Part shown: positions 1 to 64,000 of the stretch, one piece after another
Position numbering within the stretch: position 1 is the stretch's first letter
Layout: each line of letters starts with the position of its first letter
Assembly (NCBI RefSeq): GCF_041261445.1
Contig: NZ_JBGCCU010000043.1
Span: forward strand, 1-64,000
Length of the DNA: 64,000 bases
Reading direction: 5' to 3'
Source of the DNA: Catenulispora sp. EB89
GTDB taxonomy: Bacteria > Actinomycetota > Actinomycetes > Streptomycetales > Catenulisporaceae
The notes under the pieces: generated by a model
What the model saw: the letters and a program-made list of their open reading frames with translations, nothing else
Told to the model about the DNA's origin: nothing
Database searches by the model: none
Position numbers and translations under genes: made by a program

Positions 1-147
1 GGGCGCGGGCCGGGCGCGAGGCGGGCGCGGGCCGCGATGCGGGGCCGGCCCTGAGGCGCGCCGCCCCCGCGGTTCCGGCGGCCGCCCTCCGTCCGGCGGC
101 CGTCCTCCTACCGGTAGCGCTACCGCTCCTCCTACCGGCAGTGCTGC
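1..147. other. GC-rich gene-poor left edge
   Basis: No complete gene is visible. The 11-mer GGGCGCGGGCC occurs at 1-11 and 23-33. Frame 1 on the plus strand is open from the edge to a TGA at 52-54 and could be the Arg/Ala-rich tail of an upstream gene, but 17 codons are too few to judge. Confidence 0.3.
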
Positions 148-150
148 CTA
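103..150. repeat. 24-bp tandem repeat at the thioredoxin stop codon
   Basis: Two adjacent 24-bp units (103-126 and 127-150) share TCCTCCTACCGG and differ at a few positions. The second unit ends exactly with the thioredoxin stop codon (TAG, complement of 148-150). The first unit holds the perfect palindrome CGGTAGCGCTACCG (112-125), which may help terminate the minus-strand transcript. Confidence 0.7.
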
Positions 151-540
151 CGCCTGAGCGTCAGCGCCCTCATGCCCGCCGTTCTCATGCGCGGCGATCT
201 GCTTGCGAACCTCGTCCATGTCCAGCGCCCGCGCCTGCTTGATCAGGTCCACCAACGGCGCCTCCGGCAGCGCGCCGGGCTGGCTGTACACCATCACGCC
301 GTCGCGGAAGATCATCAGCGTCGGGATCGAGCGGATGTCGAACGCGCCCGCGAGCTCCGGCTGCTCCTCGGTGTCGACCTTGCCGAAGGTGATGTCCGGG
401 TTGGCCTCCGACACCCTCCCGTAGATCGGTGCGAACTGCTTGCACGGCCCGCACCATTCCGCCCAGAAGTCGACCAGCACGATCCCGTCGGCGGTGACCG
501 CCTGCTCGAATGTGTCCTTGGTCAGATCCACAGTGCTCAT
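148..540 (-). CDS. thioredoxin-family protein
   Basis: A cytoplasmic thiol-disulfide oxidoreductase of the thioredoxin fold, 130 residues, slightly longer than a classical thioredoxin because of an acidic Gly/His-rich tail. The redox motif WCGPC is at residues 29-33, followed by the usual cis-proline segment (SIPTLMIF) and a C-terminal helix. Start: a GTG nine bases upstream (549) is in frame, but TAGGGT at 548-553 lies 7 nt before the ATG at 540, so the shorter, leaderless start is more likely. It runs alone on the minus strand, 48 bp downstream of the MazG-like gene. Family assignment is firm; the specific partner is unknown. Confidence 0.93.
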   Translation of the reverse strand: MSTVDLTKDTFEQAVTADGIVLVDFWAEWCGPCKQFAPIYGRVSEANPDITFGKVDTEEQPELAGAFDIRSIPTLMIFRDGVMVYSQPGALPEAPLVDLIKQARALDMDEVRKQIAAHENGGHEGADAQA

Positions 541-547
541 GCGAACC

Positions 548-553
548 ACCCTA
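548..553 (-). promoter_or_regulatory. -10 element of leaderless thioredoxin transcript
   Basis: TAGGGT on the minus strand is separated by 7 nt from the ATG at 540, the usual geometry of actinobacterial leaderless promoters. Confidence 0.5.
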
Positions 554-588
554 CGCGGCGAGTGTCCAGAGTGCCCGTTTCCGGCCCT

Positions 589-918
589 CTAGCTGGGCGG
601 GGCCGGGAAACGTACCTCGTTTCGGTCGATCTTCTCGGACAACGCCCGGAGCACGTCGACCCCGCACGCACTCGCCAGCTGCAACAGGTACGCCAACACG
701 TCGGCGACCTCGTCCCGCACCCGGAAAGCCTTGTCAGGGTCCGACATCACCTCCGCCGACTCCTCCGGCGTGAGCCACTGGAAGATCTCCGCGAGCTCGG
801 ACGCCTCGACCGTCAGTGCCATCGCGAGGTTCTTCGGGGTGTGATACGGGCCCCACTGGCGCGACTTGGCGAACTCCACCAGCCGTCGTTGCAGCGACGC
901 GATGTCGGGATCACTCAT
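589..918 (-). CDS. MazG-like nucleotide pyrophosphohydrolase
   Basis: A small all-alpha NTP pyrophosphatase of 109 residues, of the MazG-like/dCTPase (RS21-C6) type. Members hydrolyse non-canonical or excess (d)NTPs to the monophosphate and PPi in the cytoplasm. The metal-binding pattern is visible: EASELAEIFQW (ExxE) in the first half and DEVADVLAYLL (ExxD) in the second. An upstream GAGAGG supports the ATG at 918. It lies between the LacI regulator and thioredoxin, all on the minus strand with 32-48 bp gaps. Substrate preference cannot be read from the sequence. Confidence 0.88.
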   Translation of the reverse strand: MSDPDIASLQRRLVEFAKSRQWGPYHTPKNLAMALTVEASELAEIFQWLTPEESAEVMSDPDKAFRVRDEVADVLAYLLQLASACGVDVLRALSEKIDRNEVRFPAPPS

Positions 919-950
919 GCCGACCTCTCTATCACGGCCGGCGGCAGCGC

Positions 951-2057
951 CTACCGCCCCGGCTTCGCCGTGCTCTCCCGCACCGTCAGCCGCGGCGTCG
1001 CCGCCTTGATGTCGCCGACCGTCCCCGGCTCCTCCACGATCCGCATCAGCGCCTCGGCGACCTGCACGCCCAGCGCGTGCGTGTCGCGCGACAGCGCCGT
1101 GATCGCCGGATGCACGACCCGGGTCAGCACCGAGTCGTCGAAGGACACGATCGACAGCTCCGCCGGCACCCGGACGCCCATCTCGGTCGCCACCCCGAGC
1201 CCGGCGACCGCCATCAGGTCGCTGTCGTACACGATCGCGGTCGGCGCGTCCGGCTGGGACAGCAGCCGCCGGGTCACCGCCGCGCCCTCGCCGTCGCTGA
1301 AGTCCGTCGGCACCGACTGGGTGTCGGCCAGCCCCAGCTGCGCGGCCGCGTCCTTCAGGGCCCTGATGCGCCGCTGGGTGTGCTGGAACGCCGGGGTGCC
1401 CGCGACGTGCGCGATCCGCGTGTGCCCGAGCGCGGCCAGGTAGCGCACCGTCTCCAGCATGGCCTCGCGGTCGTCGGCCCAGACCGTCGGCAGGTCGCCG
1501 TGCTTGCCGTGGCCGCCGAGCACTATCGCCGGCACGCCGAGCCCCTCCACGACGGCGATCCGCGGGTCCTTGGTCTGCGGGTCCACGATCAGCAGGCCGT
1601 CCACCCGCTGCTCGCCGGCCCAGCGCCGGTAGATCGCGAGCTCGGCGTCGGTGTCGTCGACGACCTGGAGCAGCAGCGCGACCGAGCGCGCGGACAGTAC
1701 CGACTGCATGCCGTAGATGAGCTGCGCGTAGAACGGCTCGGCGCCGAGCGTCCGGGTCGGCCGCGCCAGCACCAGCCCCACCGCGCCGGCCGGGGCCCCG
1801 CCCAGGGCCCGGGCGGCGCTGTGCGGGTGCCAGTTCATCCGTTCGGCGGCTTGAAGAATCCGCGTGCGGGTAGCCTCACTGACACCGGGGCGTCCGTTGA
1901 GCGCGAAGGAGACCGCGCTCGGCGACACCCCGACCTCGCGGGCGATGTCGGCGATGGTGAGCCGGTTCTTGTTCTTCCCGACGACCGCGGCCCGTCCATT
2001 ACCCGCGGCGGCGCCGGCGGCACCAGGCTTGTTGACACCGCTGCCAGAGGTGGGCAT
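951..2057 (-). CDS. LacI-family transcriptional regulator
   Basis: A sugar-responsive DNA-binding repressor of 368 residues, a typical LacI/GalR length plus a Gly/Ala-rich N-terminal extension of about 30 residues. The helix-turn-helix reads LTIADIAREVGVSPSAVSFA, followed by the hinge helix and a periplasmic-binding-protein-like ligand domain. It is divergent from the alpha-mannosidase, whose start is 63 bp away, so it very probably controls that gene in response to a mannose-containing ligand (inference). GGGAG about 8 nt before the ATG gives it a normal leader. The promoter of the mannosidase overlaps its 5' end. Confidence 0.93.
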   Translation of the reverse strand: MPTSGSGVNKPGAAGAAAGNGRAAVVGKNKNRLTIADIAREVGVSPSAVSFALNGRPGVSEATRTRILQAAERMNWHPHSAARALGGAPAGAVGLVLARPTRTLGAEPFYAQLIYGMQSVLSARSVALLLQVVDDTDAELAIYRRWAGEQRVDGLLIVDPQTKDPRIAVVEGLGVPAIVLGGHGKHGDLPTVWADDREAMLETVRYLAALGHTRIAHVAGTPAFQHTQRRIRALKDAAAQLGLADTQSVPTDFSDGEGAAVTRRLLSQPDAPTAIVYDSDLMAVAGLGVATEMGVRVPAELSIVSFDDSVLTRVVHPAITALSRDTHALGVQVAEALMRIVEEPGTVGDIKAATPRLTVRESTAKPGR

Positions 2058-2061
2058 TAAT
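2032..2061 (+). promoter_or_regulatory. candidate alpha-mannosidase promoter
   Basis: TTGACA (2032-2037), an 18-nt spacer and ATTAAT (2056-2061) lie upstream of the mannosidase and inside the 5' end of the divergent lacI-type gene. The predicted start near 2068 sits just before the candidate operator. Confidence 0.45.
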
Positions 2062-2072
2062 GACTCCCAGCT

Positions 2073-2087
2073 GCTTTAGCGCTTTAG
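2073..2087. promoter_or_regulatory. candidate LacI-family operator
   Basis: GCTTTAG is directly repeated at 2073-2079 and 2081-2087 around a central AGCGCT palindrome (2078-2083). LacI-family operators usually have a central CG within such a palindrome. The position between promoter and coding sequence fits repression. Confidence 0.45.
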
Positions 2088-2120
2088 TGGCTCGTTCGGG
2101 TGGGATTTCAAGGAGGGGCC

Positions 2121-5100
2121 GTGACCGTCCAGATCAAGTCCGTGGACTCGACGGAGCTTTTCCTCGGAACCGGTGCGGAACCTCGTCAAGTCCTACGGGT
2201 CGTGATCCAGCGGACCGTCACCGACGGTGCGGTGACTGTATCGCTTCTCGCTCTGAAGGTGCGAGCAACCTGCGAACTCGCGCCGGGAGACGGGGAAATC
2301 ACCGTCGAGCTGCCGATGGAGATCGACGCCGATGTGGCCCCCGGCGAGACCCTCGCCGCAGAGCTCCGGCTGCTCGGCGCGGACGGCGAGACCCGCGCTG
2401 AGCAGCCGGTCAGCATCACGGTGGCCGAGCCCGGCTGGACCATGTACCTGGTCTCCCACTTCCACTACGACCCCGTCTGGTGGAACACGCAGGCCGGCTA
2501 CACCCAGACCTGGGAACTGCAGGGCAACGACGGCACCACGCGCCCGGTCTGGGAGAACAACGCGTTCCATCTCGTCAAAGCCCACCTGGATCTCGCCGCC
2601 GCCGACCCCGACTACAGCTTCGTGCTGGCCGAGGTCGACTACCTGAAGCCGTTCTGGGACGTGTACCCGCAGTATCGCGCGCTTCTCCGGGAGCTGATAT
2701 CCACCGGCCGGGTGGAAGTGATGGGCGGTACCTACAACGAGCCCAACACCAACCTCACCGGCCTGGAGACCACGATCCGGAACCTGGTCTACGGCATCGG
2801 CTACCAGCGCGACATCATGGGCGCCGACCCGCAGACCGCCTGGCAGCTGGACGTCTTCGGCCACGACCCGCAGTTCCCCGGCCTGGTCGCCGACGCCGGC
2901 CTGAGCTCCACGTCGTGGGCCCGCGGGCCCTACCACCAGTGGGGCCCGATGCTGACGAAGTTCGACGGGGTCCAGGGCGACGTCAAGAACATGCAGTTCC
3001 CCGCCGAGTTCGAGTGGATCTCGCCGTCCGGCCAGGGCGTGATCACCCACTACATGCCGAACCACTACTCGGCCGGCTGGTGGATGGACTCCTCGGCGAC
3101 GCTCCAGGAGGCCGAGGAGAAGGTGTACGACCTCTTCCTCGGGCTCAAGCAGGCCGCCGCCACGCGCAACACGCTGCTCCCGGTCGGCACCGACTACACC
3201 CCGCCGAACAAGTGGGTCACCGCGATCCACCGCGACTGGAACGAGCGCTACGTCTGGCCGCGCTTCGTCACCGGCCTGCCCCGGGACTTCTTCGCGGCGG
3301 TCCACGCCGAACTCGCCGAGCGCGGCGTCCGGCCGAGCCCGCAGACCCGCGACATGAACCCGGTCTACACCGGCAAGGACGTGTCGTACATCGACACCAA
3401 GCAGGCGCAGCGCGCGGCCGAGACGGCGGCCGCCGACGCCGAGAAGCTGGCCACGTTCGCCTCGCTGCTGGGCTACGGCCGGTACCCGAGCGCCGCGCTG
3501 GACAAGGTGTGGCGGCAGCTGGCGTACGGCGCGCACCACGACGCGATCACCGGCTCGGAGTCCGACCAGGTCTACATCGACCTGGTGACCGGCTGGCGCG
3601 AGGCGCACGACCTGGCCGCCGAGGCCCGGGACGCGGCGCTGGAGGCGATCTTCCGGAACGTCGAGACGTACGGCGGCGCCGGGAACGGGACCGTCGGGGT
3701 GTTCAACACGCTGGCGTTCGAGCGGACCGACGTGGTCCGCGCGGCCGTGCGGCTGCCGGAGGGCATCGACGGCGGCGGGCTGCGGCTGATCGACGACGCC
3801 GGAGACGCGGTGCCGTTCGTCGTCGAGGCGCACGACGGGTCGCGCGTCGACATCGCCTTCGTCGCCGCCGGGGTGCCGGGGATGGGCTGGCGCAGCTGGC
3901 ACGTCGAGTTCGGGTCCGCGGCCGGCACCCCGACCTGGCAGGAGACCGCCGAGCCCGCGGCGTCGATCGCCAACGAGTACTTCGAGATCTCGGCCGATCC
4001 GGCGCGCGGCGGCGGCCTGGCGAGCATCGTCGAGCTGGCCACCGGACGGCAGCTGCTCAAGCCCGGCGAGATCGGCAACGAACTGCGCGTCAGCGAGGAG
4101 TACCCGCAGCACCCCGAGTTCGGCGAGGGCCCCTGGCACCTGGTTCCGAACGGCGCCGTCACCGGCTCGGCCGCCGCGGCCGCCACGTCGGTGCGGGTCG
4201 AGGAGTCGCCGCTGGGCCGGCGCTACGTCGTCACCGGCACCGTCGGCGACGTCGACTACGAGCAGCGTGTCACGCTCTGGCACGGCCTGGACCGCGTCGA
4301 CTTCCGCACCCGGGTCCTGGACTTCACCGGTGCCGACCGGCTGCTGCGCGTGAAGTTCCCGTGCGACGTGCCCGGCGCGCGCCCGGTGTCCGAGGTGGCC
4401 GGCGCCGTGATCGGCCGCGGCTTCGCGCTGCCGGACTCGGACGTCGCGGTCGCGCCCTGGACCCTGGACAACCCGGCGAACACCTTCTTCGCCCTCGGCA
4501 GCACCGCGACGCTGAGCCTGCGCGACCTCGACGCGGCCGGCCTCGACGCGGCCGACCACGAAGCGGCCGACCTCGGGCGCGTCGCGATCTCGGTCGCCGA
4601 GGTCGTCGCCGACGATCTGGACCGGCACGCCGAGGCGGTGCGCGAGCTGGTGGTGGCGCTGGCGCGGATCGGCGTCACCGCGACCACCACGACCGCCGAG
4701 GGCGCGCGGTACGGCTGGCTGCACGTCGACTCCAACCTCCCCGACATCCGCGTCGTGATCGGCGGCCCGGACAGCAACCCGCTGACCGCCGACATCTTCG
4801 AACACTGCGATCCCACGCTGCGGCAAGAGTTTGAAGGGCTGCTGAAGAACGAAGGGTGCGTCCGCTTCTTCATCCCGGCGCGGACCCCGGTCGAGAAGGC
4901 GTGGGTGCCGAACGCCGACCTGCGCGACGTGCGGGCCCTGCCGGTGCTGATCATCGCGGGGGAGCGGCCGGAGGACACCGCGCGAGGCGTGCACGAGGCG
5001 GCCGCTGCGTTCGCGGCAGACACGACACTCGCGGCCGTCACCGCCGACCCGGCCGACACGACGCTGCTCGACGACCACACCGTCGGCCTGATCAACAACG

Positions 5101-6524
5101 GCCTGCCCGGCTTCGCCGTCGACCCGTCGGGCGCGCTGCACCTGTCGCTGATGCGGTCGTGCACCGGCTGGCCGTCGGGTGTGTGGCTGGACCCGCCGCT
5201 GCGGCGCGCGCCGGACGGCTCGGCGTTCCAGCTGCAGCACTGGACGCACGACTTCGACTACGCGCTGGTGAGCGGCGCGGGGGACTGGCGCTCGGTGGGG
5301 CTGGTGGCGTCCGGGGCGGCGTTCTCGGCGCCGATGCTGACGCACCAGGAGGCGGCGCACCGCGGACCGCTGCCGGGGCGGCACTCGCTGCTGACGGTCA
5401 CGCCGGAGGGCGCGGCGCAGGTCACGGCGGTGAAGCCGGCCGGGAACCCGGAGTCGGTGGGCTCGGGGCTGGAAGCGTCGCCGGAGCTGGGCTTCATGGT
5501 GCGCCTGGTGGAGGCGAACGGCACCGGCGAGACCGTCGCGGTGCGCAGCCCCCTCGGGGTACTCTCCAGCGACCGCGCCGACCTGCTGGAGGAGTGCGGA
5601 CTGCGCTGCGAGGTGCGGGCGGCGGGCTCGGTGGAGCTGGCCGGGTCGCAGATCTCGACCGCGATCCTGGTGCCGCCGCAGGGCTCGGGCTCGTCGGCCT
5701 CGGCGCCGGTACTGGGGCGCGCGGCGGAGCCGGCGCAGCCGGTGTACTCGCGGTACTGGCTGCACAACCGGGGGCCGGCGCCGATGGGGTTCCTGCCGGT
5801 GTCGGTGGCTGCCACGCCGACGGTGCTGCGCGGGGCTGGCGAAGTGTCCGTCGCGGTCGCGAGTCAGTACACGGACACGACGTTCGAGGGGATGCTGACG
5901 GTCGTCGCGCCGGAGGGTTGGCGTGTCGAGCCGGAGTCGCGTCCGATGGCGCTGGAGCCCGGCGGGCACACGGTGTTTCCGCTGACGGTGGCGCCTTCGG
6001 AGGCGGCTGCGGCGGCGCCGGGCATGTATTTCGTGCGGGTGCAGTTGGCGGTGGGGGGTTCGGCGGGGGAGTCGGTGGTCGAGGACGTGATCAGCGTCCT
6101 GATCGACGCGCCGGAGTACGCGCCGCCGGCGACGTCGCCCGAGACCGAGATCGAGCTCGGGGTGCAGACCCAGGGGACGAAGAGCGAGACGGCGCGCCCG
6201 ACGGGGTTGGAGATCACTTCCCTCACGCCGGCCGCCGGCCTCTCTCTGTCGCCCGGCGAGCGCGCCACGCTGCGCGTCGGCTTGCGGAACACGACCCGCG
6301 GACGCATCGACGGCGAGGCCATGCCGGTCAGCCCGTGGGGGACGTGGGACTTCATCGGGCCGTACGCTGCGGCGTTCAGCGTCGAGGCGGGAGCCGAGGC
6401 TTCGGTCGAGTTCGAGGTGGCGATCCCCGCCACGGCCGAACCCGGGCACTGGTGGGCTCTGGTGAAGCTGATGTGGTTCGGGCGTTCGCAGTACACGGCG
6501 GCGGTGCCCGTGGTGGTGCGGTGA
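2121..6524 (+). CDS. GH38 alpha-mannosidase
   Basis: A glycoside hydrolase family 38 enzyme that releases alpha-linked mannose. It has 1467 residues, about 400 more than usual. Visible family motifs are the metal-site segment SHFHYDP (H113, H115, D117) and LDVFGHD, where D244 aligns with the family nucleophile. The N-terminal ~110 residues form a beta-rich segment before the catalytic domain, and the C-terminal third looks like beta-sandwich domains of the NEW3/NPCBM-associated kind. No signal peptide is seen, so it is probably cytoplasmic. The GTG at 2121 is chosen because AGGAGG lies at 2111-2116; an in-frame ATG-like start at 2100 would swallow that ribosome binding site. It is divergent from the LacI regulator and overlaps the next gene by 4 bp. 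Confidence 0.93.
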   Translation: MTVQIKSVDSTELFLGTGAEPRQVLRVVIQRTVTDGAVTVSLLALKVRATCELAPGDGEITVELPMEIDADVAPGETLAAELRLLGADGETRAEQPVSITVAEPGWTMYLVSHFHYDPVWWNTQAGYTQTWELQGNDGTTRPVWENNAFHLVKAHLDLAAADPDYSFVLAEVDYLKPFWDVYPQYRALLRELISTGRVEVMGGTYNEPNTNLTGLETTIRNLVYGIGYQRDIMGADPQTAWQLDVFGHDPQFPGLVADAGLSSTSWARGPYHQWGPMLTKFDGVQGDVKNMQFPAEFEWISPSGQGVITHYMPNHYSAGWWMDSSATLQEAEEKVYDLFLGLKQAAATRNTLLPVGTDYTPPNKWVTAIHRDWNERYVWPRFVTGLPRDFFAAVHAELAERGVRPSPQTRDMNPVYTGKDVSYIDTKQAQRAAETAAADAEKLATFASLLGYGRYPSAALDKVWRQLAYGAHHDAITGSESDQVYIDLVTGWREAHDLAAEARDAALEAIFRNVETYGGAGNGTVGVFNTLAFERTDVVRAAVRLPEGIDGGGLRLIDDAGDAVPFVVEAHDGSRVDIAFVAAGVPGMGWRSWHVEFGSAAGTPTWQETAEPAASIANEYFEISADPARGGGLASIVELATGRQLLKPGEIGNELRVSEEYPQHPEFGEGPWHLVPNGAVTGSAAAAATSVRVEESPLGRRYVVTGTVGDVDYEQRVTLWHGLDRVDFRTRVLDFTGADRLLRVKFPCDVPGARPVSEVAGAVIGRGFALPDSDVAVAPWTLDNPANTFFALGSTATLSLRDLDAAGLDAADHEAADLGRVAISVAEVVADDLDRHAEAVRELVVALARIGVTATTTTAEGARYGWLHVDSNLPDIRVVIGGPDSNPLTADIFEHCDPTLRQEFEGLLKNEGCVRFFIPARTPVEKAWVPNADLRDVRALPVLIIAGERPEDTARGVHEAAAAFAADTTLAAVTADPADTTLLDDHTVGLINNGLPGFAVDPSGALHLSLMRSCTGWPSGVWLDPPLRRAPDGSAFQLQHWTHDFDYALVSGAGDWRSVGLVASGAAFSAPMLTHQEAAHRGPLPGRHSLLTVTPEGAAQVTAVKPAGNPESVGSGLEASPELGFMVRLVEANGTGETVAVRSPLGVLSSDRADLLEECGLRCEVRAAGSVELAGSQISTAILVPPQGSGSSASAPVLGRAAEPAQPVYSRYWLHNRGPAPMGFLPVSVAATPTVLRGAGEVSVAVASQYTDTTFEGMLTVVAPEGWRVEPESRPMALEPGGHTVFPLTVAPSEAAAAAPGMYFVRVQLAVGGSAGESVVEDVISVLIDAPEYAPPATSPETEIELGVQTQGTKSETARPTGLEITSLTPAAGLSLSPGERATLRVGLRNTTRGRIDGEAMPVSPWGTWDFIGPYAAAFSVEAGAEASVEFEVAIPATAEPGHWWALVKLMWFGRSQYTAAVPVVVR

Positions 6525-7336
6525 CGCACTCGCACGACCTGCACTCGCACCACAGCGACGCCGCGGCGGCTGCGCAAGCGCAGCGCGAGGCGACGGTGAT
6601 CGGCTGGGTCGACGGCGTCGCGATCCCGCGCGAGCGCTTGGACCTTCGGGTTGGGGAGCTGCGCGCGGGGCGGCTCGCGGCGCGGCTGCCGGTGGTCGGG
6701 AGCAAGGAGGACCGGCAGTTTCTGCGGTGGACGGCGCAGGTGCTGCTGACGGAGGAGCTTTGCCGGGTCGAGCTGGCGCGGCTGCGGCGCAGCTCTGAAT
6801 CTGCTTCGGATTCTGCGGCGATAGCGGCGCCTCGGCCGCTGACCCAAGCGGCATCTCTCCACCTGGGCTCGATCAACGCGGCGGTCTGGACGTCGACTCC
6901 GGCGATGTCAGCGCTCTACGACCTCGTCACGGAGCCCTCGTCGCCCACGACGCCGAATACCGACACGCGCACCTGGTACCGAGTCACCCACGCCGGCGCC
7001 GCCACCGCCCTCGACGCGGCGACCACCGCCCCAACGCCCCTCGGCTGGACCACCCTCGACGACCTCCCAGCCCCCCTCGCCGCCGAACTGCGCACCCGCG
7101 CCGCAGGAACCCGGGTCGGCCCGATCCGCACCAGCCTCGGCTGGCACTTCGCCACCGTTACAGCCACCGAGCAACGCCCCACCCAACCCGGCCAGCCCAC
7201 CGACCCCACCGACCCGGCGCGCCTGACCGCCTTCAACCGCTGGCTCGACCACCGTCGCCGTGACCTCGTCGCGCACGCGCCCGGCTTCGAGCACCCCGGC
7301 GATCCCGGCCAGCCGGACAATACGCATCGGCACTAG
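6521..7336 (+). CDS. unknown protein coupled to alpha-mannosidase
   Basis: A 271-residue protein starting at a GTG that overlaps the mannosidase stop (GTGA), so the two are probably translated together. The N-terminus is His-rich (HSHDLHSHHSD), followed by an Arg/Leu-rich helical segment (residues ~20-90). The C-terminal part (RVGPIRTSLGWHFATVTATE) resembles the end of a parvulin-type PPIase, suggesting a degenerate peptidyl-prolyl isomerase-like fold of the PpiC/SurA kind. No signal peptide is visible. I do not recognise a defined function; linkage to the mannosidase suggests assistance to glycan metabolism or enzyme folding, which is inference. The final 90 nt are duplicated in tandem just downstream. 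Confidence 0.7.
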   Translation: MTHSHDLHSHHSDAAAAAQAQREATVIGWVDGVAIPRERLDLRVGELRAGRLAARLPVVGSKEDRQFLRWTAQVLLTEELCRVELARLRRSSESASDSAAIAAPRPLTQAASLHLGSINAAVWTSTPAMSALYDLVTEPSSPTTPNTDTRTWYRVTHAGAATALDAATTAPTPLGWTTLDDLPAPLAAELRTRAAGTRVGPIRTSLGWHFATVTATEQRPTQPGQPTDPTDPARLTAFNRWLDHRRRDLVAHAPGFEHPGDPGQPDNTHRH

Positions 7337-7437
7337 TGCTCGACCGCCGCCGCCGCGCTCTCGTCGCGCACGTCCTTGGCTTCGAGCGCCCCGGCGATCC
7401 GGGGCAGCCGGACAATACGCACCGGCACTAGCGCTCG
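7244..7437. repeat. 95-bp tandem duplication of a gene 3' end
   Basis: The segment from about 7244 recurs with a constant offset of 95 bp, ending near 7437. It contains the last ~90 nt of the preceding gene and its TAG stop. The copies align without gaps and differ at about 15-17 positions; GCCGGACAATACGCA and CGGCACTAG are identical in both. As 95 is not a multiple of 3, the second copy is out of frame and untranslated. Confidence 0.85.
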
Positions 7438-7550
7438 GTTCGCCGCCTGCGTGACTCGCGTCCGCTCTGCCTGTGCCGCCCCGCCAATCGCTTTGCCCCA
7501 GCTTGACCGCCGGCTACGCGACCGCGGCCGCCTGCCCGCAGCCGCACGCC

Positions 7551-8324
7551 CTACCCCGCCGCCCGCTCCACCTCCACCAGCGAAGCCGCATGCCGCTCCG
7601 CCTCATAAGCCCGCTTCCCGCCGCGCACCCCGAACAGGCGCTTCGTCCACACCAGGTACAGCACCAGCGCCAGGTTCAGCGCGAAGGTCACCAGCTTCAG
7701 CGGGCTCACCCTGTGCGCCAGCTCGTACACCTCCAGCGGCAGGAACATGCCCGTCGCCACAAACGCGAAGTATTCGCCCCAGCGCTGCAACAGCCACAGG
7801 CCGACGCCCTCCACCACCTCCACAGCCGCGTACGCCGCCAGCGCGATCACGATCCACGTCAGCGTCGTCGGCCGTGCGTCGACCGCCTTCTGCAGCAGCT
7901 CCAGTGTCTTCGAGTTCTGCAGGTCGAAGCCCGCGCGTCCGAACACCTGCTTCACCACCGGCGCCGCCTGGTCGAACGCCTGCCGCAATTCGTTCTGGCG
8001 CCCGGCGAACCGGTGCACCACGTACGCCGCCGCCCCCAACAGCAGCGCCCGGACCCACCGCTCCACCGCGAAGAACCGCAGCAGCACCGCGTCGCGCATC
8101 TCCGCGCCGCGCTTCACCAGCGGGGCGTCCTCGGCGGGCCCCGACGGCGGCATCGTGGCCGAGGGTACGAAGTCCGCGCACCGCAAGCACCGCCACGTCG
8201 CGCCGCCCGCGGTCTCGGCCGTCAGCCGCGCACGCAGCGCCGGCTCGGTCGGCGCGTAGAGCACGTGGCCACTGAACGCGCACCCCAGGAGGCTCCAGTC
8301 GAAGCGGTGCCGCTCGTCATCCAT
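7551..8324 (-). CDS. DUF2127-type membrane protein
   Basis: A 257-residue integral membrane protein. It begins with a short Cys-containing cytosolic segment (WRCLRCADF, a CxxC pair), then a hydrophobic helix near residues 90-107, a linker, and three more helices in the C-terminal half (TLTWIVIALAAYAAVEVVEG, a segment around WGEYFAFVATGMF, and LVTFALNLALVLYLVW). This layout matches DUF2127 proteins of unknown function. TATTGT at 8331-8336 is 6 nt before the ATG, consistent with a leaderless transcript. It lies downstream of the TetR gene on the same strand with a 54-bp gap. Confidence 0.75.
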   Translation of the reverse strand: MDDERHRFDWSLLGCAFSGHVLYAPTEPALRARLTAETAGGATWRCLRCADFVPSATMPPSGPAEDAPLVKRGAEMRDAVLLRFFAVERWVRALLLGAAAYVVHRFAGRQNELRQAFDQAAPVVKQVFGRAGFDLQNSKTLELLQKAVDARPTTLTWIVIALAAYAAVEVVEGVGLWLLQRWGEYFAFVATGMFLPLEVYELAHRVSPLKLVTFALNLALVLYLVWTKRLFGVRGGKRAYEAERHAASLVEVERAAG

Positions 8325-8330
8325 TCCGCC

Positions 8331-8336
8331 ACAATA
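8331..8336 (-). promoter_or_regulatory. -10 element of leaderless DUF2127 transcript
   Basis: TATTGT on the minus strand ends 6 nt before the ATG at 8324. Confidence 0.45.
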
Positions 8337-8378
8337 TCGGGTGAAACAGACAAAGAAGCTGTCTCGGCCTACTTAGGC

Positions 8379-9032
8379 TCAGCCCACGTAGTAAGGCCCC
8401 AGATAAGCCACCAACAGCTTCTTGCACTCCGCGATCAGCGCCGCGTCCCCCTCCGGATCGCTCCGGAACGCCAGCTGCAGCACCGCGTCCGCGGCCTCCA
8501 TCGTCACCCGCAGCGCCAGCTCGATCTCCGCGCTCCCGGCGCGCGAGGAGTCCAGGAACGGCGTCAGCATCCGCAGCCGCCGCGCCACCGCCGTGTTGTT
8601 CTCGACGTTCTCGTCCAGCAGGTACAGGTCCCGCGGGTCCGCGTCCGACCACTCGCTCCCCGCGCCGAAGTCCAGCACTCCGAACCCGGGCAGCGTCCGG
8701 CGCATGTCCACGAACTCGTCGATGGCGACGTCCACGACCTCCTCCACCGATCGTGGCACCGCCTCGCCGTAGTGCCGCTCCAGCCGCCCCATGTAGTTCT
8801 CGAGGTTCCGCGCGGCCAGGGCGTGCACGAGCGCGCTCTTGTCGGCGAAGAACTGGTACACGGTCCCGATCGGCACCTCGGCACGCTTGGCCACCTCGGT
8901 GGTGGTGAGGCCGGCGAACCCGACCTCGTCCAGCAGCTCGGCGCACACGTTGAGGATCCGCTCGTAGCGCTCCGCGCTGCGCCGCTGCATCGGCCGCCGG
9001 CGCAGTCCCGCGCTCTCGGTCGTGGATTCCAT
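8379..9032 (-). CDS. TetR-family regulator
   Basis: A 217-residue repressor with an N-terminal TetR DNA-binding domain (residues ~18-65; TTTEVAKRAEVPIGTVYQFF is the helix-turn-helix) and an all-alpha ligand-binding C-terminal domain with a QLAFR..PEGDAALIAECK segment common in actinobacterial members. GGAGGAGA precedes the ATG. It is divergent from the GH1 beta-glucosidase, with a 25-bp palindrome between the starts, so it very likely represses that gene and itself. The effector is unknown. Confidence 0.92.
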   Translation of the reverse strand: MESTTESAGLRRRPMQRRSAERYERILNVCAELLDEVGFAGLTTTEVAKRAEVPIGTVYQFFADKSALVHALAARNLENYMGRLERHYGEAVPRSVEEVVDVAIDEFVDMRRTLPGFGVLDFGAGSEWSDADPRDLYLLDENVENNTAVARRLRMLTPFLDSSRAGSAEIELALRVTMEAADAVLQLAFRSDPEGDAALIAECKKLLVAYLGPYYVG

Positions 9033-9053
9033 TCCCCTATTCTCCTCCGCCCG

Positions 9054-9078
9054 CTAACCTGAGGATGACTCATGTTAG
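9054..9078. promoter_or_regulatory. TetR operator, 25-bp palindrome
   Basis: Left arm CTAACCTGAG (9054-9063), spacer GATGA, right arm CTCATGTTAG (9069-9078). The arms are complementary at 9 of 10 positions. It lies midway between the TetR gene and the beta-glucosidase, the position expected for a shared operator. Confidence 0.75.
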
Positions 9079-9100
9079 TCCGTCCCGGAGGTGGCCCGCA

Positions 9101-10453
9101 GTGACAACCCATGCCCCGCTCCCGCCGTTCCCCGCGGCCTTCCACTGGGGGACGTCCACCTCCGCCTACCAGATCGAGGGCGCGCCGGCCGAGGACGGCA
9201 AGGGCGTGTCGATCTGGGACACCTTCGTCCGCCGGCCCGGCGCCGTGCGCGACGGTCAGACCGGCGACGTGGCCTGCGACCACTACCACCGCAGCGCCGA
9301 AGACATAGCCCTGATGACGGACCTCGGCGTGAACGCCTACCGCTTCTCGGTGGCCTGGACCCGGATCCAGCCCGACGGCTCCGGCCCGGCGAACCCGGCC
9401 GGCCTGGCGTTCTACGAACGCCTCGTGGACTCCTTGCTGGAGAAGGGGATCACGCCGTTCCCCACCCTGTTCCACTGGGACCTCCCGCAGGCCCTGGAGG
9501 ACCGCGACGGCTGGCTCGCCCGCGACACTGCCCACCGCTTCGCCGAGTACGCCGCGCTCCTGGCCGACCGCCTCGCCGACCGCGTCGAGCACTGGATCAC
9601 GCTCAACGAGCCCTTCATCCACCTCGCGTTCGGCTACGCCTTCGGCGTCCACGCCCCGGGCCGCGCGCTGATGACCGACGCCATCCCGGTCGCGCACCAC
9701 CAACTCCTGGCCCACGGCCTGGCGGTCCAGGCCCTGCGCTCCGCGGGCGCCCGGAAGGTGATGATCGCCAACAACTGCACTCCGGTCTGGCCCGCGAGCG
9801 ACGCCGCGGACGACAAAGCGGCCGCAGAGGCCTACGACACCCTCCACAACCTCCTGTTCAACGACCCGATCCTGCTCGGCCGCTACCCGGACCTCTCGGC
9901 CTACGGCACCGGCCCCGACCTGCACGGCGTGGTCCGCGACGGCGACCTCCAGACCATCGCCGCGCCCCTGGACGGCCTCGGCGTCAACTACTACAACCCG
10001 ACCCGCGTCGCCGCCCCCGGCCCCGAACACGGCCTGCCGTTCCAGGACGTCCCGATCGAGGGCGTCCCGCGCTCGGCGTTCGACTGGCCGGTCGTCCCGG
10101 ACGGCCTGCGCGAACTTCTCGTGGGCCTCGCCGCCCGCTACGGCGAAGCCCTCCCGCCGATCTACATCACCGAGAACGGCACCTCGGTCGACGACAAGGT
10201 GGTCGCCGGCCGCGTTGCGGACGCCGACCGCATCGCCTTCCTCGACGGCCACATCAGGGCCCTGGCGCAGGCCATGGACGCCGGCGTCGACGTCCGCGGC
10301 TACCTGACCTGGACCCTGCTGGACAACTTCGAGTGGGCCGAGGGCTTCCACCAGCGCTTCGGGCTGGTGCACGTGGACCACCAGACGCAGGCGCGGACCC
10401 CGAAGGACTCGTACTACTGGCTGCGCGACCGGCTCGCGGAGCTGTCGTACTAA
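9101..10453 (+). CDS. GH1 beta-glucosidase
   Basis: A 450-residue cytoplasmic family 1 glycoside hydrolase, cleaving beta-glucosides such as cello-oligosaccharides. The general acid/base is E170 in TLNEP and the nucleophile is E358 in ITENG; the N-terminal FHWGTSTSAYQIEGA and C-terminal DNFEWAEGF (aglycone/glycone site) are intact. The GTG at 9101 is preferred over the ATG at 9065 because GGAGG lies at 9087-9091 and the upstream ATG falls inside the TetR operator. It is transcribed divergently from the TetR gene. The stop codon begins a short repeat (TAAGCCGCGC, TAAGGCGAGC). Confidence 0.95.
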   Translation: MTTHAPLPPFPAAFHWGTSTSAYQIEGAPAEDGKGVSIWDTFVRRPGAVRDGQTGDVACDHYHRSAEDIALMTDLGVNAYRFSVAWTRIQPDGSGPANPAGLAFYERLVDSLLEKGITPFPTLFHWDLPQALEDRDGWLARDTAHRFAEYAALLADRLADRVEHWITLNEPFIHLAFGYAFGVHAPGRALMTDAIPVAHHQLLAHGLAVQALRSAGARKVMIANNCTPVWPASDAADDKAAAEAYDTLHNLLFNDPILLGRYPDLSAYGTGPDLHGVVRDGDLQTIAAPLDGLGVNYYNPTRVAAPGPEHGLPFQDVPIEGVPRSAFDWPVVPDGLRELLVGLAARYGEALPPIYITENGTSVDDKVVAGRVADADRIAFLDGHIRALAQAMDAGVDVRGYLTWTLLDNFEWAEGFHQRFGLVHVDHQTQARTPKDSYYWLRDRLAELSY

Positions 10454-10470
10454 GCCGCGCTAAGGCGAGC
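10451..10470 (+). repeat. 10-bp repeat starting at the GH1 stop codon
   Basis: TAAGCCGCGC (10451-10460) followed by TAAGGCGAGC (10461-10470). The first TAA is the beta-glucosidase stop. Confidence 0.45.
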
Positions 10471-10481
10471 CGAGACGGCCG

Positions 10482-10865
10482 CTAACGCGCCGAGACCATC
10501 TGTAGCGTCCACGTGTTCCCGTCGGGGTCGGCGAACCGCGCGTAGGCGACGTCGGGCTTGCCCTCAGCGGACATCGTCTCGACCTCCGCGATCTCCACGC
10601 CGCGCCCGGCCAACTCCTCCCGCGCGGCGTGGATGTCGTCCACGACCAGGTGCAGCATCTGCACGGATCCAGGCGCGCTGCCGACCACCCCCTTGCCGAA
10701 CGCGATGGAGCACGCCGACCCCGGCGGCGTCAGCTGCACCACCCGGAATTCGTCCCCGAACGCCACGTCGTGATCGACGTGGAACCCGGCCAGGCGCTCA
10801 TAGAAGTCCTTGGCCCGGTCCACGTCCGTCACCGGGAGCGGGATCAGTTCGAGCTTGAAGTCCAT
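10482..10865 (-). CDS. VOC-family (glyoxalase-like) protein
   Basis: A 127-residue vicinal-oxygen-chelate fold protein with two beta-alpha-beta-beta-beta modules: PLPVTDVDRAKDFYERLAGF at the start of the first, QMLHLVVDD and FADPDGNTWTLQMV in the second. Such proteins are metal-dependent glyoxalases, dioxygenases or resistance proteins; the sequence does not say which. The ATG at 10865 is chosen because homologues begin just before this VOC motif; an ORF extends further upstream but with an Arg-rich, non-conserved stretch. It follows the PARG-type gene on the same strand with a 25-bp gap. Confidence 0.85.
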   Translation of the reverse strand: MDFKLELIPLPVTDVDRAKDFYERLAGFHVDHDVAFGDEFRVVQLTPPGSACSIAFGKGVVGSAPGSVQMLHLVVDDIHAAREELAGRGVEIAEVETMSAEGKPDVAYARFADPDGNTWTLQMVSAR

Positions 10866-10890
10866 GGCGCCAGCCTGGCACAGCCCGGGG

Positions 10891-11763
10891 TCAGACCAGC
10901 GAAGGTTCCCGTCCCAAATCCCCGAACGCCTCCCGGAACGCCGCGAACGTCGTCTTCGCCGAAGATGTGTCGTACACGGCGAACACCACCCGTGCGAATC
11001 TGCCCTCGAAGGCACCCTCGTCCGCGAGGTGCCCGCGGAAGACCCGAGCCACAGTCGTCGGATCGTTGCGGAACACGCCGCAGCCCCACGCGCCGAGCAC
11101 CAGCGTCCGCACGCCGTGCCGCGCCGCCACGGCCAGCACGCGGCCGGCGCGCTCGGTCAGCAGCCCCTCGATCTCGTCCAGGGCCGCGGGGTCGTGCTTG
11201 GCCAGCGCCCCGGCGTTCGGGGCCGGCGACGTCAGATAAGAGACCTGATACGGCGTGTCCAGCAGTCGAGTAGCACTGTCCCGATAGACGGGCACCGAGG
11301 GCGAGAAGATCACGCGGTGGCTGTACCGGGTGTCCCGGTTCGCACGGTGCGCGTCGTAGTAGTCACGCGCCTCCAGCAGCGTCGTGTACAGCGCCGAGCT
11401 GCGGCAGATGTCCTCCTCCTGGGCCCGCGCGCCGCCGAGGTAGCCGCCGCCGGGGTTGCGGGCCGAGGCGAAGTTCAGGATCGCGACGTCGCTCGCGCCT
11501 TCGGCGAGGACCAGCCGCTGGCCGGCCGCCGTGCTGGTCTCGCCGGTGACCTCGAACGCCGTCTCGTGGCGAGCCGCATCGGCGGCGTTGGCAGCCTGGT
11601 CGTTCAAGAGCCACTGCGTCTGGTCCGGGCTGTACGAACGCGTGCCCTGACAAGCGGCAGCCACATCCGCGGCCAGATCCACACGAGCACCACGCGGATT
11701 CACGTAGTACCCGGCGGCGATGATGCTCTCGTTCTCGAGAGCGAGGCTTTTATATATCCCCAT
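10891..11763 (-). CDS. microbial-type PARG (TIGR02452, macrodomain-like)
   Basis: A 290-residue poly(ADP-ribose) glycohydrolase-type protein of the TIGR02452/DUF2263 family, with a macrodomain-like fold. The diagnostic GGG-x7-QEE signature is intact (GGG at residues 105-107, QEE at 115-117); the second glutamate is catalytic in characterised bacterial PARGs. It may remove ADP-ribose from proteins or nucleic acids in the cytoplasm. The first codons are unusually AT-rich (ATG GGG ATA TAT AAA) in a genome that rarely uses ATA or AAA. It lies 8 bp downstream of the methyltransferase gene, so the two are probably co-transcribed. Confidence 0.88.
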   Translation of the reverse strand: MGIYKSLALENESIIAAGYYVNPRGARVDLAADVAAACQGTRSYSPDQTQWLLNDQAANAADAARHETAFEVTGETSTAAGQRLVLAEGASDVAILNFASARNPGGGYLGGARAQEEDICRSSALYTTLLEARDYYDAHRANRDTRYSHRVIFSPSVPVYRDSATRLLDTPYQVSYLTSPAPNAGALAKHDPAALDEIEGLLTERAGRVLAVAARHGVRTLVLGAWGCGVFRNDPTTVARVFRGHLADEGAFEGRFARVVFAVYDTSSAKTTFAAFREAFGDLGREPSLV

Positions 11764-11771
11764 GAGACTTT

Positions 11772-12449
11772 CTACTTAACGAAGGTGAAAAGCTTTGTGT
11801 CGTCGGGCAGCGGAGCGGGATTCCGCTCGTGCCGATTCCCGGCGACATAAACCGCGGTCGGCAATTCCGAGTCCGATTCCCACAAGTCGGAGAATCCCGC
11901 AGCGGTGAACCACCCGTGGATCCGCGGGATCACGGCCGGATCGAAGCGGTGCCGCGTCCAGATCGCGGTGCCGCCGCGCGCGGTCAGATTCGCGGCGCGC
12001 GTCGCGGTGTTCTGGATGTCGGCTTCGGTGATGTTGCCGAAGATGCCGCACAGCAGGAGCAGATCCGCCGGAGCGTAGTCGCCGAAGAGCGCCGGATCGG
12101 CCGCGTCGCCGGTCACGACGTCGACGACGCCGTCCAGGCCGGTCGCGGCCGCGGCGTCCCGGGCCACCCGCGCGATCGCCGGATCGAACTCGATCAGCCG
12201 GGCGCGGACGTCAGCGCGCCGCGGATGCTCGGCGAGCACCGGGATCAGGTCCCTGCCTTGGCCGGCGCACAGACTCAGGATCTTGATGCTCCCGGCCGGG
12301 GCTTCGTCGAGCGCGCGCTGAATACCCCGCTGGACCACGGCCAGCCGCTGCGCCAGTGACGAGCCCGGATTGTCGTATTCCGCGAACCACGCCTTCCAGT
12401 CCCTTAATCCGGGCCTGGTCTCGTCGCCGGGGTCTACGATCGCGTCCAT
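11772..12449 (-). CDS. class I SAM-dependent methyltransferase
   Basis: A 225-residue methyltransferase. The SAM-binding motif I is IKILSLCAGQGRDLIPVLAE (residues ~54-73), the acidic motif II is IEFDP, and motif IV is DLLLLCGIFGNI. The acceptor substrate is unknown. Its start codon overlaps that of the divergent iminopeptidase gene (CATG). GGGAGGG about 12 nt upstream may serve as ribosome binding site, although it lies within the neighbour's coding sequence. It heads a probable three-gene unit with the PARG-type and VOC genes. Confidence 0.85.
   Translation of the reverse strand: MDAIVDPGDETRPGLRDWKAWFAEYDNPGSSLAQRLAVVQRGIQRALDEAPAGSIKILSLCAGQGRDLIPVLAEHPRRADVRARLIEFDPAIARVARDAAAATGLDGVVDVVTGDAADPALFGDYAPADLLLLCGIFGNITEADIQNTATRAANLTARGGTAIWTRHRFDPAVIPRIHGWFTAAGFSDLWESDSELPTAVYVAGNRHERNPAPLPDDTKLFTFVK
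12435..12440 (+). promoter_or_regulatory. -10 element of leaderless iminopeptidase transcript
   Basis: TACGAT lies 7 nt before the ATG at 12448 and inside the 5' end of the divergent methyltransferase gene. Confidence 0.5.
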
Positions 12450-13407
12450 GTCTATTGTCTACCCTCCCATGGGTCCTTACGCCACCGGATTCCTCGACGT
12501 CGGCGACGGGAATCAGATCTACTACGAAGAGCTCGGCAATCCGGACGGCAAACCCGCGGTCAACCTGCACGGCGGTCCCGGCGCCGGCTCGATGGTGGGC
12601 CCGACCAAGGCCTGGGATCCCGAGAAGTGGCGCGTCATCCGCTTCGACCAGCGCGGCTGCGGGCGCAGCACGCCGCACGCGTCCGACCCGGCGACCGACA
12701 TGTCCGTCAACACCACGTGGCATCTGGTGCGCGACATCGAGCTCCTGCGCGAGCATCTGGGTATTGAGAAGTGGCTGGTGAAGGGTGCCTCCTGGGGCGC
12801 CAGCCTGGCCCTGGTCTACGCGCAGACGCACCCGGAGCGGGTCACCGAGATGATCATCCCGGCCGTCACCTCGACCCGTCCGGAGGAGACCGACTGGCTC
12901 TACCACGGGGCGCGCCGGCTGTTCCCCGAGGCCTGGGACCGTTTCCGCACCCACGTGCCCGAGGGCGAGCGTGACGGGAACCTGGTCCAGGCGTACGGCC
13001 GGCTGATGGAGAACCCGGACCGTGCGGTGCGCGAAGCGGCGGCGGCCGAGTGGGTCAGGTGGGAGGACGCGCTGATCTCGCAGGAGAGCAACGGAAGTCC
13101 CGGTGCGTACAGCAAGCGGGTCGACGACGACCGGCTGGCCTTCGTCCGTATCTGCGCGCACTACTTCGGCCACGACGCCTGGCTGGAGCCCGGCCAGGTC
13201 CTGCGCGACATGCACAAGCTGCACGGCATCCCGGCGGTCCTCGTCCACGGCCGTCACGACCTGGGCAGCCCGGTGTACACCGCGTGGGAGATCGCGCAGG
13301 AGTGGCCGGACGCGAAACTGATCGTCATCGAGGACTCCGGCCACACCGGCAGCGAGGCGATGGCACAGGCGCTGAACCAGGCGACGGAGGAGTTCTCGAA
13401 GCGGTAG
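12448..13407 (+). CDS. pip: proline iminopeptidase (alpha/beta hydrolase, S33)
   Basis: A 319-residue S33-family aminopeptidase that removes N-terminal proline from peptides in the cytoplasm. The oxyanion region is HGGPGAGS, the nucleophile is S115 in GASWGAS, and D271 (GRHD) and H299 (SGHTG) complete the triad. The FDQRGCGRSTPHA segment is typical of prolyl iminopeptidases. TACGAT 7 nt upstream indicates a leaderless ATG at 12448, overlapping the divergent methyltransferase start by 2 bp. A strong hairpin (13425-13457) follows. Confidence 0.9.
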   Translation: MSIVYPPMGPYATGFLDVGDGNQIYYEELGNPDGKPAVNLHGGPGAGSMVGPTKAWDPEKWRVIRFDQRGCGRSTPHASDPATDMSVNTTWHLVRDIELLREHLGIEKWLVKGASWGASLALVYAQTHPERVTEMIIPAVTSTRPEETDWLYHGARRLFPEAWDRFRTHVPEGERDGNLVQAYGRLMENPDRAVREAAAAEWVRWEDALISQESNGSPGAYSKRVDDDRLAFVRICAHYFGHDAWLEPGQVLRDMHKLHGIPAVLVHGRHDLGSPVYTAWEIAQEWPDAKLIVIEDSGHTGSEAMAQALNQATEEFSKR

Positions 13408-13424
13408 CGCGATGACTCTCCCCG

Positions 13425-13457
13425 GGGCGCGCGCGAGCCCCCGTTCCGCGCGCGCCC
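13425..13457 (+). terminator. hairpin after iminopeptidase gene
   Basis: GGGCGCGCGCG (13425-13435) pairs perfectly with CGCGCGCGCCC (13447-13457) across an 11-nt loop. No T-tract follows, as is common in this group. Confidence 0.55.
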
Positions 13458-13466
13458 ACCCTCGCC

Positions 13467-13472
13467 TAGTCT
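13467..13472 (+). promoter_or_regulatory. -10 element of leaderless kynU transcript
   Basis: TAGTCT lies 6 nt before the GTG start at 13479. Confidence 0.45.
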
Positions 13473-13478
13473 GATCAC

Positions 13479-14762
13479 GTGCCCGACACCACAGCTCACC
13501 CCCGCAATGACGCGGAACACCGTGACGCGACCGACCCGTTGGCGTCCCTGCGCAGCCGTTTCGTGATCCCCGACGAAAAACTCATCTACCTCGACGGCAA
13601 CTCCCTCGGCCGGCTCTCCAAGGCCTCCCTGGACCGGGTCCAGGACGTCGTGGCCGGCGAATGGGGCGACCGGCTGATCCGGTCGTGGAACGAGCGCTGG
13701 CAGACGCTGCCGCAGACCGTCGGCGACTACCTCGGACAGCACTTCCTGGGTGCCGCGCCCGGACAGGTCGTCGTCTCCGACTCCACGTCGGTGAACCTCT
13801 TCAAGCTGGCCTCCGCCGCTCTCGACGCGCGTCCCGGCCGGGACGTGATCGTCAGCGATTTCCACAACTTCCCGACCGACCGGTACATCCTGGAAGGCCT
13901 GGCCGCCGCGCGCGGCCTGGAGCTGAAGCTGGTCGAGTTCGACGAGCTCCTCGGCCCGACCGCCGACCAGCTCCGCGCGGTCCTGGACGCCGACGGCCTG
14001 GCCGAGCGCACCGCGCTGGTCTCGCTGTCGCAGGTGGACTACCGCTCCGCAGCCCTGGCCGACCTCACCGCCGTGAACCAGGTCGTGCACGACGCTGGCG
14101 CGCTCGTGCTGTGGGACCTGTGCCACTCGGCGGGCTCGGTCCCGATCGAACTGGACGCCAGCGGCACCGACTTCGCCGTCGGCTGCACCTACAAGTACCT
14201 GAACGGTGGCCCCGGATCCCCGGCGTTCCTCTACGCCAACGCCTCGCTCATCGGCGGGGTCCGGCAGCCGATCTGGGGCTGGTACGGGCAGAACGACCAG
14301 TTCGCGATGGGCCAGGGCTACGACCCGGTGCCCTCGGCGACGCGGTTCCTGGTCGGCACCCCGCAGGTGGTCGGCGTCTCGCTGGTCGAGGCCGGCGCGC
14401 AGGTCCTCGCCGAGGTCGGCATCAAGCCGTTGCGGGACAAGGGCGTGGCGCTCACGGAGTTCGCGATCGAGCTGTTCGACGCGTGGCTGGCCCCGCTCGG
14501 CTTCACCCTCGGCAGCCCGCGCGACTCCGCCGTGCGCGGCAACCATGTCTCCGTGCGGCACCCCGAGGCGTACCGGATCTGCCGCGCGCTGATCGAGCAG
14601 GACGTCATCCCCGACTTCCGCACGCCGGACCGGGTGCGGCTGGGGATGGCCCCGGCCACGACCCGGTTCGTGGACGTCTGGGACGCGTTCGACGCCATGC
14701 GCCGGATCGTGGAGACGAAGTCCTACGAGCAGATCGACCCGACGCGCACCGACGTTACGTGA
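13479..14762 (+). CDS. kynU: kynureninase
   Basis: A 427-residue PLP-dependent fold-type I enzyme that cleaves kynurenine (or 3-hydroxykynurenine) to anthranilate (or 3-hydroxyanthranilate) and alanine. The PLP lysine is K239 in GCTYKYLNGGPGSPAF, and the upstream acidic PLP contact is in LWDLCHSAGSVP. Length and N-terminal motif (IYLDGNSLG) match the family. Starts at a GTG with a leaderless-type -10. No other tryptophan-catabolic gene is nearby, so it may supply anthranilate for catabolism or a secondary metabolite (inference). Confidence 0.95.
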   Translation: MPDTTAHPRNDAEHRDATDPLASLRSRFVIPDEKLIYLDGNSLGRLSKASLDRVQDVVAGEWGDRLIRSWNERWQTLPQTVGDYLGQHFLGAAPGQVVVSDSTSVNLFKLASAALDARPGRDVIVSDFHNFPTDRYILEGLAAARGLELKLVEFDELLGPTADQLRAVLDADGLAERTALVSLSQVDYRSAALADLTAVNQVVHDAGALVLWDLCHSAGSVPIELDASGTDFAVGCTYKYLNGGPGSPAFLYANASLIGGVRQPIWGWYGQNDQFAMGQGYDPVPSATRFLVGTPQVVGVSLVEAGAQVLAEVGIKPLRDKGVALTEFAIELFDAWLAPLGFTLGSPRDSAVRGNHVSVRHPEAYRICRALIEQDVIPDFRTPDRVRLGMAPATTRFVDVWDAFDAMRRIVETKSYEQIDPTRTDVT

Positions 14763-14768
14763 CGCCGC

Positions 14769-14804
14769 GCGAAGTCGCTGGGCTCACAGGCCCAGCGACT
14801 TCGC
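14769..14804. terminator. bidirectional hairpin between kynU and an acyl-CoA dehydrogenase gene
   Basis: GCGAAGTCGCTGGGC (14769-14783) and GCCCAGCGACTTCGC (14790-14804) form a perfect 15-bp stem with a 6-nt loop TCACAG. The loop contains the stop codon of the minus-strand gene, so its last codons form one arm. Confidence 0.7.
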
Positions 14805-15941
14805 GATGATGGTCTTCATGACCTCGCTGGTCCCGCCGTAGATGCGGGACACGCGGGTGTCCGCGTACAGCCGCGCGATCGGGAACTCGGTGATGTAGCC
14901 GTAGCCGCCGTGCAGTTGCAGACACTTGTCGATGACGCGGCCCGCCACCTCGGTGCAGAACAGCTTCACCTTCGCCGCGTCGGCGACCGTCAGCTCGCCG
15001 GCCTCGTGCAGCTCCAGCGCGCGGTCCACCATGCACTGCGCCGCTTCGACCTCCGTCGCGCACTCGGCGAGCACGAACTTGGTGTTCTGGAACGAGGCCA
15101 CCGAAGTGCCGAACACCGTGCGCTCGCGGACATAGTCCAGCGCGAACTGCAACGCCGCGGACGCCGAGGCGTAGCCGCCGACCGCGATCGCCAGCCGTTC
15201 CTGCGGCAGGTTGTGGGTCAGGTAGCCGAAGCCCTTGCCAGGCTCGCCGAGCAGGTCCTCCACCGGGACCAGCACGTCGGTGAACGCCAGCTCGGCGGTG
15301 TCAGAGGTCTTCAACCCGATCTTGTCCAGCTTGCGCCCGACCGAGTAGCCCGCCGCCTTGGTGTCCACGCACAGGATCGACAGCCCGCCGCGCCGGTCCT
15401 CCGGCGTCGCCGGTGCGGTGCGCGCGACCACCAGCACCAGGTCCGCCAGCACGCCGCCGGTGATGAAGGTCTTCGCGCCGTTGAGCACGTAGTGCCGGCC
15501 GTCCTCGGTCAGCTTCGCGGTGGTCTGGATCCCGGCCAGGTCCGAGCCGGTACCGGGCTCGGTCATCGCGATCGCCGTCATCATCTCGCCGGACAGGAAC
15601 TTCGGCAGCCAGCGTGCCTTCTGCTCCTCGGTGGCGTAGGCAAGCAGGTACGGCAGGATCAGGCCGACGTGCACCGTCGTGGTGCCGAACGTCACGCCGG
15701 CGCGCGTGGTCTCCTCGATGACGATCGCCTGGTACTTGAAGGTGCTCAGCCCGGCGCCGCCGTACTCCTCCGGCACCTCGATCCCGAACACCCCGAGCTC
15801 GCCGAGCCGGTGGTAGAACTCGCGCGGCGGGTGCCCGGCCTGCTCCCACTCGGGGTAGACCGGCACGACCTCCTTGGCGATGAAGTCGCGCAGCATGGCG
15901 CGGAAGGCTTCGTGGTCCTCGGTGTAGACGGTGCGGCGCAT
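14784..15941 (-). CDS. acyl-CoA dehydrogenase
   Basis: A 385-residue FAD-dependent acyl-CoA dehydrogenase of standard length. It shows the N-terminal helical domain with GIEVPEEYGGAGLS, the FAD-contact segment AIAMTEPGTGSDLAGI, and the C-terminal LQLHGGYGYITEFPIARLY...IYGGTSEVMK, which carries the region of the catalytic Glu. It therefore looks like a self-sufficient homotetrameric enzyme acting on short or branched acyl-CoAs. TAACTT 6 nt before the ATG indicates a leaderless transcript. It is convergent with kynU and shares its terminator; substrate is not inferable. Confidence 0.93.
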   Translation of the reverse strand: MRRTVYTEDHEAFRAMLRDFIAKEVVPVYPEWEQAGHPPREFYHRLGELGVFGIEVPEEYGGAGLSTFKYQAIVIEETTRAGVTFGTTTVHVGLILPYLLAYATEEQKARWLPKFLSGEMMTAIAMTEPGTGSDLAGIQTTAKLTEDGRHYVLNGAKTFITGGVLADLVLVVARTAPATPEDRRGGLSILCVDTKAAGYSVGRKLDKIGLKTSDTAELAFTDVLVPVEDLLGEPGKGFGYLTHNLPQERLAIAVGGYASASAALQFALDYVRERTVFGTSVASFQNTKFVLAECATEVEAAQCMVDRALELHEAGELTVADAAKVKLFCTEVAGRVIDKCLQLHGGYGYITEFPIARLYADTRVSRIYGGTSEVMKTIIAKSLGL

Positions 15942-15947
15942 GGCGCC

Positions 15948-15953
15948 AAGTTA
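15948..15953 (-). promoter_or_regulatory. -10 element of leaderless acyl-CoA dehydrogenase transcript
   Basis: TAACTT on the minus strand ends 6 nt before the ATG at 15941. Confidence 0.45.
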
Positions 15954-16039
15954 CCGGCGGGTAAGGGAAAAGGCCATGGGCCGGTCCGGTTTCGGCCGGT
16001 GTCGCGGGGCGGCTGTCAGAGCGTGTTGCTCCGCGGCCT

Positions 16040-16891
16040 TCAGAACGCGTCGGCCGGCGGTTCCGGCGAGGCCTCGGCGTCGGCGTCCGTCACCGGCTTC
16101 GCCCCGCCCTGGAAGTCGTCCAGATCCTTCCCGCGCACCACCCGGCTCGGGAACGGATCCGAGGCGGCGCGCCGGATCAGCCCGGCCACCGGCAGCGGCG
16201 CGTCCGAGGCCATCAGCACCAGGTTGCCGAACTTGCGGCCGCGCAGGATGCCGGGGTCGGCGAGCAGCAGCACGTGCTCGAAGTGCGCCTTGGCGGTGGC
16301 GACCTGGCGGCGCGTGAACGTCAGGCCGGCGCCGGCCGTGCCGTCGGCGAGGTTCACCACGTGCACCCCGGTCGGGCGCAGGGCGCGCTTGGACAGCGCG
16401 ACGTACTCGGTCGACGTGAAGTGCTTCGGGATCCGCGCCTCGGCGAAGACGTCGGTGACCGTCACGTCGAAAGCGCCCTCCGGGACGCGGCCCAGCACGT
16501 CGCGCGCGTCGCCGGTGCGCAACCGCACGCGCGCGTTGCGCGGCAACGGCAACTCCTTGCGGACGAAGTCCAGGAGCTTGCCGTCGATCTCCACCACCTG
16601 CTGCCCGGAACCGGGGCGGGTGACCGCGATGTAGCGCGGCAACGTCAGCCCGCCGCCGCCGAGGTGCAGCACGCGCAGCGGCGCGCGTTCCTCGGCGGTG
16701 AGGTCCACCAGGTGCGCGATCTGCCGGACGTACTCGTACTCCAGGTACGTCGGGTCGTCGAGGTCGACGTGCGACTGCGGGGTCCCGCCGATCATCAGCT
16801 GGTAGGCGTTGCGGCGGTCCAGATCGCGGAGGAGGTCCGGGCCGTCGGGGTCGTCGGCGGGGAATTCCTGCGGGGTTTTGGCGCGCGGCAT
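16040..16891 (-). CDS. spermidine-synthase-like methyltransferase-fold protein
   Basis: A 283-residue SpeE-related protein. The SAM/dcSAM-binding motif is RVLHLGGGGLTLPRYI, followed by VVEID, a RTGDARD acidic segment and the DVTVTDVF stretch typical of polyamine-synthase folds. Actinobacterial relatives often lack clear aminopropyltransferase activity, so a true spermidine synthase role is uncertain. The ATG at 16891 is preferred over 16948 because TAGACT (16899-16904) lies 7 nt upstream. The C-terminus is an acidic, disordered-looking tail. Confidence 0.8.
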   Translation of the reverse strand: MPRAKTPQEFPADDPDGPDLLRDLDRRNAYQLMIGGTPQSHVDLDDPTYLEYEYVRQIAHLVDLTAEERAPLRVLHLGGGGLTLPRYIAVTRPGSGQQVVEIDGKLLDFVRKELPLPRNARVRLRTGDARDVLGRVPEGAFDVTVTDVFAEARIPKHFTSTEYVALSKRALRPTGVHVVNLADGTAGAGLTFTRRQVATAKAHFEHVLLLADPGILRGRKFGNLVLMASDAPLPVAGLIRRAASDPFPSRVVRGKDLDDFQGGAKPVTDADAEASPEPPADAF

Positions 16892-16898
16892 GCCCGAG

Positions 16899-16904
16899 AG
16901 TCTA
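16899..16904 (-). promoter_or_regulatory. -10 element of leaderless spermidine-synthase-like gene
   Basis: TAGACT on the minus strand lies 7 nt before the ATG at 16891. Confidence 0.5.
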
Positions 16905-17302
16905 AGTGCCCCGCCGCTTTTGACGGCTTTCGCGAGGTCGGACGGCATTGCGCCACTCGATAGAGGGACTTTTCGGTACTAGCTGCCCAATTCGGCTATC
17001 ACAGACACTGAGGGTCGGCAGCCGCAGTCGTCCGAGCAGGTGGGGACGGCGTCGTGGGCCGCGCGCAGGGGCGCGGGCCACGACGCCGAAGCCGAGGGAG
17101 AAGCCCGGATGGCGCCGATGCGGTGGGCGGTCCGTGCTCGTGGGGGTGTGACGGGGTGTGACCGGGCGTGACGGGGGAGTGAGGCGGCCGGTGGTCCGGC
17201 CGCGGCGTCCCTCGGCGGGCCCCTTCGGGAGAGCTTCGGGATCAGGCTTCGGGACAGGTTTCGGTATCAGGACCCTGGCGGGGGAACGGAGGCGGCACAG
17301 CC
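16905..17302. other. 398-bp intergenic region with repeats
   Basis: No gene is supported. It contains an inverted repeat GGCGTCGTGG (17048-17057) / CCACGACGCC (17078-17087), three 10-bp tandem units of the GTGTGACGGG type (17146-17175), and imperfect 12-13-bp repeats built on CTTCGGGA (about 17223-17271) just upstream of the proline-rich gene. Confidence 0.55.
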
Positions 17303-17977
17303 GTGGTGCGCAGCAGATTCGGATTCGGCGTCGCGGTGTGCGTGCAGGTCGCCGTGCTCGGCGTCGGGGCAGGCGCGTGCTTGGCCCTCGCTGCCGAGGG
17401 GCACGCGGCGGTGGCGAACTCCGGTGTGGCCGGCGATGCGGGCGATCCGGGCGATCCGCTCCCGACGCCGCCGCCCCCGACCCCGATCGGCGGGCAGCCG
17501 ACGCCGCTCCCCACCGATCCGCTCCCGGTCGAACCCGGGTTGCCGTTCGGCTCCTCGTTCCACCAGCATCTGCCGCTGCCGAGCCCTCCGGCGCCGCCGC
17601 CCTCGACGCCGCCACCCCCACCGCCGCCCCGGCCGACGCCGCCTCCACCGCCCGCACCGCCACCGCCGCGACCGACGCCGCGCCCGGTGCCGCCGCCCCC
17701 GCGGCCCACGCCGCGTCCCCGGCCGCCGGCGCCTCGGCCGGTGCCGCCGCCTCCGGTGGTGCACCGTGTCGTGCCGCCGCCGGTGCCCCGGCCGACGAAG
17801 AAGCCTGAGATCCCCCCGGTCGAGGCGGCGCCGCCGCCGGACCGGCCGGACCCGGGTCCCGACTGGGGCCTGACCACGCTCGTCGCCCTGATGGTCCCGG
17901 CGACCATCGCGGCGGCCGCCGCGGCCGGCGGGGCCGCGGGCGGACCAACCGGACCGGCCTCAGGAGGCAAACCGTGA
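17303..17977 (+). CDS. proline-rich secreted or anchored protein
   Basis: A 224-residue protein with an N-terminal signal peptide or membrane segment (residues ~8-36), a Pro-rich stretch from about 50 to 185 made of PPPP, RPTP and PRP blocks, and a C-terminal hydrophobic segment (LTTLVALMVPATIAAAAAAG). It could span the cell wall from a membrane anchor. No enzyme domain is present. The GTG at 17303 follows GGAGGCGG. The stop overlaps the start of the next gene. The Pro tract is GC-biased low complexity, but signal peptide, ribosome binding site and coupling support a real gene. Confidence 0.7.
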   Translation: MVRSRFGFGVAVCVQVAVLGVGAGACLALAAEGHAAVANSGVAGDAGDPGDPLPTPPPPTPIGGQPTPLPTDPLPVEPGLPFGSSFHQHLPLPSPPAPPPSTPPPPPPPRPTPPPPPAPPPPRPTPRPVPPPPRPTPRPRPPAPRPVPPPPVVHRVVPPPVPRPTKKPEIPPVEAAPPPDRPDPGPDWGLTTLVALMVPATIAAAAAAGGAAGGPTGPASGGKP

Positions 17978-18738
17978 TGGTGTTCTGGGCGATCGTCGCC
18001 CTCGTCGTCGGCGTGATCATGGCGGTCGGCCTGGCCCGGCTGCTCGGCCGCTCCGAGCGGGCGGTCTCCGGATCGCACAACCCGCAGGCGCTGTCGGTGG
18101 TAGGCAGTGCTCTGCTTTCCTCGTTCATCCTGATGACCGCGTTCCTGATCGCCAGCACCTGGTCGACCTACAACACCGACCGTCAGCACACGTACGACGA
18201 GGCCCGTTCCGTGACCACCACGTACTGGCTGGCCGGCAAGCTCCAGCCGGCCGACCGGGACCGGGTGCGCGCCGGGCTGACCATGTACGCCAGCCAGGTC
18301 GTCGCCGACGACTGGCCGGCCATGGGCCGCCATCAGACCTCTGAGGCGGCCGCGGCGACGCTGGACGGCCTGCGCGTCGCGGTCGGCGCGATCCATCCGG
18401 CCGCCGCCGCCGACGAGAAGAGCCGGGCCGACGTCGCCGCCGCGCTCGACGACATCTACTCCAAGCGGCTGATCAGGGCCGCGGACGTCAACTACTCCAT
18501 GCCATCGCTGCTCTACTTCGCGCTCGTGGTCGCCGCGCTGCTGCTGGTCGCCTATCCGCCGCTGGTGGGGCTGACGGCCAACGGCCGCAATGTGGTGGTG
18601 TTGTCGGGTCTCGGCGCGATGGTCGGTTTGGGAATCCTCATTGTCATCGGGTTGTCTCACCCCTACTCCGAGCCGCTGGCCATCGCGCCGACGGCCTTCC
18701 GACACGCGCTTGAGCAATTCATGCAGATCAACGGATGA
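17974..18738 (+). CDS. DUF4239 (bestrophin-like) membrane protein
   Basis: A 254-residue membrane protein with four predicted helices: residues ~3-22, ~43-62, ~177-197 and ~206-224. The pattern, including the WSTYNTDRQHTYDEARSVTTTYW segment after helix 2, matches DUF4239 bestrophin-like proteins of unknown function. The start may be GTG 17974 or ATG 17977; both overlap the previous stop, and AGGAGG lies at 17962-17967. Tight coupling to the proline-rich protein suggests a joint envelope function. Confidence 0.75.
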   Translation: MMVFWAIVALVVGVIMAVGLARLLGRSERAVSGSHNPQALSVVGSALLSSFILMTAFLIASTWSTYNTDRQHTYDEARSVTTTYWLAGKLQPADRDRVRAGLTMYASQVVADDWPAMGRHQTSEAAAATLDGLRVAVGAIHPAAAADEKSRADVAAALDDIYSKRLIRAADVNYSMPSLLYFALVVAALLLVAYPPLVGLTANGRNVVVLSGLGAMVGLGILIVIGLSHPYSEPLAIAPTAFRHALEQFMQING

Positions 18739-18849
18739 GGCCAATACCATCCGTTACCGAGTCGTTGTCAACGAGCCGGTGATCGGAGCCGCGCGGGGCG
18801 ACTAGATTTCGGCGCAGTTTCCCTACGTAAACGGGAGGGTTCTCGTCTC

Positions 18850-19218
18850 ATGTCAGAGCACGGGCTGAGTACTAGAGGGCCGGTGGTGACGCCGGCCCGC
18901 CTCATCGCGGCGGTCTGCGTCATCGTGCCCTTCGTCGCGGTGCTGTGGGTGCCGATCTTCGACAAGGACAAGCCAGAGGTCGCGGGCTTCCCGTTCTTCT
19001 TCTGGTGGCAGCTTCTGTGGGTCGCGGTGACGGCGGCGCTCATGGGGCTGGCGTACTTCGTGGTGCGGCGCGAGGAGTTGGCGCGCAAGGCGGCGGTTGT
19101 CGCGCCGGCTGTGTCGGCCGCGCCGGCCGCGCCGGCCGGGGAGACCGTCGCCGAGGCGCCCGCGGAAGAGTCCGCGGCGAAGTCCGAGGAAGAGCCTGAG
19201 GAAGGGGATTCGGAATGA
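18850..19218 (+). CDS. DUF3311 small membrane subunit
   Basis: A 122-residue protein with two transmembrane helices (residues ~17-34 and ~46-68) joined by a short loop (FDKDKPEVAG), the DUF3311 arrangement, plus an Ala/Glu-rich cytoplasmic tail. DUF3311 proteins are habitually encoded directly before SSS-family monocarboxylate symporters and are presumed accessory subunits. GGGAGG lies before the ATG. The ATGA overlap with the symporter gene supports this. Confidence 0.85.
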   Translation: MSEHGLSTRGPVVTPARLIAAVCVIVPFVAVLWVPIFDKDKPEVAGFPFFFWWQLLWVAVTAALMGLAYFVVRREELARKAAVVAPAVSAAPAAPAGETVAEAPAEESAAKSEEEPEEGDSE

Positions 19219-20921
19219 GACCCCACCTGACCGCCTCGACGGTCCCGACCCCGGACGTCGGCACACACGGCATCAACAAGACCGAACTGACCGTCGTCAT
19301 CTTCTTCTTCCTGCTGGTCTCGGTGCTCGGCTTCCTGGCTGCGCGCTGGCGCAAGGCCCGCGAGGCGAACCACCTGGAGGAGTGGGGCCTGGGCGGCCGC
19401 AGCTTCGGCGGCTGGATCACCTGGTTCCTGCTCGGCGGCGACCTGTACACCGCGTACACGTTCGTCGCGGTCCCGGCGGCGCTGACCGCGGGCGCGTTCG
19501 GGTTCTTCGCGGTGCCGTACACGATCATCGTGTGGCCGCTGGTCTTCCTGTTCCTGCCGCGGCTGTGGTCGGTCTCGCGCAAGCGCGGCTACGTCACGCC
19601 CGCCGACTTCGCCCGAGGTCGGTACGGCTCGAAGTCACTGGGTCTGGGCGTCGCCATCGTCGGCGTGGTGGCGACGATGCCGTACATCGCGCTGCAGCTC
19701 GTCGGCATCCAGGCCTGCCTGGACGTGATCGGCATCGGCGGCAAGGGCTCCTCGACGTTCGCCAAGGACCTGCCGCTGTTCATCGCCTTCGCGGTGCTGG
19801 CGGCGTTCACGTACACCTCGGGGCTGCGCGCCCCGGCGGTGATCGCGTTCGTCAAGGACTTCCTGATCTACCTGGTCATCATCGTCGCGGTCATCTACAT
19901 CCCGACCCGCGTCGTCGGCGGCTGGCACGGCATCTTCCACCTGGCCTCCACCAGCGGCGGCAAGACCAAGCCCGGCTTCCTGTCGCTGAACGGGGCCAAC
20001 GGCAAGACCAACGCCTTCCCGTACGCGACCCTCGCGCTCGGCTCGGCGATGGCGCTGTTCATGTACCCGCACGCGCAGATCGGCGTGCTGTCCACAAAGT
20101 CCCGCAACACGGTCCGCAAGAACCTCGCGGGCCTGTCGATGTACTCGCTGGTGCTGGGCTTCATCGCCCTGCTCGGCTACATGGCGCTGGCCGTCGGCTT
20201 CAACGGCACCGCCAAGGGCCACCTCGGCGGCAACGCACAGCGCGCGGTCCCGGCGCTGTTCGACGCGGTGTTCCCGTCCTGGTTCGCTGGCGTGGCGTTC
20301 GCGGCGGTGGCGATCGGCGCCCTGGTGCCGGCGGCCATCATGTCGATCGCGGCGGCGAACCTGTTCACCCGCAACATCTTCGTGGACTTCATCAAGCCCG
20401 ACGCCACCCCGCACCAGCAGGCGCAGGTGTCCAAGACGGTGTCGCTCCTGGTGAAGTTCGGCGCCCTGGCCTTCGTCCTGGGCCTGGACGCGACCAGCGC
20501 GATCAACTTCCAGCTCCTCGGCGGCGTCCTGATCCTGCAGACCTTCCCGGCGATCGTGATCGGCCTGTTCAACCGCTGGTTCCACCGCTGGGCCCTGGTG
20601 GCCGGACTGTGGACCGGCGTGATCTACGGCATCGTGGTCGCCTGGCAGCAGAAGAAGTTCGCGGCCGACGGCAAGACCGTGCTGCAGCAGCACTTCGGCA
20701 ACCAGATCGCGAAGGTCCCGGGCACGCACCTGTACTCCTACATCGCGATCACAGCCCTGGTCCTGAACCTGCTGGTGTCGGTGGTACTGACGCTGGTGTT
20801 CCGCGCGGTGAAGGTCGCCGACGGCGTCGACGAGACGCAGGCCGGGGACTACACGGCCGACGAGGGCGACGCGGACCTGCCGGACCTCATCGAGGCCGAG
20901 CCGGCGCTGGCGGAGTTGTAG
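19215..20921 (+). CDS. sodium:solute symporter, MctP/MctC-like
   Basis: A 568-residue SSS-family permease with about 13 transmembrane helices, importing a solute with Na+ or H+. Landmarks are EEWGLGGRSFGGWITWFLLGGD (first conserved SSS region), the GY.TPADFARGRYGS segment and AAIMSIAAANLFTRNI in a later helix. Pairing with a DUF3311 protein is typical of monocarboxylate (pyruvate, lactate, acetate) permeases such as MctP. A strong terminator follows at 20955. Confidence 0.9.
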   Translation: MRPHLTASTVPTPDVGTHGINKTELTVVIFFFLLVSVLGFLAARWRKAREANHLEEWGLGGRSFGGWITWFLLGGDLYTAYTFVAVPAALTAGAFGFFAVPYTIIVWPLVFLFLPRLWSVSRKRGYVTPADFARGRYGSKSLGLGVAIVGVVATMPYIALQLVGIQACLDVIGIGGKGSSTFAKDLPLFIAFAVLAAFTYTSGLRAPAVIAFVKDFLIYLVIIVAVIYIPTRVVGGWHGIFHLASTSGGKTKPGFLSLNGANGKTNAFPYATLALGSAMALFMYPHAQIGVLSTKSRNTVRKNLAGLSMYSLVLGFIALLGYMALAVGFNGTAKGHLGGNAQRAVPALFDAVFPSWFAGVAFAAVAIGALVPAAIMSIAAANLFTRNIFVDFIKPDATPHQQAQVSKTVSLLVKFGALAFVLGLDATSAINFQLLGGVLILQTFPAIVIGLFNRWFHRWALVAGLWTGVIYGIVVAWQQKKFAADGKTVLQQHFGNQIAKVPGTHLYSYIAITALVLNLLVSVVLTLVFRAVKVADGVDETQAGDYTADEGDADLPDLIEAEPALAEL

Positions 20922-20954
20922 AGCTGGCGCGGTTCTAGCTCTGGAGGTACGTAC

Positions 20955-20986
20955 GAAGCCCCGAGGCCTTGCGGTCTCGGGGCTTC
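20955..20986 (+). terminator. hairpin after symporter operon
   Basis: GAAGCCCCGAG (20955-20965) pairs perfectly with CTCGGGGCTTC (20976-20986) across a 10-nt loop. Confidence 0.75.
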
Positions 20987-21009
20987 TGCACTTCCGCGGT
21001 ACGCCTGGC

Positions 21010-22083
21010 TCAGGCGGCGAGGCCGATCGCGCGGGCATAGCGCCGCCGGTGCCACGCCGGGCTGCCGAACAGCTGCGAGGTGGCGTGCGCACGCTTGAAG
21101 TAGAGGTGGATCGGGTGCTCCCACGTGATGCCGATGCCACCGTGGAGTTGGATCGCCTCCCCGGCGATGGTGCTGAACGCCTCGGAACAGTAAGCCTTGG
21201 CGCGCGAGGCGGCGACGGTGAGTTCGTGCCCTGACGCGGCGGCGAAGGCGGCGGCGTACGAGGCGGAGCGCGCGGACTCCAGGAGCGTGTAGAGGTCGGC
21301 GAGGCGGTGCTTCACGGCTTGGAACGAGCCGATCGGTCGGCCGAACTGGACGCGCTGCTTGGCGTAGGCGAGGGTCAGGTCGAAGGCGCGTTGTGCGGCG
21401 CCGACCTGCTCGGCGGAGATGGCGACGCACGCGAGATCGAGGACGCGGTCCGGGTCCGCGCCCAGCGAGAGCGCCGGTGCTGCTCGGAACTCGACGTGGG
21501 CTTGCGGGCGACCGGGATCAACGGTTTCGACAGCGCTGACCACCGCATCGCCAGCAGCAACAACAAACAAACCGATGCGCAGGCTGCCCGCATGCGACGC
21601 CTGAGCCGACCTATCTGGTTCGAGGGCTGGCTTGGCGTGGTCTTGTATCTGTGCGGGGACTATGAGCAGGTTGGCTGTGCTGCCGTCGAGCATATGGTCC
21701 GTGGTCCCGGTCAGCCGCCAGCCGCTGGCTTCCTCAGTTGCAGTAACTCCCGAGGCTTCCCACGCGACCGCAGCATGCGTCTCACCTGCTGCGACCCCCG
21801 GCAACAACTCCGCCTTCGCCTCCGCCGAATCCCCGGCCAGAATCGCCTGCGCCGCCAGCGTCGTGCTCAAGTAGCCGGGCACCGCCAACGCCGCGCCGAG
21901 CTCTTCGAGCACCACATGCGTCTCCAGCACCGAGAAGCCCGCGCCGCCGTACTCCTCGGGGATCGCAAGCCCGAGCGCTCCGACCTGCTCGGCGAGCAGC
22001 CGCCACACGTCGCCGCCGGCGGCCCGCTCCAGCAGCGTCCGCACCGTCCGCCGGAGTTCTTCCTGTTCGGGGTCGAAGCGCAT
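21010..22083 (-). CDS. acyl-CoA dehydrogenase, beta-type (heteromer partner)
   Basis: A 357-residue acyl-CoA dehydrogenase-fold protein. The N-terminal LAIPEEYGGAGFSVLE motif and the C-terminal FGRPIGSFQAVKHRLADLY and LHGGIGITWEHPIHLYFKRA are present, but the chain ends LFGSPAWHRRR instead of the IYxGTxE motif that carries or positions the catalytic region. This is the pattern of the non-catalytic subunit in mycobacterial alpha2beta2 steroid FadE enzymes. No alpha partner is adjacent; it may pair with one of the alpha-type enzymes at 30.8-33.2 kb. TACGGT 7 nt before the ATG at 22083 fixes the start. Confidence 0.88.
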   Translation of the reverse strand: MRFDPEQEELRRTVRTLLERAAGGDVWRLLAEQVGALGLAIPEEYGGAGFSVLETHVVLEELGAALAVPGYLSTTLAAQAILAGDSAEAKAELLPGVAAGETHAAVAWEASGVTATEEASGWRLTGTTDHMLDGSTANLLIVPAQIQDHAKPALEPDRSAQASHAGSLRIGLFVVAAGDAVVSAVETVDPGRPQAHVEFRAAPALSLGADPDRVLDLACVAISAEQVGAAQRAFDLTLAYAKQRVQFGRPIGSFQAVKHRLADLYTLLESARSASYAAAFAAASGHELTVAASRAKAYCSEAFSTIAGEAIQLHGGIGITWEHPIHLYFKRAHATSQLFGSPAWHRRRYARAIGLAA

Positions 22084-22090
22084 GCGGCGG

Positions 22091-22096
22091 ACCGTA
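22091..22096 (-). promoter_or_regulatory. -10 element of leaderless acyl-CoA dehydrogenase gene
   Basis: TACGGT on the minus strand lies 7 nt before the ATG at 22083. Confidence 0.5.
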
Positions 22097-22230
22097 GCGG
22101 CCTTCGCCGCAACCCGCCAGAGCGATCTCCGCCCCGAGCCCGAGCTCGAGTACCGGCAGGGCCCCGCCTCGCGCACCGCGCCGGCGCAGCCTTTCTGCTC
22201 AAGCTGGCGGCGCGCTCGCCGCCGCCGCGC

Positions 22231-22821
22231 CTACAACCGCTCCGACTTCACCTGCCCCCGCAGCGTCTCCACCGGCACCGCCGGCAGCCCGTCGATGCTC
22301 GTCGCGTTCTTGCGCGCCACGTAGTCGACGTGGAACTCCTCGTCGCGCCGGCCGAAGTACTCGGCCAGCAGTCGCCGGTCGCCCTTGTACTCCATGAAGG
22401 GCACCGCGTAGCCGCAGGAGTCGCTGATGCGCGTGGCCTGGACCAACACGATCGCGCGCGCTCCCGGGTCGGCGGCGGCTGGGAACAGGCCGATGTACTC
22501 GTCCCAGCGGGGGTCGTCGTGCCACAGCACTTCGCCGGTGCCGTGGACGCGCACGATGTTCGGCGGCCCCTCGAACGCCACCCACATCACCGTGATGCGG
22601 CCGTTCTCGCGCAGGTGGGCCAGGCTTTCGGCGCCGCTGCCGGTGAGGTCCAGGTACGCCAGGCGGTCCGGGCCGAGGACCGCCAGCGAGCCCAGCGTGC
22701 CCTTCGGCGAGAGGTTGACGTGTCCGTCGGCGGCCAGTGGTGCGGTCGCCACGAAGAACAGGGGCTGCGCCTCGATGAACGTGCGGAGCTTGGCGTCGAT
22801 GACCTCGTGCACGGTAGCCAT
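22231..22821 (-). CDS. pyridoxamine 5'-phosphate oxidase-family protein
   Basis: A 196-residue split-barrel flavin- or F420-binding protein. The N-terminal FFVATAPLAADGHVNLSPKG is the PNPOx-like cofactor segment, followed by the barrel strands (RITVMWVAFEGPPNIVRVHG). Relatives are FMN- or F420-dependent oxidoreductases of general stress type; substrate is unknown. ATG 22821 is preferred over a start 15 bp upstream because homologues begin here. It is monocistronic, between an acyl-CoA dehydrogenase and the PadR gene. Confidence 0.87.
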   Translation of the reverse strand: MATVHEVIDAKLRTFIEAQPLFFVATAPLAADGHVNLSPKGTLGSLAVLGPDRLAYLDLTGSGAESLAHLRENGRITVMWVAFEGPPNIVRVHGTGEVLWHDDPRWDEYIGLFPAAADPGARAIVLVQATRISDSCGYAVPFMEYKGDRRLLAEYFGRRDEEFHVDYVARKNATSIDGLPAVPVETLRGQVKSERL

Positions 22822-22882
22822 GCTTCGAGTGTCCACCGTGCCCGCATTCTGGGCAACGACATTCCGGATCGCGGACGTTTAT

Positions 22883-23578
22883 TCAGTCCTTGTCATTAGG
22901 CCCCGAAGGTGTGCCCGGCAGTCGCGGCGCCAGTGACGGCGAATCGGCCGGCAACGGTACCGGCTCCGTGGCCCGCCCCGAAGCCGTCAGCTCGTCCAGA
23001 TCCCGCAGCATCTGCTCGGCCAGGTCCCGCTCCGCCGCGTGGTACCGCTCGGCCCACTTCAGTGCGATCTCCGGGTACGCCCAGGCCGTCTCCTCGTGCG
23101 CGGCTCCCGCGTCCACCGCCGCTTCGGCCCGGCGCCGCTCCGAGTTGTCGCGGTGCTCCGCCACGATCTCGCGCAGCCGCTCCGGCTCGGTCAGGTGCCC
23201 CAACCAAACCCGTAGTAGCACCCCGTGCTTCAGCACCGGTACCTCGACCGGCGCCGTCCGCGCCCAGGTCCGCACCGCCTCGCGTCCGGCGTCCGTGATC
23301 GCGTACACGCGCTTGCCGCGCACGTCGTCCTGCATCACGGTCCGCGACGTCACGTATCCGTGCTTCTCCAGCCGCTTGAGCTCGCCGTAGATCTGGCTGA
23401 ACGACGGCGACCAGTAGAACAACTTCAGCGACCAGTCGGCCCACTTCTTGATGTCGTAGCCGGACAGCTCCTGCTCGAACGACAGCATCCCGAGCACCGC
23501 CCAACCCGTCGCGGGCAGACGCGGATCGTCGGCGCCGGCTTCGGTTTCCGCCGGTTCGTCCTGTGATTGAGGGGCCAC
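22883..23578 (-). CDS. PadR-family transcriptional regulator
   Basis: A 231-residue PadR regulator. The winged-helix domain covers residues ~20-105 (GWAVLGMLSFEQELSGYDIK, then SPSFSQIYGELKRLEKHGYV), and the C-terminal dimerisation helices follow (PERLREIVAEHRDNSERRRA). Start: TACCCT at 23586-23591 lies 7 nt before the GTG at 23578; the upstream ORF extension is Arg-rich and not conserved. It is divergent from the LLM oxidoreductase, with inverted repeats between, so it probably controls that operon and itself. Confidence 0.9.
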   Translation of the reverse strand: MAPQSQDEPAETEAGADDPRLPATGWAVLGMLSFEQELSGYDIKKWADWSLKLFYWSPSFSQIYGELKRLEKHGYVTSRTVMQDDVRGKRVYAITDAGREAVRTWARTAPVEVPVLKHGVLLRVWLGHLTEPERLREIVAEHRDNSERRRAEAAVDAGAAHEETAWAYPEIALKWAERYHAAERDLAEQMLRDLDELTASGRATEPVPLPADSPSLAPRLPGTPSGPNDKD

Positions 23579-23585
23579 GTCAGTA

Positions 23586-23591
23586 AGGGTA
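23586..23591 (-). promoter_or_regulatory. -10 element of leaderless padR transcript
   Basis: TACCCT on the minus strand lies 7 nt before the GTG at 23578. Confidence 0.45.
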
Positions 23592-23595
23592 GTGG

Positions 23596-23627
23596 TTCGC
23601 GACAAGCCTTGACTCCTCGCGAAGGCT
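23596..23627. promoter_or_regulatory. overlapping inverted repeats in padR-LLM intergenic region
   Basis: TTCGCGA (23596-23602) / TCGCGAA (23617-23623) and AGCCTT (23605-23610) / AAGGCT (23622-23627) overlap. They could be operator half-sites or alternative stems. Confidence 0.4.
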
Positions 23628-23652
23628 GAGATTTCATGCGCCACGCAGTGTG

Positions 23653-23665
23653 TTTCTAATAGAAA
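23653..23665. promoter_or_regulatory. AT-rich palindrome upstream of LLM oxidoreductase
   Basis: TTTCTA-A-TAGAAA is a perfect inverted repeat with a one-base centre, strikingly AT-rich for this DNA, 21 bp before the LLM start. It is a good candidate for a PadR operator. Confidence 0.55.
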
Positions 23666-23685
23666 TACCGCCGTGGGAGGTGCCC

Positions 23686-24813
23686 GTGCAGTTCTCCGTG
23701 ATCTTCGAGGCCCAGCTCGCCGACCCCACCCCCGACCGCGAGCGCGCGACCCTCGCCGACTGCGTCGCCCAGGCCGTCGCCGCCGAGGCCGCCGGCTTCG
23801 ACCGGGTCTGGGCCGTCGAGCACCACTCCCTGCTCCGCTACGCCCACATGTCCGCACCCGACGTCTTCCTGGCCCACGTCGCGGCCCGGACCACGCGCAT
23901 CCGCCTCGGCCACGGCGTGGTCTGCCTGCCCTTCGGCTACGGCCACCCGATCCGCGTCGCCGAACGCGCCGCGATGCTCGACGTCCTGTCCGGCGGCCGC
24001 CTCGACCTCGGCGCCGGACGCGGCGCCACCGGCCAGGAGATGGCGATGTGCGGCGTGGACCCCGCCTCGACCTACGAACAGGTCGAAGAAGCCTTGCGGA
24101 TCCTCGGAAACTGCTGGACCACCGACCGCTTCGAGTGGCACGGACTCCTCGACATCGGTCCCGGCCAGGTCCTGCCCCGGCCGGTCCAGACGCCGCATCC
24201 GCCGCTGTTCATGGCGTGTTCGAAGGCTGCGACGCTCCGCACCGCCGCCGACTACGGCATCGGCGCGCTCGTCCTCGGCTTCGCCGGTGCGGACGACATC
24301 GCCGCGATGCGCAAGATCTACGACGAGGCGATCGCCGAGCGCACCGGCGAGAAGTTCGTCTCCCCGGTCCGCAACGACCACTTCGCCGCGCTGTGCCCGA
24401 CGATCGTCGCCGACGACGGCGACGCCGCGTTCCGCATCGGGGCGCGGGGCCAGCGTTTCTTCGCCGAGTCGATCCTGCACTGGTACGGCGGCGGCCCCGA
24501 GCCGTCCGAGGACACCGAAGACGACGACAACGCCGCCGTGCTCCGGCTGGAGAAGGAAGCCGTCGTCGCCAAACTGCACGAGGCGAACATCCCGGTCCGC
24601 CCGAGCTCCACCGGCACCTACAACGTGAACCACGCTTACGGCACCGCCGCCCGCGCCGTCGAATACGTCGAACAACTCGCGGACATCGGCGTCGACGAGG
24701 TGATCTGTCTGATCCAGATGGGTACCGTTCCGCATGACGCCGCGATGGAGACCATCCGCCAATGGGGCGCCCACGTGATCCCGCACTTCCAGACGAAGGA
24801 CGAGACCCGATGA
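23686..24813 (+). CDS. LLM-class flavin-dependent oxidoreductase
   Basis: A 375-residue luciferase-like TIM-barrel protein using FMN or F420. Visible segments are EAAGFDRVWAVEHHSLLRYA, IRLGHGVVCLPFGYGHPIRVAERAAMLD and SGGRLDLGAGRG, all family landmarks. Members are monooxygenases or dehydrogenases. GTG 23686 is preceded by GGGAGG (23675-23680). The stop overlaps the esterase start (ATGA), so an oxidised product may be hydrolysed by the partner enzyme, as in Baeyer-Villiger-type pathways (inference). PadR, divergent, is the probable regulator. Confidence 0.9.
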   Translation: MQFSVIFEAQLADPTPDRERATLADCVAQAVAAEAAGFDRVWAVEHHSLLRYAHMSAPDVFLAHVAARTTRIRLGHGVVCLPFGYGHPIRVAERAAMLDVLSGGRLDLGAGRGATGQEMAMCGVDPASTYEQVEEALRILGNCWTTDRFEWHGLLDIGPGQVLPRPVQTPHPPLFMACSKAATLRTAADYGIGALVLGFAGADDIAAMRKIYDEAIAERTGEKFVSPVRNDHFAALCPTIVADDGDAAFRIGARGQRFFAESILHWYGGGPEPSEDTEDDDNAAVLRLEKEAVVAKLHEANIPVRPSSTGTYNVNHAYGTAARAVEYVEQLADIGVDEVICLIQMGTVPHDAAMETIRQWGAHVIPHFQTKDETR

Positions 24814-25787
24814 CGCTCGACCCGCAGGCCCGCGCCATCGTCGACACGCTCGCCGTGATCTTCCCCGACCTCGGCGGCACCGTCACCGACGCGGCTCAGG
24901 CCCGCGAAATCCTTGCCCTGGCACCGGAACTGCCGGTCCTGGTGCCGTTGCCGTCGGTGGCGGACCGGACGATCCCCGGGCTCGACGGTGCCCCCGAGAT
25001 CCCGGTGCGGATCTACCGCCCGGTGGCGGATCAGGACACTGTGACGCCTGTCGTCGTGTTCTTCCACGGCGGCGGCTTCAGCATCTGCAACATCGCCATC
25101 TACGACAACTTCTGCCGCGATATCGCGCGCTCCGTCGGCGCGACCGTGGTCTCCGTGGAATACCGCCTCGCCCCCGAGACGCCGTATCCCGGCGGCCTCG
25201 ACGACGCCTACGCCGCAACCGCGTGGGTCGCCGAGCACGCCGCCGAACTGCGCGTGGATCCCGCACGGCTGGCCGTCGCCGGCGACAGCGGGGGCGGCAA
25301 CTTCGCCGCGGTGGTGTCGCTGATGGCGCGGGACCGTGCGGTGCTCGGACATCAGAGCCCGAAGATCGCCGTGCAGCTGCTCGTCTACCCGTCGGTCGAT
25401 CTGGCCGGCGCCGACTCCGGCTATCCCTCGCGCGAGGAGAACGCGACCGGCTTCTTCCTCACGGCTCAGCACATGGCCTGGTTCCACGAGCAGTACGTCC
25501 AGGGCTCCGACGTCACGGATCCCTATATGTCGCCGATCAAAGCGCCGGACCACAGCGGTCTGCCGCACGCCGTCGTCGTGACCGCCGAGCACGATCCGCT
25601 GCGGGACGAGGGGGACGCCTACGCCGGAAAGCTCGCCGCGGCCGGGGTCGCCGTGGACCACTTCCCGGTCGAGGGGATGTTCCACGGCTTCCTGAACATG
25701 CCGCATCCGACCGCCGCGGCGACCCGCGCCGCGGTGTTCGCCGCGGTGCGGGCCGCTCTCGGCTCCGACGTCTCCGGCGCTACTTGA
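24810..25787 (+). CDS. alpha/beta hydrolase, HSL-family esterase
   Basis: A 325-residue carboxylesterase of the hormone-sensitive-lipase family (family IV). The oxyanion motif HGGGF starts at H86, the nucleophile is S160 in GDSGGG, and the Asp/His of the triad are in AEHDPLRDEG and GMFHGF. It is translationally coupled to the LLM oxidoreductase. Its 3' end overlaps the convergent DUF4097-type gene by 8 bp. Natural substrate unknown; short acyl esters or lactones are typical. Confidence 0.92.
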   Translation: MTLDPQARAIVDTLAVIFPDLGGTVTDAAQAREILALAPELPVLVPLPSVADRTIPGLDGAPEIPVRIYRPVADQDTVTPVVVFFHGGGFSICNIAIYDNFCRDIARSVGATVVSVEYRLAPETPYPGGLDDAYAATAWVAEHAAELRVDPARLAVAGDSGGGNFAAVVSLMARDRAVLGHQSPKIAVQLLVYPSVDLAGADSGYPSREENATGFFLTAQHMAWFHEQYVQGSDVTDPYMSPIKAPDHSGLPHAVVVTAEHDPLRDEGDAYAGKLAAAGVAVDHFPVEGMFHGFLNMPHPTAAATRAAVFAAVRAALGSDVSGAT

Positions 25788-26526
25788 TCGTGACCCCGGC
25801 GTTGGTGGTGGTCACGTCGATGACGTTGTTGGCGCGCCGGTCCTGCTTGTTCTGCAGGTTCGGCTCGGCGTTCGTGGTCGAGACATTGTCGTAGTACACC
25901 GTGCGGCCGTCGGTGACGATGGTGACGCCCGCGTTGGTGGTGGCCGCCGTGATGGTCGTGGGGGCGCCGACGAACGTGGCCTTGATGCCGGCGTTGGTGG
26001 TGTTCATGACGGCGTCGCCCGAGCCGAGCTGGTCGGCCTCGATGCCCGCGTTCGTGCTGTGCAGGTTCACCGGGCCGGAGACGTTGCTGACGAACACGCC
26101 GGCGTTGCTGGTCGTCACCTGCACGGAGACCGTCGGGGGCACCTGGATGTCGATGTCCGCGCCGCAGTCGCCGCCGCCGCAGTCCTTGCTCAGCGTCAGC
26201 ACGCCGTCGGCGTACTGCTCGGTCACCTTCGGGTTTTCGGTGCCGCTGAACGCGTGCCAGGTGAGAGTGGCCTTGCCGGTCACCCCGGACACCGCGGCGT
26301 TACCGGTGATCCGGACGGTGCTGTTGCTGTCCTGGACCACGACCCGGGCGACCGGGCCCGCCAGGTTGAGGTTCTGCTGCGTCTGCTTGCCGTCCACGGA
26401 CCCGGACACGACCAGGGCCGCGGCGCCGCACGGGATGGCGATCGCGGCGACGACGCCGAGCAGCGCGACCGTGCTGACCCGGATGCCCGCGATCGGGCGG
26501 CGGGTCGGAGTGGGTTCAGTGCTCAT
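25780..26526 (-). CDS. DUF4097-type beta-helix protein (distal paralogue)
   Basis: A 248-residue protein with a basic N-terminus, one transmembrane helix or signal anchor (residues ~17-42) and an exported C-terminal part. The latter has a ladder of TNAG motifs with Asn at about residues 141, 159, 178, 198, 219 and 242, the spacing of right-handed beta-helix rungs as in DUF4097/putative adhesin proteins. A KDCGGGDCG loop carries a likely disulfide (C116-C121). Function unknown; such proteins are usually envelope-associated. It follows its paralogue by 9 bp and overlaps the convergent esterase gene at its 3' end. Confidence 0.8.
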   Translation of the reverse strand: MSTEPTPTRRPIAGIRVSTVALLGVVAAIAIPCGAAALVVSGSVDGKQTQQNLNLAGPVARVVVQDSNSTVRITGNAAVSGVTGKATLTWHAFSGTENPKVTEQYADGVLTLSKDCGGGDCGADIDIQVPPTVSVQVTTSNAGVFVSNVSGPVNLHSTNAGIEADQLGSGDAVMNTTNAGIKATFVGAPTTITAATTNAGVTIVTDGRTVYYDNVSTTNAEPNLQNKQDRRANNVIDVTTTNAGVTIK

Positions 26527-26535
26527 GTCAGGCCT

Positions 26536-27282
26536 CTAACTGATCGTCACGTCGGCGTTGGTGGTGGTCACGTCGATCTCGGCGGCGGCCATGCGGTCCT
26601 GCACGTTCGTCAGGTACCGGAGGCCGTTGGTGGTGCTGACCGAGTCGTAGTAGGCGGTCTGCCCGTCGGTGGCGATGGTCACGCCGCCGTTGGTGGTGCT
26701 CGCCGTGATCCGGGTCGGCGCGCCGCGGAAGGAGGCGTTCACGCTGCCGTTCGTGGTCTGGAAGGAGGCGTTCCCCGAACCCAGGTCCTCGGCGTCGATG
26801 CTGCCGTTGCCGGAGGTCAGGTCGACCGCGCCGGTCACCCCGCTGACCTCGATGTGCCCCTGGGAGGTGGCGGCCTGCACCGAGACGTTGCGCGGCACCG
26901 TCAGCGTGATGTCGACGGGCCCGCAGCCGCCGCCGGAGCAGTCCTTGGTGAGCGTCAGTACGCCGTCCGCGACACTCTGCCGCAGCACCGGCCGCTTGCC
27001 GCCCTTGCCCTTCCACTGCAGCACGGCCTGCCCCTGCACCCCGGTGGCGGCGGAGTTGCCGGTGATCTGCACATCACTCTCGGAATCGGCGACCACGACC
27101 CGCGTGATCGGCCCGGCGGCCGCGACGGCGACCCGCGCCTGCTGGTCGGTCACCCGCGAGGACATCGCGAACGCCGCGGCGACGGCCGGCACGCTCACGG
27201 CCACGATCACGCCGGCCATCGCGATGGTGCTGATCCGCAGGGCGCCGATCGGGGCGCGGGGCGGGGTGGCATCGAAGCTCAT
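26536..27282 (-). CDS. DUF4097-type beta-helix protein (proximal paralogue)
   Basis: A 248-residue paralogue of the next gene, same topology: membrane anchor at ~17-40, KDCSGGGCG disulfide loop (C115-C120), and an Asn ladder (TTNG/TSGNG motifs) in the same register but with Gly after Asn rather than Ala-Gly. Start: ATG 27282, where the sequence matches the paralogue's N-terminus; an in-frame extension upstream is Pro-rich and unlike it. The pair arose by tandem duplication and is probably one operon. Role unknown. Confidence 0.8.
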   Translation of the reverse strand: MSFDATPPRAPIGALRISTIAMAGVIVAVSVPAVAAAFAMSSRVTDQQARVAVAAAGPITRVVVADSESDVQITGNSAATGVQGQAVLQWKGKGGKRPVLRQSVADGVLTLTKDCSGGGCGPVDITLTVPRNVSVQAATSQGHIEVSGVTGAVDLTSGNGSIDAEDLGSGNASFQTTNGSVNASFRGAPTRITASTTNGGVTIATDGQTAYYDSVSTTNGLRYLTNVQDRMAAAEIDVTTTNADVTIS

Positions 27283-27453
27283 GAGGAAATGGTGGCTCGG
27301 GGACGGGGGTCCGGGCGATGGGGGTAGCCCCACTCTTGGCAGGGGCTAAGACTACCTGCGGTGATCTTGGGGCGGCGGTTCGCGGCGGCGGGGCGGCTGG
27401 CGGCAGCCGGGCAGGAAGCCGAAACCTCCGGCTGCCCACCCGGCCGACATCCC

Positions 27454-27519
27454 AGCTCAAGCCAGTCCAGCTCAAGCGGGCCGAGCTTAAGCCTGCCCAG
27501 CTCAAGCTAGCCGATCTCA
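27454..27519 (-). repeat. 15-bp tandem repeat beginning at a stop codon
   Basis: On the minus strand, starting with the stop codon of the phosphoesterase gene (27519-27517), five 15-bp units follow: TGAGATCGGCTAGCT, TGAGCTGGGCAGGCT, TAAGCTCGGCCCGCT, TGAGCTGGACTGGCT and TGAGCTGGGATG... Each unit starts with an in-frame stop codon. Confidence 0.8.
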
Positions 27520-29691
27520 GCCCTGATGCAGCTCAATCAGCGGACTCCGCCCCGCCGCCGTCTTCGCGAACCCGACCGCCCACACCTGCCCGCCGGCCGC
27601 GCCGAGGCCGCCGAGCACGGTGTCGCCGCTGCCCGGGTCCGGCGCCGCGACCGCGTGCCAGCCGGTCGCGTCGTGGCGCGCCAGGACGGGGACCTGCTTG
27701 CCGGCGGCGTCCGAGTAGTACGTGCCGGCCAGCCAGGCGCTGTCCTTGCCGGTCGCCGTCACCGCGGTCACGTCGCTGAAGCGCGCGCCGAGCTCCGCCG
27801 CCGTCTGTGCGCTCCACACACCACGCGCGAAGTGCTCCACGAACGGCACCGCCTGGTGCGTGCTGTCGTCCGTCTGGCCCACGGCCCACACCTCGCCGTC
27901 CCGCACGCTCACGCTCTGCAGCAGCGCCGCGTCGAGGCCTGGGACGTGCGCCTCGCTCCAGCACCGGCCGTCCCAGTGCAGGACCAGCGGCGTGTCGGAG
28001 TGCGCGTCGTCGCGTTGCCCGACCGCGTAGACCGAGTCCGGGCCGTCGGCGCTGATGCCGTACAGCTGGTTGCCGAAGGCGCCCGGGTTCGGCGACGGCA
28101 CCACCGACCACGCGCTCCCGTCGAAGTGCTCGATCAGCGTGCCGAACGTGCCGGCGCGGTTCTGCCGGATCCCGGCGGCCCACACGTCGTGGTCGCTGAC
28201 CGCGGTCGCCGAGTAGAGGATGTCGCGCTGCGCGTTCAGCTTCGGTGCGGGCACCACGTGCCACGCGCTGCCGTTCCAGGCCTCGATGACGCTGTGCGGC
28301 AGGAAGTCCGCGCCGAGCGCGACGCCGACCGCCCACGCCTGGCCCGGCACCGCCGCGACGCCGAACAGCGTGCCGAAGTTCGGGCCGGGGTTCGGGGTCG
28401 GGGTGGACGTCCACTTCGTGCCGTCGAAGTGCGCGGCCATGGTCAGCGTGGCGTCCTGGTTCGCGGTCGCGGCGTCCGGCAGGTAGTTGCCGACGGCCCA
28501 CACGTCGCTCTTCGACACGGCCGCGACCGCACCGAACGTGTTGTCCCCGGTGCCGATGTACGGCGCGGGCTGGACGGCCCAGCCGTTCTGGCTGATCGGG
28601 GTGTCGACGGTCGTGACCGGCTCGGTCGGGATCGGGGTCGGCGTCGCGTAGCTCGGCACCGGGAGTGCGCGGTAGGCCTGCGCCGCGCTGCCGGTCGGCG
28701 TCAGCAGCGGCGTGAGCGGACGGGTCGCCGCGTCGCACGCGTGCGCCAGGCAGCCCAGAGCGAAGTTCTGCTCGACGGTGTCCAGCAGCGAGTAGTGGTC
28801 GTACGGCGTGGCGTCCCGCACGGCGCGCGGGCCGTGGCTGGTCACCAGCACCGTCGCGACCTGACCGCCGCCCCCGGCGTTGTCGTCGCCCTCGTCGTAG
28901 GTGATGGCGACGGCGTTGTTGCCCTTGGCCCAGAACGAAGCCGAGGTGATCTTCTGCACCAGCTCGCCGAGGTACGCGTCGCCGGTCGCGACCAGGCGCT
29001 GGTCCTGCGGGTCCGCGGTCGCGAGGTCGCCGCCGTCGACGGTGCCGGAGTCCAGGCAGTACGGCGGGTCGCCGTGCTGGTCGTGGCACTCGTCCGGGAT
29101 CACCCAGCCGAACGCCGGGACGTCGTCGGAGGCCAGGTCCCGGTCCAGCTGGTCGACGGGGACCTGGTTGTTCCAGTCGCGCGGGTTGTCGGAGGTGGTG
29201 AAGTTCTGGATGCCGTCGTGCTTGGAGACGTAGAGCGGGTCCTTGTCCGGCGCGCCGTTGCAGTCGGCGGGGAAGCAGATGCCCTGATACCCGGCGTGGG
29301 GGAGGCTTTGCAGGTACGCCTTCCAGGGCAGGTTCTTCGCGTCGAGCTGCGAGATCAGGCTCGGCTGGGCGACCTTCTGGGTGTAGTAGGCGTTGTCGCT
29401 GGTGACGCCGAAGGTGTCGCCGCCGAGCAGCCCGACGTAGTTCGGCTCGCTCGGGTGCGAGACGCCGGTGTAGTCGGTGGCCAGGCCGTACTGCTGCGCC
29501 AGGGCGTTCAGGTTCGGGGCGGCCGGGTTGCCGATCACGTCGGTGAAGCCGTGGTTCTCCTCGACGATGACGAAGACGTGGTCGTAGTGGCCGGGGCTCG
29601 CGGCCGCCGAGGCCGTTGACGCGCCGACCGGCACGACGGCGGCCGCCACCAGGGCCGCCGCGGCCAGACTTGCTCGCAATGTGAGGGACAT
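27517..29691 (-). CDS. secreted phosphoesterase with seven-repeat propeller-like domain
   Basis: A 724-residue exported protein. Signal peptide 1-31 (ends ASTASAAA). Residues ~35-330 are a phosphoesterase domain of the phospholipase C/acid phosphatase superfamily (PF04185), with HVFVIVEENHGFTDVIG, HPSEPNYVGLLGG and ITYDEGDDN as landmarks. Residues ~365-724 contain seven copies of a W-A-V-G-like motif (SDVWAVG, GQAWAVG, HDVWAAG, DSVYAVG, GEVWAVG, DSAWLAG, GQVWAVG) spaced roughly 45-55 residues, suggesting a seven-bladed beta-propeller. The propeller may bind substrate or cell wall. It probably scavenges phosphate from phosphomonoesters or phospholipids (family knowledge). Confidence 0.88.
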   Translation of the reverse strand: MSLTLRASLAAAALVAAAVVPVGASTASAAASPGHYDHVFVIVEENHGFTDVIGNPAAPNLNALAQQYGLATDYTGVSHPSEPNYVGLLGGDTFGVTSDNAYYTQKVAQPSLISQLDAKNLPWKAYLQSLPHAGYQGICFPADCNGAPDKDPLYVSKHDGIQNFTTSDNPRDWNNQVPVDQLDRDLASDDVPAFGWVIPDECHDQHGDPPYCLDSGTVDGGDLATADPQDQRLVATGDAYLGELVQKITSASFWAKGNNAVAITYDEGDDNAGGGGQVATVLVTSHGPRAVRDATPYDHYSLLDTVEQNFALGCLAHACDAATRPLTPLLTPTGSAAQAYRALPVPSYATPTPIPTEPVTTVDTPISQNGWAVQPAPYIGTGDNTFGAVAAVSKSDVWAVGNYLPDAATANQDATLTMAAHFDGTKWTSTPTPNPGPNFGTLFGVAAVPGQAWAVGVALGADFLPHSVIEAWNGSAWHVVPAPKLNAQRDILYSATAVSDHDVWAAGIRQNRAGTFGTLIEHFDGSAWSVVPSPNPGAFGNQLYGISADGPDSVYAVGQRDDAHSDTPLVLHWDGRCWSEAHVPGLDAALLQSVSVRDGEVWAVGQTDDSTHQAVPFVEHFARGVWSAQTAAELGARFSDVTAVTATGKDSAWLAGTYYSDAAGKQVPVLARHDATGWHAVAAPDPGSGDTVLGGLGAAGGQVWAVGFAKTAAGRSPLIELHQG

Positions 29692-29720
29692 GTCCTCAGT
29701 GCACCACTAAGGGGTGAATA

Positions 29721-30596
29721 TCAGAGGTCTCCGATATGGCGGAGCAGCCGATCGCGATGGAAGGAGGGGCTTCCCCACGCCGAATACAGGACCCTGATCT
29801 TCTTGAAGTAGACGGACAGGTCGTACTCGTCGGTGTAGCCGATGGCGCCGTGGAGCTGGAGCGCGGCGCGGGCAGAGCGGTAGGCGGCGTCGCTCGCGGC
29901 GGCCTTCGCGGCCGAGACGTCGCCGGGGTCGGCGCTGAGCGCGGCGGCGAAGACGAGGGGACGCGCGAACTCCAGTCCGGTGTGCGCGTCGGCGAGGCGG
30001 TGCTTGACGGCTTGGTACTCGCCGATCGCGTGGCCGTACTGCACGCGCTGCTTGGCGTAGGCGACGGTCATGTCGAGCGCGGCACGCCCGAGCCCCAGCA
30101 GCTGCGCGGCGGTGAGGAGCGCGGCGGTGTCGAAGACGAGGTCGGCGTGCGGGGGCAGGCCGGTGACCGGGAAGAGCGAGCGGGTCGGGTCGAGCGAGGC
30201 GACGGGTCGCGGATCGCCGGGAGGAAAACAGTTGTCTGCGATATCGGCGTTCGGTGCGTAGGGCGCGATCGGCGGAACGGCGGTGGTGGCGATCAGGCCG
30301 GCGGCGAGTTGTTCCCGCGCTGGAGGATGCGCGGCCGCGACCGCGAGCGATTCCGGATACGGACCGGGCGCCGCGTGGTAGCCGACGCGCTCGAGCGCCG
30401 CGCACAACTCGACGGGGTACTCGCCGGCGAGGGAGTGCATGCCGATCGCGGCCAGCCCGCGCCAGATATCGAGGCCGGGCTTGGTGTCGCCGGCGGCCCA
30501 GGCGCGTGCCGCCGCGACGCCGTTCGCATCGCGCAACAAAGAGTCGACCGCATCGCGGAAGTCGCGCTGCTCCTCGGTCAGAGCGAACCTCACCAT
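29721..30596 (-). CDS. acyl-CoA dehydrogenase beta-type subunit, short (FadE32/33-like)
   Basis: A 291-residue acyl-CoA dehydrogenase relative, about 90 residues short: the N-terminal helices (RFALTEEQRDFRDAVDSLL) are followed by an abridged middle beta-domain, then the C-terminal helices (YGHAIGEYQAVKHRLADAHT, LQLHGAIGYTDEYDLSVYFK). The terminal IYxGTxE motif is missing. It follows an alpha-type dehydrogenase gene on the same strand, suggesting an alpha2beta2 enzyme like mycobacterial FadE31-FadE32/33, which act late in HIP degradation. GAGGAGGC precedes the ATG. Confidence 0.85.
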   Translation of the reverse strand: MVRFALTEEQRDFRDAVDSLLRDANGVAAARAWAAGDTKPGLDIWRGLAAIGMHSLAGEYPVELCAALERVGYHAAPGPYPESLAVAAAHPPAREQLAAGLIATTAVPPIAPYAPNADIADNCFPPGDPRPVASLDPTRSLFPVTGLPPHADLVFDTAALLTAAQLLGLGRAALDMTVAYAKQRVQYGHAIGEYQAVKHRLADAHTGLEFARPLVFAAALSADPGDVSAAKAAASDAAYRSARAALQLHGAIGYTDEYDLSVYFKKIRVLYSAWGSPSFHRDRLLRHIGDL

Positions 30597-30612
30597 GCCG
30601 CCTCCTCGGTCC

Positions 30613-30795
30613 GCGCCCGACCGCCGTCGCGCCGGTCGCCTGAACCTGAGCTCACCGTGCCGCGCCGACTGCCCTGCGCTCGCGCCCGACCACCGTCGCG
30701 CCTGCCGCTCGAACCTGAGCTCGCCGCGCCGCGCTGACTGCCCCGCGCTCGCGCCCGACCGCCAGCGTGCCCGCCGCCCGAAGCCGCTCTCACCG
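30613..30795. repeat. 69-bp tandem repeat, about 2.7 copies
   Basis: Units start at 30613, 30682 and 30751 with GCGCCCGACC and have an exact 69-bp period (23 codons). The last, partial unit runs into the stop codon of the upstream alpha-type dehydrogenase gene (30790-30792). Within units the position equivalent to that stop is TGA, CGA and TGA on the minus strand. The repeats fill the spacer between the two dehydrogenase genes. Confidence 0.85.
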
Positions 30796-31932
30796 CGCCC
30801 CCCTCGGCAACCCGAGCACCCGCTCGGCCACCACGTTCCGCTGCACTTCGTTCGTCCCGGCGTAGATCGGCCCGGCCAGCGCGAACAGGTACCCGTCCAT
30901 CCACGCCGAGTCCAGTCGCTCCGCGTCCGGCCCCAGCAGGTCCAGTGCCGTCTCGTGCATCGCCAGGTCCAGCTCCGACCAGAACAGCTTGTTCACGCTC
31001 GTCTCGGCCCCGAGCGTGCCGCCGTCCGCGATCCGCGCCGCCGTCTCGAACGTCGCCAGCCGGTACGCCCGCGCCCCGATCCAGGCGTCGGCGACGCGGT
31101 CCCGGAACTCCGCCGGCCGCCCCGCCGCACGCCACAGCGCGACCAACCGCGCGGCCGTGGCCATGAAACGCCCCGGCGAGCGCAGATACAGCCCGCGCTC
31201 CTTGCCCGCGGTGGCCATCGTGACTTTCCAGCCCTCGCCGACCGCGCCCAAAACATCCGCGTCCGGCACGTACACCGCGTCGAAGAACAGCTCTGCGAAG
31301 CCCGGTTCGCCGTCGAACTGCGGGATCGGTCGGACCGTGATCCCCGGCGCGGTCAGCGGGAACAGGAAGTACGTCAGCCCTCGATGACGTTCGGCGGCCG
31401 GGTCGCTGCGGAACAGTCCGAAGCCCCAGTCCGCGAACGTCGCGCGCGAGGACCACGTCTTCTGTCCCGACAGCAGCCAGCCGTCGTCCGACGGCGCGCG
31501 CACCGCTGTCGAACGCAGCGCGGCCAGGTCTGAACCGGCCTCCGGCTCGGACCAGACCTGCGCCCAGATCTGCTCGCCGGAGGCCATCGCGGGCAGGAAC
31601 CGCGCCTTCTGCGCGGCGCTCCCGTGGTCCAGGATCGACGGCGCCAGCAGGTTGATCCCGTTCTGCGACACCCGTCCCGGCGCGCCCGCGGCCCAGTACT
31701 CCTCCTCGAAGACCAGCCACTCGGTGATCGAGGCGCCGCGTCCGCCGTACTCGGCCGGCCACGAGACCACGGAGTACCGCTCGTCGTACAGCTCCCGCTC
31801 CCAGCGCCGGTGCGCTTCGAAGCCCTCGGCGGTGTCCATCGACGGCAGCGGCTCGGCCGGCAGGTGCGCGGCCAGCCAGGTGCGCGCCGTCGCCCGGAAC
31901 GCCTCCTCGGCCGCGCTGAAGCTCAGGTCCAC
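30790..31932 (-). CDS. acyl-CoA dehydrogenase alpha-type subunit (FadE31-like)
   Basis: A 380-residue acyl-CoA dehydrogenase with intact FAD and C-terminal catalytic segments: IWAQVWSEPEAGSDLAALRS and IYAGTNEVQRNVVAERVLGL. Its position next to a beta-type subunit and divergent from fadE30-ipdF-kstR2-fadA6 matches the FadE31 group of the KstR2 regulon, which desaturates CoA thioesters after steroid C-ring opening (family knowledge). TACGGT at 31940-31945 lies 7 nt before the GTG at 31932, and a KstR2-like box overlaps that hexamer. Confidence 0.85.
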   Translation of the reverse strand: MDLSFSAAEEAFRATARTWLAAHLPAEPLPSMDTAEGFEAHRRWERELYDERYSVVSWPAEYGGRGASITEWLVFEEEYWAAGAPGRVSQNGINLLAPSILDHGSAAQKARFLPAMASGEQIWAQVWSEPEAGSDLAALRSTAVRAPSDDGWLLSGQKTWSSRATFADWGFGLFRSDPAAERHRGLTYFLFPLTAPGITVRPIPQFDGEPGFAELFFDAVYVPDADVLGAVGEGWKVTMATAGKERGLYLRSPGRFMATAARLVALWRAAGRPAEFRDRVADAWIGARAYRLATFETAARIADGGTLGAETSVNKLFWSELDLAMHETALDLLGPDAERLDSAWMDGYLFALAGPIYAGTNEVQRNVVAERVLGLPRGAR

Positions 31933-31939
31933 GCGGCCT

Positions 31940-31945
31940 ACCGTA
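31940..31945 (-). promoter_or_regulatory. -10 element, leaderless fadE31-like gene
   Basis: TACGGT on the minus strand, 7 nt before GTG 31932; overlaps the left end of the KstR2-like box. Confidence 0.55.
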
Positions 31946-31963
31946 CCAAGCAAACGATTGGTA
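31944..31963. promoter_or_regulatory. KstR2-like operator, block A
   Basis: TACCAAGCAAACGATTGGTA: perfect outer arms TACCAA/TTGGTA with 8 bp between. Read on the minus strand it contains TTGCTTGGTA, shared with the boxes at 45240 and 52026. It overlaps the -10 elements of both divergent genes, so one bound repressor could block both. Confidence 0.8.
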
Positions 31964-31967
31964 GGGT
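31962..31967 (+). promoter_or_regulatory. -10 element, leaderless fadE30 operon
   Basis: TAGGGT, 7 nt before GTG 31975; overlaps the right end of the KstR2-like box. Confidence 0.55.
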
Positions 31968-31974
31968 AGAGTGT

Positions 31975-33174
31975 GTGGACCCCACCGACAGCGCCGAGGA
32001 CGAGGCGTTCCGTGCGGAGATTTTCCGGACCGAGCTGCGGGACTGGCTCCACGACCACCTCACCGGCGAGTTCGCCGACGCCAGGGGCCTGGGCGGCCCG
32101 GGGCGCGAACACGAGGCCTTCGACGTCCGCCTGGCCTGGGACCGGCATCTCGCCGAGCACGGCTGGACCTGCCTGGACTGGCCCGAGGAGTACGGAGGCC
32201 GGGCCGCCGGCGTCGCCCAGCAGGTGATCTTCCACGAGGAGTACGCCCGCGCCGACGCCCCGATCCGCGTCAGCCACATCGGCGAGCAACTCCTCGGCCC
32301 CACTCTCATCGCGCACGGCACCGAAGAGCAGAAACAGCGCTTCCTGCCGGGTATCCGCAGCGTGACAGAGCTCTGGTGCCAGGGCTACTCCGAACCCGAC
32401 GCGGGCTCGGATCTGGCGAACGTCAAGACCACGGCCGTGCTCTCCGACGACGGCACCGAGTGGATCCTCAACGGCCAGAAGGTCTGGACGTCGCTGGCGC
32501 ACCTGGCCGACTGGTGCTTCGTGGTGGCCCGCACCGACCCCGCCAAGCCGAAACATCGAGGCCTGTCATACCTCCTGGTCCCGATGAAGCAGCCCGGCGT
32601 CGAGGTCCGCCCGATCCTCCAGCTGACCAGGACCTCCGAGTTCAACGAGGTCTACTTCACCGATGCCCGTACCGACGTCGCGAACGTCGTCGGCGGCGTC
32701 GACGACGGCTGGCGGGTCGCGATGGCCACGCTCGGCTTCGAGCGCGGCGTGTCGACACTCGGCCAGCAGATCGGCTTCCGGCGCGAGCTGGACGGCGTCA
32801 TCGCGTCCGCGAAGCGCACCGGAGCGATCGACGACCCGCTCATCCAGGACCGCCTCGCCCGCGCCGCCATCGGTCTGGACGTGATGCGCCTCAATGCCCT
32901 GCGATCCATGACCGGCCTCGCCGACGGCACGCCCGGCCCCGAGGCCTCGATCGCCAAGCTGGTCTGGGCGCGGTGGCACCGCGACCTCGGCGAGCTGGCG
33001 ATGGACGTGCTCGGCGCGGCGGGCACCGTCACCGGCCCGGACTACGACCTCGACGAATGGCAGCGGCTGTGGCTGTTCAGCCGCGCCGACACCATTTACG
33101 GCGGATCCGACGAGATCCAGCGCACTGTCATCGCCGAGCGCGTCCTCGGCCTGCCGAAGGAGCCGCGCGCGTGA
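31975..33174 (+). CDS. fadE30: acyl-CoA dehydrogenase FadE30-like
   Basis: A 399-residue alpha-type acyl-CoA dehydrogenase (LWCQGYSEPDAGSDLANVKT; IYGGSDEIQRTVIAERVLGL). Gene order fadE30-ipdF-kstR2-fadA6 is exactly that of the mycobacterial Rv3560c-Rv3556c KstR2 region apart from one inserted PPE gene there. In that pathway FadE30 introduces a double bond into the CoA thioester of the 5-hydroxylated HIP side chain. First gene of the operon, leaderless GTG start, 4-bp overlap with ipdF. Orthology is inferred from order and family, not measured identity. Confidence 0.87.
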   Translation: MDPTDSAEDEAFRAEIFRTELRDWLHDHLTGEFADARGLGGPGREHEAFDVRLAWDRHLAEHGWTCLDWPEEYGGRAAGVAQQVIFHEEYARADAPIRVSHIGEQLLGPTLIAHGTEEQKQRFLPGIRSVTELWCQGYSEPDAGSDLANVKTTAVLSDDGTEWILNGQKVWTSLAHLADWCFVVARTDPAKPKHRGLSYLLVPMKQPGVEVRPILQLTRTSEFNEVYFTDARTDVANVVGGVDDGWRVAMATLGFERGVSTLGQQIGFRRELDGVIASAKRTGAIDDPLIQDRLARAAIGLDVMRLNALRSMTGLADGTPGPEASIAKLVWARWHRDLGELAMDVLGAAGTVTGPDYDLDEWQRLWLFSRADTIYGGSDEIQRTVIAERVLGLPKEPRA

Positions 33175-33953
33175 CCGTGCCTTTGTACGTGGAGGGCCAC
33201 AACCTCCTCGCCGGAAAGAACGTCGCCGTCACCGCCGCCGCCGGGACCGGCATCGGCGCCGCCGCCGCGCGCCGCTGCCTCGAGGAGGGCGCCCGCGTCG
33301 TCGTCAGCGACCACCACGAACGCCGCCTGGAGGAGACCCGCGCGGCGCTGGCCAAGGACTTCGACGAGGACTCGGTGCACGCCATCGTCTGCGACGTCAC
33401 CCGCGAGGAGCATGTCCAAGCCCTGATCGACGGAACCGCCGACCGCTTCGGCCGCCTGGACGTCCTGATCAACAACGCGGGCCTCGGCGGCACCGCCTCC
33501 GTCCTGGACATGACCGACGAGCAGTGGCTGCGCGTCCTGGACGTCACCCTGAACGGCACCTTCCGCTGCACCCGCGCGGCCCTGCGCCGCATGCGCGACC
33601 AGGGCTCCGGCGGCGCCGTCGTGAACAACGCCTCGGTCATCGGCTGGCGCGCCCAGGAGGGCCAGGCGCACTACGCCGCCGCGAAAGCCGGGGTCATGGC
33701 TCTGACCCGCTGCTCGGCCCTGGACGCCGCCGTCTACGGTGTCCGGGTGAACGCCGTCGCGCCCTCGCTGGCCATGCACCCCTTCCTGGCCAAGGTCACG
33801 ACCGACGAACTGCTCGCCGAGCTGACCGCCCGCGAGGCGTTCGGGCGCGCCGCCGAGCCGTGGGAGGTCGCGAATGCCATGGTGTTCCTGGCAAGCGACT
33901 ATGCCTCCTACCTGACCGGTGAAGTCCTCTCCGTTTCGAGCCAACATGCCTAA
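33171..33953 (+). CDS. ipdF: short-chain dehydrogenase IpdF-like
   Basis: A 260-residue SDR. The NAD(P)-binding TAAAGTGIGAAAA replaces the usual TGxxxGIG start, and NNAG is at DVLINNAGL. The catalytic Ser and YxxxK are in NNASVIGWRAQEGQAHYAAAK. In the HIP pathway IpdF oxidises the 5-hydroxy group of the intermediate CoA ester (family knowledge). GTG start overlaps the fadE30 stop by 4 bp; the 3' end overlaps kstR2 by 8 bp. Confidence 0.87.
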   Translation: MTVPLYVEGHNLLAGKNVAVTAAAGTGIGAAAARRCLEEGARVVVSDHHERRLEETRAALAKDFDEDSVHAIVCDVTREEHVQALIDGTADRFGRLDVLINNAGLGGTASVLDMTDEQWLRVLDVTLNGTFRCTRAALRRMRDQGSGGAVVNNASVIGWRAQEGQAHYAAAKAGVMALTRCSALDAAVYGVRVNAVAPSLAMHPFLAKVTTDELLAELTAREAFGRAAEPWEVANAMVFLASDYASYLTGEVLSVSSQHA

Positions 33954-34545
33954 ACCCACCACCTCCGACCGCCGAGCCGAGCTGCTGACCCTGGCCGCCG
34001 GCCTGTTCGCCGAGCGCGGCTACAAGAACACGACGGTGCGCGACATCGCCGACGCCGCCGGGATCCTGTCCGGGAGCCTCTACCACCACTTCGATTCCAA
34101 GGAGACGATGGCGGACGAGATCCTCCGGACCTTCCTGGACGAGCTGTTCCGCGACTACCGCGCGATCATCGAGCGCGAGAGCGATCCGCGCCGCGCCTTC
34201 GAGCAACTGGTCGACGCCTCCTTCCAGGCCATCGACCGCAGCCACGCGGCGATCGCGCTCTACCAGAACGAGGCCAAGCAGCTGCGCCAGTCGCCGCGCT
34301 TCGCCTACCTGGACGACACCGACCGCGAGTTCCGCGAGATCTGGCTCGGCACGCTGGAGAAGGGGATCGCCTCCGGCGCGTTCCGCTCCGATCTGGACGC
34401 CACGATGGCCTACCGCTTCGTGCGCGACACGGTGTGGGTCGCGGTCCGTTGGTACGTGCCCGGCGGCAAGCTCACCGCCGAGGCGGTCTCGGCGCAGTAC
34501 CTCTCGATGATCCTCGAAGGGTTCCAGAGCAGGGACCAGCAGTAG
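33946..34545 (+). CDS. kstR2: TetR-family regulator KstR2-like
   Basis: A 199-residue TetR repressor, the length of mycobacterial KstR2 (about 200). HTH at residues ~29-52 (TVRDIADAAGILSGSLYHHF). KstR2 represses HIP catabolic genes and is released by HIP-CoA. It lies inside the fadE30 operon, so it is autoregulated through the box at 31944. ATG 33946 is chosen because the TetR domain starts a few residues later; it overlaps the ipdF stop. Confidence 0.85.
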   Translation: MPKPTTSDRRAELLTLAAGLFAERGYKNTTVRDIADAAGILSGSLYHHFDSKETMADEILRTFLDELFRDYRAIIERESDPRRAFEQLVDASFQAIDRSHAAIALYQNEAKQLRQSPRFAYLDDTDREFREIWLGTLEKGIASGAFRSDLDATMAYRFVRDTVWVAVRWYVPGGKLTAEAVSAQYLSMILEGFQSRDQQ

Positions 34546-34568
34546 CCGGCAGGGAGAGTGACGCACGC

Positions 34569-35720
34569 ATGGCTGAGGCCTACATAGTCGAGGCACGGCG
34601 AACCGCGGTCGGGCGCAAGAAGGGTGCGTTGTCCGCGGCGCATCCGGCCGACCTGGGAGCGCACGTCATCAAGGCCGTCGTGGACGCCGCCGGCGTGGAC
34701 CCGGCGGCCGTGGACGACGTCGTGTTCGGCTGCGTCGACACCATCGGGACGCAGGCCGGGGACATCGCGCGCACCGCGTGGCTGGCCGCCGGACTGCCCG
34801 AGGAGGTGCCCGGCGTGACCGTGGACCGGCAGTGCGGATCCTCGCAGCAGGCCGTGCACTTCGCGGCCCAGGCGGTGATGAGCGGCACGGCCGATCTCGT
34901 GGTGGCCGGCGGCGTGCAGAACATGTCGCAGATCCCGATCGCCGCCGCGATGACGGTCGCGACGCAGTTCGGCATCACGGACCCGTTCTCCGGATCGAAG
35001 GGCTGGAAAGCGCGGTACGGCGACCAACCGGTGTCGCAGTTCCACGCCGCCGAGCTGATCGCCGAGAAGTGGGACATCTCCCGGGACGCGATGGAGGACT
35101 TCGCTCTTGAGTCCCATCGGCGCGCCCTAGCGGCGATCGACGAGGGACGGTTCGAGCGCGAGATCGTGCCGTACGAAGGGTTCGCGGTCGACGAGGGCCC
35201 GCGGCGGGACACGTCCAAGGAGGCGATGGCCGGCCTGCGGACGCTCGTCGAGGGCGGCCGCCTGACCGCCGCGGTCTCGTCGCAGATCTCTGATGCGTCC
35301 GCCGCACTGCTCATCGCCTCCGAGGACGCGGTGCGGACGCACGGCCTCACGCCACGCGCTCGGATCCACCACCTTTCCGTCCGTGGCGCAGACCCGATCT
35401 TCATGCTCACCGCGCCGATCCCGGCCACGGAACATGCTTTGCGCAAGGCCGGTATGAAGCTGGACGACATCGATCTCATCGAGATCAACGAGGCCTTCGC
35501 GCCGGTGGTCCTGGCCTGGGCGCACGAGGCGGCCGCCGACCTCTCCAAGGTGAACGTCAACGGCGGCGCGATCGCCTTGGGGCATCCGCTCGGCGCCACC
35601 GGCGCGCGTCTGATGACCACGCTGCTCCACGAACTGGAGCGCACCGGCGGCCGCTACGGCCTGCAGACGATGTGCGAGGGCGGCGGGCAGGCGAACGTCA
35701 CCATCATCGAAAGGCTCTGA
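34569..35720 (+). CDS. fadA6: acetyl-CoA acyltransferase FadA6-like (thiolase)
   Basis: A 383-residue type I thiolase. Catalytic residues are visible: C89 (DRQCGSSQQA), H339 (GHPLGATG) and C369 (MCEGGGQAN), with NEAF before them. In HIP degradation FadA6 cleaves a ring-derived beta-ketoacyl-CoA. Last gene of the fadE30 operon, 23 bp after kstR2, with AGGGAG in front of the ATG. Confidence 0.9.
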   Translation: MAEAYIVEARRTAVGRKKGALSAAHPADLGAHVIKAVVDAAGVDPAAVDDVVFGCVDTIGTQAGDIARTAWLAAGLPEEVPGVTVDRQCGSSQQAVHFAAQAVMSGTADLVVAGGVQNMSQIPIAAAMTVATQFGITDPFSGSKGWKARYGDQPVSQFHAAELIAEKWDISRDAMEDFALESHRRALAAIDEGRFEREIVPYEGFAVDEGPRRDTSKEAMAGLRTLVEGGRLTAAVSSQISDASAALLIASEDAVRTHGLTPRARIHHLSVRGADPIFMLTAPIPATEHALRKAGMKLDDIDLIEINEAFAPVVLAWAHEAAADLSKVNVNGGAIALGHPLGATGARLMTTLLHELERTGGRYGLQTMCEGGGQANVTIIERL

Positions 35721-35833
35721 ACTGCACCGTTGTACCGGTCGGGAAACGTTCGCTGAAACGTGTGCGATCTGTGATGCTTATCAGTTCCTGAATCTCGTGA
35801 CCGCACTGATTCCCGGCAGTACGCTGAATAGCG

Positions 35834-36301
35834 ATGAGCACGAACATGAAAGCCGGTGCCGCCGTCGCCGCAGTGGTACTGCTGCTGTTTCTCATCGTGC
35901 GGCCGACGACCAGCTCGGGGCATCACTTCAAGGTGACCGCCACCGAGTACGACTGCAACGTCAAAATCGCGGACGACCCGCGGCCGTTGAACAAGGAAGT
36001 GTTGTCGACGGTCGCCATCAAGTGCGCCACGCCGCCGAAGCAGACCTCGCTGGTCCTGCAGCTCCAGTACCGCAAGGACGGCAGCAGCCCGTGGACGAAC
36101 GACGGCGACGCCCGCGCGTTCACCGGCATCCCCGGACCGGACTACACGGACATCAACATCACGCAGCCGTGCAAGGCCGGCAGCTTCCGCATCGCGTACC
36201 AGTTGCAGGGGGTCGCGGCGGTGCTGGGGACCTCCATCCAGGAGCAGCAGCAGTTCGGCAGCAGCAAGGACATCAGCCAGTCGCAGTGCGACAACTCCTG
36301 A
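35834..36301 (+). CDS. exported protein of unknown function
   Basis: A 155-residue protein with a single N-terminal hydrophobic helix (residues ~7-23, AGAAVAAVVLLLFLIV) acting as signal anchor, then an extracellular domain with three Cys (YDCNV, IKCA, QPC) plus one near the C-terminus (SQCDNS) that could form two disulfides. No family recognised. TACGCT 8 nt before the ATG may be a leaderless -10. Not obviously linked to the HIP genes. Confidence 0.65.
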   Translation: MSTNMKAGAAVAAVVLLLFLIVRPTTSSGHHFKVTATEYDCNVKIADDPRPLNKEVLSTVAIKCATPPKQTSLVLQLQYRKDGSSPWTNDGDARAFTGIPGPDYTDINITQPCKAGSFRIAYQLQGVAAVLGTSIQEQQQFGSSKDISQSQCDNS

Positions 36302-36309
36302 GCTGATCG

Positions 36310-36392
36310 CATCCGGTCCGGTCCGGTCCGAGCCGCCCGGTTCTGCCGTGACGTAGCCGGGGTCCGACCTGGCGTATCCGGTCTGACCTGGC
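36310..36392. repeat. short repeats downstream of an exported-protein gene
   Basis: CCGGT/GGTCC 5-bp repeats (about 36313-36330), then an imperfect ~20-bp duplication around GACCTGGC (copies ending near 36373 and 36392). Confidence 0.5.
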
Positions 36393-36402
36393 TTTTGGTC
36401 GC

Positions 36403-36414
36403 GGGTGATCACCC
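36403..36414. promoter_or_regulatory. 12-bp perfect palindrome
   Basis: GGGTGATCACCC, 96 bp upstream of a small secreted protein gene; possible operator. Confidence 0.35.
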
Positions 36415-36510
36415 ACGCGGAGGTATCGGAGTGCGCCGACCCCCGGGCGTCCGTGCGAGCCTTCTTAGGGCACCCTTTGTGCCTGGTCGATCATTCGAAG
36501 GAGTACTCGC

Positions 36511-36747
36511 ATGAGGAAGTTCGCCATGCTCGCTGTCGGCACCGCGTTCGCGGCCGGCGTCGTTCTCGTCCCGGCCACCGCTGCCAGCGCGGCCGCCACT
36601 CCCACCGCAGGCTCCCCGGTCGCCCAAGTCCATCCCCGGGTCTCCATTTACGGCTGCATCAGCTCCGGCGGTCAGGTCCAGGAGATCGCGCCCGGATACG
36701 GCATCTGCATCGGCGGTTACGACGACGGTCAGCCGGTTTGGTGGTAA
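36511..36747 (+). CDS. small secreted peptide
   Basis: A 78-residue protein: signal peptide 1-29 (MRKFAMLAVG... ending ASAAA) and a mature part of about 49 residues containing two Cys (YGCISSGG and YGICIGG), probably one disulfide, ending PVWW. AAGGAG precedes the ATG. No homologue recognised by eye; small secreted actinobacterial peptides of this kind are often uncharacterised. Confidence 0.65.
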   Translation: MRKFAMLAVGTAFAAGVVLVPATAASAAATPTAGSPVAQVHPRVSIYGCISSGGQVQEIAPGYGICIGGYDDGQPVWW

Positions 36748-36836
36748 CCGCATAGCAAGCCGGACATCGTCCTCGATCGCGGATTCGGCTTAGCCGCAGC
36801 ACACGGGTCTTCGCGTCCATCGGGCGCGGAGGCCCG

Positions 36837-37094
36837 TCAGTGTTCGAGCCCTGATTTCCGGGCCCGCGCGGCCCGTACCTCTTGCCGCTTCTTCTCCAGG
36901 GGGTCGCCGTGCCACAGCATCGACAGGCCGATGAAGCCGGTGATGAAAACGCCCACGATCGCGTAGTTCCAGCCGCCGAGCGCGTGTTGTCCGGGAAGCG
37001 GGGAGAGGGTGTATGTGAGGATCCATACGGTGGCCAGAGCGAGGCAACCGAGGATCACTCCGCCGAACCACGGAGGCGAGGGCTTGTCATTCAT
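36837..37094 (-). CDS. CrgA-like cell-division membrane protein
   Basis: An 85-residue protein with two transmembrane helices (residues ~11-30 and ~43-61). The order GGVILGCLALATVWILTYTL, then LGGWNYAIVGVFITGFIGLS, resembles CrgA, including the LGxWN turn before helix 2. CrgA recruits cell-division and wall-synthesis proteins at the septum in actinomycetes. The usual basic N-terminal tail is mostly missing here and a basic C-terminal tail is present instead, so this may be a paralogue. It is divergent from alkB. Confidence 0.65.
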   Translation of the reverse strand: MNDKPSPPWFGGVILGCLALATVWILTYTLSPLPGQHALGGWNYAIVGVFITGFIGLSMLWHGDPLEKKRQEVRAARARKSGLEH

Positions 37095-37211
37095 GGCTCT
37101 CCTGTCAAGGTGGACCCTTGCTCTGCAGTGTGATGCGTGCCACTCTCATTGTGCAAGGGATCCAATAGCGGATTCCCCCGAAAGCGTGCTGAGCAGCGGG
37201 AGGCTGTGGCT

Positions 37212-38387
37212 ATGTCGGCGTCGACCCTCGGTTCCACCGGCCTGCGACCGGAGACGCAGGCCTGGCAGGACGGCAAACGGTACCTGTGGCCGCTGGCCCT
37301 GGTGGTGCCGATCCTCCCGTACGTCGGCTTCGGCCTGTGGCACCGCTTCGACAACGCGCTGGCCTGGTACCTGACGCCGTTCCTGGTGTACGTCGTGGTG
37401 CCGGTCGGCGACTGGCTGATCGGCGAGGACGCCGGCAACCCGCCGGTCGAGCGCGAGGCGCAGCTGCAGTCGGCCTGGTACTACCGGGTGCTCACGTTCC
37501 TGTACCTGCCCCTGCAATTCGGGTCGCTGGTGCTCGGCGCGTGGGCCTGGAGCCAGCCTCATGTGAACCCGGCGTCGAAGGTCGGCATCGTCATCACCGT
37601 CGGCATCGTGACCGGCATCGCCATCAACACCGCGCACGAACTCGGGCACAAGCGCGAGGAAGTGGAGCGCTGGCTGTCGAAGATCGCGCTGGCGCCGTCC
37701 GGCTACGGGCACTTCTACGTCGAGCACAACCGCGGGCACCACGTGCGGGTCGCGACGCCCGAGGACCCGGCCTCGGCGCGGCTGGGGGAGTCGTTCTACC
37801 GGTTCTGGCCGCGGACCGTGTGGGGCTCGCTGAAGTCCGCGTGGTCGTTGGAGACGAAGAAGCACCGGCTGCGCAAGCGGTCGCCGTGGACGCTGCGGAA
37901 CGACGTGCTGAACGCGTGGCTGATGACCGTGCTGCTGTTCGCGGCGCTGACGGTGTGGCTCGGAGTCGGGGTGCTGCCGTTCCTGGTACTGCAGATGGTG
38001 TTCGGCTTCTCGCTGCTGGAGATCGTGAACTACCTGGAGCACTACGGTCTGCTGCGTCAGCGTACTGAGAGCGGCCGGTACGAGAAGGTCGAGCCGGTGC
38101 ACAGCTGGAACAGCGACCGGCTGTCGACGAACGTGTTCCTGTACCAGCTCCAGCGGCACAGCGACCACCACGCGTACCCGAACCGGCGGTACCAGGTGCT
38201 GCGGTCGTTCGACGAGGCGCCGCAGCTGCCCGGCGGGTACGCGACGATGATCGTGGTGGCGTTGTTCCCGCCGGTGTGGCGCCGGGTGATGGACCAGCGG
38301 GTGCTGGACCACTACGACGGCGACGCGCTGCGGGCGAACCTGACGCCGAAGCTGCGGGCCAAGTACGAGGCCGCGGCGCGCGGCTGA
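37212..38387 (+). CDS. alkB: alkane 1-monooxygenase (AlkB)
   Basis: A 391-residue membrane non-heme diiron hydroxylase that oxidises the terminal carbon of alkanes or related chains, using rubredoxin. The histidine boxes are intact: HELGHK (142-147), EHNRGHH (171-177), NYLEHYGL (273-280) and QRHSDHH (314-320). About six transmembrane helices. ATG 37212 is chosen because homologues begin here. No rubredoxin gene is adjacent. It sits between HIP blocks A and B but lacks a KstR2-like box. A strong terminator follows. Confidence 0.93.
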   Translation: MSASTLGSTGLRPETQAWQDGKRYLWPLALVVPILPYVGFGLWHRFDNALAWYLTPFLVYVVVPVGDWLIGEDAGNPPVEREAQLQSAWYYRVLTFLYLPLQFGSLVLGAWAWSQPHVNPASKVGIVITVGIVTGIAINTAHELGHKREEVERWLSKIALAPSGYGHFYVEHNRGHHVRVATPEDPASARLGESFYRFWPRTVWGSLKSAWSLETKKHRLRKRSPWTLRNDVLNAWLMTVLLFAALTVWLGVGVLPFLVLQMVFGFSLLEIVNYLEHYGLLRQRTESGRYEKVEPVHSWNSDRLSTNVFLYQLQRHSDHHAYPNRRYQVLRSFDEAPQLPGGYATMIVVALFPPVWRRVMDQRVLDHYDGDALRANLTPKLRAKYEAAARG

Positions 38388-38408
38388 GGCAGCGCTTGGG
38401 GTTTCTGA

Positions 38409-38439
38409 GCCCGGGACCGGTTTCCGACCGGTCCCGGGC
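38409..38439 (+). terminator. terminator after alkB
   Basis: GCCCGGGACCGG (38409-38420) and CCGGTCCCGGGC (38428-38439) form a perfect 12-bp stem with a 7-nt loop, followed by TTCTTC. Confidence 0.8.
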
Positions 38440-38553
38440 TTCTTCGTGTGCGCAGGTCGCCGGGGTTCGATTGACGGGCTCATTGTTCTAGTAGTTCTAT
38501 ATCAATGGGAACTATGGAGCCTGATTCGGGCCCGACCTGTTGGGAGTGCTCTC

Positions 38554-39666
38554 ATGCGTGGAGTTCGTGGAGTTCGTGGAGTTCGCGGTGCTGCCGCGGC
38601 CACGGCGGCCATCGCTCTTGTCGCCGCATCGGCGCCTGGCGCCTCGGCTTCGGCGGCGGCCGACTGCCGGCCGTCCGCGTCCTACGACCTGACCTTCACC
38701 AGCGCCGGCGACACGCTCCCGGCGACCTTCTTGCCCGCGGCCGACCGCGACGGCGCAGCAGCCCTGATCATCTCGGGAAGCGGCCCGACGGACCGCAACG
38801 GCGACGATCCGCAATACCCGCACCTGGACACGAATCTGAACTTCGCCAAGGCTTTGGCGTCCGCCGGCGTCTCCTCGCTGCGCTACGACAAGCTCGGGTC
38901 CGGCACGGCCGGCCTCGGCGGACCCGGCCACCACCCCGGCGGTGCGGGCATCGACTTCACCCTCTTCGCGCAGGAAGCGCTCGACGCCTACCGCACCATG
39001 GCCTCGCAGCCCGGCGTCGACCCGCACCGCCTGGTCATCGTCGGACACAGCGAGGGCGGTCTGTTCGCGCTGCTGCTGGCGAACGAGCTGAAGGGGACGG
39101 CGCTGGCGCCGCGCGCCGTCATCCTCGCGGCCCCGCTGAGCGAGCGCTACCTGGACCTGCTCGCGACGCAGCTGACCGAGGCGTATCAGAAGGCTGCCGC
39201 CTCGGGTGCGATCACGGCCGCCGCGGCGGCGCACTACATCCAGCAGATGCGCGACGCCTTCGCCTCGATCCGGGCCGGCCACGGCGTCCCGGCCGGCCTG
39301 GACGACCCCTCGTTGAAGGCGCTGCTGAGCCCGGTCAACGCCACCTTCCTCTCCCAGGCCGACAAGTACGACCCGGCGCAGCTGGCGCGCTCGCTCGGCG
39401 ACGACTTCCCGGTTCTGGTGGTGCGGGGCACGAAGGACGTCCAGGTCACCGGTGCGGAGGTCGCGCGCGTCGCCGACGCCTTGCGCGACGACGAGGACGC
39501 CTGGGACGTGAGCATCCCGAACGCCGACCACCTGTTCAAGATCGTGAAGGGTGTCCCCGATCCGGCCGTGGACTACCCGGACGCGAACCGGAAGTTCGCG
39601 CCGGAGGCCGGAGCGGTGGTGCGGGCGTTCGTCCGGGAGATGGTCGGCGAGTCCGCTTGTAGCTGA
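38554..39666 (+). CDS. secreted alpha/beta hydrolase (peptidase/esterase-like)
   Basis: A 370-residue exported alpha/beta hydrolase. The signal peptide has an n-region of three RGV repeats encoded by a 9-bp tandem repeat, then a hydrophobic stretch ending ASASAAAD. Motifs: SGSGPTDRNGDD (oxyanion region), nucleophile in GHSEGG, and a late His in NADHLFKIV. Relatives are esterases or S9/S15-like hydrolases of unclear substrate. The start at 38554 is supported by the signal peptide and GGGAG upstream. Confidence 0.85.
   Translation: MRGVRGVRGVRGAAAATAAIALVAASAPGASASAAADCRPSASYDLTFTSAGDTLPATFLPAADRDGAAALIISGSGPTDRNGDDPQYPHLDTNLNFAKALASAGVSSLRYDKLGSGTAGLGGPGHHPGGAGIDFTLFAQEALDAYRTMASQPGVDPHRLVIVGHSEGGLFALLLANELKGTALAPRAVILAAPLSERYLDLLATQLTEAYQKAAASGAITAAAAAHYIQQMRDAFASIRAGHGVPAGLDDPSLKALLSPVNATFLSQADKYDPAQLARSLGDDFPVLVVRGTKDVQVTGAEVARVADALRDDEDAWDVSIPNADHLFKIVKGVPDPAVDYPDANRKFAPEAGAVVRAFVREMVGESACS
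38556..38586 (+). repeat. 9-bp tandem repeat in signal peptide
   Basis: About three copies of GTGGAGTTC encode Arg-Gly-Val repeats in the positively charged n-region of the hydrolase signal peptide. Confidence 0.6.
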
Positions 39667-39719
39667 CCGCCGCCGCTTGACCACCGCTGCCTGACCACCA
39701 CCGCTTGACCGTCTCGCCG
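39664..39719 (+). repeat. 14-bp tandem repeat beginning at a stop codon
   Basis: Four units of exactly 14 bp begin with TGACC at 39664, 39678, 39692 and 39706; the first TGA is the stop of the hydrolase gene. Because 14 is not a multiple of 3, the repeated TGA codons occupy all three reading frames. Confidence 0.75.
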
Positions 39720-39787
39720 CAGCGTGTTGGTATGGCTGGCGCAGGGATGCCAACGCTCAAGCTTTTCGAAGCCAGGGGTGGTCTCTT

Positions 39788-40114
39788 TTGCGTGTCCCGA
39801 AGTCAGTCCGACGCCGCTTCACCCTGGGTGTCCTGCTCGTCTCCGCCATGGCTGTGGTGGCGGCGCCGGTGGGGGCGGCCGCGGCGGTGGTCGCGGCGCG
39901 GGTCGCGGACTCGTACCAGGTCTCGGCGCCCGTGGTCACCACCCCGGCGTGTCCGGTGCCGAACACCGGGGACGACAACGAGTGGTGGTTCGACGACGGA
40001 GCCCTCGGCCCGGCCGAACCTTTCTCCACCGCCTGGGATTCTCAGAGCGCTGAGACCAGGACTGAGACCAGCACCGACGGCAACACTGAGACCAGTACTG
40101 ACAGCGCGCCGTAG
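39788..40114 (+). CDS. possible exported acidic protein
   Basis: A 108-residue ORF from a TTG start: a basic n-region (RVPKSVRRR), a hydrophobic segment (~12-37) and an acidic, Trp-containing extracellular part ending in Thr/Glu/Ser repeats (TETSTDGNTETSTDSAP). The signal-peptide pattern is convincing but the TTG start and lack of recognisable family keep confidence moderate. Confidence 0.5.
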   Translation: MRVPKSVRRRFTLGVLLVSAMAVVAAPVGAAAAVVAARVADSYQVSAPVVTTPACPVPNTGDDNEWWFDDGALGPAEPFSTAWDSQSAETRTETSTDGNTETSTDSAP

Positions 40115-40143
40115 ACCGGCACGGCAGTCGCGGCGCGCTCGCC

Positions 40144-41136
40144 CTACTTCTCGCCGCCGTACATCCGAGCCAACCCCGCGGCGGTCTCCGCGATCCGCTC
40201 CCGCAGGTCCGTCGGTGCCAGCACCTCGACCCCGGCCCCCAGCGCCAGGAACTGCCCGTGCGCGTGCGTCAGCGACTCGATCGGCACCGTGGCCTTCACC
40301 CACCCCGCGCGCTCGCAGTCGTCCTCGGCGCTGGCGTTGACCGCGTTCACCACGTCCGCCGCCATGACCTCCTCCAGCCGCTGCCGGCCGTCCGGCGAGA
40401 GCCGGATCATCGCCTCGCCCTGGATCAGCCTGGTCCGGAACTCCGCGACCTGCCGGGACCAGAAGGCGCCGAGGTCGAAGTCGGCCGGGCGCTCGAAGTG
40501 CGAGTCCTCGTCCTCCAGCGTGGTCAGCTCAAGGATCTGATTCACCCGGTACGTGTTGACCCGCCCCGCCGACTCCGCGACCGTGTACCACTTCCCGGTC
40601 TTCAGCACGATGCCGTACGGCGCCAGCGTCCGCTCGACCTCCGGCGGCTCGGTCCAGCGCCGGTACAGGACCCTGATCCGCCGCTGGTTCCACACCGCCT
40701 CGGCGACCGCCGGCAGGAACGGGCTGGTGTCCCCGTCGTCGTACCAGCCGGGCGCGTCGAGCAGGAAGCGCTCCTGGATGCGGCCGCTGCGGTCGGCCAG
40801 CTCCGGCGGCAGCGCGGCCTTCACCTTCAGCTGCGCGGCAGCCATCACCGAGCCCAGCCCGAGCTCGGCCGCCGGCCCCGGCAGCGCGGCCAGGAACATG
40901 GCCTGCGCCTCGTCCGCCGACAGGCCGGTCAGCCGGGTGCGGTAGCCGGCCAGCAGCTGGTAGCCGCCGGCCGGGCCGGCGTCGCCGTAGAGCGGGATGC
41001 CGGCCTCGTGCAGCGACTCGACGTCCCGGTAGATGGTGCGGACCGAGACCTCCAGCTCGTCGGCGAGTTGCTGGGCCGTCATCCGTCCCCGGGTCTGCAG
41101 CAGCAGGAGCAGGGAGACGAGTCGAGACGCGCGCAT
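40144..41136 (-). CDS. WYL-domain transcriptional regulator (YafY type)
   Basis: A 330-residue regulator: N-terminal HTH_11 winged helix (MTAQQLADELEVSVRTIYRD, ~residues 18-37) and a WYL ligand-sensing domain in the middle (RIRVLYRRW...GIVLKTGKWYTVA), plus a WCX-type C-terminal dimerisation segment. WYL regulators respond to nucleotides or other small ligands. GATAAT lies 6 nt before the ATG, indicating a leaderless transcript. Target genes unknown; the nearest is the GNAT gene on the same strand upstream. Confidence 0.9.
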   Translation of the reverse strand: MRASRLVSLLLLLQTRGRMTAQQLADELEVSVRTIYRDVESLHEAGIPLYGDAGPAGGYQLLAGYRTRLTGLSADEAQAMFLAALPGPAAELGLGSVMAAAQLKVKAALPPELADRSGRIQERFLLDAPGWYDDGDTSPFLPAVAEAVWNQRRIRVLYRRWTEPPEVERTLAPYGIVLKTGKWYTVAESAGRVNTYRVNQILELTTLEDEDSHFERPADFDLGAFWSRQVAEFRTRLIQGEAMIRLSPDGRQRLEEVMAADVVNAVNASAEDDCERAGWVKATVPIESLTHAHGQFLALGAGVEVLAPTDLRERIAETAAGLARMYGGEK

Positions 41137-41142
41137 GGCTGG

Positions 41143-41148
41143 ATTATC
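41143..41148 (-). promoter_or_regulatory. -10 element of leaderless WYL regulator gene
   Basis: GATAAT on the minus strand, 6 nt before ATG 41136. Confidence 0.45.
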
Positions 41149-41172
41149 CGTCCGGCCGCCGACAGATTCGCG

Positions 41173-41760
41173 CTACGCGGTGAACCCGGTGGTCACCCGG
41201 GTCCCGCGGGCACCCGCGCGCGCCTCCTCGAACTCCGCTCGGACGATCGCGTAGGAGACCATGTCGTTGTACTTGCCCTCGCGGAAGTGGCAGCCGCGGA
41301 TGATTCCCTCGCGCAGCAGCCCGGCCTTCTCCAGGGACCGCTGCTCGGCGATGTTCTCCACGTCGGTCGATGCCTCGACCCGGTTCACCGTCGTGAAGTC
41401 GAACAAGTATGCGACGAGCAGTCGCTGCGCCTCGGCGCCGTAGCCCTTGCCCCGGGCCGACGGGATCAGCCCGATCCCGAAGTTGACCGCCGGCGCCGGG
41501 ATCGGACCGTAGCTCTCCGGGTGCCAGCTCACGTCCCCGATGAACTCACCCTCCGCCTCGACCGCGAGCCGGCCGCTCAGGTCGCCCCACTTCGGGTGCG
41601 CTTCGCCGGATTCCACGAGCCGCCGCAGCCGGCCGGGCACGTTGAACCCGTAGAAGCTGAACCGGTCGTCCGGCGTCGGCGGGTTGGCCTCGATGACCGT
41701 GCAGTCGTCGAGAGTGAAAGGACGCAGGCGGACCGTGCTCGCGGGGGTGTCGTAAGTCAT
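41173..41760 (-). CDS. GNAT acetyltransferase (RimJ/RimL type)
   Basis: A 195-residue acetyl-CoA-dependent N-acetyltransferase. LRPFTLDDCTVIEA is the N-terminal strand-helix, GLIPSARGKGYGAEAQRLLV the acetyl-CoA pyrophosphate loop (RGKGYG), and NRVEASTDVENIAEQRSLEKAG the C-terminal core, typical of RimJ/L-like enzymes acting on protein N-termini or antibiotics. TAACTT 7 nt before ATG 41760 includes the ipdC stop codon, so it is transcribed on its own rather than with block B, or in addition to it. Confidence 0.9.
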   Translation of the reverse strand: MTYDTPASTVRLRPFTLDDCTVIEANPPTPDDRFSFYGFNVPGRLRRLVESGEAHPKWGDLSGRLAVEAEGEFIGDVSWHPESYGPIPAPAVNFGIGLIPSARGKGYGAEAQRLLVAYLFDFTTVNRVEASTDVENIAEQRSLEKAGLLREGIIRGCHFREGKYNDMVSYAIVRAEFEEARAGARGTRVTTGFTA

Positions 41761-41767
41761 AACCGCC

Positions 41768-41773
41768 AAGTTA
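41768..41773 (-). promoter_or_regulatory. -10 element of GNAT gene overlapping the ipdC stop
   Basis: TAACTT on the minus strand lies 7 nt before ATG 41760; its first three bases (TAA) are the ipdC stop codon. Confidence 0.45.
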
Positions 41774-42841
41774 GCCCACTACCGAGGCCGACGCGCCGAC
41801 CAGCGCCGCCACCGCCTCGGCGACGATCCGGTCGATGAGTTCCTCGCAGCTCGGCAGGTCCTCGATCAGCCCGACGACCTGTCCCGAGGACAGCACCCCG
41901 GCCGCCGGATCGCCGCGCACCAGCCCGGCCTTCAGCAGCATCGGGGTGTTCGCGGCCATTACGACCTGCCCCAGGCGCAGGCCGTGGTGCCTGCGCATGG
42001 CCAGGCCGTCCTTGGCCATCGCGCGCAGGGACATGCCGGTCATCTTCTTGAACGCCAGGCCGTTGCGCGCCGACCGCACGAGCGCGCCGACCCGGCCCGA
42101 GCGCTCGATCTGCTCGACCAGCCCGGTGCGCAGCACCCGGTGCGGCACGCCGTCGATCTTCGGCGTCGCGACGGTCCCGTTCACGTCCGCCGCCAGATAC
42201 AGCGCCTTCACCGCCTCCGGGACCCGCGAGTCCGACGTCAGCAGGAACCGCGTCCCCATCGCCACGCCCTCGGCCCCGTACGCCAGCGCCGCCGCCAGCC
42301 CGCGGCCGTCGAAGAACCCGCCGGCCGCCAGCACCGGGATGTCCACCGCCGCCGTGATCTGCGGGAGCAGCAGACTGGTCGCGACGCCGCCGGTGTGCCC
42401 GCCGCCCTCGCCGCCCTGCACCACCACCGCGTCCGCGCCCCACGCCGCGACCTTCTCGGCGTGCCGCCTCGCCCCGATCGACGGCACCACGACGGTCCCG
42501 GCGTCCTTCAGCTTCGCGATCAGCTCCCGCTTCGGCGCCAGCGCGAAGGACGCGACCCGTACGCCCTCCTTGATCAGCAGATCCACGCGCTCGCCGGCGT
42601 CGGCGGCGTCAGCCCTCAGATTCACCCCGAAAGGAGCATCAGTACGCTCCTTCACCTCGCGGATCGCCGCGGCCAGCTCGTCGTAGGACATCGTCGCCGA
42701 GGCCAGGATCCCCAGCGCCCCGGCCTTCGCCGTCGCGGTCACCAGGTGCGGACCGGCGACCCAGCCCATGCCGGTCTGCACGATCGGGTGCCGGACGCCC
42801 ACGAGCTCCGTCCACCGGGTACGGATCCGCTGCTCCAGCAT
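41771..42841 (-). CDS. ipdC: flavin-dependent reductase IpdC-like
   Basis: A 356-residue TIM-barrel FMN protein of the nitronate monooxygenase/2-nitropropane dioxygenase family. IVQTGMGWVAGPHLVTATAK, VVVQGGEGGGHTGG and VLAAGGFFDGRGLAAALAYG are the FMN-phosphate and substrate segments. In the HIP pathway IpdC is required for processing the CoA ester before IpdAB ring opening. It is the last gene of echA20-ipdA-ipdB-ipdC, 6 bp after ipdB, in the same order as Rv3550-Rv3553. Confidence 0.87.
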   Translation of the reverse strand: MLEQRIRTRWTELVGVRHPIVQTGMGWVAGPHLVTATAKAGALGILASATMSYDELAAAIREVKERTDAPFGVNLRADAADAGERVDLLIKEGVRVASFALAPKRELIAKLKDAGTVVVPSIGARRHAEKVAAWGADAVVVQGGEGGGHTGGVATSLLLPQITAAVDIPVLAAGGFFDGRGLAAALAYGAEGVAMGTRFLLTSDSRVPEAVKALYLAADVNGTVATPKIDGVPHRVLRTGLVEQIERSGRVGALVRSARNGLAFKKMTGMSLRAMAKDGLAMRRHHGLRLGQVVMAANTPMLLKAGLVRGDPAAGVLSSGQVVGLIEDLPSCEELIDRIVAEAVAALVGASASVVG

Positions 42842-42847
42842 GCGCGG

Positions 42848-43654
42848 TCAGCGCCTTCCGGTTCTCGTGGAAGGGACTTCGCGCTCGCGGGTGTCCTCCG
42901 GATCCAGGACCTCGCGGATCAGCCGCAGCGCCTCGGCGTCCGGCTGCGGGGTGGGCTCTATCCGCCCCCTGTCGGTCCCGATCAGGACGAAACCGGTCGC
43001 GTCGACCACCTCGTCGATCGTGACGCCGGGATGGATCGAGCGGACGCGCATCCGGTGGTCCGGGGTCTGGAAGTCGAAGACCGCCAGGTTGGTCACCACC
43101 CGGCGCAGCTCGTGGAACCGCGCCGGGTGCCCCACGCCGCGCGCCCGGTCGTATCCGAGCCCTGAGACGACGTCCACCTTCTCCACGAACACCTTGGGGG
43201 AGTGGTTGGCGATCCAGTAGCTCGTCGGGTGGTTCACGGTGTTGCCCGGCGCGCCGCGCACGCCGATCAGCTGCGCCTTGGGCCGGGCGAAGTCGGTGCC
43301 GATGGCGGAGATGTTCTGGTTGCCGAACTTATCCAGCTGGCTGGCGCCCATCATCACGTGGCGCGAGCCGTGCCAGACGAAGTCGAACAGCTGGCGGTAG
43401 GGGATGTGCGCCTCGACGTGCGAATCAGTGCCCGTGGGGTCGGTCAGGAAGTTCGCGTCGCCGTCGGAGAGCAGCAGGCCGGGGGCGAAGGTCAGCTTGG
43501 CCAGCCGGGCGCCGAGGGCCGGGATCAGGCCCATCGGGGAGGCGATGATCTCGCCGTCGCCGCGCCAGGCTTCGGCGCAGGCCGCCACGCAGATCTCGGC
43601 GCGGGTGCAGATCTTTGTGTGGGTACTGACCTCGGCGCGTGTCACGTCGCTCAT
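42848..43654 (-). CDS. ipdB: CoA-transferase-family ring-opening enzyme, beta subunit (IpdB)
   Basis: A 268-residue class I CoA-transferase beta-like subunit. Segments EIIASPMGLIPALGARLAKL, LLLSDGDANFL and GASQLDKFGNQNI are typical of the fold. Characterised IpdAB is not a transferase: it hydrolytically opens ring C of the steroid-derived COCHEA-CoA. The start overlaps the ipdA stop by 4 bp. Confidence 0.88.
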   Translation of the reverse strand: MSDVTRAEVSTHTKICTRAEICVAACAEAWRGDGEIIASPMGLIPALGARLAKLTFAPGLLLSDGDANFLTDPTGTDSHVEAHIPYRQLFDFVWHGSRHVMMGASQLDKFGNQNISAIGTDFARPKAQLIGVRGAPGNTVNHPTSYWIANHSPKVFVEKVDVVSGLGYDRARGVGHPARFHELRRVVTNLAVFDFQTPDHRMRVRSIHPGVTIDEVVDATGFVLIGTDRGRIEPTPQPDAEALRLIREVLDPEDTREREVPSTRTGRR

Positions 43655-44442
43655 CGGCTCGCCTCCACGAAGACGTCGCCGCCCGCGTACGCCTTCTGCG
43701 CCGCCTCGTCGCGGCCGTAGTCCGGGACGCAGCTGGTGAAGCCCGCACCGCCGGGGGCCTCGACCACTCCGTCCACCATCATCCGGTTGATCTTCAACGA
43801 CTGCGGCGGCCCGGCGGCCAGCAGCTCGGCGGTGTCGACGATGCGCTCGCAGGAGACGTAGCGTTTCTTGGCCGCCAGACAGTAGAGGTCGTCGAAGTAG
43901 ATGTCAGGACCCAGATACTGGGTGTTGCCGTACATGTCGGCGCGGTTCAGGTGGACCAGGGCGGCGTCCAGGTGGATCGCGGGCATCGCGAGGAGTTTTT
44001 CGCCGTCGTCGTAGGGCGAGTCGACGGTCCGCAGGTCGCGGTTGTTGCGCATGACGTCGGTGCCGAGGCCGGCGCGGGTCGGCAGGAACGGCAGGCGGAG
44101 CGCGGCGGCGTACAGGCCCCACTGGAGCGCACCCTCGTCGAACTCCGACACCTCGATCCCGCCTTCCTGGCGGGCCTTGCGGAAGTAGGGGTCCAGGGCG
44201 ATGGAGTCCAGGGACACGAAGCCGTAGACCGCTTTGCGCACCTTGCCGGTCGCGCAGAGCATCCCGACGTCCGGGCCGCCGTAGGACACGACGGTCAGGT
44301 CCTTCAGGCTGGACTTGGCGATCGCGGTCACCAGGGCCATCGGTTTGCGCCGCGAGCCCCAGCCGCCGATGCCGACCGTCATGCCGTCGCGCAGCTCGGC
44401 GACCACGTCGTCGACGGTCATCCGCTTGTCGCGCATGCTCAC
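43651..44442 (-). CDS. ipdA: CoA-transferase-family ring-opening enzyme, alpha subunit (IpdA)
   Basis: A 263-residue class I CoA-transferase alpha-like subunit: GMTVGIGGWGSRRKPMALVT is the N-terminal oxyanion/CoA region, followed by LTVVSYGGPDVGML and AAIHLDAALVHLNRAD-like core strands. With IpdB it forms the ring-C hydrolase. Overlaps echA20 and ipdB by 4 bp each, so expression is tightly coupled. Confidence 0.88.
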   Translation of the reverse strand: MSMRDKRMTVDDVVAELRDGMTVGIGGWGSRRKPMALVTAIAKSSLKDLTVVSYGGPDVGMLCATGKVRKAVYGFVSLDSIALDPYFRKARQEGGIEVSEFDEGALQWGLYAAALRLPFLPTRAGLGTDVMRNNRDLRTVDSPYDDGEKLLAMPAIHLDAALVHLNRADMYGNTQYLGPDIYFDDLYCLAAKKRYVSCERIVDTAELLAAGPPQSLKINRMMVDGVVEAPGGAGFTSCVPDYGRDEAAQKAYAGGDVFVEASR

Positions 44443-45206
44443 GCCTTGCCTTCCTTCTCGGCCCCGAACTTGTCGCGTTCCTCGTCGGCCACCCCGGCCA
44501 GGTTGATCTCGAAGGTGAAGCCCTGCTCGAAGCGGTAGGAGCGCTTGACGTCGACCGGGTCGATGCCGTTCAGCGCGGCCTTGGCGGCCCGGATCACCGC
44601 CGGGTGCTTGGCGGCGATCTCGGCGGCCAGCTCCAGGGCGGTCTCGTGCAGCTTCTCGCGCGGCACCACGTCCCAGACCGAGCCGAACTCCAGCAGTCGC
44701 TGCGCGGAGACGGTGCGCGCCGTGTAATACATGGTCCGCAAGTAGTGCTGCGGCACGAGCCGCCCCAGATGCGTGGCCGCGCCGAGCGCGCCCCGGTCCA
44801 CCTCCGGGAGTCCGAAGTACGCGTCGTCGCTGGCCACGATGCTGTCCGCGTTGCCCACCAGACCGATCCCGCCGCCGACGCAGAACCCCGCGACCTCGGC
44901 GATCACCGGCACCGGGCAGTCGTAGACGGCGGCGAACGCGGCCGCGCAGCCGGCGTTGGCGCCGAGCAGCGCGTCGAAGCCGGGCGTGTTCTGCATCTCC
45001 TTGATGTCCACGCCGGCATTGAAACCGCGGCCCTCGGCGCGCAGGATGACTACTCGGGTCTCAGGGTCCTGACCGGCGGCGCGCACCGCCTCGGCGAGCG
45101 CGAACCAGCCGGCCACCGGCAGCGCGTTGACCGGCGGCTGGTCGACCGTGACGGTGACGACGCCGCGGTGCGCCGCGCCGGGCTCGCTGGTGCAGGTGAT
45201 GGCCAA
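44439..45206 (-). CDS. echA20: enoyl-CoA hydratase-family ring-opening enzyme EchA20-like
   Basis: A 255-residue crotonase-fold protein. The oxyanion segments are FNAGVDIKEMQN and EVAGFCVGGGIGLVGNADSI, and the C-terminal FEQGFTFEINLAG follows. EchA20 opens steroid ring D of the HIP-derived CoA ester in mycobacteria. The TTG start at 45206 has GGGAGG five bases upstream. It heads block B; a KstR2-like box at 45240-45259 contains its putative -10 (TAGGTT on the minus strand), leaving a leader of about 27 nt. Confidence 0.88.
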   Translation of the reverse strand: MAITCTSEPGAAHRGVVTVTVDQPPVNALPVAGWFALAEAVRAAGQDPETRVVILRAEGRGFNAGVDIKEMQNTPGFDALLGANAGCAAAFAAVYDCPVPVIAEVAGFCVGGGIGLVGNADSIVASDDAYFGLPEVDRGALGAATHLGRLVPQHYLRTMYYTARTVSAQRLLEFGSVWDVVPREKLHETALELAAEIAAKHPAVIRAAKAALNGIDPVDVKRSYRFEQGFTFEINLAGVADEERDKFGAEKEGKA

Positions 45207-45239
45207 GGCGGCCTCCCGGGTCCGAGGGTGCGGTGGAGC

Positions 45240-45259
45240 AACCTAGCATTTGCTTGGGA
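45240..45259. promoter_or_regulatory. KstR2-like operator, block B
   Basis: AACCTAGCATTTGCTTGGGA, matching the box at 52026 at 17 of 20 positions. The complement of its left end, TAGGTT (45240-45245), serves as -10 for echA20. Confidence 0.78.
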
Positions 45260-45363
45260 TCCTAGCGGTCGCTCGGAGGGGTGACCAGAGCGGCGGGAAA
45301 CACGGACGTGACCGACAGTGGCCCTTGTAGGGAACAGGACCGCGACCGATCGGAGCGCTCACG

Positions 45364-46539
45364 ATGTCCCAGGACGACCAGCGCGACCAGCCGAACCGCG
45401 ACGAGCAGAACCAGGAGCCGGGGGACGCGGCCGCCGCCCGGGACGCGGGCTCGGGCCAGAGCGCCGGAGGCGGTACCGCGGCCGGCGGGATCAGCGGATC
45501 GGCTGGCAACACTACTGCCGCTGGTGCTCGGGCCGGCGAACCGGCGGCCGGCACTGCTGCTGCGAGTGGTGCATTTGCGGCCGAGGCTGCCGGCGCCGAC
45601 GATGATGCTCCGGCTGGTGCTGGTGCTGGTGCTGGTGCTGGTTCCGGTGCCGATGCTGCTGCTCCGGCTGGTGCTGCTGCGGCCACCACCGCTACTGCGT
45701 CGGCTCGCGCCGCCACCGTAAGTACCCCCCGCCGCGAGTTCCACGACCCCGGCGAAGGCGCGCCCCGCTACGCCGCCACTCCGGGCGAAGCGCCGCGTTC
45801 CGGCTCCGAGCAGTCCTGGAGCGCCGAGCCGAACCCCGGCTACCAGCGCGATCCGGCCATCGACTACTCCGGGAAGCGCGTCCTCGTCGGCACGCTGGTC
45901 GGCGCGCTGCTGATCGCCGCCTTCGTCAGCTACGGCGCCCGCATCCTCGCCAACCGGTCCAACAACGGCGACGGTTCGGCGCCGTGGACCGCGGCCGTGG
46001 AGAAGGACGGTGCGGTGGTCAACGGGATCAGCGCGCAGGGCAACGGCGCGCCGCACGAGATCCCGGTGCAGGCCGACCTCAGCACCGGCACCACCGGCGC
46101 CACCACCTCCGGGGTGTACACCGCGGCGATCGCCTCGTGCCGGACCGCGACGGCCATCACGCTGCCGGTGACCACCCAGACCGGCACCGCCGCCGCGATC
46201 GGGACCTGGTCGGCGCAGGCGACCGCGAGCGCGACGAAGCTGCGCGCCGACGCCGCCGCGCTGCAGAACGCCCTCAACCTCGGGCACACCGACGCGGTCG
46301 CGAGCGCGGCGAACACGTTGTGCCTGGCGTACCCGGGCATCGCCGCCGTGCCGCCGATGCCGGACGCCGCCGGCTCCCAGGCGTGGTCGTCGGCGGCGAC
46401 CGCGTTCGCCACCGCCGCCACCGAGTCCCTGCGCGGCGTCAGCGGCAACCCGGACGCCCAGTCCGCGGCCTTCGACAACATCGCGCAGGGCGACAAGCAA
46501 CTGGACGCGCTGTCCGCGCGGATCATGTCCGCGACCTGA
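45364..46539 (+). CDS. Ala-rich single-pass membrane protein of unknown function
   Basis: A 391-residue protein: a hydrophilic, Gly/Ala/Thr low-complexity cytoplasmic region (1-~165) including a stretch encoded by GGTGCT repeats (about 45614-45642), one transmembrane helix near residues 172-194 (VLVGTLVGALLIAAFVSYGA), and an Ala/Thr-rich extracellular helical-looking domain with two Cys (IASCRTA, TLCLAYPG), probably disulfide-bonded. No family recognised. It is divergent from block B and its start is 105 bp from the KstR2-like box, so co-regulation is possible but no -10 is visible on this side. Confidence 0.7.
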   Translation: MSQDDQRDQPNRDEQNQEPGDAAAARDAGSGQSAGGGTAAGGISGSAGNTTAAGARAGEPAAGTAAASGAFAAEAAGADDDAPAGAGAGAGAGSGADAAAPAGAAAATTATASARAATVSTPRREFHDPGEGAPRYAATPGEAPRSGSEQSWSAEPNPGYQRDPAIDYSGKRVLVGTLVGALLIAAFVSYGARILANRSNNGDGSAPWTAAVEKDGAVVNGISAQGNGAPHEIPVQADLSTGTTGATTSGVYTAAIASCRTATAITLPVTTQTGTAAAIGTWSAQATASATKLRADAAALQNALNLGHTDAVASAANTLCLAYPGIAAVPPMPDAAGSQAWSSAATAFATAATESLRGVSGNPDAQSAAFDNIAQGDKQLDALSARIMSAT

Positions 46540-46575
46540 CACCTCGCGCTCTGAGCTGCGCGTTCGCGTTCCCTC

Positions 46576-46609
46576 GACAGCCGCTGACGGACTCCCGTCA
46601 GCGGCTGTC
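46576..46609. terminator. perfect 15-bp hairpin upstream of ABC exporter
   Basis: GACAGCCGCTGACGG (46576-46590), loop ACTC, CCGTCAGCGGCTGTC (46595-46609). It may end the upstream transcript. GCTGTCA recurs at 46614-46620. Confidence 0.65.
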
Positions 46610-46667
46610 AGGTGCTGTCAGTGCCGTGTGCGTGAGCTATCAGCGGCCTCCTCGATGCTCGTAGTCG

Positions 46668-46691
46668 TAACGATGACGATAACGATGACGA
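46668..46691 (+). repeat. 12-bp direct repeat before drrA-like gene
   Basis: TAACGATGACGA occurs twice in tandem, ending 18 bp before the ATG at 46710; could be regulator half-sites. Confidence 0.5.
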
Positions 46692-46709
46692 CACGAGGGG
46701 AACAGGTCG

Positions 46710-47717
46710 ATGACCACCTACGCGATCGAGGCCGAGGGTCTGCAGAAGTCCTTCGGCGAGACGAAGGCGCTCAAGGGCGTCGACCTGTACGCCAAGCCCG
46801 GCACGGTGCACGCGGTCCTGGGCCCGAACGGCGCCGGCAAGACCACCAGCGTCCGGATCCTGGCCACGCTGATCAAGGCCGACGCCGGCACCGCGCGCAT
46901 CGGCGGCTACGACGTCGCCAAGCAGGCCGAGAAGGTCCGCGCCACGATCGGCCTGACCGGCCAGTACGCCTCGGTCGACGAGGACCTGACGGGCCTGGAG
47001 AACATGGAGCTGATCGGCCGCCTGCTGGACCTGTCCAAGCGCGACGCCCGGGCCCGCGCGGCCGAACTGCTGGAGTGGTTCGACCTCACCGAGGCCGCCA
47101 AGCGCCCGGCGAAGACCTATTCCGGCGGCATGCGGCGGCGCCTGGACCTGGCCGCCTCGCTGGTCGGCCGGCCCTCGGTGATCTTCCTGGACGAGCCCAC
47201 CACCGGCCTGGACCCCGCCAAGCGCGAGGACATGTGGGACGTGGTGCGCCGGCTCGTCGGCGAGGGCTCCACGGTGCTGCTCACCACGCAGTACCTGGAG
47301 GAGGCCGACGCGCTGGCCGACGAGGTGACGGTGATCGACCGGGGCCAGGTGATCGCGCACGACACCCCGCTGGGCCTCAAGCGCGTCGTCGGCGGCCAGA
47401 CCCTGACCGTGCAGCCGCTGGACCCGGCGCGCCTGGCCGAGGCCGCGGCGCTGCTCCAGCAGGTGTCCGGGAACAAGGCCGAGTCGCCGCGCACCGGCGT
47501 GGTGTCGGTCCCGGTACTGGACGACGCCGCGCTGACCGAGGTGGTGGCCCGGCTGTCGGTGGCCGGGATCGGCGTGACCGAGCTGTCGCTGCACCTGCCG
47601 AGCCTGGACGAGGTGTTCTTCTCGCTGGTCGGGCGGCGGGTCGGCGACGACCGTCCGGTGGCTCCGGCGCGCGGCGCGCGCGAGGAGGCCGAGTCGTCCG
47701 CGCCGGTCGGGGTCTGA
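46710..47717 (+). CDS. ABC exporter ATP-binding protein, DrrA family
   Basis: A 335-residue ATPase of the daunorubicin-resistance (DrrA) type. Walker A GPNGAGKT is residues 38-45; signature YSGGMRRRLDLA, Walker B VIFLDEPTTGLD and the DrrA C-terminal domain (EVVARLSVAGIGVTELSLHLPSLDEVF) are present. With the permease it would export a hydrophobic natural product or lipid. GAGGGG precedes the ATG. No biosynthetic genes adjoin it. Confidence 0.93.
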   Translation: MTTYAIEAEGLQKSFGETKALKGVDLYAKPGTVHAVLGPNGAGKTTSVRILATLIKADAGTARIGGYDVAKQAEKVRATIGLTGQYASVDEDLTGLENMELIGRLLDLSKRDARARAAELLEWFDLTEAAKRPAKTYSGGMRRRLDLAASLVGRPSVIFLDEPTTGLDPAKREDMWDVVRRLVGEGSTVLLTTQYLEEADALADEVTVIDRGQVIAHDTPLGLKRVVGGQTLTVQPLDPARLAEAAALLQQVSGNKAESPRTGVVSVPVLDDAALTEVVARLSVAGIGVTELSLHLPSLDEVFFSLVGRRVGDDRPVAPARGAREEAESSAPVGV

Positions 47718-47785
47718 CCACCACCCGACAACACCGCCACACCATCGCATCAGAACCCATACATACTTCTCCGAGGGGACTCACC

Positions 47786-48595
47786 ATGACCACCGCCACC
47801 GTCGTGCCCGTGGGCGCCGCGACCGGCAGCACCAGGCCGTTCAAGACCATCCGGCACAGCGCCGCACTCGCCAAGCGCAGCCTGATCAAGACCATGCGTA
47901 CCCCGGAAGCCCTGCTGGACGTGACGCTCCAGCCGGTGATCTTCCTGCTGCTCTTCACCTATGTCTTCGGCGGCGCTATCGCCGGCTCGCAGAAGGTTTA
48001 CTTGCAGTACCTGCTGCCCGGCATCCTGGCGCAGACCATCGCCATGAGCGCCACGGCGATCGGCGTGAACATGAACACCGACATCTCCAAGGGCGTCTTC
48101 GACCGCTTCCGATCACTGCCGATCGCCAGGTCGGCGCCACTGGTCGGCGCCGTGCTCGCGGACTTCGTCCGCTACGCGCTGGTCGCCGTCATCACCCTGA
48201 CCGTCGGCTACGCCATGGGCTTCCGGATCCAGACCAACCCGCTGGAGGCCGGGGCCGCACTGCTCGTGGCCGTCGCCTTCGCACTGGCGATGAGCTGGGT
48301 GTCGGTGTTCATCGGGATGGTGGCCCGCACTCCGGGCTCGGTGCAGGGGATCATGATCCTGGTGGTCCTGCCGCTGAGCTTCGGCAGCACCACCTTCGTG
48401 AAGACCAACACGCTGCCCGGCTGGATGCAGGGCTTCGTGAACGTCAACCCGATCACCCACCTGGCCGGCGTCTCGCGCTCGCTGTTCCTGGGCGGCCCGG
48501 TGGCCAACCACATGCTCTGGACGTTCGGCTGGATCGTCGGCCTGACCGCGGTGTTCATGCCGCTGGCGCTGCGCGCCTACGGCCGCAAGGTGTGA
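47786..48595 (+). CDS. ABC exporter permease, DrrB family
   Basis: A 269-residue ABC-2 permease with six transmembrane helices: LLDVTLQPVIFLLLFTYVFG, QYLLPGILAQTIAMSATAIG, the VGAVLADFVRYALVAVIT region, GAALLVAVAFALAMSWVSVF, IMILVVLPLSFGSTTF and a last helix near the C-terminus. Forms the membrane part of the DrrAB-type exporter. Its last 19 bp overlap the 3' end of the convergent SARP gene. Confidence 0.92.
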   Translation: MTTATVVPVGAATGSTRPFKTIRHSAALAKRSLIKTMRTPEALLDVTLQPVIFLLLFTYVFGGAIAGSQKVYLQYLLPGILAQTIAMSATAIGVNMNTDISKGVFDRFRSLPIARSAPLVGAVLADFVRYALVAVITLTVGYAMGFRIQTNPLEAGAALLVAVAFALAMSWVSVFIGMVARTPGSVQGIMILVVLPLSFGSTTFVKTNTLPGWMQGFVNVNPITHLAGVSRSLFLGGPVANHMLWTFGWIVGLTAVFMPLALRAYGRKV

Positions 48596-51500
48596 AGCCC
48601 GGCCTTGGGATCGGTCACGACGTCCTCGGGCAGGCCCAGCGTGCGCGCGATGAGAACCTGGTTCTCGTCGCGCGCCGCGTTCTTGCCGACGGCGTAGCAG
48701 GATTCGTAGTCGGGATGCTCTTTGAGTCTCTTCACCAGCGCCACGCGTTCGCTGTCGCTGTGGTCCTGGGCGCCGACCATGCCCTCGGACGCGCCGAGCA
48801 GCCGCATCGCGAGTTCGGTCTGGCCGACGGCGTCGGCGTAGCGTGCGGCGCCGACTGCCATCCGGCCCTGGATCGGCACGTCGCGGGCGATCAGGCCGTA
48901 CTGGAAGGCCCGGGCCAGCGCCGGCCGCGCCGGCTCGGGCTCGTCGGCGTCCAGGTACAGCATCGCGGCGCCGGACTCCCGGAACGCCAGCAGCTGGGGC
49001 GGCCCGTTCCAGTTCTCGACGTACTCGGACTCGGCCATCCGCAGGTAGTGCCAGGCCAGGTCGCGGTCGCCGGTCTGCCGGCTGTGCTCGGCCAGGCCGA
49101 TCAGGGCCACGAAGCAGCTCATCTGCGATCCCGAGTTCCGCGCCGCTTCCAGGACCTGTTCGAGCAGTTCGCGCGCGTCGTCGGGCCGCCCGAGCCGGCT
49201 GAGCAGCTGGGCCTGGCCGATCTGGATCTGCGCGGCGCTGCTGTAGGCGTTGATCTCGCGGATCAGGTCCAGCGCCTGGGTCTGCAACTCCAGGGCCTGG
49301 GCGTCGTCGCCCGCGGTGATCGCCATCGAGGCCATGCCGTTCAGGCAGGCCGACAGTCCCCAGCGCTCGCCGATCTCCTCGAAGAGCGCGCGGGCGCGCT
49401 CGAAATCGGCCTGCATGGGCTCGCGGACGCCGGCGTTCTCCGCGGCCATGCCGCGCATCAGGTGGAGCATGGCGGCGACCCACGGGTCCGGGTGGTCGAT
49501 GTACTTCTCGACCGCGGCTTCCAGCCGCTCCCGGTCGTCGGCGAGCATCGGCGCGACGACCGCGGCCAGGGCCAGCAGCGGATGCTCGACGGTGTCCAGC
49601 GAGGCGATCGTGTCGGCGATGTCCCGGGTGAGCTGCGGGATCTCCTGCCACAGGTAGTCCTCGAACACGGCCGTGATCCGCTCCATCACGGTGACGATCG
49701 CGTGCGCCTCGACCGGCGAGGGCCCCGGCACGTCCAGCGCCACCCGCATCCACGAGCGCCCTTCCCGGTTCTGGTCGCCGAGCGTCCAGTACCAGGTCAT
49801 CGCTGCGGCGATGCGCACGGCGGTGTCGGCGTCCTCGTCGGCGGCGGCGAACCGCAGCGCGGCCAGGATGTTGTCCCGCTCGGCGTTGAGGCGCTTGAGC
49901 CACACCATCTGCGAGCCGCGCCGCAGCTGCGGTTCGGCGGTCTCGGCCAGGTCCAGGAAGAACGCGGCGTGCGCGCGCCGGGTGTCGGCCAGTCGGCCGG
50001 CGCCGCTGAGCCGGTCCGCGCCGTACTCGCGCAGCGTCTCCAGCATGCGGAAGCGCGGGTCCTGCCCGGGCTCGGTCGGCACCGCCTGCAGCAGCGACTT
50101 GTCAACGAGCGCGCAGAGCTGGTCGAAGGCGAGGTCGGGGTCCAGGCCGGGGGTCACCGCGGCGGCGGCCTCGGCGGTGACCCCGCCGGGGAAGACGGCC
50201 AGACGCTCGGCGAGGTCGCGCTCGTCCTCGGACAGCAGCTCCCAGCTCCACTCCACGACGGCGCGCAGCGTCTGGTGCCGCGGCATGGCCGTCCGGCTGC
50301 CGCCGGTGAGGAGCCGGAAGCGGTCGCCGAGGCGGCCGGCGATCTGGTGCAGGGGGAGGGTGCGCAGGCGGGCGGCCGCCAGTTCGATGGCCAGGGGGAG
50401 GCCGTCCAGGCTGCGGCAGATGCGGACGACGTCCGGGAGGGTGTCGGCGTCCACGGCGAAGTCGGGGACGACGGCCGCGGCGCGGTCGGCGAAGAGGCGG
50501 ACGGCGGGGTAGGCGAGGACGGCGTCGGCGATGGTGAGGGGTTCTGCGGCTGTGGTTCCGCCTCCGCTTGCGCCTCCGATTCCGCCTGTGCCGCTGCCCG
50601 TGCTACCGGCTCCGCTTCCGCTTCCGATTCCGATCTCCGAATCGCGGATCCGGAGACAGAACTCGTCGAGGCCGTCCGCGTCCGGCAGCGCCAGCGGCGG
50701 CACCGGGAACAGGCTCTCGCCGTCGATGGTCAGCGGCTCGCGGCTGGTGGCCAGCACGCGCAGCCCCGGCGCGTGGCCCAGCAGCGTCTCGGCGAGGTCG
50801 GCGGCGGCGCCGACCAGGTGCTCGCAGTTGTCGAGGATGAGCAGGATCCGCTTCTCGGCCAGCGACTCGATCAGGTGGTCCTCGGCGCTGCGCAGCAGGG
50901 CGGCGGCCGCGGCGGGGGAGCCGTTGTTGCTCATCATCCGGCTCTCGCGCGGTCCCAGCGCCGAGAGCACCGCCTGCGGCACCTCGCCGGGATCGGTGAC
51001 CGGTGCGAGCTCGGCGAGCCAGGCACCGTCGGGGAAGCGTTCCAGGACGCGCTGCGCCGACTCGCCGGCCAGCCGGGTCTTGCCGGCGCCGCCCGGGCCG
51101 ACCAGCGTCACCAGGCGCGAGGCGTCCAGCATCTTGCCGATCCGGGCCACTTCCTCGTCGCGCCCGACGAAGCTGGTCAGGCGAGCCTTCAGATTCGTGC
51201 GCGGTGCGTGCTCCAGCGTGGGCGGCGCCAGGGCGGGATCGCTGCGCAGGACCGCGAGATGGACTTCTGCGAGTTCCTTGGACGGATCGATGCCGAGCTG
51301 ATCGGCCAGCGCCCGCCGCACGTGCTCGTACACGGCCAGCGCGTCGGCCTGCCGGCCCACCGCGTACAGGGCCCTGACATGCAGCGCGGCGATGTTCTCG
51401 CGCAGCGGGTGTTCGGCGCTGAGGGCCTCGAGCTCGGCCAGCGCCTCGGCGGCCTGGCCCAGGCGCAGCTCGGCGTCCAGGCGGTCGGTGAGCGCGGCGA

Positions 51501-51972
51501 GGCGCAGCTCGTCCAGGCGCGCGGCCGGCGCCACGGCGAAGGCGGCGTCGGCCACGTCGGCCAGGGCCGGGCCGCGCCAGAGCGCGAGGGCTTCGCGCAG
51601 CGTCGCGCGGGCGGCGGAGGGATCGTCGGCACGCAGGGCCTCGCGTCCCGAGCGCGAGAGGTTTTCGAAGCGCACGGCGTCCACGGACTCGGGCGCGATC
51701 GCGAGCCGATAGCCGCCGGGCGCGGCGGCGAGCAGCGCGGGATCGCCGAGGACCTTGCGGACGCGCGAGATCAGCGACTGCAGCGCGTTCGCGGCGCCTT
51801 CGGGCGGCTCGTCGGCCCACAGCGCGTCGATGAGCGCCGAGACGGTGACCGCGCGCCCCGCGTCCAGCGCGAGCCGGGACATCAGGGTGCGCAGACGCGC
51901 GCCGCCGAGGGCCACCGGCGCGCCGTCGAGGCGGATCTCGAGGGGGCCCAGGATCGATACGGTCAGCGGCAC
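48577..51972 (-). CDS. AfsR/SARP-family regulator with NB-ARC and TPR domains
   Basis: A 1131-residue regulator. Residues ~1-95 are an OmpR-type winged helix, ~96-245 a bacterial transcriptional activation domain (ALADQLGIDPSKELAEVH), ~265-620 an AAA/NB-ARC ATPase (Walker A GPGGAGKT at 292-299; Walker B ILLILDNCEH), then TPR-like repeats to the end. A Gly/Ser/Thr insert at ~444-474, encoded by 6-bp repeats, interrupts the ATPase. Such proteins activate secondary-metabolite or stress genes. GTG 51972 is chosen as start because SARP domains begin directly there. The block C KstR2-like box lies 54-73 bp upstream. Confidence 0.9.
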   Translation of the reverse strand: MPLTVSILGPLEIRLDGAPVALGGARLRTLMSRLALDAGRAVTVSALIDALWADEPPEGAANALQSLISRVRKVLGDPALLAAAPGGYRLAIAPESVDAVRFENLSRSGREALRADDPSAARATLREALALWRGPALADVADAAFAVAPAARLDELRLAALTDRLDAELRLGQAAEALAELEALSAEHPLRENIAALHVRALYAVGRQADALAVYEHVRRALADQLGIDPSKELAEVHLAVLRSDPALAPPTLEHAPRTNLKARLTSFVGRDEEVARIGKMLDASRLVTLVGPGGAGKTRLAGESAQRVLERFPDGAWLAELAPVTDPGEVPQAVLSALGPRESRMMSNNGSPAAAAALLRSAEDHLIESLAEKRILLILDNCEHLVGAAADLAETLLGHAPGLRVLATSREPLTIDGESLFPVPPLALPDADGLDEFCLRIRDSEIGIGSGSGAGSTGSGTGGIGGASGGGTTAAEPLTIADAVLAYPAVRLFADRAAAVVPDFAVDADTLPDVVRICRSLDGLPLAIELAAARLRTLPLHQIAGRLGDRFRLLTGGSRTAMPRHQTLRAVVEWSWELLSEDERDLAERLAVFPGGVTAEAAAAVTPGLDPDLAFDQLCALVDKSLLQAVPTEPGQDPRFRMLETLREYGADRLSGAGRLADTRRAHAAFFLDLAETAEPQLRRGSQMVWLKRLNAERDNILAALRFAAADEDADTAVRIAAAMTWYWTLGDQNREGRSWMRVALDVPGPSPVEAHAIVTVMERITAVFEDYLWQEIPQLTRDIADTIASLDTVEHPLLALAAVVAPMLADDRERLEAAVEKYIDHPDPWVAAMLHLMRGMAAENAGVREPMQADFERARALFEEIGERWGLSACLNGMASMAITAGDDAQALELQTQALDLIREINAYSSAAQIQIGQAQLLSRLGRPDDARELLEQVLEAARNSGSQMSCFVALIGLAEHSRQTGDRDLAWHYLRMAESEYVENWNGPPQLLAFRESGAAMLYLDADEPEPARPALARAFQYGLIARDVPIQGRMAVGAARYADAVGQTELAMRLLGASEGMVGAQDHSDSERVALVKRLKEHPDYESCYAVGKNAARDENQVLIARTLGLPEDVVTDPKAGLHTLRP
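50551..50640 (-). repeat. in-frame low-complexity repeat in SARP gene
   Basis: Hexanucleotide-like repeats (GCTTCC/GCTCCG variants) encode a Gly/Ser/Thr linker of about 30 residues inserted in the NB-ARC region. Confidence 0.6.
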
Positions 51973-52025
51973 TGGTCCAGTCTGGCACGCAGGCGGTTCT
52001 TGGGGCGGGACGGCGAATCCTTCCC

Positions 52026-52045
52026 AACCTAACACTTGCTTGGTA
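52026..52045. promoter_or_regulatory. KstR2-like operator, block C
   Basis: AACCTAACACTTGCTTGGTA. Right end merges with -10 TAGGCT (52044-52049) of the SDR operon; the complement of its left end, TAGGTT (52026-52031), could be a -10 for the divergent SARP gene. Confidence 0.8.
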
Positions 52046-52049
52046 GGCT
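52044..52049 (+). promoter_or_regulatory. -10 element, leaderless block C operon
   Basis: TAGGCT, 6 nt before GTG 52056; overlaps the KstR2-like box. Confidence 0.55.
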
Positions 52050-52055
52050 CCGACC

Positions 52056-52826
52056 GTGCCCCTGACCCTCGACCTGACCGGCCGCGTCGCCCTGGTCACC
52101 GGCGGCGGCCGGGGCGTCGGGCGCGGCGTCACGCGGCGCCTGCTCGCCGCCGGCGCGACCGTCGTGAGCTGCGGCCGGACCGTCCCCGACAGGCCGCTGC
52201 CGGCCGGCGCGGAGCACCGCACCGCCGACGTGCGCGTCGCCGAGCAGGTGCGGGACCTGGTCGAGGGCGTCGTCGCCGACCACGGGCGCCTGGACCTGGT
52301 CGTCAACAACGCCGGCGGCGCGCCCTACGCGCTGGCCGCCGAGGCGAGCCCGCGGTTCTCGGCCGCGATCGTCGGCCTCAACCTGCTGGCCCCGCTGACC
52401 GTGGCGCAGGAGGCGAACCACGTCATGCAGCGCCAGGACGGCGGCGGCCACATCATCAACATCTCCAGCGAGAGTGCCCGCCGCGCCAGCCCCGGCACGG
52501 CGGCGTATGGCGCCGCCAAGGCCGGGCTGGAGAACCTGACGCGTACGCTCGCGGTCGAGTGGGCACCGCGGGTGCGGGTCAACGCGATCACCGTCGGGCC
52601 GGTCCGCACCGAGCAGGCGCATCTGCACTACGGCGACGAGGACGGCGTCGCGGCCGTGGCGCGCACCATCGCCCTGGGGCGGCTGGCCGAGCCGGACGAT
52701 GTCGGTGATCTGTGTGTCCTGCTGGCGTCGCCGTTCGCTTCCTACCTCAACGGCACGGCGATACTTCTGGACGGCGGTGGCACGCGTCCGGCGTTCCTCG
52801 ACGCCGCCAACGCCGAACATTTGTGA
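52056..52826 (+). CDS. short-chain dehydrogenase (Rv3549c-like)
   Basis: A 256-residue SDR with TGGGRGVGRGV (cofactor), NNAGG, and the Ser-Tyr-Lys triad in HIINISSESARRASPGTAAYGAAK. Length and adjacency to the next SDR match the Rv3549c/Rv3548c pair of the mycobacterial KstR2 regulon, whose exact reactions are not established. Preceded by a KstR2-like box with leaderless -10. First gene of block C. Confidence 0.83.
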   Translation: MPLTLDLTGRVALVTGGGRGVGRGVTRRLLAAGATVVSCGRTVPDRPLPAGAEHRTADVRVAEQVRDLVEGVVADHGRLDLVVNNAGGAPYALAAEASPRFSAAIVGLNLLAPLTVAQEANHVMQRQDGGGHIINISSESARRASPGTAAYGAAKAGLENLTRTLAVEWAPRVRVNAITVGPVRTEQAHLHYGDEDGVAAVARTIALGRLAEPDDVGDLCVLLASPFASYLNGTAILLDGGGTRPAFLDAANAEHL

Positions 52827-52835
52827 GGAGCAGTC

Positions 52836-53741
52836 ATGGCAGGGATCTGCGAAGGCCGCGTCGCCGTCGTCACCGGAGCCGGTCGCGGCCTGGGGCGTGC
52901 GCACGCGCTGGAGTTCGCCAGGCAGGGCGCCAAAGTCGTGGTCAACGACCTCGGCGTAAGCGCCGACGGCCGGGACGGGAGCGAGGCCCCGGCGCAGGAA
53001 GTGGTCGCCGAGATCCAGAAGGCCGGCGGCGAGGCGGTCGCCGACCACCACGACATCGCCACCTGGGACGGCGCCGCCGCGCTGGTGCAGACCGCGCTGG
53101 ACGCGTTCGGCCAGCTCGACGTCCTGGTCAACAACGCCGGCTTCCTGCGCGACCGGATGCTGGTCAACCTCTCGGAGCAGGACTGGGACGACGTCGTCCG
53201 CGTCCACCTGAAGGGCCACTTCCTGACCCTCCGCCACGCCGGCGCGCACTGGCGCGACCAGTACAAGATGGGCAACCTCAACGACGCCCGCGTCATCAAC
53301 ACCAGCTCCGGCGCGGGCCTGCTGGGCTCGGTCGGCCAGGGCAACTACGCCGCCGCCAAGGCCGGCATCGCCGCCCTGACCATCCAGGCCGCCGCCGAAC
53401 TGGGCCGCTACGGCGTGACCGTCAACGCCATCGCCCCCGCCGCCCGCACCCGCATGACCGAGGGCCCCTTCAGCACGATGATGGCCGCCCCCGAAACCGG
53501 CTTCGACGCCATGGCCCCGGAGAACGTCTCCCCGCTGGTCGTCTGGCTCGGCTCCGACCGCTCCCGCGCCGTCAGCGGCCGCGTCTTCGAAGTCGAGGGC
53601 GGCAAGATCGGTGTCGCCGACGGCTGGCAGCACGGCCCGACCGCCGACAAGGGCGCCCGCTGGGACCCGGCGGAGCTGGACGCGGTGGTCGCGGGACTGA
53701 TCGAGCAGGCGCCGACGCCGGGGGCGGTGTACGGGGCCTGA
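52836..53741 (+). CDS. short-chain dehydrogenase (Rv3548c-like)
   Basis: A 301-residue SDR with TGAGRGLGRAHALEFARQGA, NNAGFLRDRM, and a triad in VINTSSGAGLLGSVGQGNYAAAK. It belongs to the longer SDR group with the SADGRDGSEAPAQEVV insertion seen in 17-beta-HSD4/MaoC-linked enzymes, which oxidise 3-hydroxyacyl-CoAs. It follows the first SDR by 9 bp with GAGGAG upstream. Role in HIP breakdown is inferred from gene order and box. Confidence 0.85.
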   Translation: MAGICEGRVAVVTGAGRGLGRAHALEFARQGAKVVVNDLGVSADGRDGSEAPAQEVVAEIQKAGGEAVADHHDIATWDGAAALVQTALDAFGQLDVLVNNAGFLRDRMLVNLSEQDWDDVVRVHLKGHFLTLRHAGAHWRDQYKMGNLNDARVINTSSGAGLLGSVGQGNYAAAKAGIAALTIQAAAELGRYGVTVNAIAPAARTRMTEGPFSTMMAAPETGFDAMAPENVSPLVVWLGSDRSRAVSGRVFEVEGGKIGVADGWQHGPTADKGARWDPAELDAVVAGLIEQAPTPGAVYGA

Positions 53742-53783
53742 GGGGTCGGCGGCTTCACCACCATGTGAAGATGCGGCAGCCAT

Positions 53784-53805
53784 GTAACCCGCAGCCCCGT
53801 CGGCC
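53784..53805 (+). promoter_or_regulatory. possible ECF-type promoter of the sigma gene
   Basis: GTAACC at 53784-53789 resembles the -35 (AAC core) of ECF/SigE-family promoters, with a plausible -10 around 53806. Weak evidence. Confidence 0.25.
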
Positions 53806-53850
53806 GGTGTGTCCAGTGATGTACTGGCCACCGACCGACGAGGGGCGGGC

Positions 53851-54468
53851 ATGGAAGGGACGATCGCCGAAAGGCGGTTGCGGGCACGAGGCGGGGGATC
53901 GGCGGCGAGCCCGCCGCACGAGGACTCGTTCCGCGAGTTCGTGGAGGGCTCCTGGCACCGCCTCCTCCGCACGGCATACCTGCTGACCGGCGACCACGGC
54001 GCGGCCGAGGACCTGGTCCAGACCGCGCTGATGCGCACCTACCGGCACTGGAACCGGATCGTGGCCTACGAGGCCCCCGAGTCCTACGTCCGCCGGGTCA
54101 TGGTCAACGCCAACATCTCGGCGTGGCGCCGCCGCAAGGCGGTCGTCCACGTCATGGCCGAGCCGCCCGAGCCGCCGGCCGGCGGCTCGGGCGGCTCGGG
54201 CGACCATCAGGACACGTACGCCCTGCGCGACGAGCTGTGGCGCGCCGTCTGCGCGATGTCGCCGCGCATGCGCTCGGTCTTCGTCCTGCGCTACTTCGAG
54301 GACCTGACCGAAGCCGAGGTCGCCTCGGTGATGGGCTGCGCGGTCGGCACGGTGAAGAGCCAGATCGCGCGCGGCCTGACGAGACTCCGTGGCGACCTTC
54401 AAGCCGACCAACCGGATCGAACCAACCAAGCCGATCGAACCAACCAAGCCGAGGGGAGAACGCGATGA
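53851..54468 (+). CDS. SigE-family RNA polymerase sigma factor
   Basis: A 205-residue extracytoplasmic-function-type sigma factor of the actinobacterial SigE family. Region 2 is LRTAYLLTGDHGAAEDLVQT...YRHWNRI with SYVRRVMVN; region 4 is VLRYFEDLTEAEVASVMGCA with GTVKSQ. An in-frame GTG exists at 53809; the ATG at 53851 is chosen because members start shortly before region 2. The C-terminal tail repeats DRTNQA twice, encoded by a perfect 18-bp tandem repeat. Its stop overlaps the next gene, a degenerate transpeptidase-like membrane protein that may sense or regulate it. Confidence 0.9.
   Translation: MEGTIAERRLRARGGGSAASPPHEDSFREFVEGSWHRLLRTAYLLTGDHGAAEDLVQTALMRTYRHWNRIVAYEAPESYVRRVMVNANISAWRRRKAVVHVMAEPPEPPAGGSGGSGDHQDTYALRDELWRAVCAMSPRMRSVFVLRYFEDLTEAEVASVMGCAVGTVKSQIARGLTRLRGDLQADQPDRTNQADRTNQAEGRTR
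54415..54450 (+). repeat. 18-bp perfect tandem repeat in the sigma gene
   Basis: GATCGAACCAACCAAGCC occurs at 54415-54432 and 54433-54450, adding six residues to the sigma factor tail just before its stop. Confidence 0.85.
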
Positions 54469-55832
54469 AAGCCCGCGACCCGGAAAGCAACCGCGCCCCC
54501 CACGGCGACGCCCTGGAACACGAGTTCCGCGCGATGTTCGCCGAACGCTCGGAAACGGTACCCATGACCACCGCGCCCTACGCCGCGGTACGCCGCCGCA
54601 TCACCGCGGCGCGCCGCAAGCGCCGGATGCGCATCGGCAGCGTCGGCGTGGCGTTCGCGATGGCCGTCGTCGGGATCGGCGTGTGGACGACGGTCCCGAG
54701 CCGTCATCAGGGTGCTGTCCAGCCGGGCACGATCGATCCCCACCTGCCCGCCGCCGTCCTCTACGCCGACGGCCGCACCCCGATCCCCAGCGGCCCGCTG
54801 CGGGACGCCGCGCTGACCTGGCTCCGCGCCGCCCACCCGGGAGACCTGTCCGGGCTCACCGTGGTGACCACGTTCGATCAGGCCGTCCAGAACGCCGCCA
54901 CCGCGAAGATCGAGGCCGGCGACGCCGGCGTCGCGGTCGTCGACGACCGCGACGGCGCGGTGGTGGCGCTGGCCGGAACCTGGAACCGGCCGCTGCCGAT
55001 CGCCGACCTGATGAAGCCCGTCCTGCTGGCCCAGGCCTTTGAAGGCGGCCACTACACGCCCGAGTCGAAGGAACCGCTCGACGCCCAGACGCACCCGCTG
55101 TACTTCCCTCCAGGGTCGAAGCAGCCCATGACGTACGCGCTCTCCGGGAACCAGACCAGGAACTGGCCGCCGGAACCGTCCAACACGCTGATCCCCGACG
55201 TCGACGTCACTCTGACGCAGGCCGCGCAGATGGGCGCCAACGAGCCGTTCGCCCAGCTGGAACTGGCCTCCGGCATGGACGTGCATTCGTTCGTCGGTTT
55301 CGCGATGCGCGCGGGCATGGCGAAAGAGCCGGATCTCATGCCGATACCCCCGCTGGTATTGGGAGAGACGAAGCAGACGCCGCTGGTCATGGCGAGCGTC
55401 TACGCGACGCTCACCGGCGGCGGCCTCCACCGGGATCCCCTGATGGTCGGGCAGTTGCTCGGGCCCGACGGCAAGGTGGTGTGGACCCCGCCCGCGATGG
55501 CCACCCGGGTCACGACGGCGAACAGCTCGAAACAGGTCACCGACGTCCTGCACGCGGCCCTGGCCGGCCCCACGGGGACCGGCATCGACGCCCTGCGCAA
55601 AGACGACTCCTCCACCGGCGCGATGGCCGCGGCGCCCGACACCGAGTTGTCGGCGTGGGTCACCGGTGTCGAATCGCACTACGCGATCTCGGTGGGGGTC
55701 TCCAACGAGGGCAACAACGGTTCCCTCGCCCCGCTCGGTTACGACCACCACGGCGGGCTCGACTTCGCCAGCAGGATCGCCGGGCCGACGTGGTCGGACG
55801 TCGTGCGGGCGGTGCGGAACCTCGCGCCGTGA
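54465..55832 (+). CDS. membrane pseudo-transpeptidase (penicillin-binding-protein-like, catalytic motifs lost)
   Basis: A 455-residue single-pass membrane protein (helix ~57-77) with an extracellular domain that follows the order of a PBP transpeptidase: LTVVTTFDQAVQNAA (linker strand/helix), GDAGVAVVDDRDGAVVALAG, then the SxxK position reads DLMK (D181, K184), the SxN position reads GAN (257-259), and the KTG position reads STG (383-385). All three motif starts are replaced, so acylation is not expected. The PLVMASVYATLTGGG segment is well preserved. ATGA overlap with the sigma gene suggests a partner such as an anti-sigma or cell-wall sensor (inference). Confidence 0.72.
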   Translation: MKARDPESNRAPHGDALEHEFRAMFAERSETVPMTTAPYAAVRRRITAARRKRRMRIGSVGVAFAMAVVGIGVWTTVPSRHQGAVQPGTIDPHLPAAVLYADGRTPIPSGPLRDAALTWLRAAHPGDLSGLTVVTTFDQAVQNAATAKIEAGDAGVAVVDDRDGAVVALAGTWNRPLPIADLMKPVLLAQAFEGGHYTPESKEPLDAQTHPLYFPPGSKQPMTYALSGNQTRNWPPEPSNTLIPDVDVTLTQAAQMGANEPFAQLELASGMDVHSFVGFAMRAGMAKEPDLMPIPPLVLGETKQTPLVMASVYATLTGGGLHRDPLMVGQLLGPDGKVVWTPPAMATRVTTANSSKQVTDVLHAALAGPTGTGIDALRKDDSSTGAMAAAPDTELSAWVTGVESHYAISVGVSNEGNNGSLAPLGYDHHGGLDFASRIAGPTWSDVVRAVRNLAP

Positions 55833-55836
55833 TGAC

Positions 55837-55874
55837 GGATCCGCCGGGCGGCCTGAGCACCGCCCGGCGGATCC
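55837..55874 (+). terminator. terminator after sigma-pseudotranspeptidase operon
   Basis: GGATCCGCCGGGCGG (55837-55851) and CCGCCCGGCGGATCC (55860-55874) form a perfect 15-bp stem with an 8-nt loop. Confidence 0.75.
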
Positions 55875-55886
55875 GGGTCCTGATTC

Positions 55887-55947
55887 GCTGTCCGCTGTCC
55901 GCTGTCCGCAGTCCGCGCTATACGTAGTCTGCGCTGTCCGCGCTATA
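55887..55947. repeat. GCTGTCC tandem repeat and flanking duplications
   Basis: GCTGTCC three times plus GCAGTCC (55887-55914, period 7), then GTCCGCGCTATA at 55911-55922 and 55936-55947. Confidence 0.7.
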
Positions 55948-55948
55948 G

Positions 55949-56004
55949 GTGAGCCGTGAGCCGTGAGCCGTGAGCCGTGAGCCGTGAGCCGTGAGCCGTG
56001 AGCC
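55949..56004. repeat. eight perfect copies of GTGAGCC
   Basis: A 7-bp unit repeated eight times without error (56 bp), in the convergent spacer 24 nt beyond the stop of the DUF885 gene. Its perfection suggests recent slippage. Confidence 0.95.
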
Positions 56005-56027
56005 GCGAATCGCCATCCGGCGTCCGC

Positions 56028-57728
56028 TCAGCGCAGCGCCACCCGCCGCGCCAACCCCAGCGGCAGCCCGCCGGCCCCGGCGATCGTGTCGTGGAACTGC
56101 TTCAGCGTCCCCTTGCCCCGCTTCAGATACTCCGCCCGAATGGCCTCGATCTCCAGGCACCCGGTCAGATACGACGGCGCCTGCGTCGGCCACGCGCAGT
56201 ACCGGTTCACCTCGCCCTTGGCCGTCTCCGGCGTCAGCGAGGCCTTCGAGGCCATGAACTTCTCGGCCTCGTCCACACTCATCTCCCCGGTGTGCAGCGC
56301 GGTGTCCACGACGATCCGCGCCGCGCGGAAGATGCGCGCGTCCAGGTGCCCCAGCTCGTGCCGCGGGTCGGCGAAGTAGCCCTGCTCGCGCATCACGGTC
56401 TCGATGTACAGCGCCCAGCCCTCGATGAAGTACGGCGTGGTGAACGCGCTGCGCACCAGCCGGCCCTGCTCGGCCACCCACGACAGGTGCCAGTGGTGCC
56501 CGGGGTACGCCTCGTGCGCGGCGATCGTCGGCATCGACACCCGCGCGTTGGTCTTCAGCCGGCCGAGCACCGCCTCCGGCGAGGAGCCGGTCGGCGTGAA
56601 CGGCACGTTGAACACCCCGGTCCGGGACGGCGTCAGCGCCGGCGGCCGGTTGTAGGAGGCCACCGACAGCACCGCGCGCAGGAACTCCGGCCCGGGCTGC
56701 ACCAGGCACTCCTCGCCCTCGGCGAACGTCACCAGGTCGTGGTCCTTGCTGAACTGCCGGGCCCTCTCGGTCTCGGTGATGTACTCGGCGAGCATCGCGG
56801 CCTCGGTCGGCGGGAAGTCTTCGCAGAGCACTTCCATCGTCGCGCGCCAGTCCCGGGACCCGCCCGGGATCCGCTCGGCCAGGTCCTGCATCTCCTCGTT
56901 CAGCTGGTCGTACGCGACCTGGCCGCGCCGGTGCAGCTCCGCGGTGTCGTAGCCGAGCATCTCGACCTCTTGCAGGAGCCGCGAGTACGTCTCCTCGCCG
57001 AGCCGCCAGTCGCCTTCGCAGCGCTCTGAGAAGTCCGCCAGGAACGTCGCCAACTCGTCGAACGCGGCCGCCGCGGGCTCGGCGGCCTCGGCCAGCTCGG
57101 CGCGCAGCGCGTCGTCCGACACCATCGCCGGCAGCGACTCCGTCAGGAAGCGGCGGCCGGTGCGCGCCTGTCCCAGCGACCGGTCGACCAGCAGCTTCGG
57201 CGCCAGGCCCGGGTCCAGGTTGCGGCGGCAGGTGGCCAGCAGCTCCGGGACCTGCTTGAGTTTGGCCAGCGACTCCTCGACCAGGCGCGCCTCCGGCCGG
57301 GTCTTCTGCTGGAACGGGATGTAGAGCCCGTACAAGGCGGAGCTGACGTAGTCCGCCGCGTCGCGCCGCCAGACCTGACGGCCGGACAGGATCCCGTGCT
57401 TGCGCAGCTGAGCCCGCAGCAGGTCGCGGTCGACGCCGTCCTCGAAGCCGCCGCCGTGGCCGTCCGACCCGGTGCCCGCTGATCCGGTGCCCGCCGATCC
57501 GGCGCCGTCGCCGCCGCCCTCGGCCAGCGCGTCCAGCTTCGCCAGATGCGCGGCGGCCTCGGCGGCCCGGCGCTCGTACGCCTCGATCGACAGGTCGCCG
57601 AGCGTCATGGTGTGCTCCGGATTGTCGGAGCCCATGGTCGTGGCCATGACCGGATTCGCGTCCAGGTACCAGGCCACCGCCTCGGCGACTGCTGACGCCA
57701 CCGGATTCTGGGAGTCTTCAGTCGTCAT
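56028..57728 (-). CDS. DUF885 protein (putative metallo-hydrolase)
   Basis: A 566-residue DUF885-family protein. The metal-binding motif HEAYPGHHWH and the downstream GWALYIETVMRE (third ligand Glu) are intact, as in M32/M3-like metallo-carboxypeptidase folds, so a zinc peptidase role is plausible but unproven. A Gly/Ser/Thr-rich low-complexity insert (GDGAGSAGTGSAGTGSDGHG) interrupts the N-terminal helices. TACGGT lies 6 nt before ATG 57728, a leaderless start. No signal peptide. Confidence 0.88.
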   Translation of the reverse strand: MTTEDSQNPVASAVAEAVAWYLDANPVMATTMGSDNPEHTMTLGDLSIEAYERRAAEAAAHLAKLDALAEGGGDGAGSAGTGSAGTGSDGHGGGFEDGVDRDLLRAQLRKHGILSGRQVWRRDAADYVSSALYGLYIPFQQKTRPEARLVEESLAKLKQVPELLATCRRNLDPGLAPKLLVDRSLGQARTGRRFLTESLPAMVSDDALRAELAEAAEPAAAAFDELATFLADFSERCEGDWRLGEETYSRLLQEVEMLGYDTAELHRRGQVAYDQLNEEMQDLAERIPGGSRDWRATMEVLCEDFPPTEAAMLAEYITETERARQFSKDHDLVTFAEGEECLVQPGPEFLRAVLSVASYNRPPALTPSRTGVFNVPFTPTGSSPEAVLGRLKTNARVSMPTIAAHEAYPGHHWHLSWVAEQGRLVRSAFTTPYFIEGWALYIETVMREQGYFADPRHELGHLDARIFRAARIVVDTALHTGEMSVDEAEKFMASKASLTPETAKGEVNRYCAWPTQAPSYLTGCLEIEAIRAEYLKRGKGTLKQFHDTIAGAGGLPLGLARRVALR

Positions 57729-57734
57729 GGGGCG

Positions 57735-57740
57735 ACCGTA
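57735..57740 (-). promoter_or_regulatory. -10 element of leaderless DUF885 gene
   Basis: TACGGT on the minus strand, 6 nt before ATG 57728. Confidence 0.45.
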
Positions 57741-57811
57741 GCGCTCCAAGAGCATCCGCGGCGCTGAAGATCCCCCTTGACCGACCCTCGTGACCACCCT
57801 CGCCACCGGTC

Positions 57812-57841
57812 TGGACCAGTGCCGGGTCCGGCACCGGTCCA
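57812..57841. terminator. long hairpin downstream of mycothiol-type enzyme
   Basis: TGGACC-a-GTGCCGG / CCGGCAC-c-GGTCCA with a 2-nt turn. It lies between two minus-strand genes and would end the upstream one. Confidence 0.65.
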
Positions 57842-57861
57842 GCGCGGTGTGCTCAAGCGCG

Positions 57862-57893
57862 GGCTCAGAACGGCCTCAGAACGGCCTCAGAAC
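57862..57893 (-). repeat. 11-bp tandem repeat beginning at a stop codon
   Basis: On the minus strand, TGAGGCCGTTC twice and TGAGCCCG once follow the stop of the mycothiol-type enzyme gene (57889-57887), period 11, so TGA is repeated in all three frames. Confidence 0.75.
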
Positions 57894-58690
57894 GAAGCGT
57901 TCGTCACCCAGTGGTCCAGCAGCGTGTGGTCGCCCAGGACCTCGATCTCCGCGGTGCCGGCCGCGCGCCGCCGCCAGAGGAACAGGTACAGCTCGCCGAC
58001 CGGCCCGCGGACCGCCGCGGCGCCCTTGGCGTGCGAGCGGCGCCAGCGGAAGCCGTGCGGCTCCAGGGTGATCAGCCACTCGGCACGCTCCTCGCCCGAA
58101 GCGGCCGGGTCGCCGTCGGTGGCGTGCAGGTGCAGGGTCTCGCCGTCACCGGTCAGGGCCCTGATCTTCGGGGCGAACGCGGCCGCCGAGGGCAGCACGG
58201 TCAGGAACTCGTCGATCCCGTCGGCGGCCACCGACGGGTCGAACTCCGGGGTCCGGCCTAGAGCCAGTTCCATGTCCGCGCGGTGCACCGCGGTCTCGTG
58301 CAGCATGCGCCGCGCCCAGAACCGCGCGTGCTGGTCCGGGCCCCACGACCACACCGGCTTGTCCGGGCCGGAGTCGCGGACCGCGGCGGCCAGTTCCGCC
58401 GTGCCGGTGCGGATCCAGTCGCCGTAGCCCGCGTAGGACTCCGGGAAGCCCAGGTCCAGGGTGCGCGGGTTCACGGCCTCGCTGTTCGGCGAGCGCACGA
58501 TCGCCGCGGCCCAGCGGTGGGCCGTGCCGATGTGCCGTGCCGCCTTGCGGACGTTCCAGCCGGGGCAGGAGGGGATCGGTCGGTTCCAGTCGTCGGTGCC
58601 CAGGCCGTCGAGCAGCGTCGCCACGCGCTCCGCCTCGGCGGTGAGTCGTTCCGTGTGGACGAGGTGCGGGTTGGCCGTCTCGCTCATCAT
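57887..58690 (-). CDS. maleylpyruvate isomerase-family mycothiol-dependent enzyme
   Basis: A 267-residue DinB-fold protein of the MDMPI family. The N-terminal domain has the DDWNRPIPSCPGWNVRKAARHI segment and the metal His positions (HIGTAHRW, RMLHETAVHRADMELALGR), and the C-terminal MDMPI_C-like domain includes EPHGFRWRRS. Members use mycothiol for isomerisation or detoxification, which implies an actinobacterium. Two adjacent ATGs (58690, 58687); GGAAGG is upstream. A terminator hairpin and an 11-bp repeat follow. Confidence 0.85.
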   Translation of the reverse strand: MMSETANPHLVHTERLTAEAERVATLLDGLGTDDWNRPIPSCPGWNVRKAARHIGTAHRWAAAIVRSPNSEAVNPRTLDLGFPESYAGYGDWIRTGTAELAAAVRDSGPDKPVWSWGPDQHARFWARRMLHETAVHRADMELALGRTPEFDPSVAADGIDEFLTVLPSAAAFAPKIRALTGDGETLHLHATDGDPAASGEERAEWLITLEPHGFRWRRSHAKGAAAVRGPVGELYLFLWRRRAAGTAEIEVLGDHTLLDHWVTNASF

Positions 58691-59066
58691 CGGCTTTGCC
58701 TTCCATCGGTGGTCTCGGGCGCCGCCGGTTCGCGCGGGCGAGGGGTGCGCGCGCGGGGACGACGGCGTGAGGGGACGAGTCATCGGTGGTGAACGGATAT
58801 GGAATTGGTCGTGGACGCCGGTGCGCCCAGGAGGAACACTGGACCACCGCACGGCGGGCCGCCACCCCCGGACGTGTGATCATCGTCTCTTGTGTCCGCG
58901 TGGTTCCCGACCACCTTCCCCGGCAGGCCGGTCCCCACACCTGCGCCCCTGGTCGAAGCTGACCGGCGCGTACGGTTACCGCCGGGAACCGCGGGTGCGT
59001 AACAATCGGGCGGAGGAGCCGGGACTCACCGACCCTGGTGGGATCGGCGAAATTCGGGAGGCACGC
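58691..59066. other. 376-bp divergent intergenic region
   Basis: No gene or convincing riboswitch is seen. It must hold the promoters of both flanking divergent genes. The 3' part has several C/G-rich short inverted repeats of no clear meaning. Confidence 0.4.
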
Positions 59067-59963
59067 GTGGGACTGGCATGGGGCTTGGTGGCGGCGATCG
59101 CCTGCGCGCTGGCTTACGGGGCGGCGACGGTGTTCCAGGCGATCGGCGCCGGCCGCACCAAGGACACCGCCGGCGCCGGCGTCGACCCGCGCGTGCTGAT
59201 CAGGGCTCTGTCGCAGCTGCCGTTCCTGGCCGGCGTCGGCCTGGACACCCTGGGGCTGGTGGCGGACCTGGTGGCGCTGGAGAAGCTGCCGCTGTTCGCG
59301 GTGCAGGCGATCATGAACTGCTCGCTGGCGGTCACCGCGCTGCTCGCGGTGCCGCTGCTGAAGGCGAAGCTGACGCGCAACGACTGGATAGCGGTCGGCG
59401 CGGTGGTGCTCGGCCTGATCCTGGTCGGGATCTCGGCCGGCGCGGAGTCGCCGGTGCACGTCGGCCGGGACGTGCACTGGGGAGTGCTGGTCGCGGTCGT
59501 GGTGCTGATCGCCGGGTCGTTCCTGGCGATCTGGAAGCTCGGCGGGAACCCGGTGGTGCTCGCGGCGTTCGCCGGATCGCTGTTCGGGGCGTTCGCGATC
59601 TGCGTGCGGATCCTGCCGGACCTGCACCCCACGGCGCTGCTGACGGACCCGGCCGCCTACGCCGGCGTGGTCGCCTCGATCACCGGGTTCCTGTTCTTCA
59701 CCACGGCGCTCCAGCGCGGCTCGGTGACGATGGCTACGGCGACGCTGGTGGTCGGGGAGACCGGGCTGCCGGCGCTGCTCGGGTTCACGCTGTTCCACGA
59801 CCACACGCGGCACGGGTTCGCGCCGGTGGCCGTGGTCGGGTTCCTGTGCGCGGTCGGCGGGGCGGTCGCGCTGTCCCGGTTCGGGGAGGCGCAGGCCGGT
59901 CCCTCGGGCTCCGGGAGCGGTCAGGGCGTGGAGGCGGTCTCCGAGTCGTCGGCGACCAAGTGA
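59067..59963 (+). CDS. DMT-family (EamA-like) transporter
   Basis: A 298-residue membrane protein with nine or ten helices, the drug/metabolite-transporter layout seen in actinobacterial DMT proteins that lack a clear EamA duplication. Examples: LVAAIACALAYGAATVFQAI, LFAVQAIMNCSLAVTALLAV and AVGAVVLGLILVGISAG. Substrate unknown. GTG 59067 follows GGGAGG at 59056-59061. Its last 43 bp overlap the convergent DedA gene. Confidence 0.85.
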   Translation: MGLAWGLVAAIACALAYGAATVFQAIGAGRTKDTAGAGVDPRVLIRALSQLPFLAGVGLDTLGLVADLVALEKLPLFAVQAIMNCSLAVTALLAVPLLKAKLTRNDWIAVGAVVLGLILVGISAGAESPVHVGRDVHWGVLVAVVVLIAGSFLAIWKLGGNPVVLAAFAGSLFGAFAICVRILPDLHPTALLTDPAAYAGVVASITGFLFFTTALQRGSVTMATATLVVGETGLPALLGFTLFHDHTRHGFAPVAVVGFLCAVGGAVALSRFGEAQAGPSGSGSGQGVEAVSESSATK

Positions 59964-60676
59964 AGGCGGACGCGGTCCTCGTGGCCGGCGTGGCCCTCGT
60001 GGCCGAGTTCCGTCTCGTGGTCGGTCGCTGCTGACTCTGCGGCCGCCGGGGCCGGGCTCACCGACCCCTTGCGCTTCTTGACCACGAACAGCACCACCGC
60101 ACCGACCACGACCAGGCCCAGCATCACCCAGCTGACCAGCGAGGCGTAGTGCTCGACCTTGTGCCAGGCGTTGCCGGCGGCGTAGCCCAGAAGAGTGAAC
60201 GCGGTGGCCCACACCACGCCGCCGAGCGCGTTCCAGAACAGGAACTTCCGGTACGGGATCCGCGACACGCCGCACAGCCCCGGCACCAGCGCCCGCAGCG
60301 CGGCCGCGAAGCGCCCGGTGAACACGGCCTTCCCGCCGAGCCGGTTGATCAGCTGCTTGCCCTGCTCGATGTGCTCGGGCTTGACGAACCGCGCCGGCAG
60401 CCTGGTCAACAGGCTGTCGCCCCACTTCTTGCCGACCTCGTAGCCGACGCTGTCGCCGATCACCGCGCCGAGGATCGCCGCGGCCAGCGCCACCCCGAGG
60501 TTGACCTTGCCGCTGAAGGCCAGGAAGCCGCCGATCACCACGGCGATCTCGCCCGGGATCAGGAAGCCCAGGAAGATCGAGGCCTCCAGCGCGGGCAGCA
60601 GGAACACCAGCGCCAGCGCGGCCGGGCCGGGCAGTTTCTGCAGCGTGTCCGCGATCCAGGTCAGTAGGGCTCCCAT
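59921..60676 (-). CDS. DedA-family membrane protein
   Basis: A 251-residue DedA/SNARE-associated (VTT) protein, probably a lipid scramblase or flippase (undecaprenyl-phosphate recycling is known for relatives). Landmarks: LEASIFLGFLIPGEIAVVIGGFLA, GAVIGDSVGYEVGKKWG and FTGRFAAALRALVPGLCGVS with the conserved Arg. A His/Glu-rich C-terminal tail is present. TAAGCT 8 nt before ATG 60676 supports a near-leaderless start; a TTG nine bases upstream is possible. Confidence 0.92.
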   Translation of the reverse strand: MGALLTWIADTLQKLPGPAALALVFLLPALEASIFLGFLIPGEIAVVIGGFLAFSGKVNLGVALAAAILGAVIGDSVGYEVGKKWGDSLLTRLPARFVKPEHIEQGKQLINRLGGKAVFTGRFAAALRALVPGLCGVSRIPYRKFLFWNALGGVVWATAFTLLGYAAGNAWHKVEHYASLVSWVMLGLVVVGAVVLFVVKKRKGSVSPAPAAAESAATDHETELGHEGHAGHEDRVRLHLVADDSETASTP

Positions 60677-60756
60677 AGCGGTCAAGCTTAGGCGGTCCGA
60701 AATTCCTGGGGGACCTGCGAAGGTCGCCGATCGGCGTCATCCCTGAGGATGACGGG

Positions 60757-61167
60757 TCAGGCCGGCGATGGCACCCGGGTCCAAGCGCGGACGATGTCCC
60801 GGACCGAGATCATCCCCACCACCTCGTCCCCGTCCACCACGATCAGGTGCCGGAACCCGCCGCGGGTCATCGCCTCGGCCGCCTGCTCCAGCGTCCAGCG
60901 CGGGGTGGCGAAGACGACCTCGGAGGTCAGGTGCCCCTCCACCACCTCGGTGTCGGCGTCCAGGCCGCCGCCGAGCGCGTGCAGGATGTCCCGTTCGGTG
61001 ATGATGCCGATCCCGGCGGTCTCGGGGTTGTGGACGACGGCGCTGCCCACGCCGCGCCGGGTCATCCGCTGCGCCGCCTGGCGCAGCGTGTGGCGGGGGC
61101 CGATCATGAGGATCTCGGTGGACATCGCTTGCCGGACGTGGTCGTGGCGGGCAGGAATGGCGGACAT
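60757..61167 (-). CDS. CBS-domain pair protein
   Basis: A 136-residue protein of two CBS domains (residues ~12-65 and ~78-130): HTLRQAAQRMTRRGVGSAVV...GIGIITERDILHAL and TLEQAAEAMTRGGFRHLIVV...VVGMISVRDIVRAW. CBS pairs bind adenine nucleotides and act as energy or stress sensors. AGGGAG precedes ATG 61167; upstream ORF sequence is not conserved-looking. Monocistronic. Confidence 0.9.
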   Translation of the reverse strand: MSAIPARHDHVRQAMSTEILMIGPRHTLRQAAQRMTRRGVGSAVVHNPETAGIGIITERDILHALGGGLDADTEVVEGHLTSEVVFATPRWTLEQAAEAMTRGGFRHLIVVDGDEVVGMISVRDIVRAWTRVPSPA

Positions 61168-61302
61168 GGTCGCTCCCTGATGATTCGCCTCGGGGTGGGG
61201 GCCGTGCCGGGGGTTCGACACGGTGGCCGACGGGCTCCTATTCACAAATTCACATGCGCGGAACACGTTGGCAAGGCGAAAGCGGGGAGAACTTTTCGGG
61301 CG

Positions 61303-62106
61303 TCACCCTTCCAGCTGTTGGCCGCCCACGTAATAGAGCAATTCCTCGTGCAGCAGGCCGTTGGAGACCGCCGCCGAACCGCCGAAGACGCCGGGCACGC
61401 CGTCCACCGAGGTGAACTTCCCTCCGGCCTCGGTCACGATCACCGCCAGCGCGGCCATGTCCCACAGCGACAGCTCCGGCTCGGCGGCCAGGTCCACCGC
61501 GCCCTCGGCGACCAGCATGTGCGACCAGAAGTCGCCGAACGCCCGGGTGCGCCAGCAGGCGCGGCACAGGTCCAGGAAGGAGTCGAGCTTGCCGTACTCC
61601 TCCCACGCGGTGATCGAGGCGTGCGCGAAGGAGGCGTTGCCTATGGCCGCCACCTTGGAGACGTGGCAGCGCTGCGCCGAGGACAGCGAGCGGCCGGTGA
61701 ACGCGCCGCCGCCCTTGGCCGCCCACCAGCGCCGGCCCAGGGCCGGCGCCGACACCACGCCGGCCACCACCTCCTCGCCCTCCATCAGGCCGATCAGCGT
61801 GGCCCAGACCGGGACGCCGCGCACGTAGTTCTTGGTGCCGTCGATCGGGTCGATGATCCACTTGCGGCCGGTGGCGCCGACCGCGGTTTCGCCGAACTCC
61901 TCGCCGAGCATGGCGTCGCGCGGCCGGGCCCGGGACAGCGCGGAACGGATCGCCTCCTCGGCGGCCTTGTCGGCGTCGGAGACCGGGGTCATGTCGGGCT
62001 TGGACTCCACCACCAGATCCCGGGCCTTGTAGCGGCCCATGGTGATGGCGTCGGCGGAGTCCGCGAGGACGTGGGCCAGCCGAAGGTCGTCGTCGAAGGC
62101 GGTCAT
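61303..62106 (-). CDS. hisN: histidinol-phosphatase, inositol-monophosphatase type
   Basis: A 267-residue Mg-dependent phosphatase of the IMPase superfamily. Metal-binding motifs GEEFGE, IDPIDGTKNYVRG and ELSLWDMAALAVIVTEAGG are intact. The short, VxGVPVWATLIGL-containing form matches actinobacterial HisN, which dephosphorylates L-histidinol phosphate. TATCGT at 62114-62119 is 7 nt before the ATG, a leaderless start. Inositol phosphate activity cannot be excluded. Confidence 0.88.
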   Translation of the reverse strand: MTAFDDDLRLAHVLADSADAITMGRYKARDLVVESKPDMTPVSDADKAAEEAIRSALSRARPRDAMLGEEFGETAVGATGRKWIIDPIDGTKNYVRGVPVWATLIGLMEGEEVVAGVVSAPALGRRWWAAKGGGAFTGRSLSSAQRCHVSKVAAIGNASFAHASITAWEEYGKLDSFLDLCRACWRTRAFGDFWSHMLVAEGAVDLAAEPELSLWDMAALAVIVTEAGGKFTSVDGVPGVFGGSAAVSNGLLHEELLYYVGGQQLEG

Positions 62107-62113
62107 GGGTCAC

Positions 62114-62119
62114 ACGATA
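62114..62119 (-). promoter_or_regulatory. -10 element of leaderless hisN
   Basis: TATCGT on the minus strand, 7 nt before ATG 62106. Confidence 0.5.
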
Positions 62120-62415
62120 GGGCGAATCCGCGACCCGCCGCGCCTGTCCTCCCAGGATGTGATCGCCCTCCTCACTAGGCTGGCCGTATCTTCCGACGAA
62201 CATCACCCCCAGGCCTGACGCCGCCGCGACGAACGCCGATCCCGTCGCCGCGGCGCCTGCGGTCCTGGCTCGGTTTCGCAGCGGACGCGCAGACCCCCGT
62301 CGACCGCGTCGCTCCCAAGGAGCTGACCTCCTCGATCCCCGCTGCGGCGAGACCAGAACCGGAACCGGAATCGCCGCGGCCCGCGTCGCGGCCGGCGCCG
62401 CGACCGTCCTCCGTC

Positions 62416-62766
62416 GTGCGCCGGACGAAGGAACGCGTGGACCGGCTCCCGGCCGATCTGCTGGAGCCGGTCGTCGAGCCGCGCCTGAGCATCGACGGCT
62501 GGAGCTACGAGGGCACGCAGCTGGAGGAGTGCTTCCCTCCGCAGGTCGAGGCCGAGCTGGCGCAGGCCGTGCACATGATCTGCACCGGGCACGCCACCGC
62601 CTGGAACTACCGGCGCGCGGTGCAGCTGCTGGAGGGGCAGCGCTCCTACTCCCAGGCGTACGCGGTCCTGGAGACCTGGTCCGCCGAGGGGCCGGACCCC
62701 GACCCGACGCTGCCGAAGTGGCGCGCGCGGCTGGCCCGGGCGGTGCTGTCGAACACCGGAGCTTGA
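62416..62766 (+). CDS. small unknown protein, start uncertain
   Basis: A 116-residue protein from the first standard start codon (GTG 62416). The C-terminal ~90 residues look like a real helical domain (EAELAQAVHMICTGHATAWN, RSYSQAYAVLETWSAEG). The same frame is open back to a stop at 62176-62178 with protein-like composition (Pro/Glu/Arg-rich), but contains no ATG, GTG or TTG; a CTG lies at 62215. The true start may therefore be upstream and unusual. No family recognised. Confidence 0.6.
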   Translation: MRRTKERVDRLPADLLEPVVEPRLSIDGWSYEGTQLEECFPPQVEAELAQAVHMICTGHATAWNYRRAVQLLEGQRSYSQAYAVLETWSAEGPDPDPTLPKWRARLARAVLSNTGA

Positions 62767-62788
62767 CCGCCGAACACCGGAGCTTGAC
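62751..62788 (+). repeat. 17-bp direct repeat spanning a stop codon
   Basis: GAACACCGGAGCTTGAC at 62751-62767 and 62772-62788, period 21. The first copy contains the stop of the small protein gene; the second repeats TGA in the same frame. Confidence 0.8.
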
Positions 62789-62811
62789 AGCGCCCCCCGC
62801 CGTGTCAAGCT
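62781..62811. promoter_or_regulatory. TetR-type operator upstream of tetR gene
   Basis: AGCTTGACA (62781-62789), 13-nt spacer, TGTCAAGCT (62803-62811): perfect 9-bp inverted repeat ending 6 nt before the ATG at 62818. TTGACA within the left arm may also be a -35. Confidence 0.7.
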
Positions 62812-62817
62812 AGCTGC

Positions 62818-63399
62818 ATGGGTTCCGCACGTGAAGCACTGCTCGACGCCGCCTACGAGGCCATCGTCGCCGGCGACTGGTCCAGCGCCCGCATGGCCGA
62901 CCTCGCGGCGCGCGCCGGCGTCTCGCGCCAGACCCTGTACAACGAGTTCGGCAACCGCGACCAGCTCGCCGCGGCCCTGGCGCTGCGCGAGGCCGAGCGC
63001 TTCCGGGAGCTGACCGGCCGGGCGGCGCGCGAAGCCCCCGGCGACGTCGGGGCCGCCACCGCCGCCTCGGTGACCGCCGCGCTGACCGCGGCCCGGGACA
63101 ACCCGCTGATCAAGGCCACCCTGACCGACGACACCTCGGGCCTGCTGCCCTACCTGACCACCCGGTCCGCGGCGATCATGGACGTCTTCCGCGAGGACTC
63201 CATCGCCATCTTCACCGAGCGCTGGCCGGAGCTGGCCGACCGGCCCGAGGTCCGCGCCGAGGTGGGCTGGATCTGCGAGACCGCCTTCCGCCTGGTGATC
63301 AGCCATCTGATCATCGCCACCGAGCCCGTGGAGACCACCAGCGCGCACATCGCCGAAGTGGTCCGCCGCCTGATGAGGAACCTCACCACGAACGAGTGA
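62818..63399 (+). CDS. TetR-family regulator
   Basis: A 193-residue TetR repressor: HTH residues ~21-45 (MADLAARAGVSRQTLYNEFG) and a C-terminal helical ligand domain (FTERWPELADRPEVRAEVGW). The adjacent 9-bp inverted repeat indicates autoregulation, and the following ferritin-like gene, 24 bp downstream, is a likely co-transcribed target. Inducer unknown. Confidence 0.92.
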   Translation: MGSAREALLDAAYEAIVAGDWSSARMADLAARAGVSRQTLYNEFGNRDQLAAALALREAERFRELTGRAAREAPGDVGAATAASVTAALTAARDNPLIKATLTDDTSGLLPYLTTRSAAIMDVFREDSIAIFTERWPELADRPEVRAEVGWICETAFRLVISHLIIATEPVETTSAHIAEVVRRLMRNLTTNE

Positions 63400-63423
63400 A
63401 CCGAGCTACGGCAGGAGTCCGCT

Positions 63424-64000
63424 GTGTCCACACACGACCTCTACACCCTCCCGGCCGACCACGAGACCTGGGACGTCGCCAACACCGGCTACTCACGCTT
63501 CACCTGGGAGTACGACGACGGCCGCGACCGGCTGCTGCGCCTGTACCAGAAGGGCAAGGACAAGCAGTGGGACCAGGTGACCCGGATCGACTGGGGCATC
63601 GAGGTGGACCCGGACAACGTCCTGGGCTTCCCGCACGAGACCAGCCCGCTGTTCGGCTCCGAGATCTGGGACCGGATGACCCCGGCCGAGCACGACGAAC
63701 TGGGCCGCCACCAGGTCGCCTGGCAGTTCTCGAACTTCCTGCACGGCGAACAGGGCGCGATGATCTGCTCGGCCCGCATCGTGGAGTCGGTCCCGGACCT
63801 GGACGCCAAGTTCTACGCGGCCACCCAGACCATGGACGAGGCCCGCCACGCCGAGATCTACAGCCGCTTCCTCAAAGAGAAGGTCGGCCTGTTCTACCCG
63901 ATCAACGACCAGCTCAAGGCCCTCCTGGACGACACCCTGTCCGACTCCCGCTGGGACATGCCCTACCTCGGCATGCAGGTCCTCATCGAAGGCCTGGCCC
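63424..64000 (+). CDS. ferritin-like diiron protein (partial)
   Basis: Open from a GTG at 63424 to the window edge (192 codons, 3' end missing). A four-helix ferritin-like diiron signature is visible: first EH-type helix LHGEQGAMICSARIVE and second DEARHAEIYSRFL (ExxH-like pairs), resembling acyl/aminoaryl diiron oxygenases (AurF, ferritin-like desaturase group). GCAGGAG precedes the start. It follows the TetR gene closely, so expression is probably derepressed by that regulator's ligand. Confidence 0.78.
   Translation, partial: MSTHDLYTLPADHETWDVANTGYSRFTWEYDDGRDRLLRLYQKGKDKQWDQVTRIDWGIEVDPDNVLGFPHETSPLFGSEIWDRMTPAEHDELGRHQVAWQFSNFLHGEQGAMICSARIVESVPDLDAKFYAATQTMDEARHAEIYSRFLKEKVGLFYPINDQLKALLDDTLSDSRWDMPYLGMQVLIEGLA

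Follow-up and report, generated by a model that had tools for sequence, protein, structure and literature searches.

A SigE-family sigma factor and its pseudo-transpeptidase membrane partner as a probable cell-wall sensing pair in Catenulispora

What does a membrane protein built like a disabled PBP do when its gene overlaps that of a sigma factor? The means by which bacteria monitor their peptidoglycan are in large part an open question, and a locus of this kind in Catenulispora sp. EB89, from a genus of soil bacteria, bears on it. The locus lies at positions 53,851 to 55,832 of the window, by which we mean the whole stretch of 64,000 nucleotides that was analyzed (contig NZ_JBGCCU010000043.1). 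An earlier note on this DNA had proposed a SigE-family sigma factor coupled to a catalytically dead PBP-like protein that might act as an anti-sigma factor or as a sensor of peptidoglycan or beta-lactams. The features discussed below are collected in Table 1.

Table 1 Features of the sigma factor/pseudo-transpeptidase locus (positions in the window).
Feature	Position	Strand	Basis
Conserved promoter-like block (TGTAACCCG ... GTGTC)	53783..53813	+	Upstream of the sigma gene
SigE-family ECF sigma factor, 205 aa	53851..54468	+	TIGR02983; Pfam sigma-70 regions 2 and 4
Single-pass membrane protein with pseudo-transpeptidase ectodomain, 455 aa (predicted)	54465..55832	+	Profiles, model, hydropathy, orthologs
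Predicted cytoplasmic tail (residues 1-56), putative sigma-binding segment	54465..54632	+	Conservation; related tails after SigE-family sigma genes
Membrane helix, residues about 57-78 (predicted)	54633..54698	+	Hydropathy peak (residues 57-75)
Pseudo-transpeptidase domain, residues about 128-445	54846..55799	+	Model of residues 93-455; class A PBPs best
D-L-M-K at the former SxxK site (residues 181-184)	55005..55016	+	Alignment to SSMK/SAMK/STMK in PBPs
Former SxN motif, now G-A-N (residues 257-259)	55233..55241	+	Alignment to PBPs
Former KTG motif column, now M-A-A (residues 387-389)	55623..55631	+	Alignment to PBPs

The identity of the first gene agrees with what had been proposed: in a profile search its product scored 184.9 bits against TIGR02983, above the curated cut-off of 141.55. 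We retained the start chosen in the earlier note, while a GTG at 53809, farther upstream, is also open. The two halves of the promoter-like block, TGTAACCCG and GTGTC, lie 12-20 bases apart upstream of the sigma gene in 8/8 orthologs (the window and seven others), and the block is presumably the promoter of that gene, provided that the gene starts at 53851 rather than at the GTG. With no mismatch allowed, the pattern occurs once in its own genome; the regulon search thus returned the sigma gene's own site alone, and for that reason we propose no targets of the sigma factor. The partner gene overlaps the sigma gene by ATGA, and the coordinates of the two frames agree with the overlap noted before; from it we infer that the two proteins are probably expressed in stoichiometric amounts.

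A transpeptidase fold had been claimed for the partner, and both profile searches and structure prediction bear this out. The PBP_1a family profile matched the partner with an E value of 2.9e-14, and a profile of nine orthologs matched the transpeptidase fold among solved chains with an E value of 1e-15, both independently of any structural model. PF00905 scored 18.0 bits, below its cut-off of 22.1, and the PBP_1a score of 52.8 lies below a cut-off (508.75) that applies to the whole protein. The model of residues 93-455, computed from a 13-sequence alignment, reached a pLDDT of 82.5 and a pTM of 0.87 and matched PBP1a best (3ue1_B, Z 36.6, rmsd 2.5 over 325 residues); because the alignment fed to the predictor included real PBPs, this model is not independent proof of the fold. 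A full-length model of the partner from 6 sequences had a pLDDT of 33.2 and was discarded.

Alignment to real PBPs confirmed two of the three motif readings in the earlier note, namely DLMK for SxxK, with Asp in place of Ser, and GAN for SxN. The third, STG for KTG, was incorrect: STG (residues 383-385) lies four residues upstream of the KTG column and occurs in only 2/9 orthologs, whereas the alignment puts M387-A388-A389 in that column, a register also obtained with the nine-ortholog profile against solved chains. Loss of the first catalytic residue is a correct description for motifs 1 and 2 of this protein, but motif 3 retains none of its three original residues. All nine orthologs have Asp first and Lys last in the SxxK motif and lack the catalytic Ser, and the surrounding Asp-x-Met-Lys-Pro is invariant. 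The SxN column reads GAN in six and GAD, AAN, or AMN in one each; the KTG column reads MAA in four, AAG in two, MPG in two, and MAG in one, with the Lys gone in all nine. Because the losses are common to nine sequences of the genus, they are not due to chance. These alignments support the assignment of the ectodomain as a catalytically dead PBP transpeptidase.

The proposed topology, one membrane helix with the domain outside, was also obtained as a prediction. The sole hydrophobic segment comprises residues 57-75, with a Kyte-Doolittle mean of 1.90 compared with a best value of 0.89 outside residues 40-95, and the N-terminus should be inside because residues 35-56 contain 9 Lys/Arg and no acidic residue. 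By hydropathy and charge, the protein is therefore predicted to have the layout of a membrane anti-sigma factor: a cytoplasmic N-terminus, one helix, and an outer ectodomain. Its gene also lies next to or overlaps a sigma gene, as is the case for membrane anti-sigma factors, in all eight orthologs with flanking sequence, each with the sigma gene upstream and the two frames sharing four bases (ATGA or GTGA). The ninth ortholog (G005) is split between two contigs: one stops with the sigma gene and the tail, and the other starts with the ectodomain. Residues 17-56 of the tail have a mean pairwise identity of 0.79, against 0.55 for the transpeptidase domain (8 sequences). Searched by sequence against Pfam anti-sigma domains and solved chains, the tail gave no match; short class II anti-sigma peptides may well evade such searches.

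Conserved co-occurrence of the two genes was found within the genus, where 9/10 Catenulispora genomes searched, including its own, carry the pair; the pseudo-PBP was not found in the remaining one (G006, 77% complete). The open frame and the sigma linkage are kept in all eight sequences whose genes are complete, of which one is that of the window and seven have 40-77% identity to it. Over five overlapping pairs of sequences, the transpeptidase domain has dN/dS values of 0.55-0.80, which indicates relaxed constraint or diversification. The tail has values of 0.12-0.26 in 3/5 pairs, and in the G007/G009 pair its value of 0.83, based on few sites, is no better than that of the domain. We placed the nine pseudo-PBPs in a tree with 18 of 20 given loci (L015 and L121 were unmatched and dropped, and no class A PBPs from other Catenulispora genomes were included), and their nearest relatives were class A PBPs of the genus. 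The partner thus appears to be a maintained pseudoenzyme, sister to those class A PBPs.

A search with residues 1-245 (E 1e-5, at most 11 candidates scored per genome) did not find the pseudo-PBP in the 235 non-genus genomes among 245 of the order; four of them (G021, G365, G401, and G445) gave matches, covering residues 4-117 at most. Related tails do follow SigE-family sigma genes in another family of the order, with another ectodomain. In the two genomes concerned, the sigma factor before the tail scores 196.3 and 197.2 bits, and the ectodomains gave no match to a PBP model.

The pair has many counterparts in its own genome, which encodes 55 other SigE-type sigma factors, 47 above and 8 below the family cut-off. 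Partners were taken as the longest ORF that had a third-position GC above 0.8 and started between -70 and +250 relative to the sigma stop. By this rule, 50 of the 55 sigma genes are followed by a protein in which a cytoplasmic tail and a membrane helix are joined to an ectodomain that differs among partners; L047 has no partner ORF, and L021, L029, L048, and L064 do not fit the layout and are outside the 50. One partner (L027) may not be single-pass because it has further hydrophobic peaks at residues 192-219. The Pfam and NCBIfam scans covered 53 members, i.e. the window protein and 52 partners, with L029 and L048 included and L021 and L064 left out. One of the other sigma-linked partners has an L,D-transpeptidase ectodomain, of which the catalytic Cys is lost in 8/8 genomes carrying it. 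We considered whether all sigma-linked peptidoglycan enzymes are dead and rejected the idea, as an MltG-type partner keeps in 5/7 genomes the Glu that we take to be catalytic after E. coli MltG (it is Gly in its own genome and Gln in G007). As a DsbA-like partner (L022) also keeps its CPVC motif, loss of catalysis is not a design rule of the set.

Mantel tests were performed on 50 pairs (54 partners minus L021, L029, L048, L064, and L075, plus the window pair). The correlation between sigma factor and tail was weak (rho 0.11; 27 of 2000 permutations as high) and nearly the same as that between tail and ectodomain (rho 0.08; 98 of 2000), itself weak. For sigma factor and helix, rho was 0.10 (128 of 2000), and the sigma factor did not track the ectodomain (rho -0.05; 1468 of 2000).

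Several roles can be imagined for such a partner. It may have a structural or allosteric function in the cell wall, serving active PBPs as a scaffold, and be co-regulated by the sigma factor without controlling it; its nearest relatives in the tree, a fold kept without catalysis, and a tail devoid of an anti-sigma signature by sequence all fit. We nevertheless regard this as rather unlikely, given that conservation within the protein is highest in the cytoplasmic tail and that a tail-helix layout, with other ectodomains, follows 50 of the 55 other SigE-type sigma genes. That the gene is a functionless, decaying duplicate of a class A PBP is hardly credible: the loss of all three motifs and the dN/dS of the domain are what decay would produce, but the frame and the sigma linkage have been kept in the eight complete genes and the tail has low dN/dS in most pairs. 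An enzyme that is still active but has altered chemistry, with a new role for Asp181 and Lys184, would explain why Asp-x-Met-Lys-Pro is more invariant than expected for an abandoned site. It is very improbable, however, because the SxN and KTG columns vary, so that the constant catalytic set of a PBP is gone.

Sensing of beta-lactams or muropeptides through covalent acylation must also be weighed, since PBP-like sensors are known: PMC8092216 describes PbpP for sigma-P and BlaR1. Such a mechanism could operate in one Acidimicrobiales genome, where a SigE-like sigma gene overlaps the gene of a single-helix protein whose PBP domain has its motifs intact (L089, on one contig of one metagenome assembly). 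No wide L089-type receptor family was found when its first 287 residues were searched against 296 genomes of its class; 72 genomes matched, and its own genome aside, no match starts before residue 68 and nearly all start after residue 160, in the PBP part. At most 8 candidates were scored per genome, so relatives may be missed. For the Catenulispora partner, covalent sensing is improbable because the acylated Ser is Asp in 9/9 orthologs; the KTG Lys is also gone, and PbpP S301A at native level does not signal according to PMC8092216. The part of the earlier proposal that referred to a beta-lactam sensor of this type is thus unlikely to hold. The comparisons do support a dead transpeptidase domain on a sigma-linked membrane protein and the conserved co-occurrence of the two genes, and a regulator or sensor role is likely, which fits the roughly 50 sister pairs that this genome also encodes.

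Known systems offer partial parallels. In RsiV/sigma-V of Bacillus subtilis, the anti-sigma factor is itself the receptor for a cell-wall cue, but it binds lysozyme, and the account consulted mentions no transpeptidase-derived ectodomain. RsgI/SigI pairs of Clostridium thermocellum combine paralogous receptors, one signal each, with paralogous sigma factors in one genome, but sense polysaccharide substrates. Their sigma and anti-sigma families are other than those found here. As a model for the tail, which has no match among solved chains by sequence, a short two-helix peptide that wraps its ECF sigma factor can be proposed. PbpP/RsiP/sigma-P of Bacillus thuringiensis (PMC8092216) is similar in that a PBP-type protein feeds an envelope-stress ECF sigma factor, but PbpP is separate from the anti-sigma factor and requires its active-site Ser; in Catenulispora the PBP-like domain is within the sigma-linked membrane protein and the Ser is absent. 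BlaR1/MecR1 are likewise membrane proteins whose sensor domain is extracellular and transpeptidase-like (PMC8092216), but BlaR1 binds beta-lactams covalently and its cytoplasmic protease domain cleaves a repressor, whereas the Catenulispora protein lacks the Ser in 9/9 orthologs, has about 56 predicted cytoplasmic residues, and is paired with a sigma factor. SigE-CseABC of Streptomyces coelicolor includes a cell-envelope stress ECF sigma factor whose targets include PBPs and L,D-transpeptidases, yet it is controlled by a two-component system and belongs to another operon (PMC8999054 and PMC6767563). This sigma factor is reported to have no anti-sigma factor (PMC6767563), which counts against an anti-sigma reading of our pair. 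Among the matches listed from the open-licence PMC literature, none reported a pseudo-PBP or a dead L,D-transpeptidase as a sigma partner.

On balance, we favor with moderate confidence a mechanism in which the sigma factor is bound by the tail, and peptidoglycan or a cell-wall partner is sensed through non-covalent contacts of the dead transpeptidase. The pair would then consist of a SigE-family ECF sigma factor and a membrane-bound regulator, a receptor with a dead PBP transpeptidase ectodomain. The N-terminal tail of about 56 residues would anchor the sigma factor to the membrane in the manner of a short, class II-like anti-sigma peptide, and the dead domain, with its PBP fold and SxxK Lys but no nucleophile, may bind a peptidoglycan-related ligand, for which a stem peptide, a lipid-linked precursor, or a PBP or other cell-wall partner are candidates. 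Altered ligand binding would free the sigma factor through conformational change or proteolysis, and the freed sigma factor would act on its own conserved promoter.

In summary, the sequence comparisons suggest that a broken enzyme has been kept as a cell-wall sensor in Catenulispora, and a receptor built from a dead transpeptidase points at the likely class of ligand. Only tentatively do we extend this to a conserved pair of receptors, a dead D,D- and a dead L,D-transpeptidase, each with its own SigE-type sigma factor, that would read the substrates of cross-linking non-covalently, with the window pair as a member of a modular family spread over the genome, whose proteins join a short anti-sigma tail to captured envelope proteins. 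If so, the two dead cross-linking enzymes, each working with a different sigma factor, would provide two readable channels, and the approximately 50 related pairs of this genome would be a natural library from which to learn the envelope signals that the sigma family reads.

A SigE-family ECF sigma factor and a membrane protein with a degenerate PBP transpeptidase domain, the pseudo-PBP, are encoded by genes that overlap by ATGA. The earlier note had described this overlap and the sigma family; both hold, the latter with a TIGR02983 score of 184.9 bits against a cut-off of 141.55. The pseudo-PBP has a single hydrophobic segment (residues 57-75), and the 22 residues before it include 9 Lys/Arg and no acidic residue; therefore about 56 residues, the tail, are expected to be cytoplasmic and the remainder external, a predicted topology in agreement with the one membrane helix and outer domain proposed earlier. 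Upstream of the sigma gene, a block TGTAACCCG...GTGTC is found in 8/8 orthologs, and the EB89 genome has a single occurrence of the strict form. Between the pseudo-PBP gene and the convergent downstream gene there are eight perfect tandem copies of GTGAGCC (window 55949-56004).

Coordinates of the sigma gene and of selected sigma partners
Feature	Length	Position	Remarks
SigE-family ECF sigma factor	205 aa	53851-54468	+ strand
Pseudo-PBP membrane protein	455 aa	54465-55832	+ strand
L069 partner, YkuD (L,D-transpeptidase) ectodomain		L069 1393-2073 = EB89 C15:198392-199072	relatives L107-L113
L030 partner, MltG/YceG ectodomain		L030 1195-2457 = EB89 C9:195594-196856	sigma-linked

Judged by profiles and fold, the outer part of the pseudo-PBP descends from a PBP transpeptidase. 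Its Pfam PF00905 score is 18.0 bits, below the 22.1 cut-off, NCBIfam PBP_1a matches with an E of 2.9e-14, and a nine-ortholog profile searched against solved chains finds PBP1b (5fgz) with an E of 1e-15. The structure of residues 93-455, predicted from 13 aligned sequences (6 pseudo-PBPs, 6 class A PBPs of the ordinary kind and, from the L089 locus discussed below, a PBP domain), has a pLDDT of 82.5 and a pTM of 0.87. Its best match is to class A PBPs (3ue1_B, Z 36.6, rmsd 2.5 over 325 residues), and Foldseek ranked E. coli PBP1b first; the transpeptidase fold suggested in the earlier note is thus supported by both prediction and profile. A full-length model from 6 sequences gave no usable structure (pLDDT 33.2).

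The alignment indicates that the active site is gone. SxMK, SxN and KTG of seven PBP domains correspond to DLMK, GAN and MAA in the window protein. In all nine pseudo-PBPs, that of EB89 among them, Asp replaces the SxxK Ser and the Lys is kept; the SxN column reads GAN in 6 and GAD, AAN and AMN in 1 each, and the KTG column MAA in 4, AAG in 2, MPG in 2 and MAG in 1. The earlier reading of the first two motifs is therefore correct, but the STG that it took for KTG lies four residues off the KTG column and is present in only 2/9 sequences.

The pseudo-PBP is maintained in the genus, Catenulispora: orthologs were found in 9/10 genus genomes searched, the other eight being 39-77% identical to the window protein. 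The sigma gene lies upstream with a 4-base overlap in 8/8 orthologs with flanking sequence; in the ninth (G005), one contig ends with the sigma gene and the tail and another starts with the ectodomain. The tenth genome (G006), in which no ortholog was found, is 77% complete. The co-occurrence survey proposed in the earlier note found the pair in these nine genomes. Mean pairwise identity among eight sequences is highest in the tail (residues 17-56; 0.79), lower in the domain (0.55) and lowest in the linker (0.38). For five overlapping pairs, dN/dS of the domain is 0.55, 0.63, 0.73, 0.64 and 0.80; that of the tail is 0.19, 0.12 and 0.26 in three pairs and 0.83 in one, with no change in the remaining one.

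The domain was probably acquired by a single capture from a class A PBP of the Catenulispora lineage, since in a tree of 27 transpeptidase domains all nine pseudo-PBPs group in a single clade (support 100/99), sister (98/97) to two genus class A PBPs, L010 and L076, and share with L076 an inserted stretch (EPGSNSKPLFYPVG to FWPPNE; DNA read by eye). L076 has intact motifs (STFK, SLN, KTG). Other joins of the tree are unsure because of long branches, including the place of L089 (866-3041; an Acidimicrobiales metagenome genome). There, a SigE-like sigma gene (59.5 bits, below cut-off) overlaps that of a protein whose only hydrophobic segment is at 61-79 and whose PBP domain retains SAMK, SNN and KTG intact; a search of 296 genomes from its class gave no further match to this protein that starts before residue 68.

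When residues 1-245 of the pseudo-PBP were searched against 235 other genomes of the order, four genomes matched, over residues 4-117 at most, all in another family, probably, by inference, Streptomycetaceae. At L144 and L157, SigE-family sigma genes (196.3 and 197.2 bits, above cut-off) run up to a related tail, and no Pfam PBP model matched the partners; at L156, the third locus read, the sigma gene gives a partial match of 81.6 bits and the reading frames appear disrupted. Ten tails from the genus and this family have 11 invariant columns in common.

A tail-helix-ectodomain layout is general in the EB89 genome, which has 48 SigE-family sigma genes above the family cut-off. We examined 55 other sigma genes, 47 above the cut-off and 8 below, all of at least 107 bits. 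A mechanical rule assigned a downstream ORF to 54, starting between -60 and +50 of the sigma stop in 50/54 and at exactly -4 in 23/54. In 50/55, a usually Arg-rich N-terminal tail is followed by a first hydrophobic segment, which begins between residues 35 and 116, and by an ectodomain that varies among the partners; one of these (L075) begins like a zinc-finger anti-sigma factor (zf-HC2, E 0.028, below cut-off). Among 53 proteins scanned (the window protein and 52 partners), most ectodomains matched no Pfam family, and few matched named ones: YceG/MltG, YkuD, Thioredoxin_4/DsbA, SecDF P1 head (below cut-off) and DUF4232. NCBIfam 'CU044_5270' (6/53) and 'anti-sigma factor' (3/53) matched weakly; in the proteins viewed singly, these matches are far below cut-off and cover the tail end, the helix and the following part. 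The DsbA-like ectodomain (L022 1238-2035) keeps CPVC, and the SecD P1-head-like one is at L034 1142-2035.

Two sister types carry cell-wall enzyme ectodomains. L069-type partners with an upstream sigma gene (139.8 bits at L069, just below the cut-off) occur in 8/10 genus genomes, EB89 included; in G002 and G008, only ordinary L,D-transpeptidases were found. The catalytic Cys column of the eight partners holds Asp (4), Glu (2), His (1) or Gly (1), and 8/8 have lost the first His, that of the usual HAAPW; SHGC and HAAPW are retained by five ordinary genus L,D-transpeptidases aligned with them, and HGC stands at the Cys column in both solved relatives shown. The L030-type MltG partner is sigma-linked at 7/7 loci. 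Its EB89 genome carries another mltG-like gene, ~70% identical to L030, and the mltG-like genes of L102-L105, ~70% identical and with a nearby sigma gene in 0/4 (neighbours named by eye), are probably housekeeping copies. The MltG-type motif is SIAGSQ in EB89 and SIAQGE in G007, and its first Glu is kept in the other 5/7. Loss of catalysis, as read from these alignments, is thus conserved for both transpeptidase types; for the MltG type, with its motif changed in 2/7, it is not. Two loci (G005:C153:4292-4579 and G003:C320:9717-10175) match the MltG-type partner only over its N-terminal portion and are either fragments or a similar tail with a different ectodomain.

PBP-type sensors such as PbpP of B. 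thuringiensis and BlaR1 depend on covalent beta-lactam binding (PMC8092216), and S. coelicolor SigE is described as having no anti-sigma factor (PMC6767563). Anti-sigma factors of the receptor type include RsiV and RsgI. No pseudo-transpeptidase appears as a sigma partner among the literature matches listed. The tail matched no known anti-sigma domain. Sigma similarity correlates weakly with tail similarity (rho 0.11; 27 of 2000 permutations as high) and not with ectodomain similarity (rho -0.05).

As the likeliest mode of action, we propose that the tail would hold the sigma factor, that the dead domain would sense, by non-covalent contact, either a peptidoglycan ligand or some cell-wall protein, and that release would leave the sigma factor active on its own promoter. 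The pair is, on the comparisons made here, a real, conserved and unusual variant of the sigma/receptor pair.
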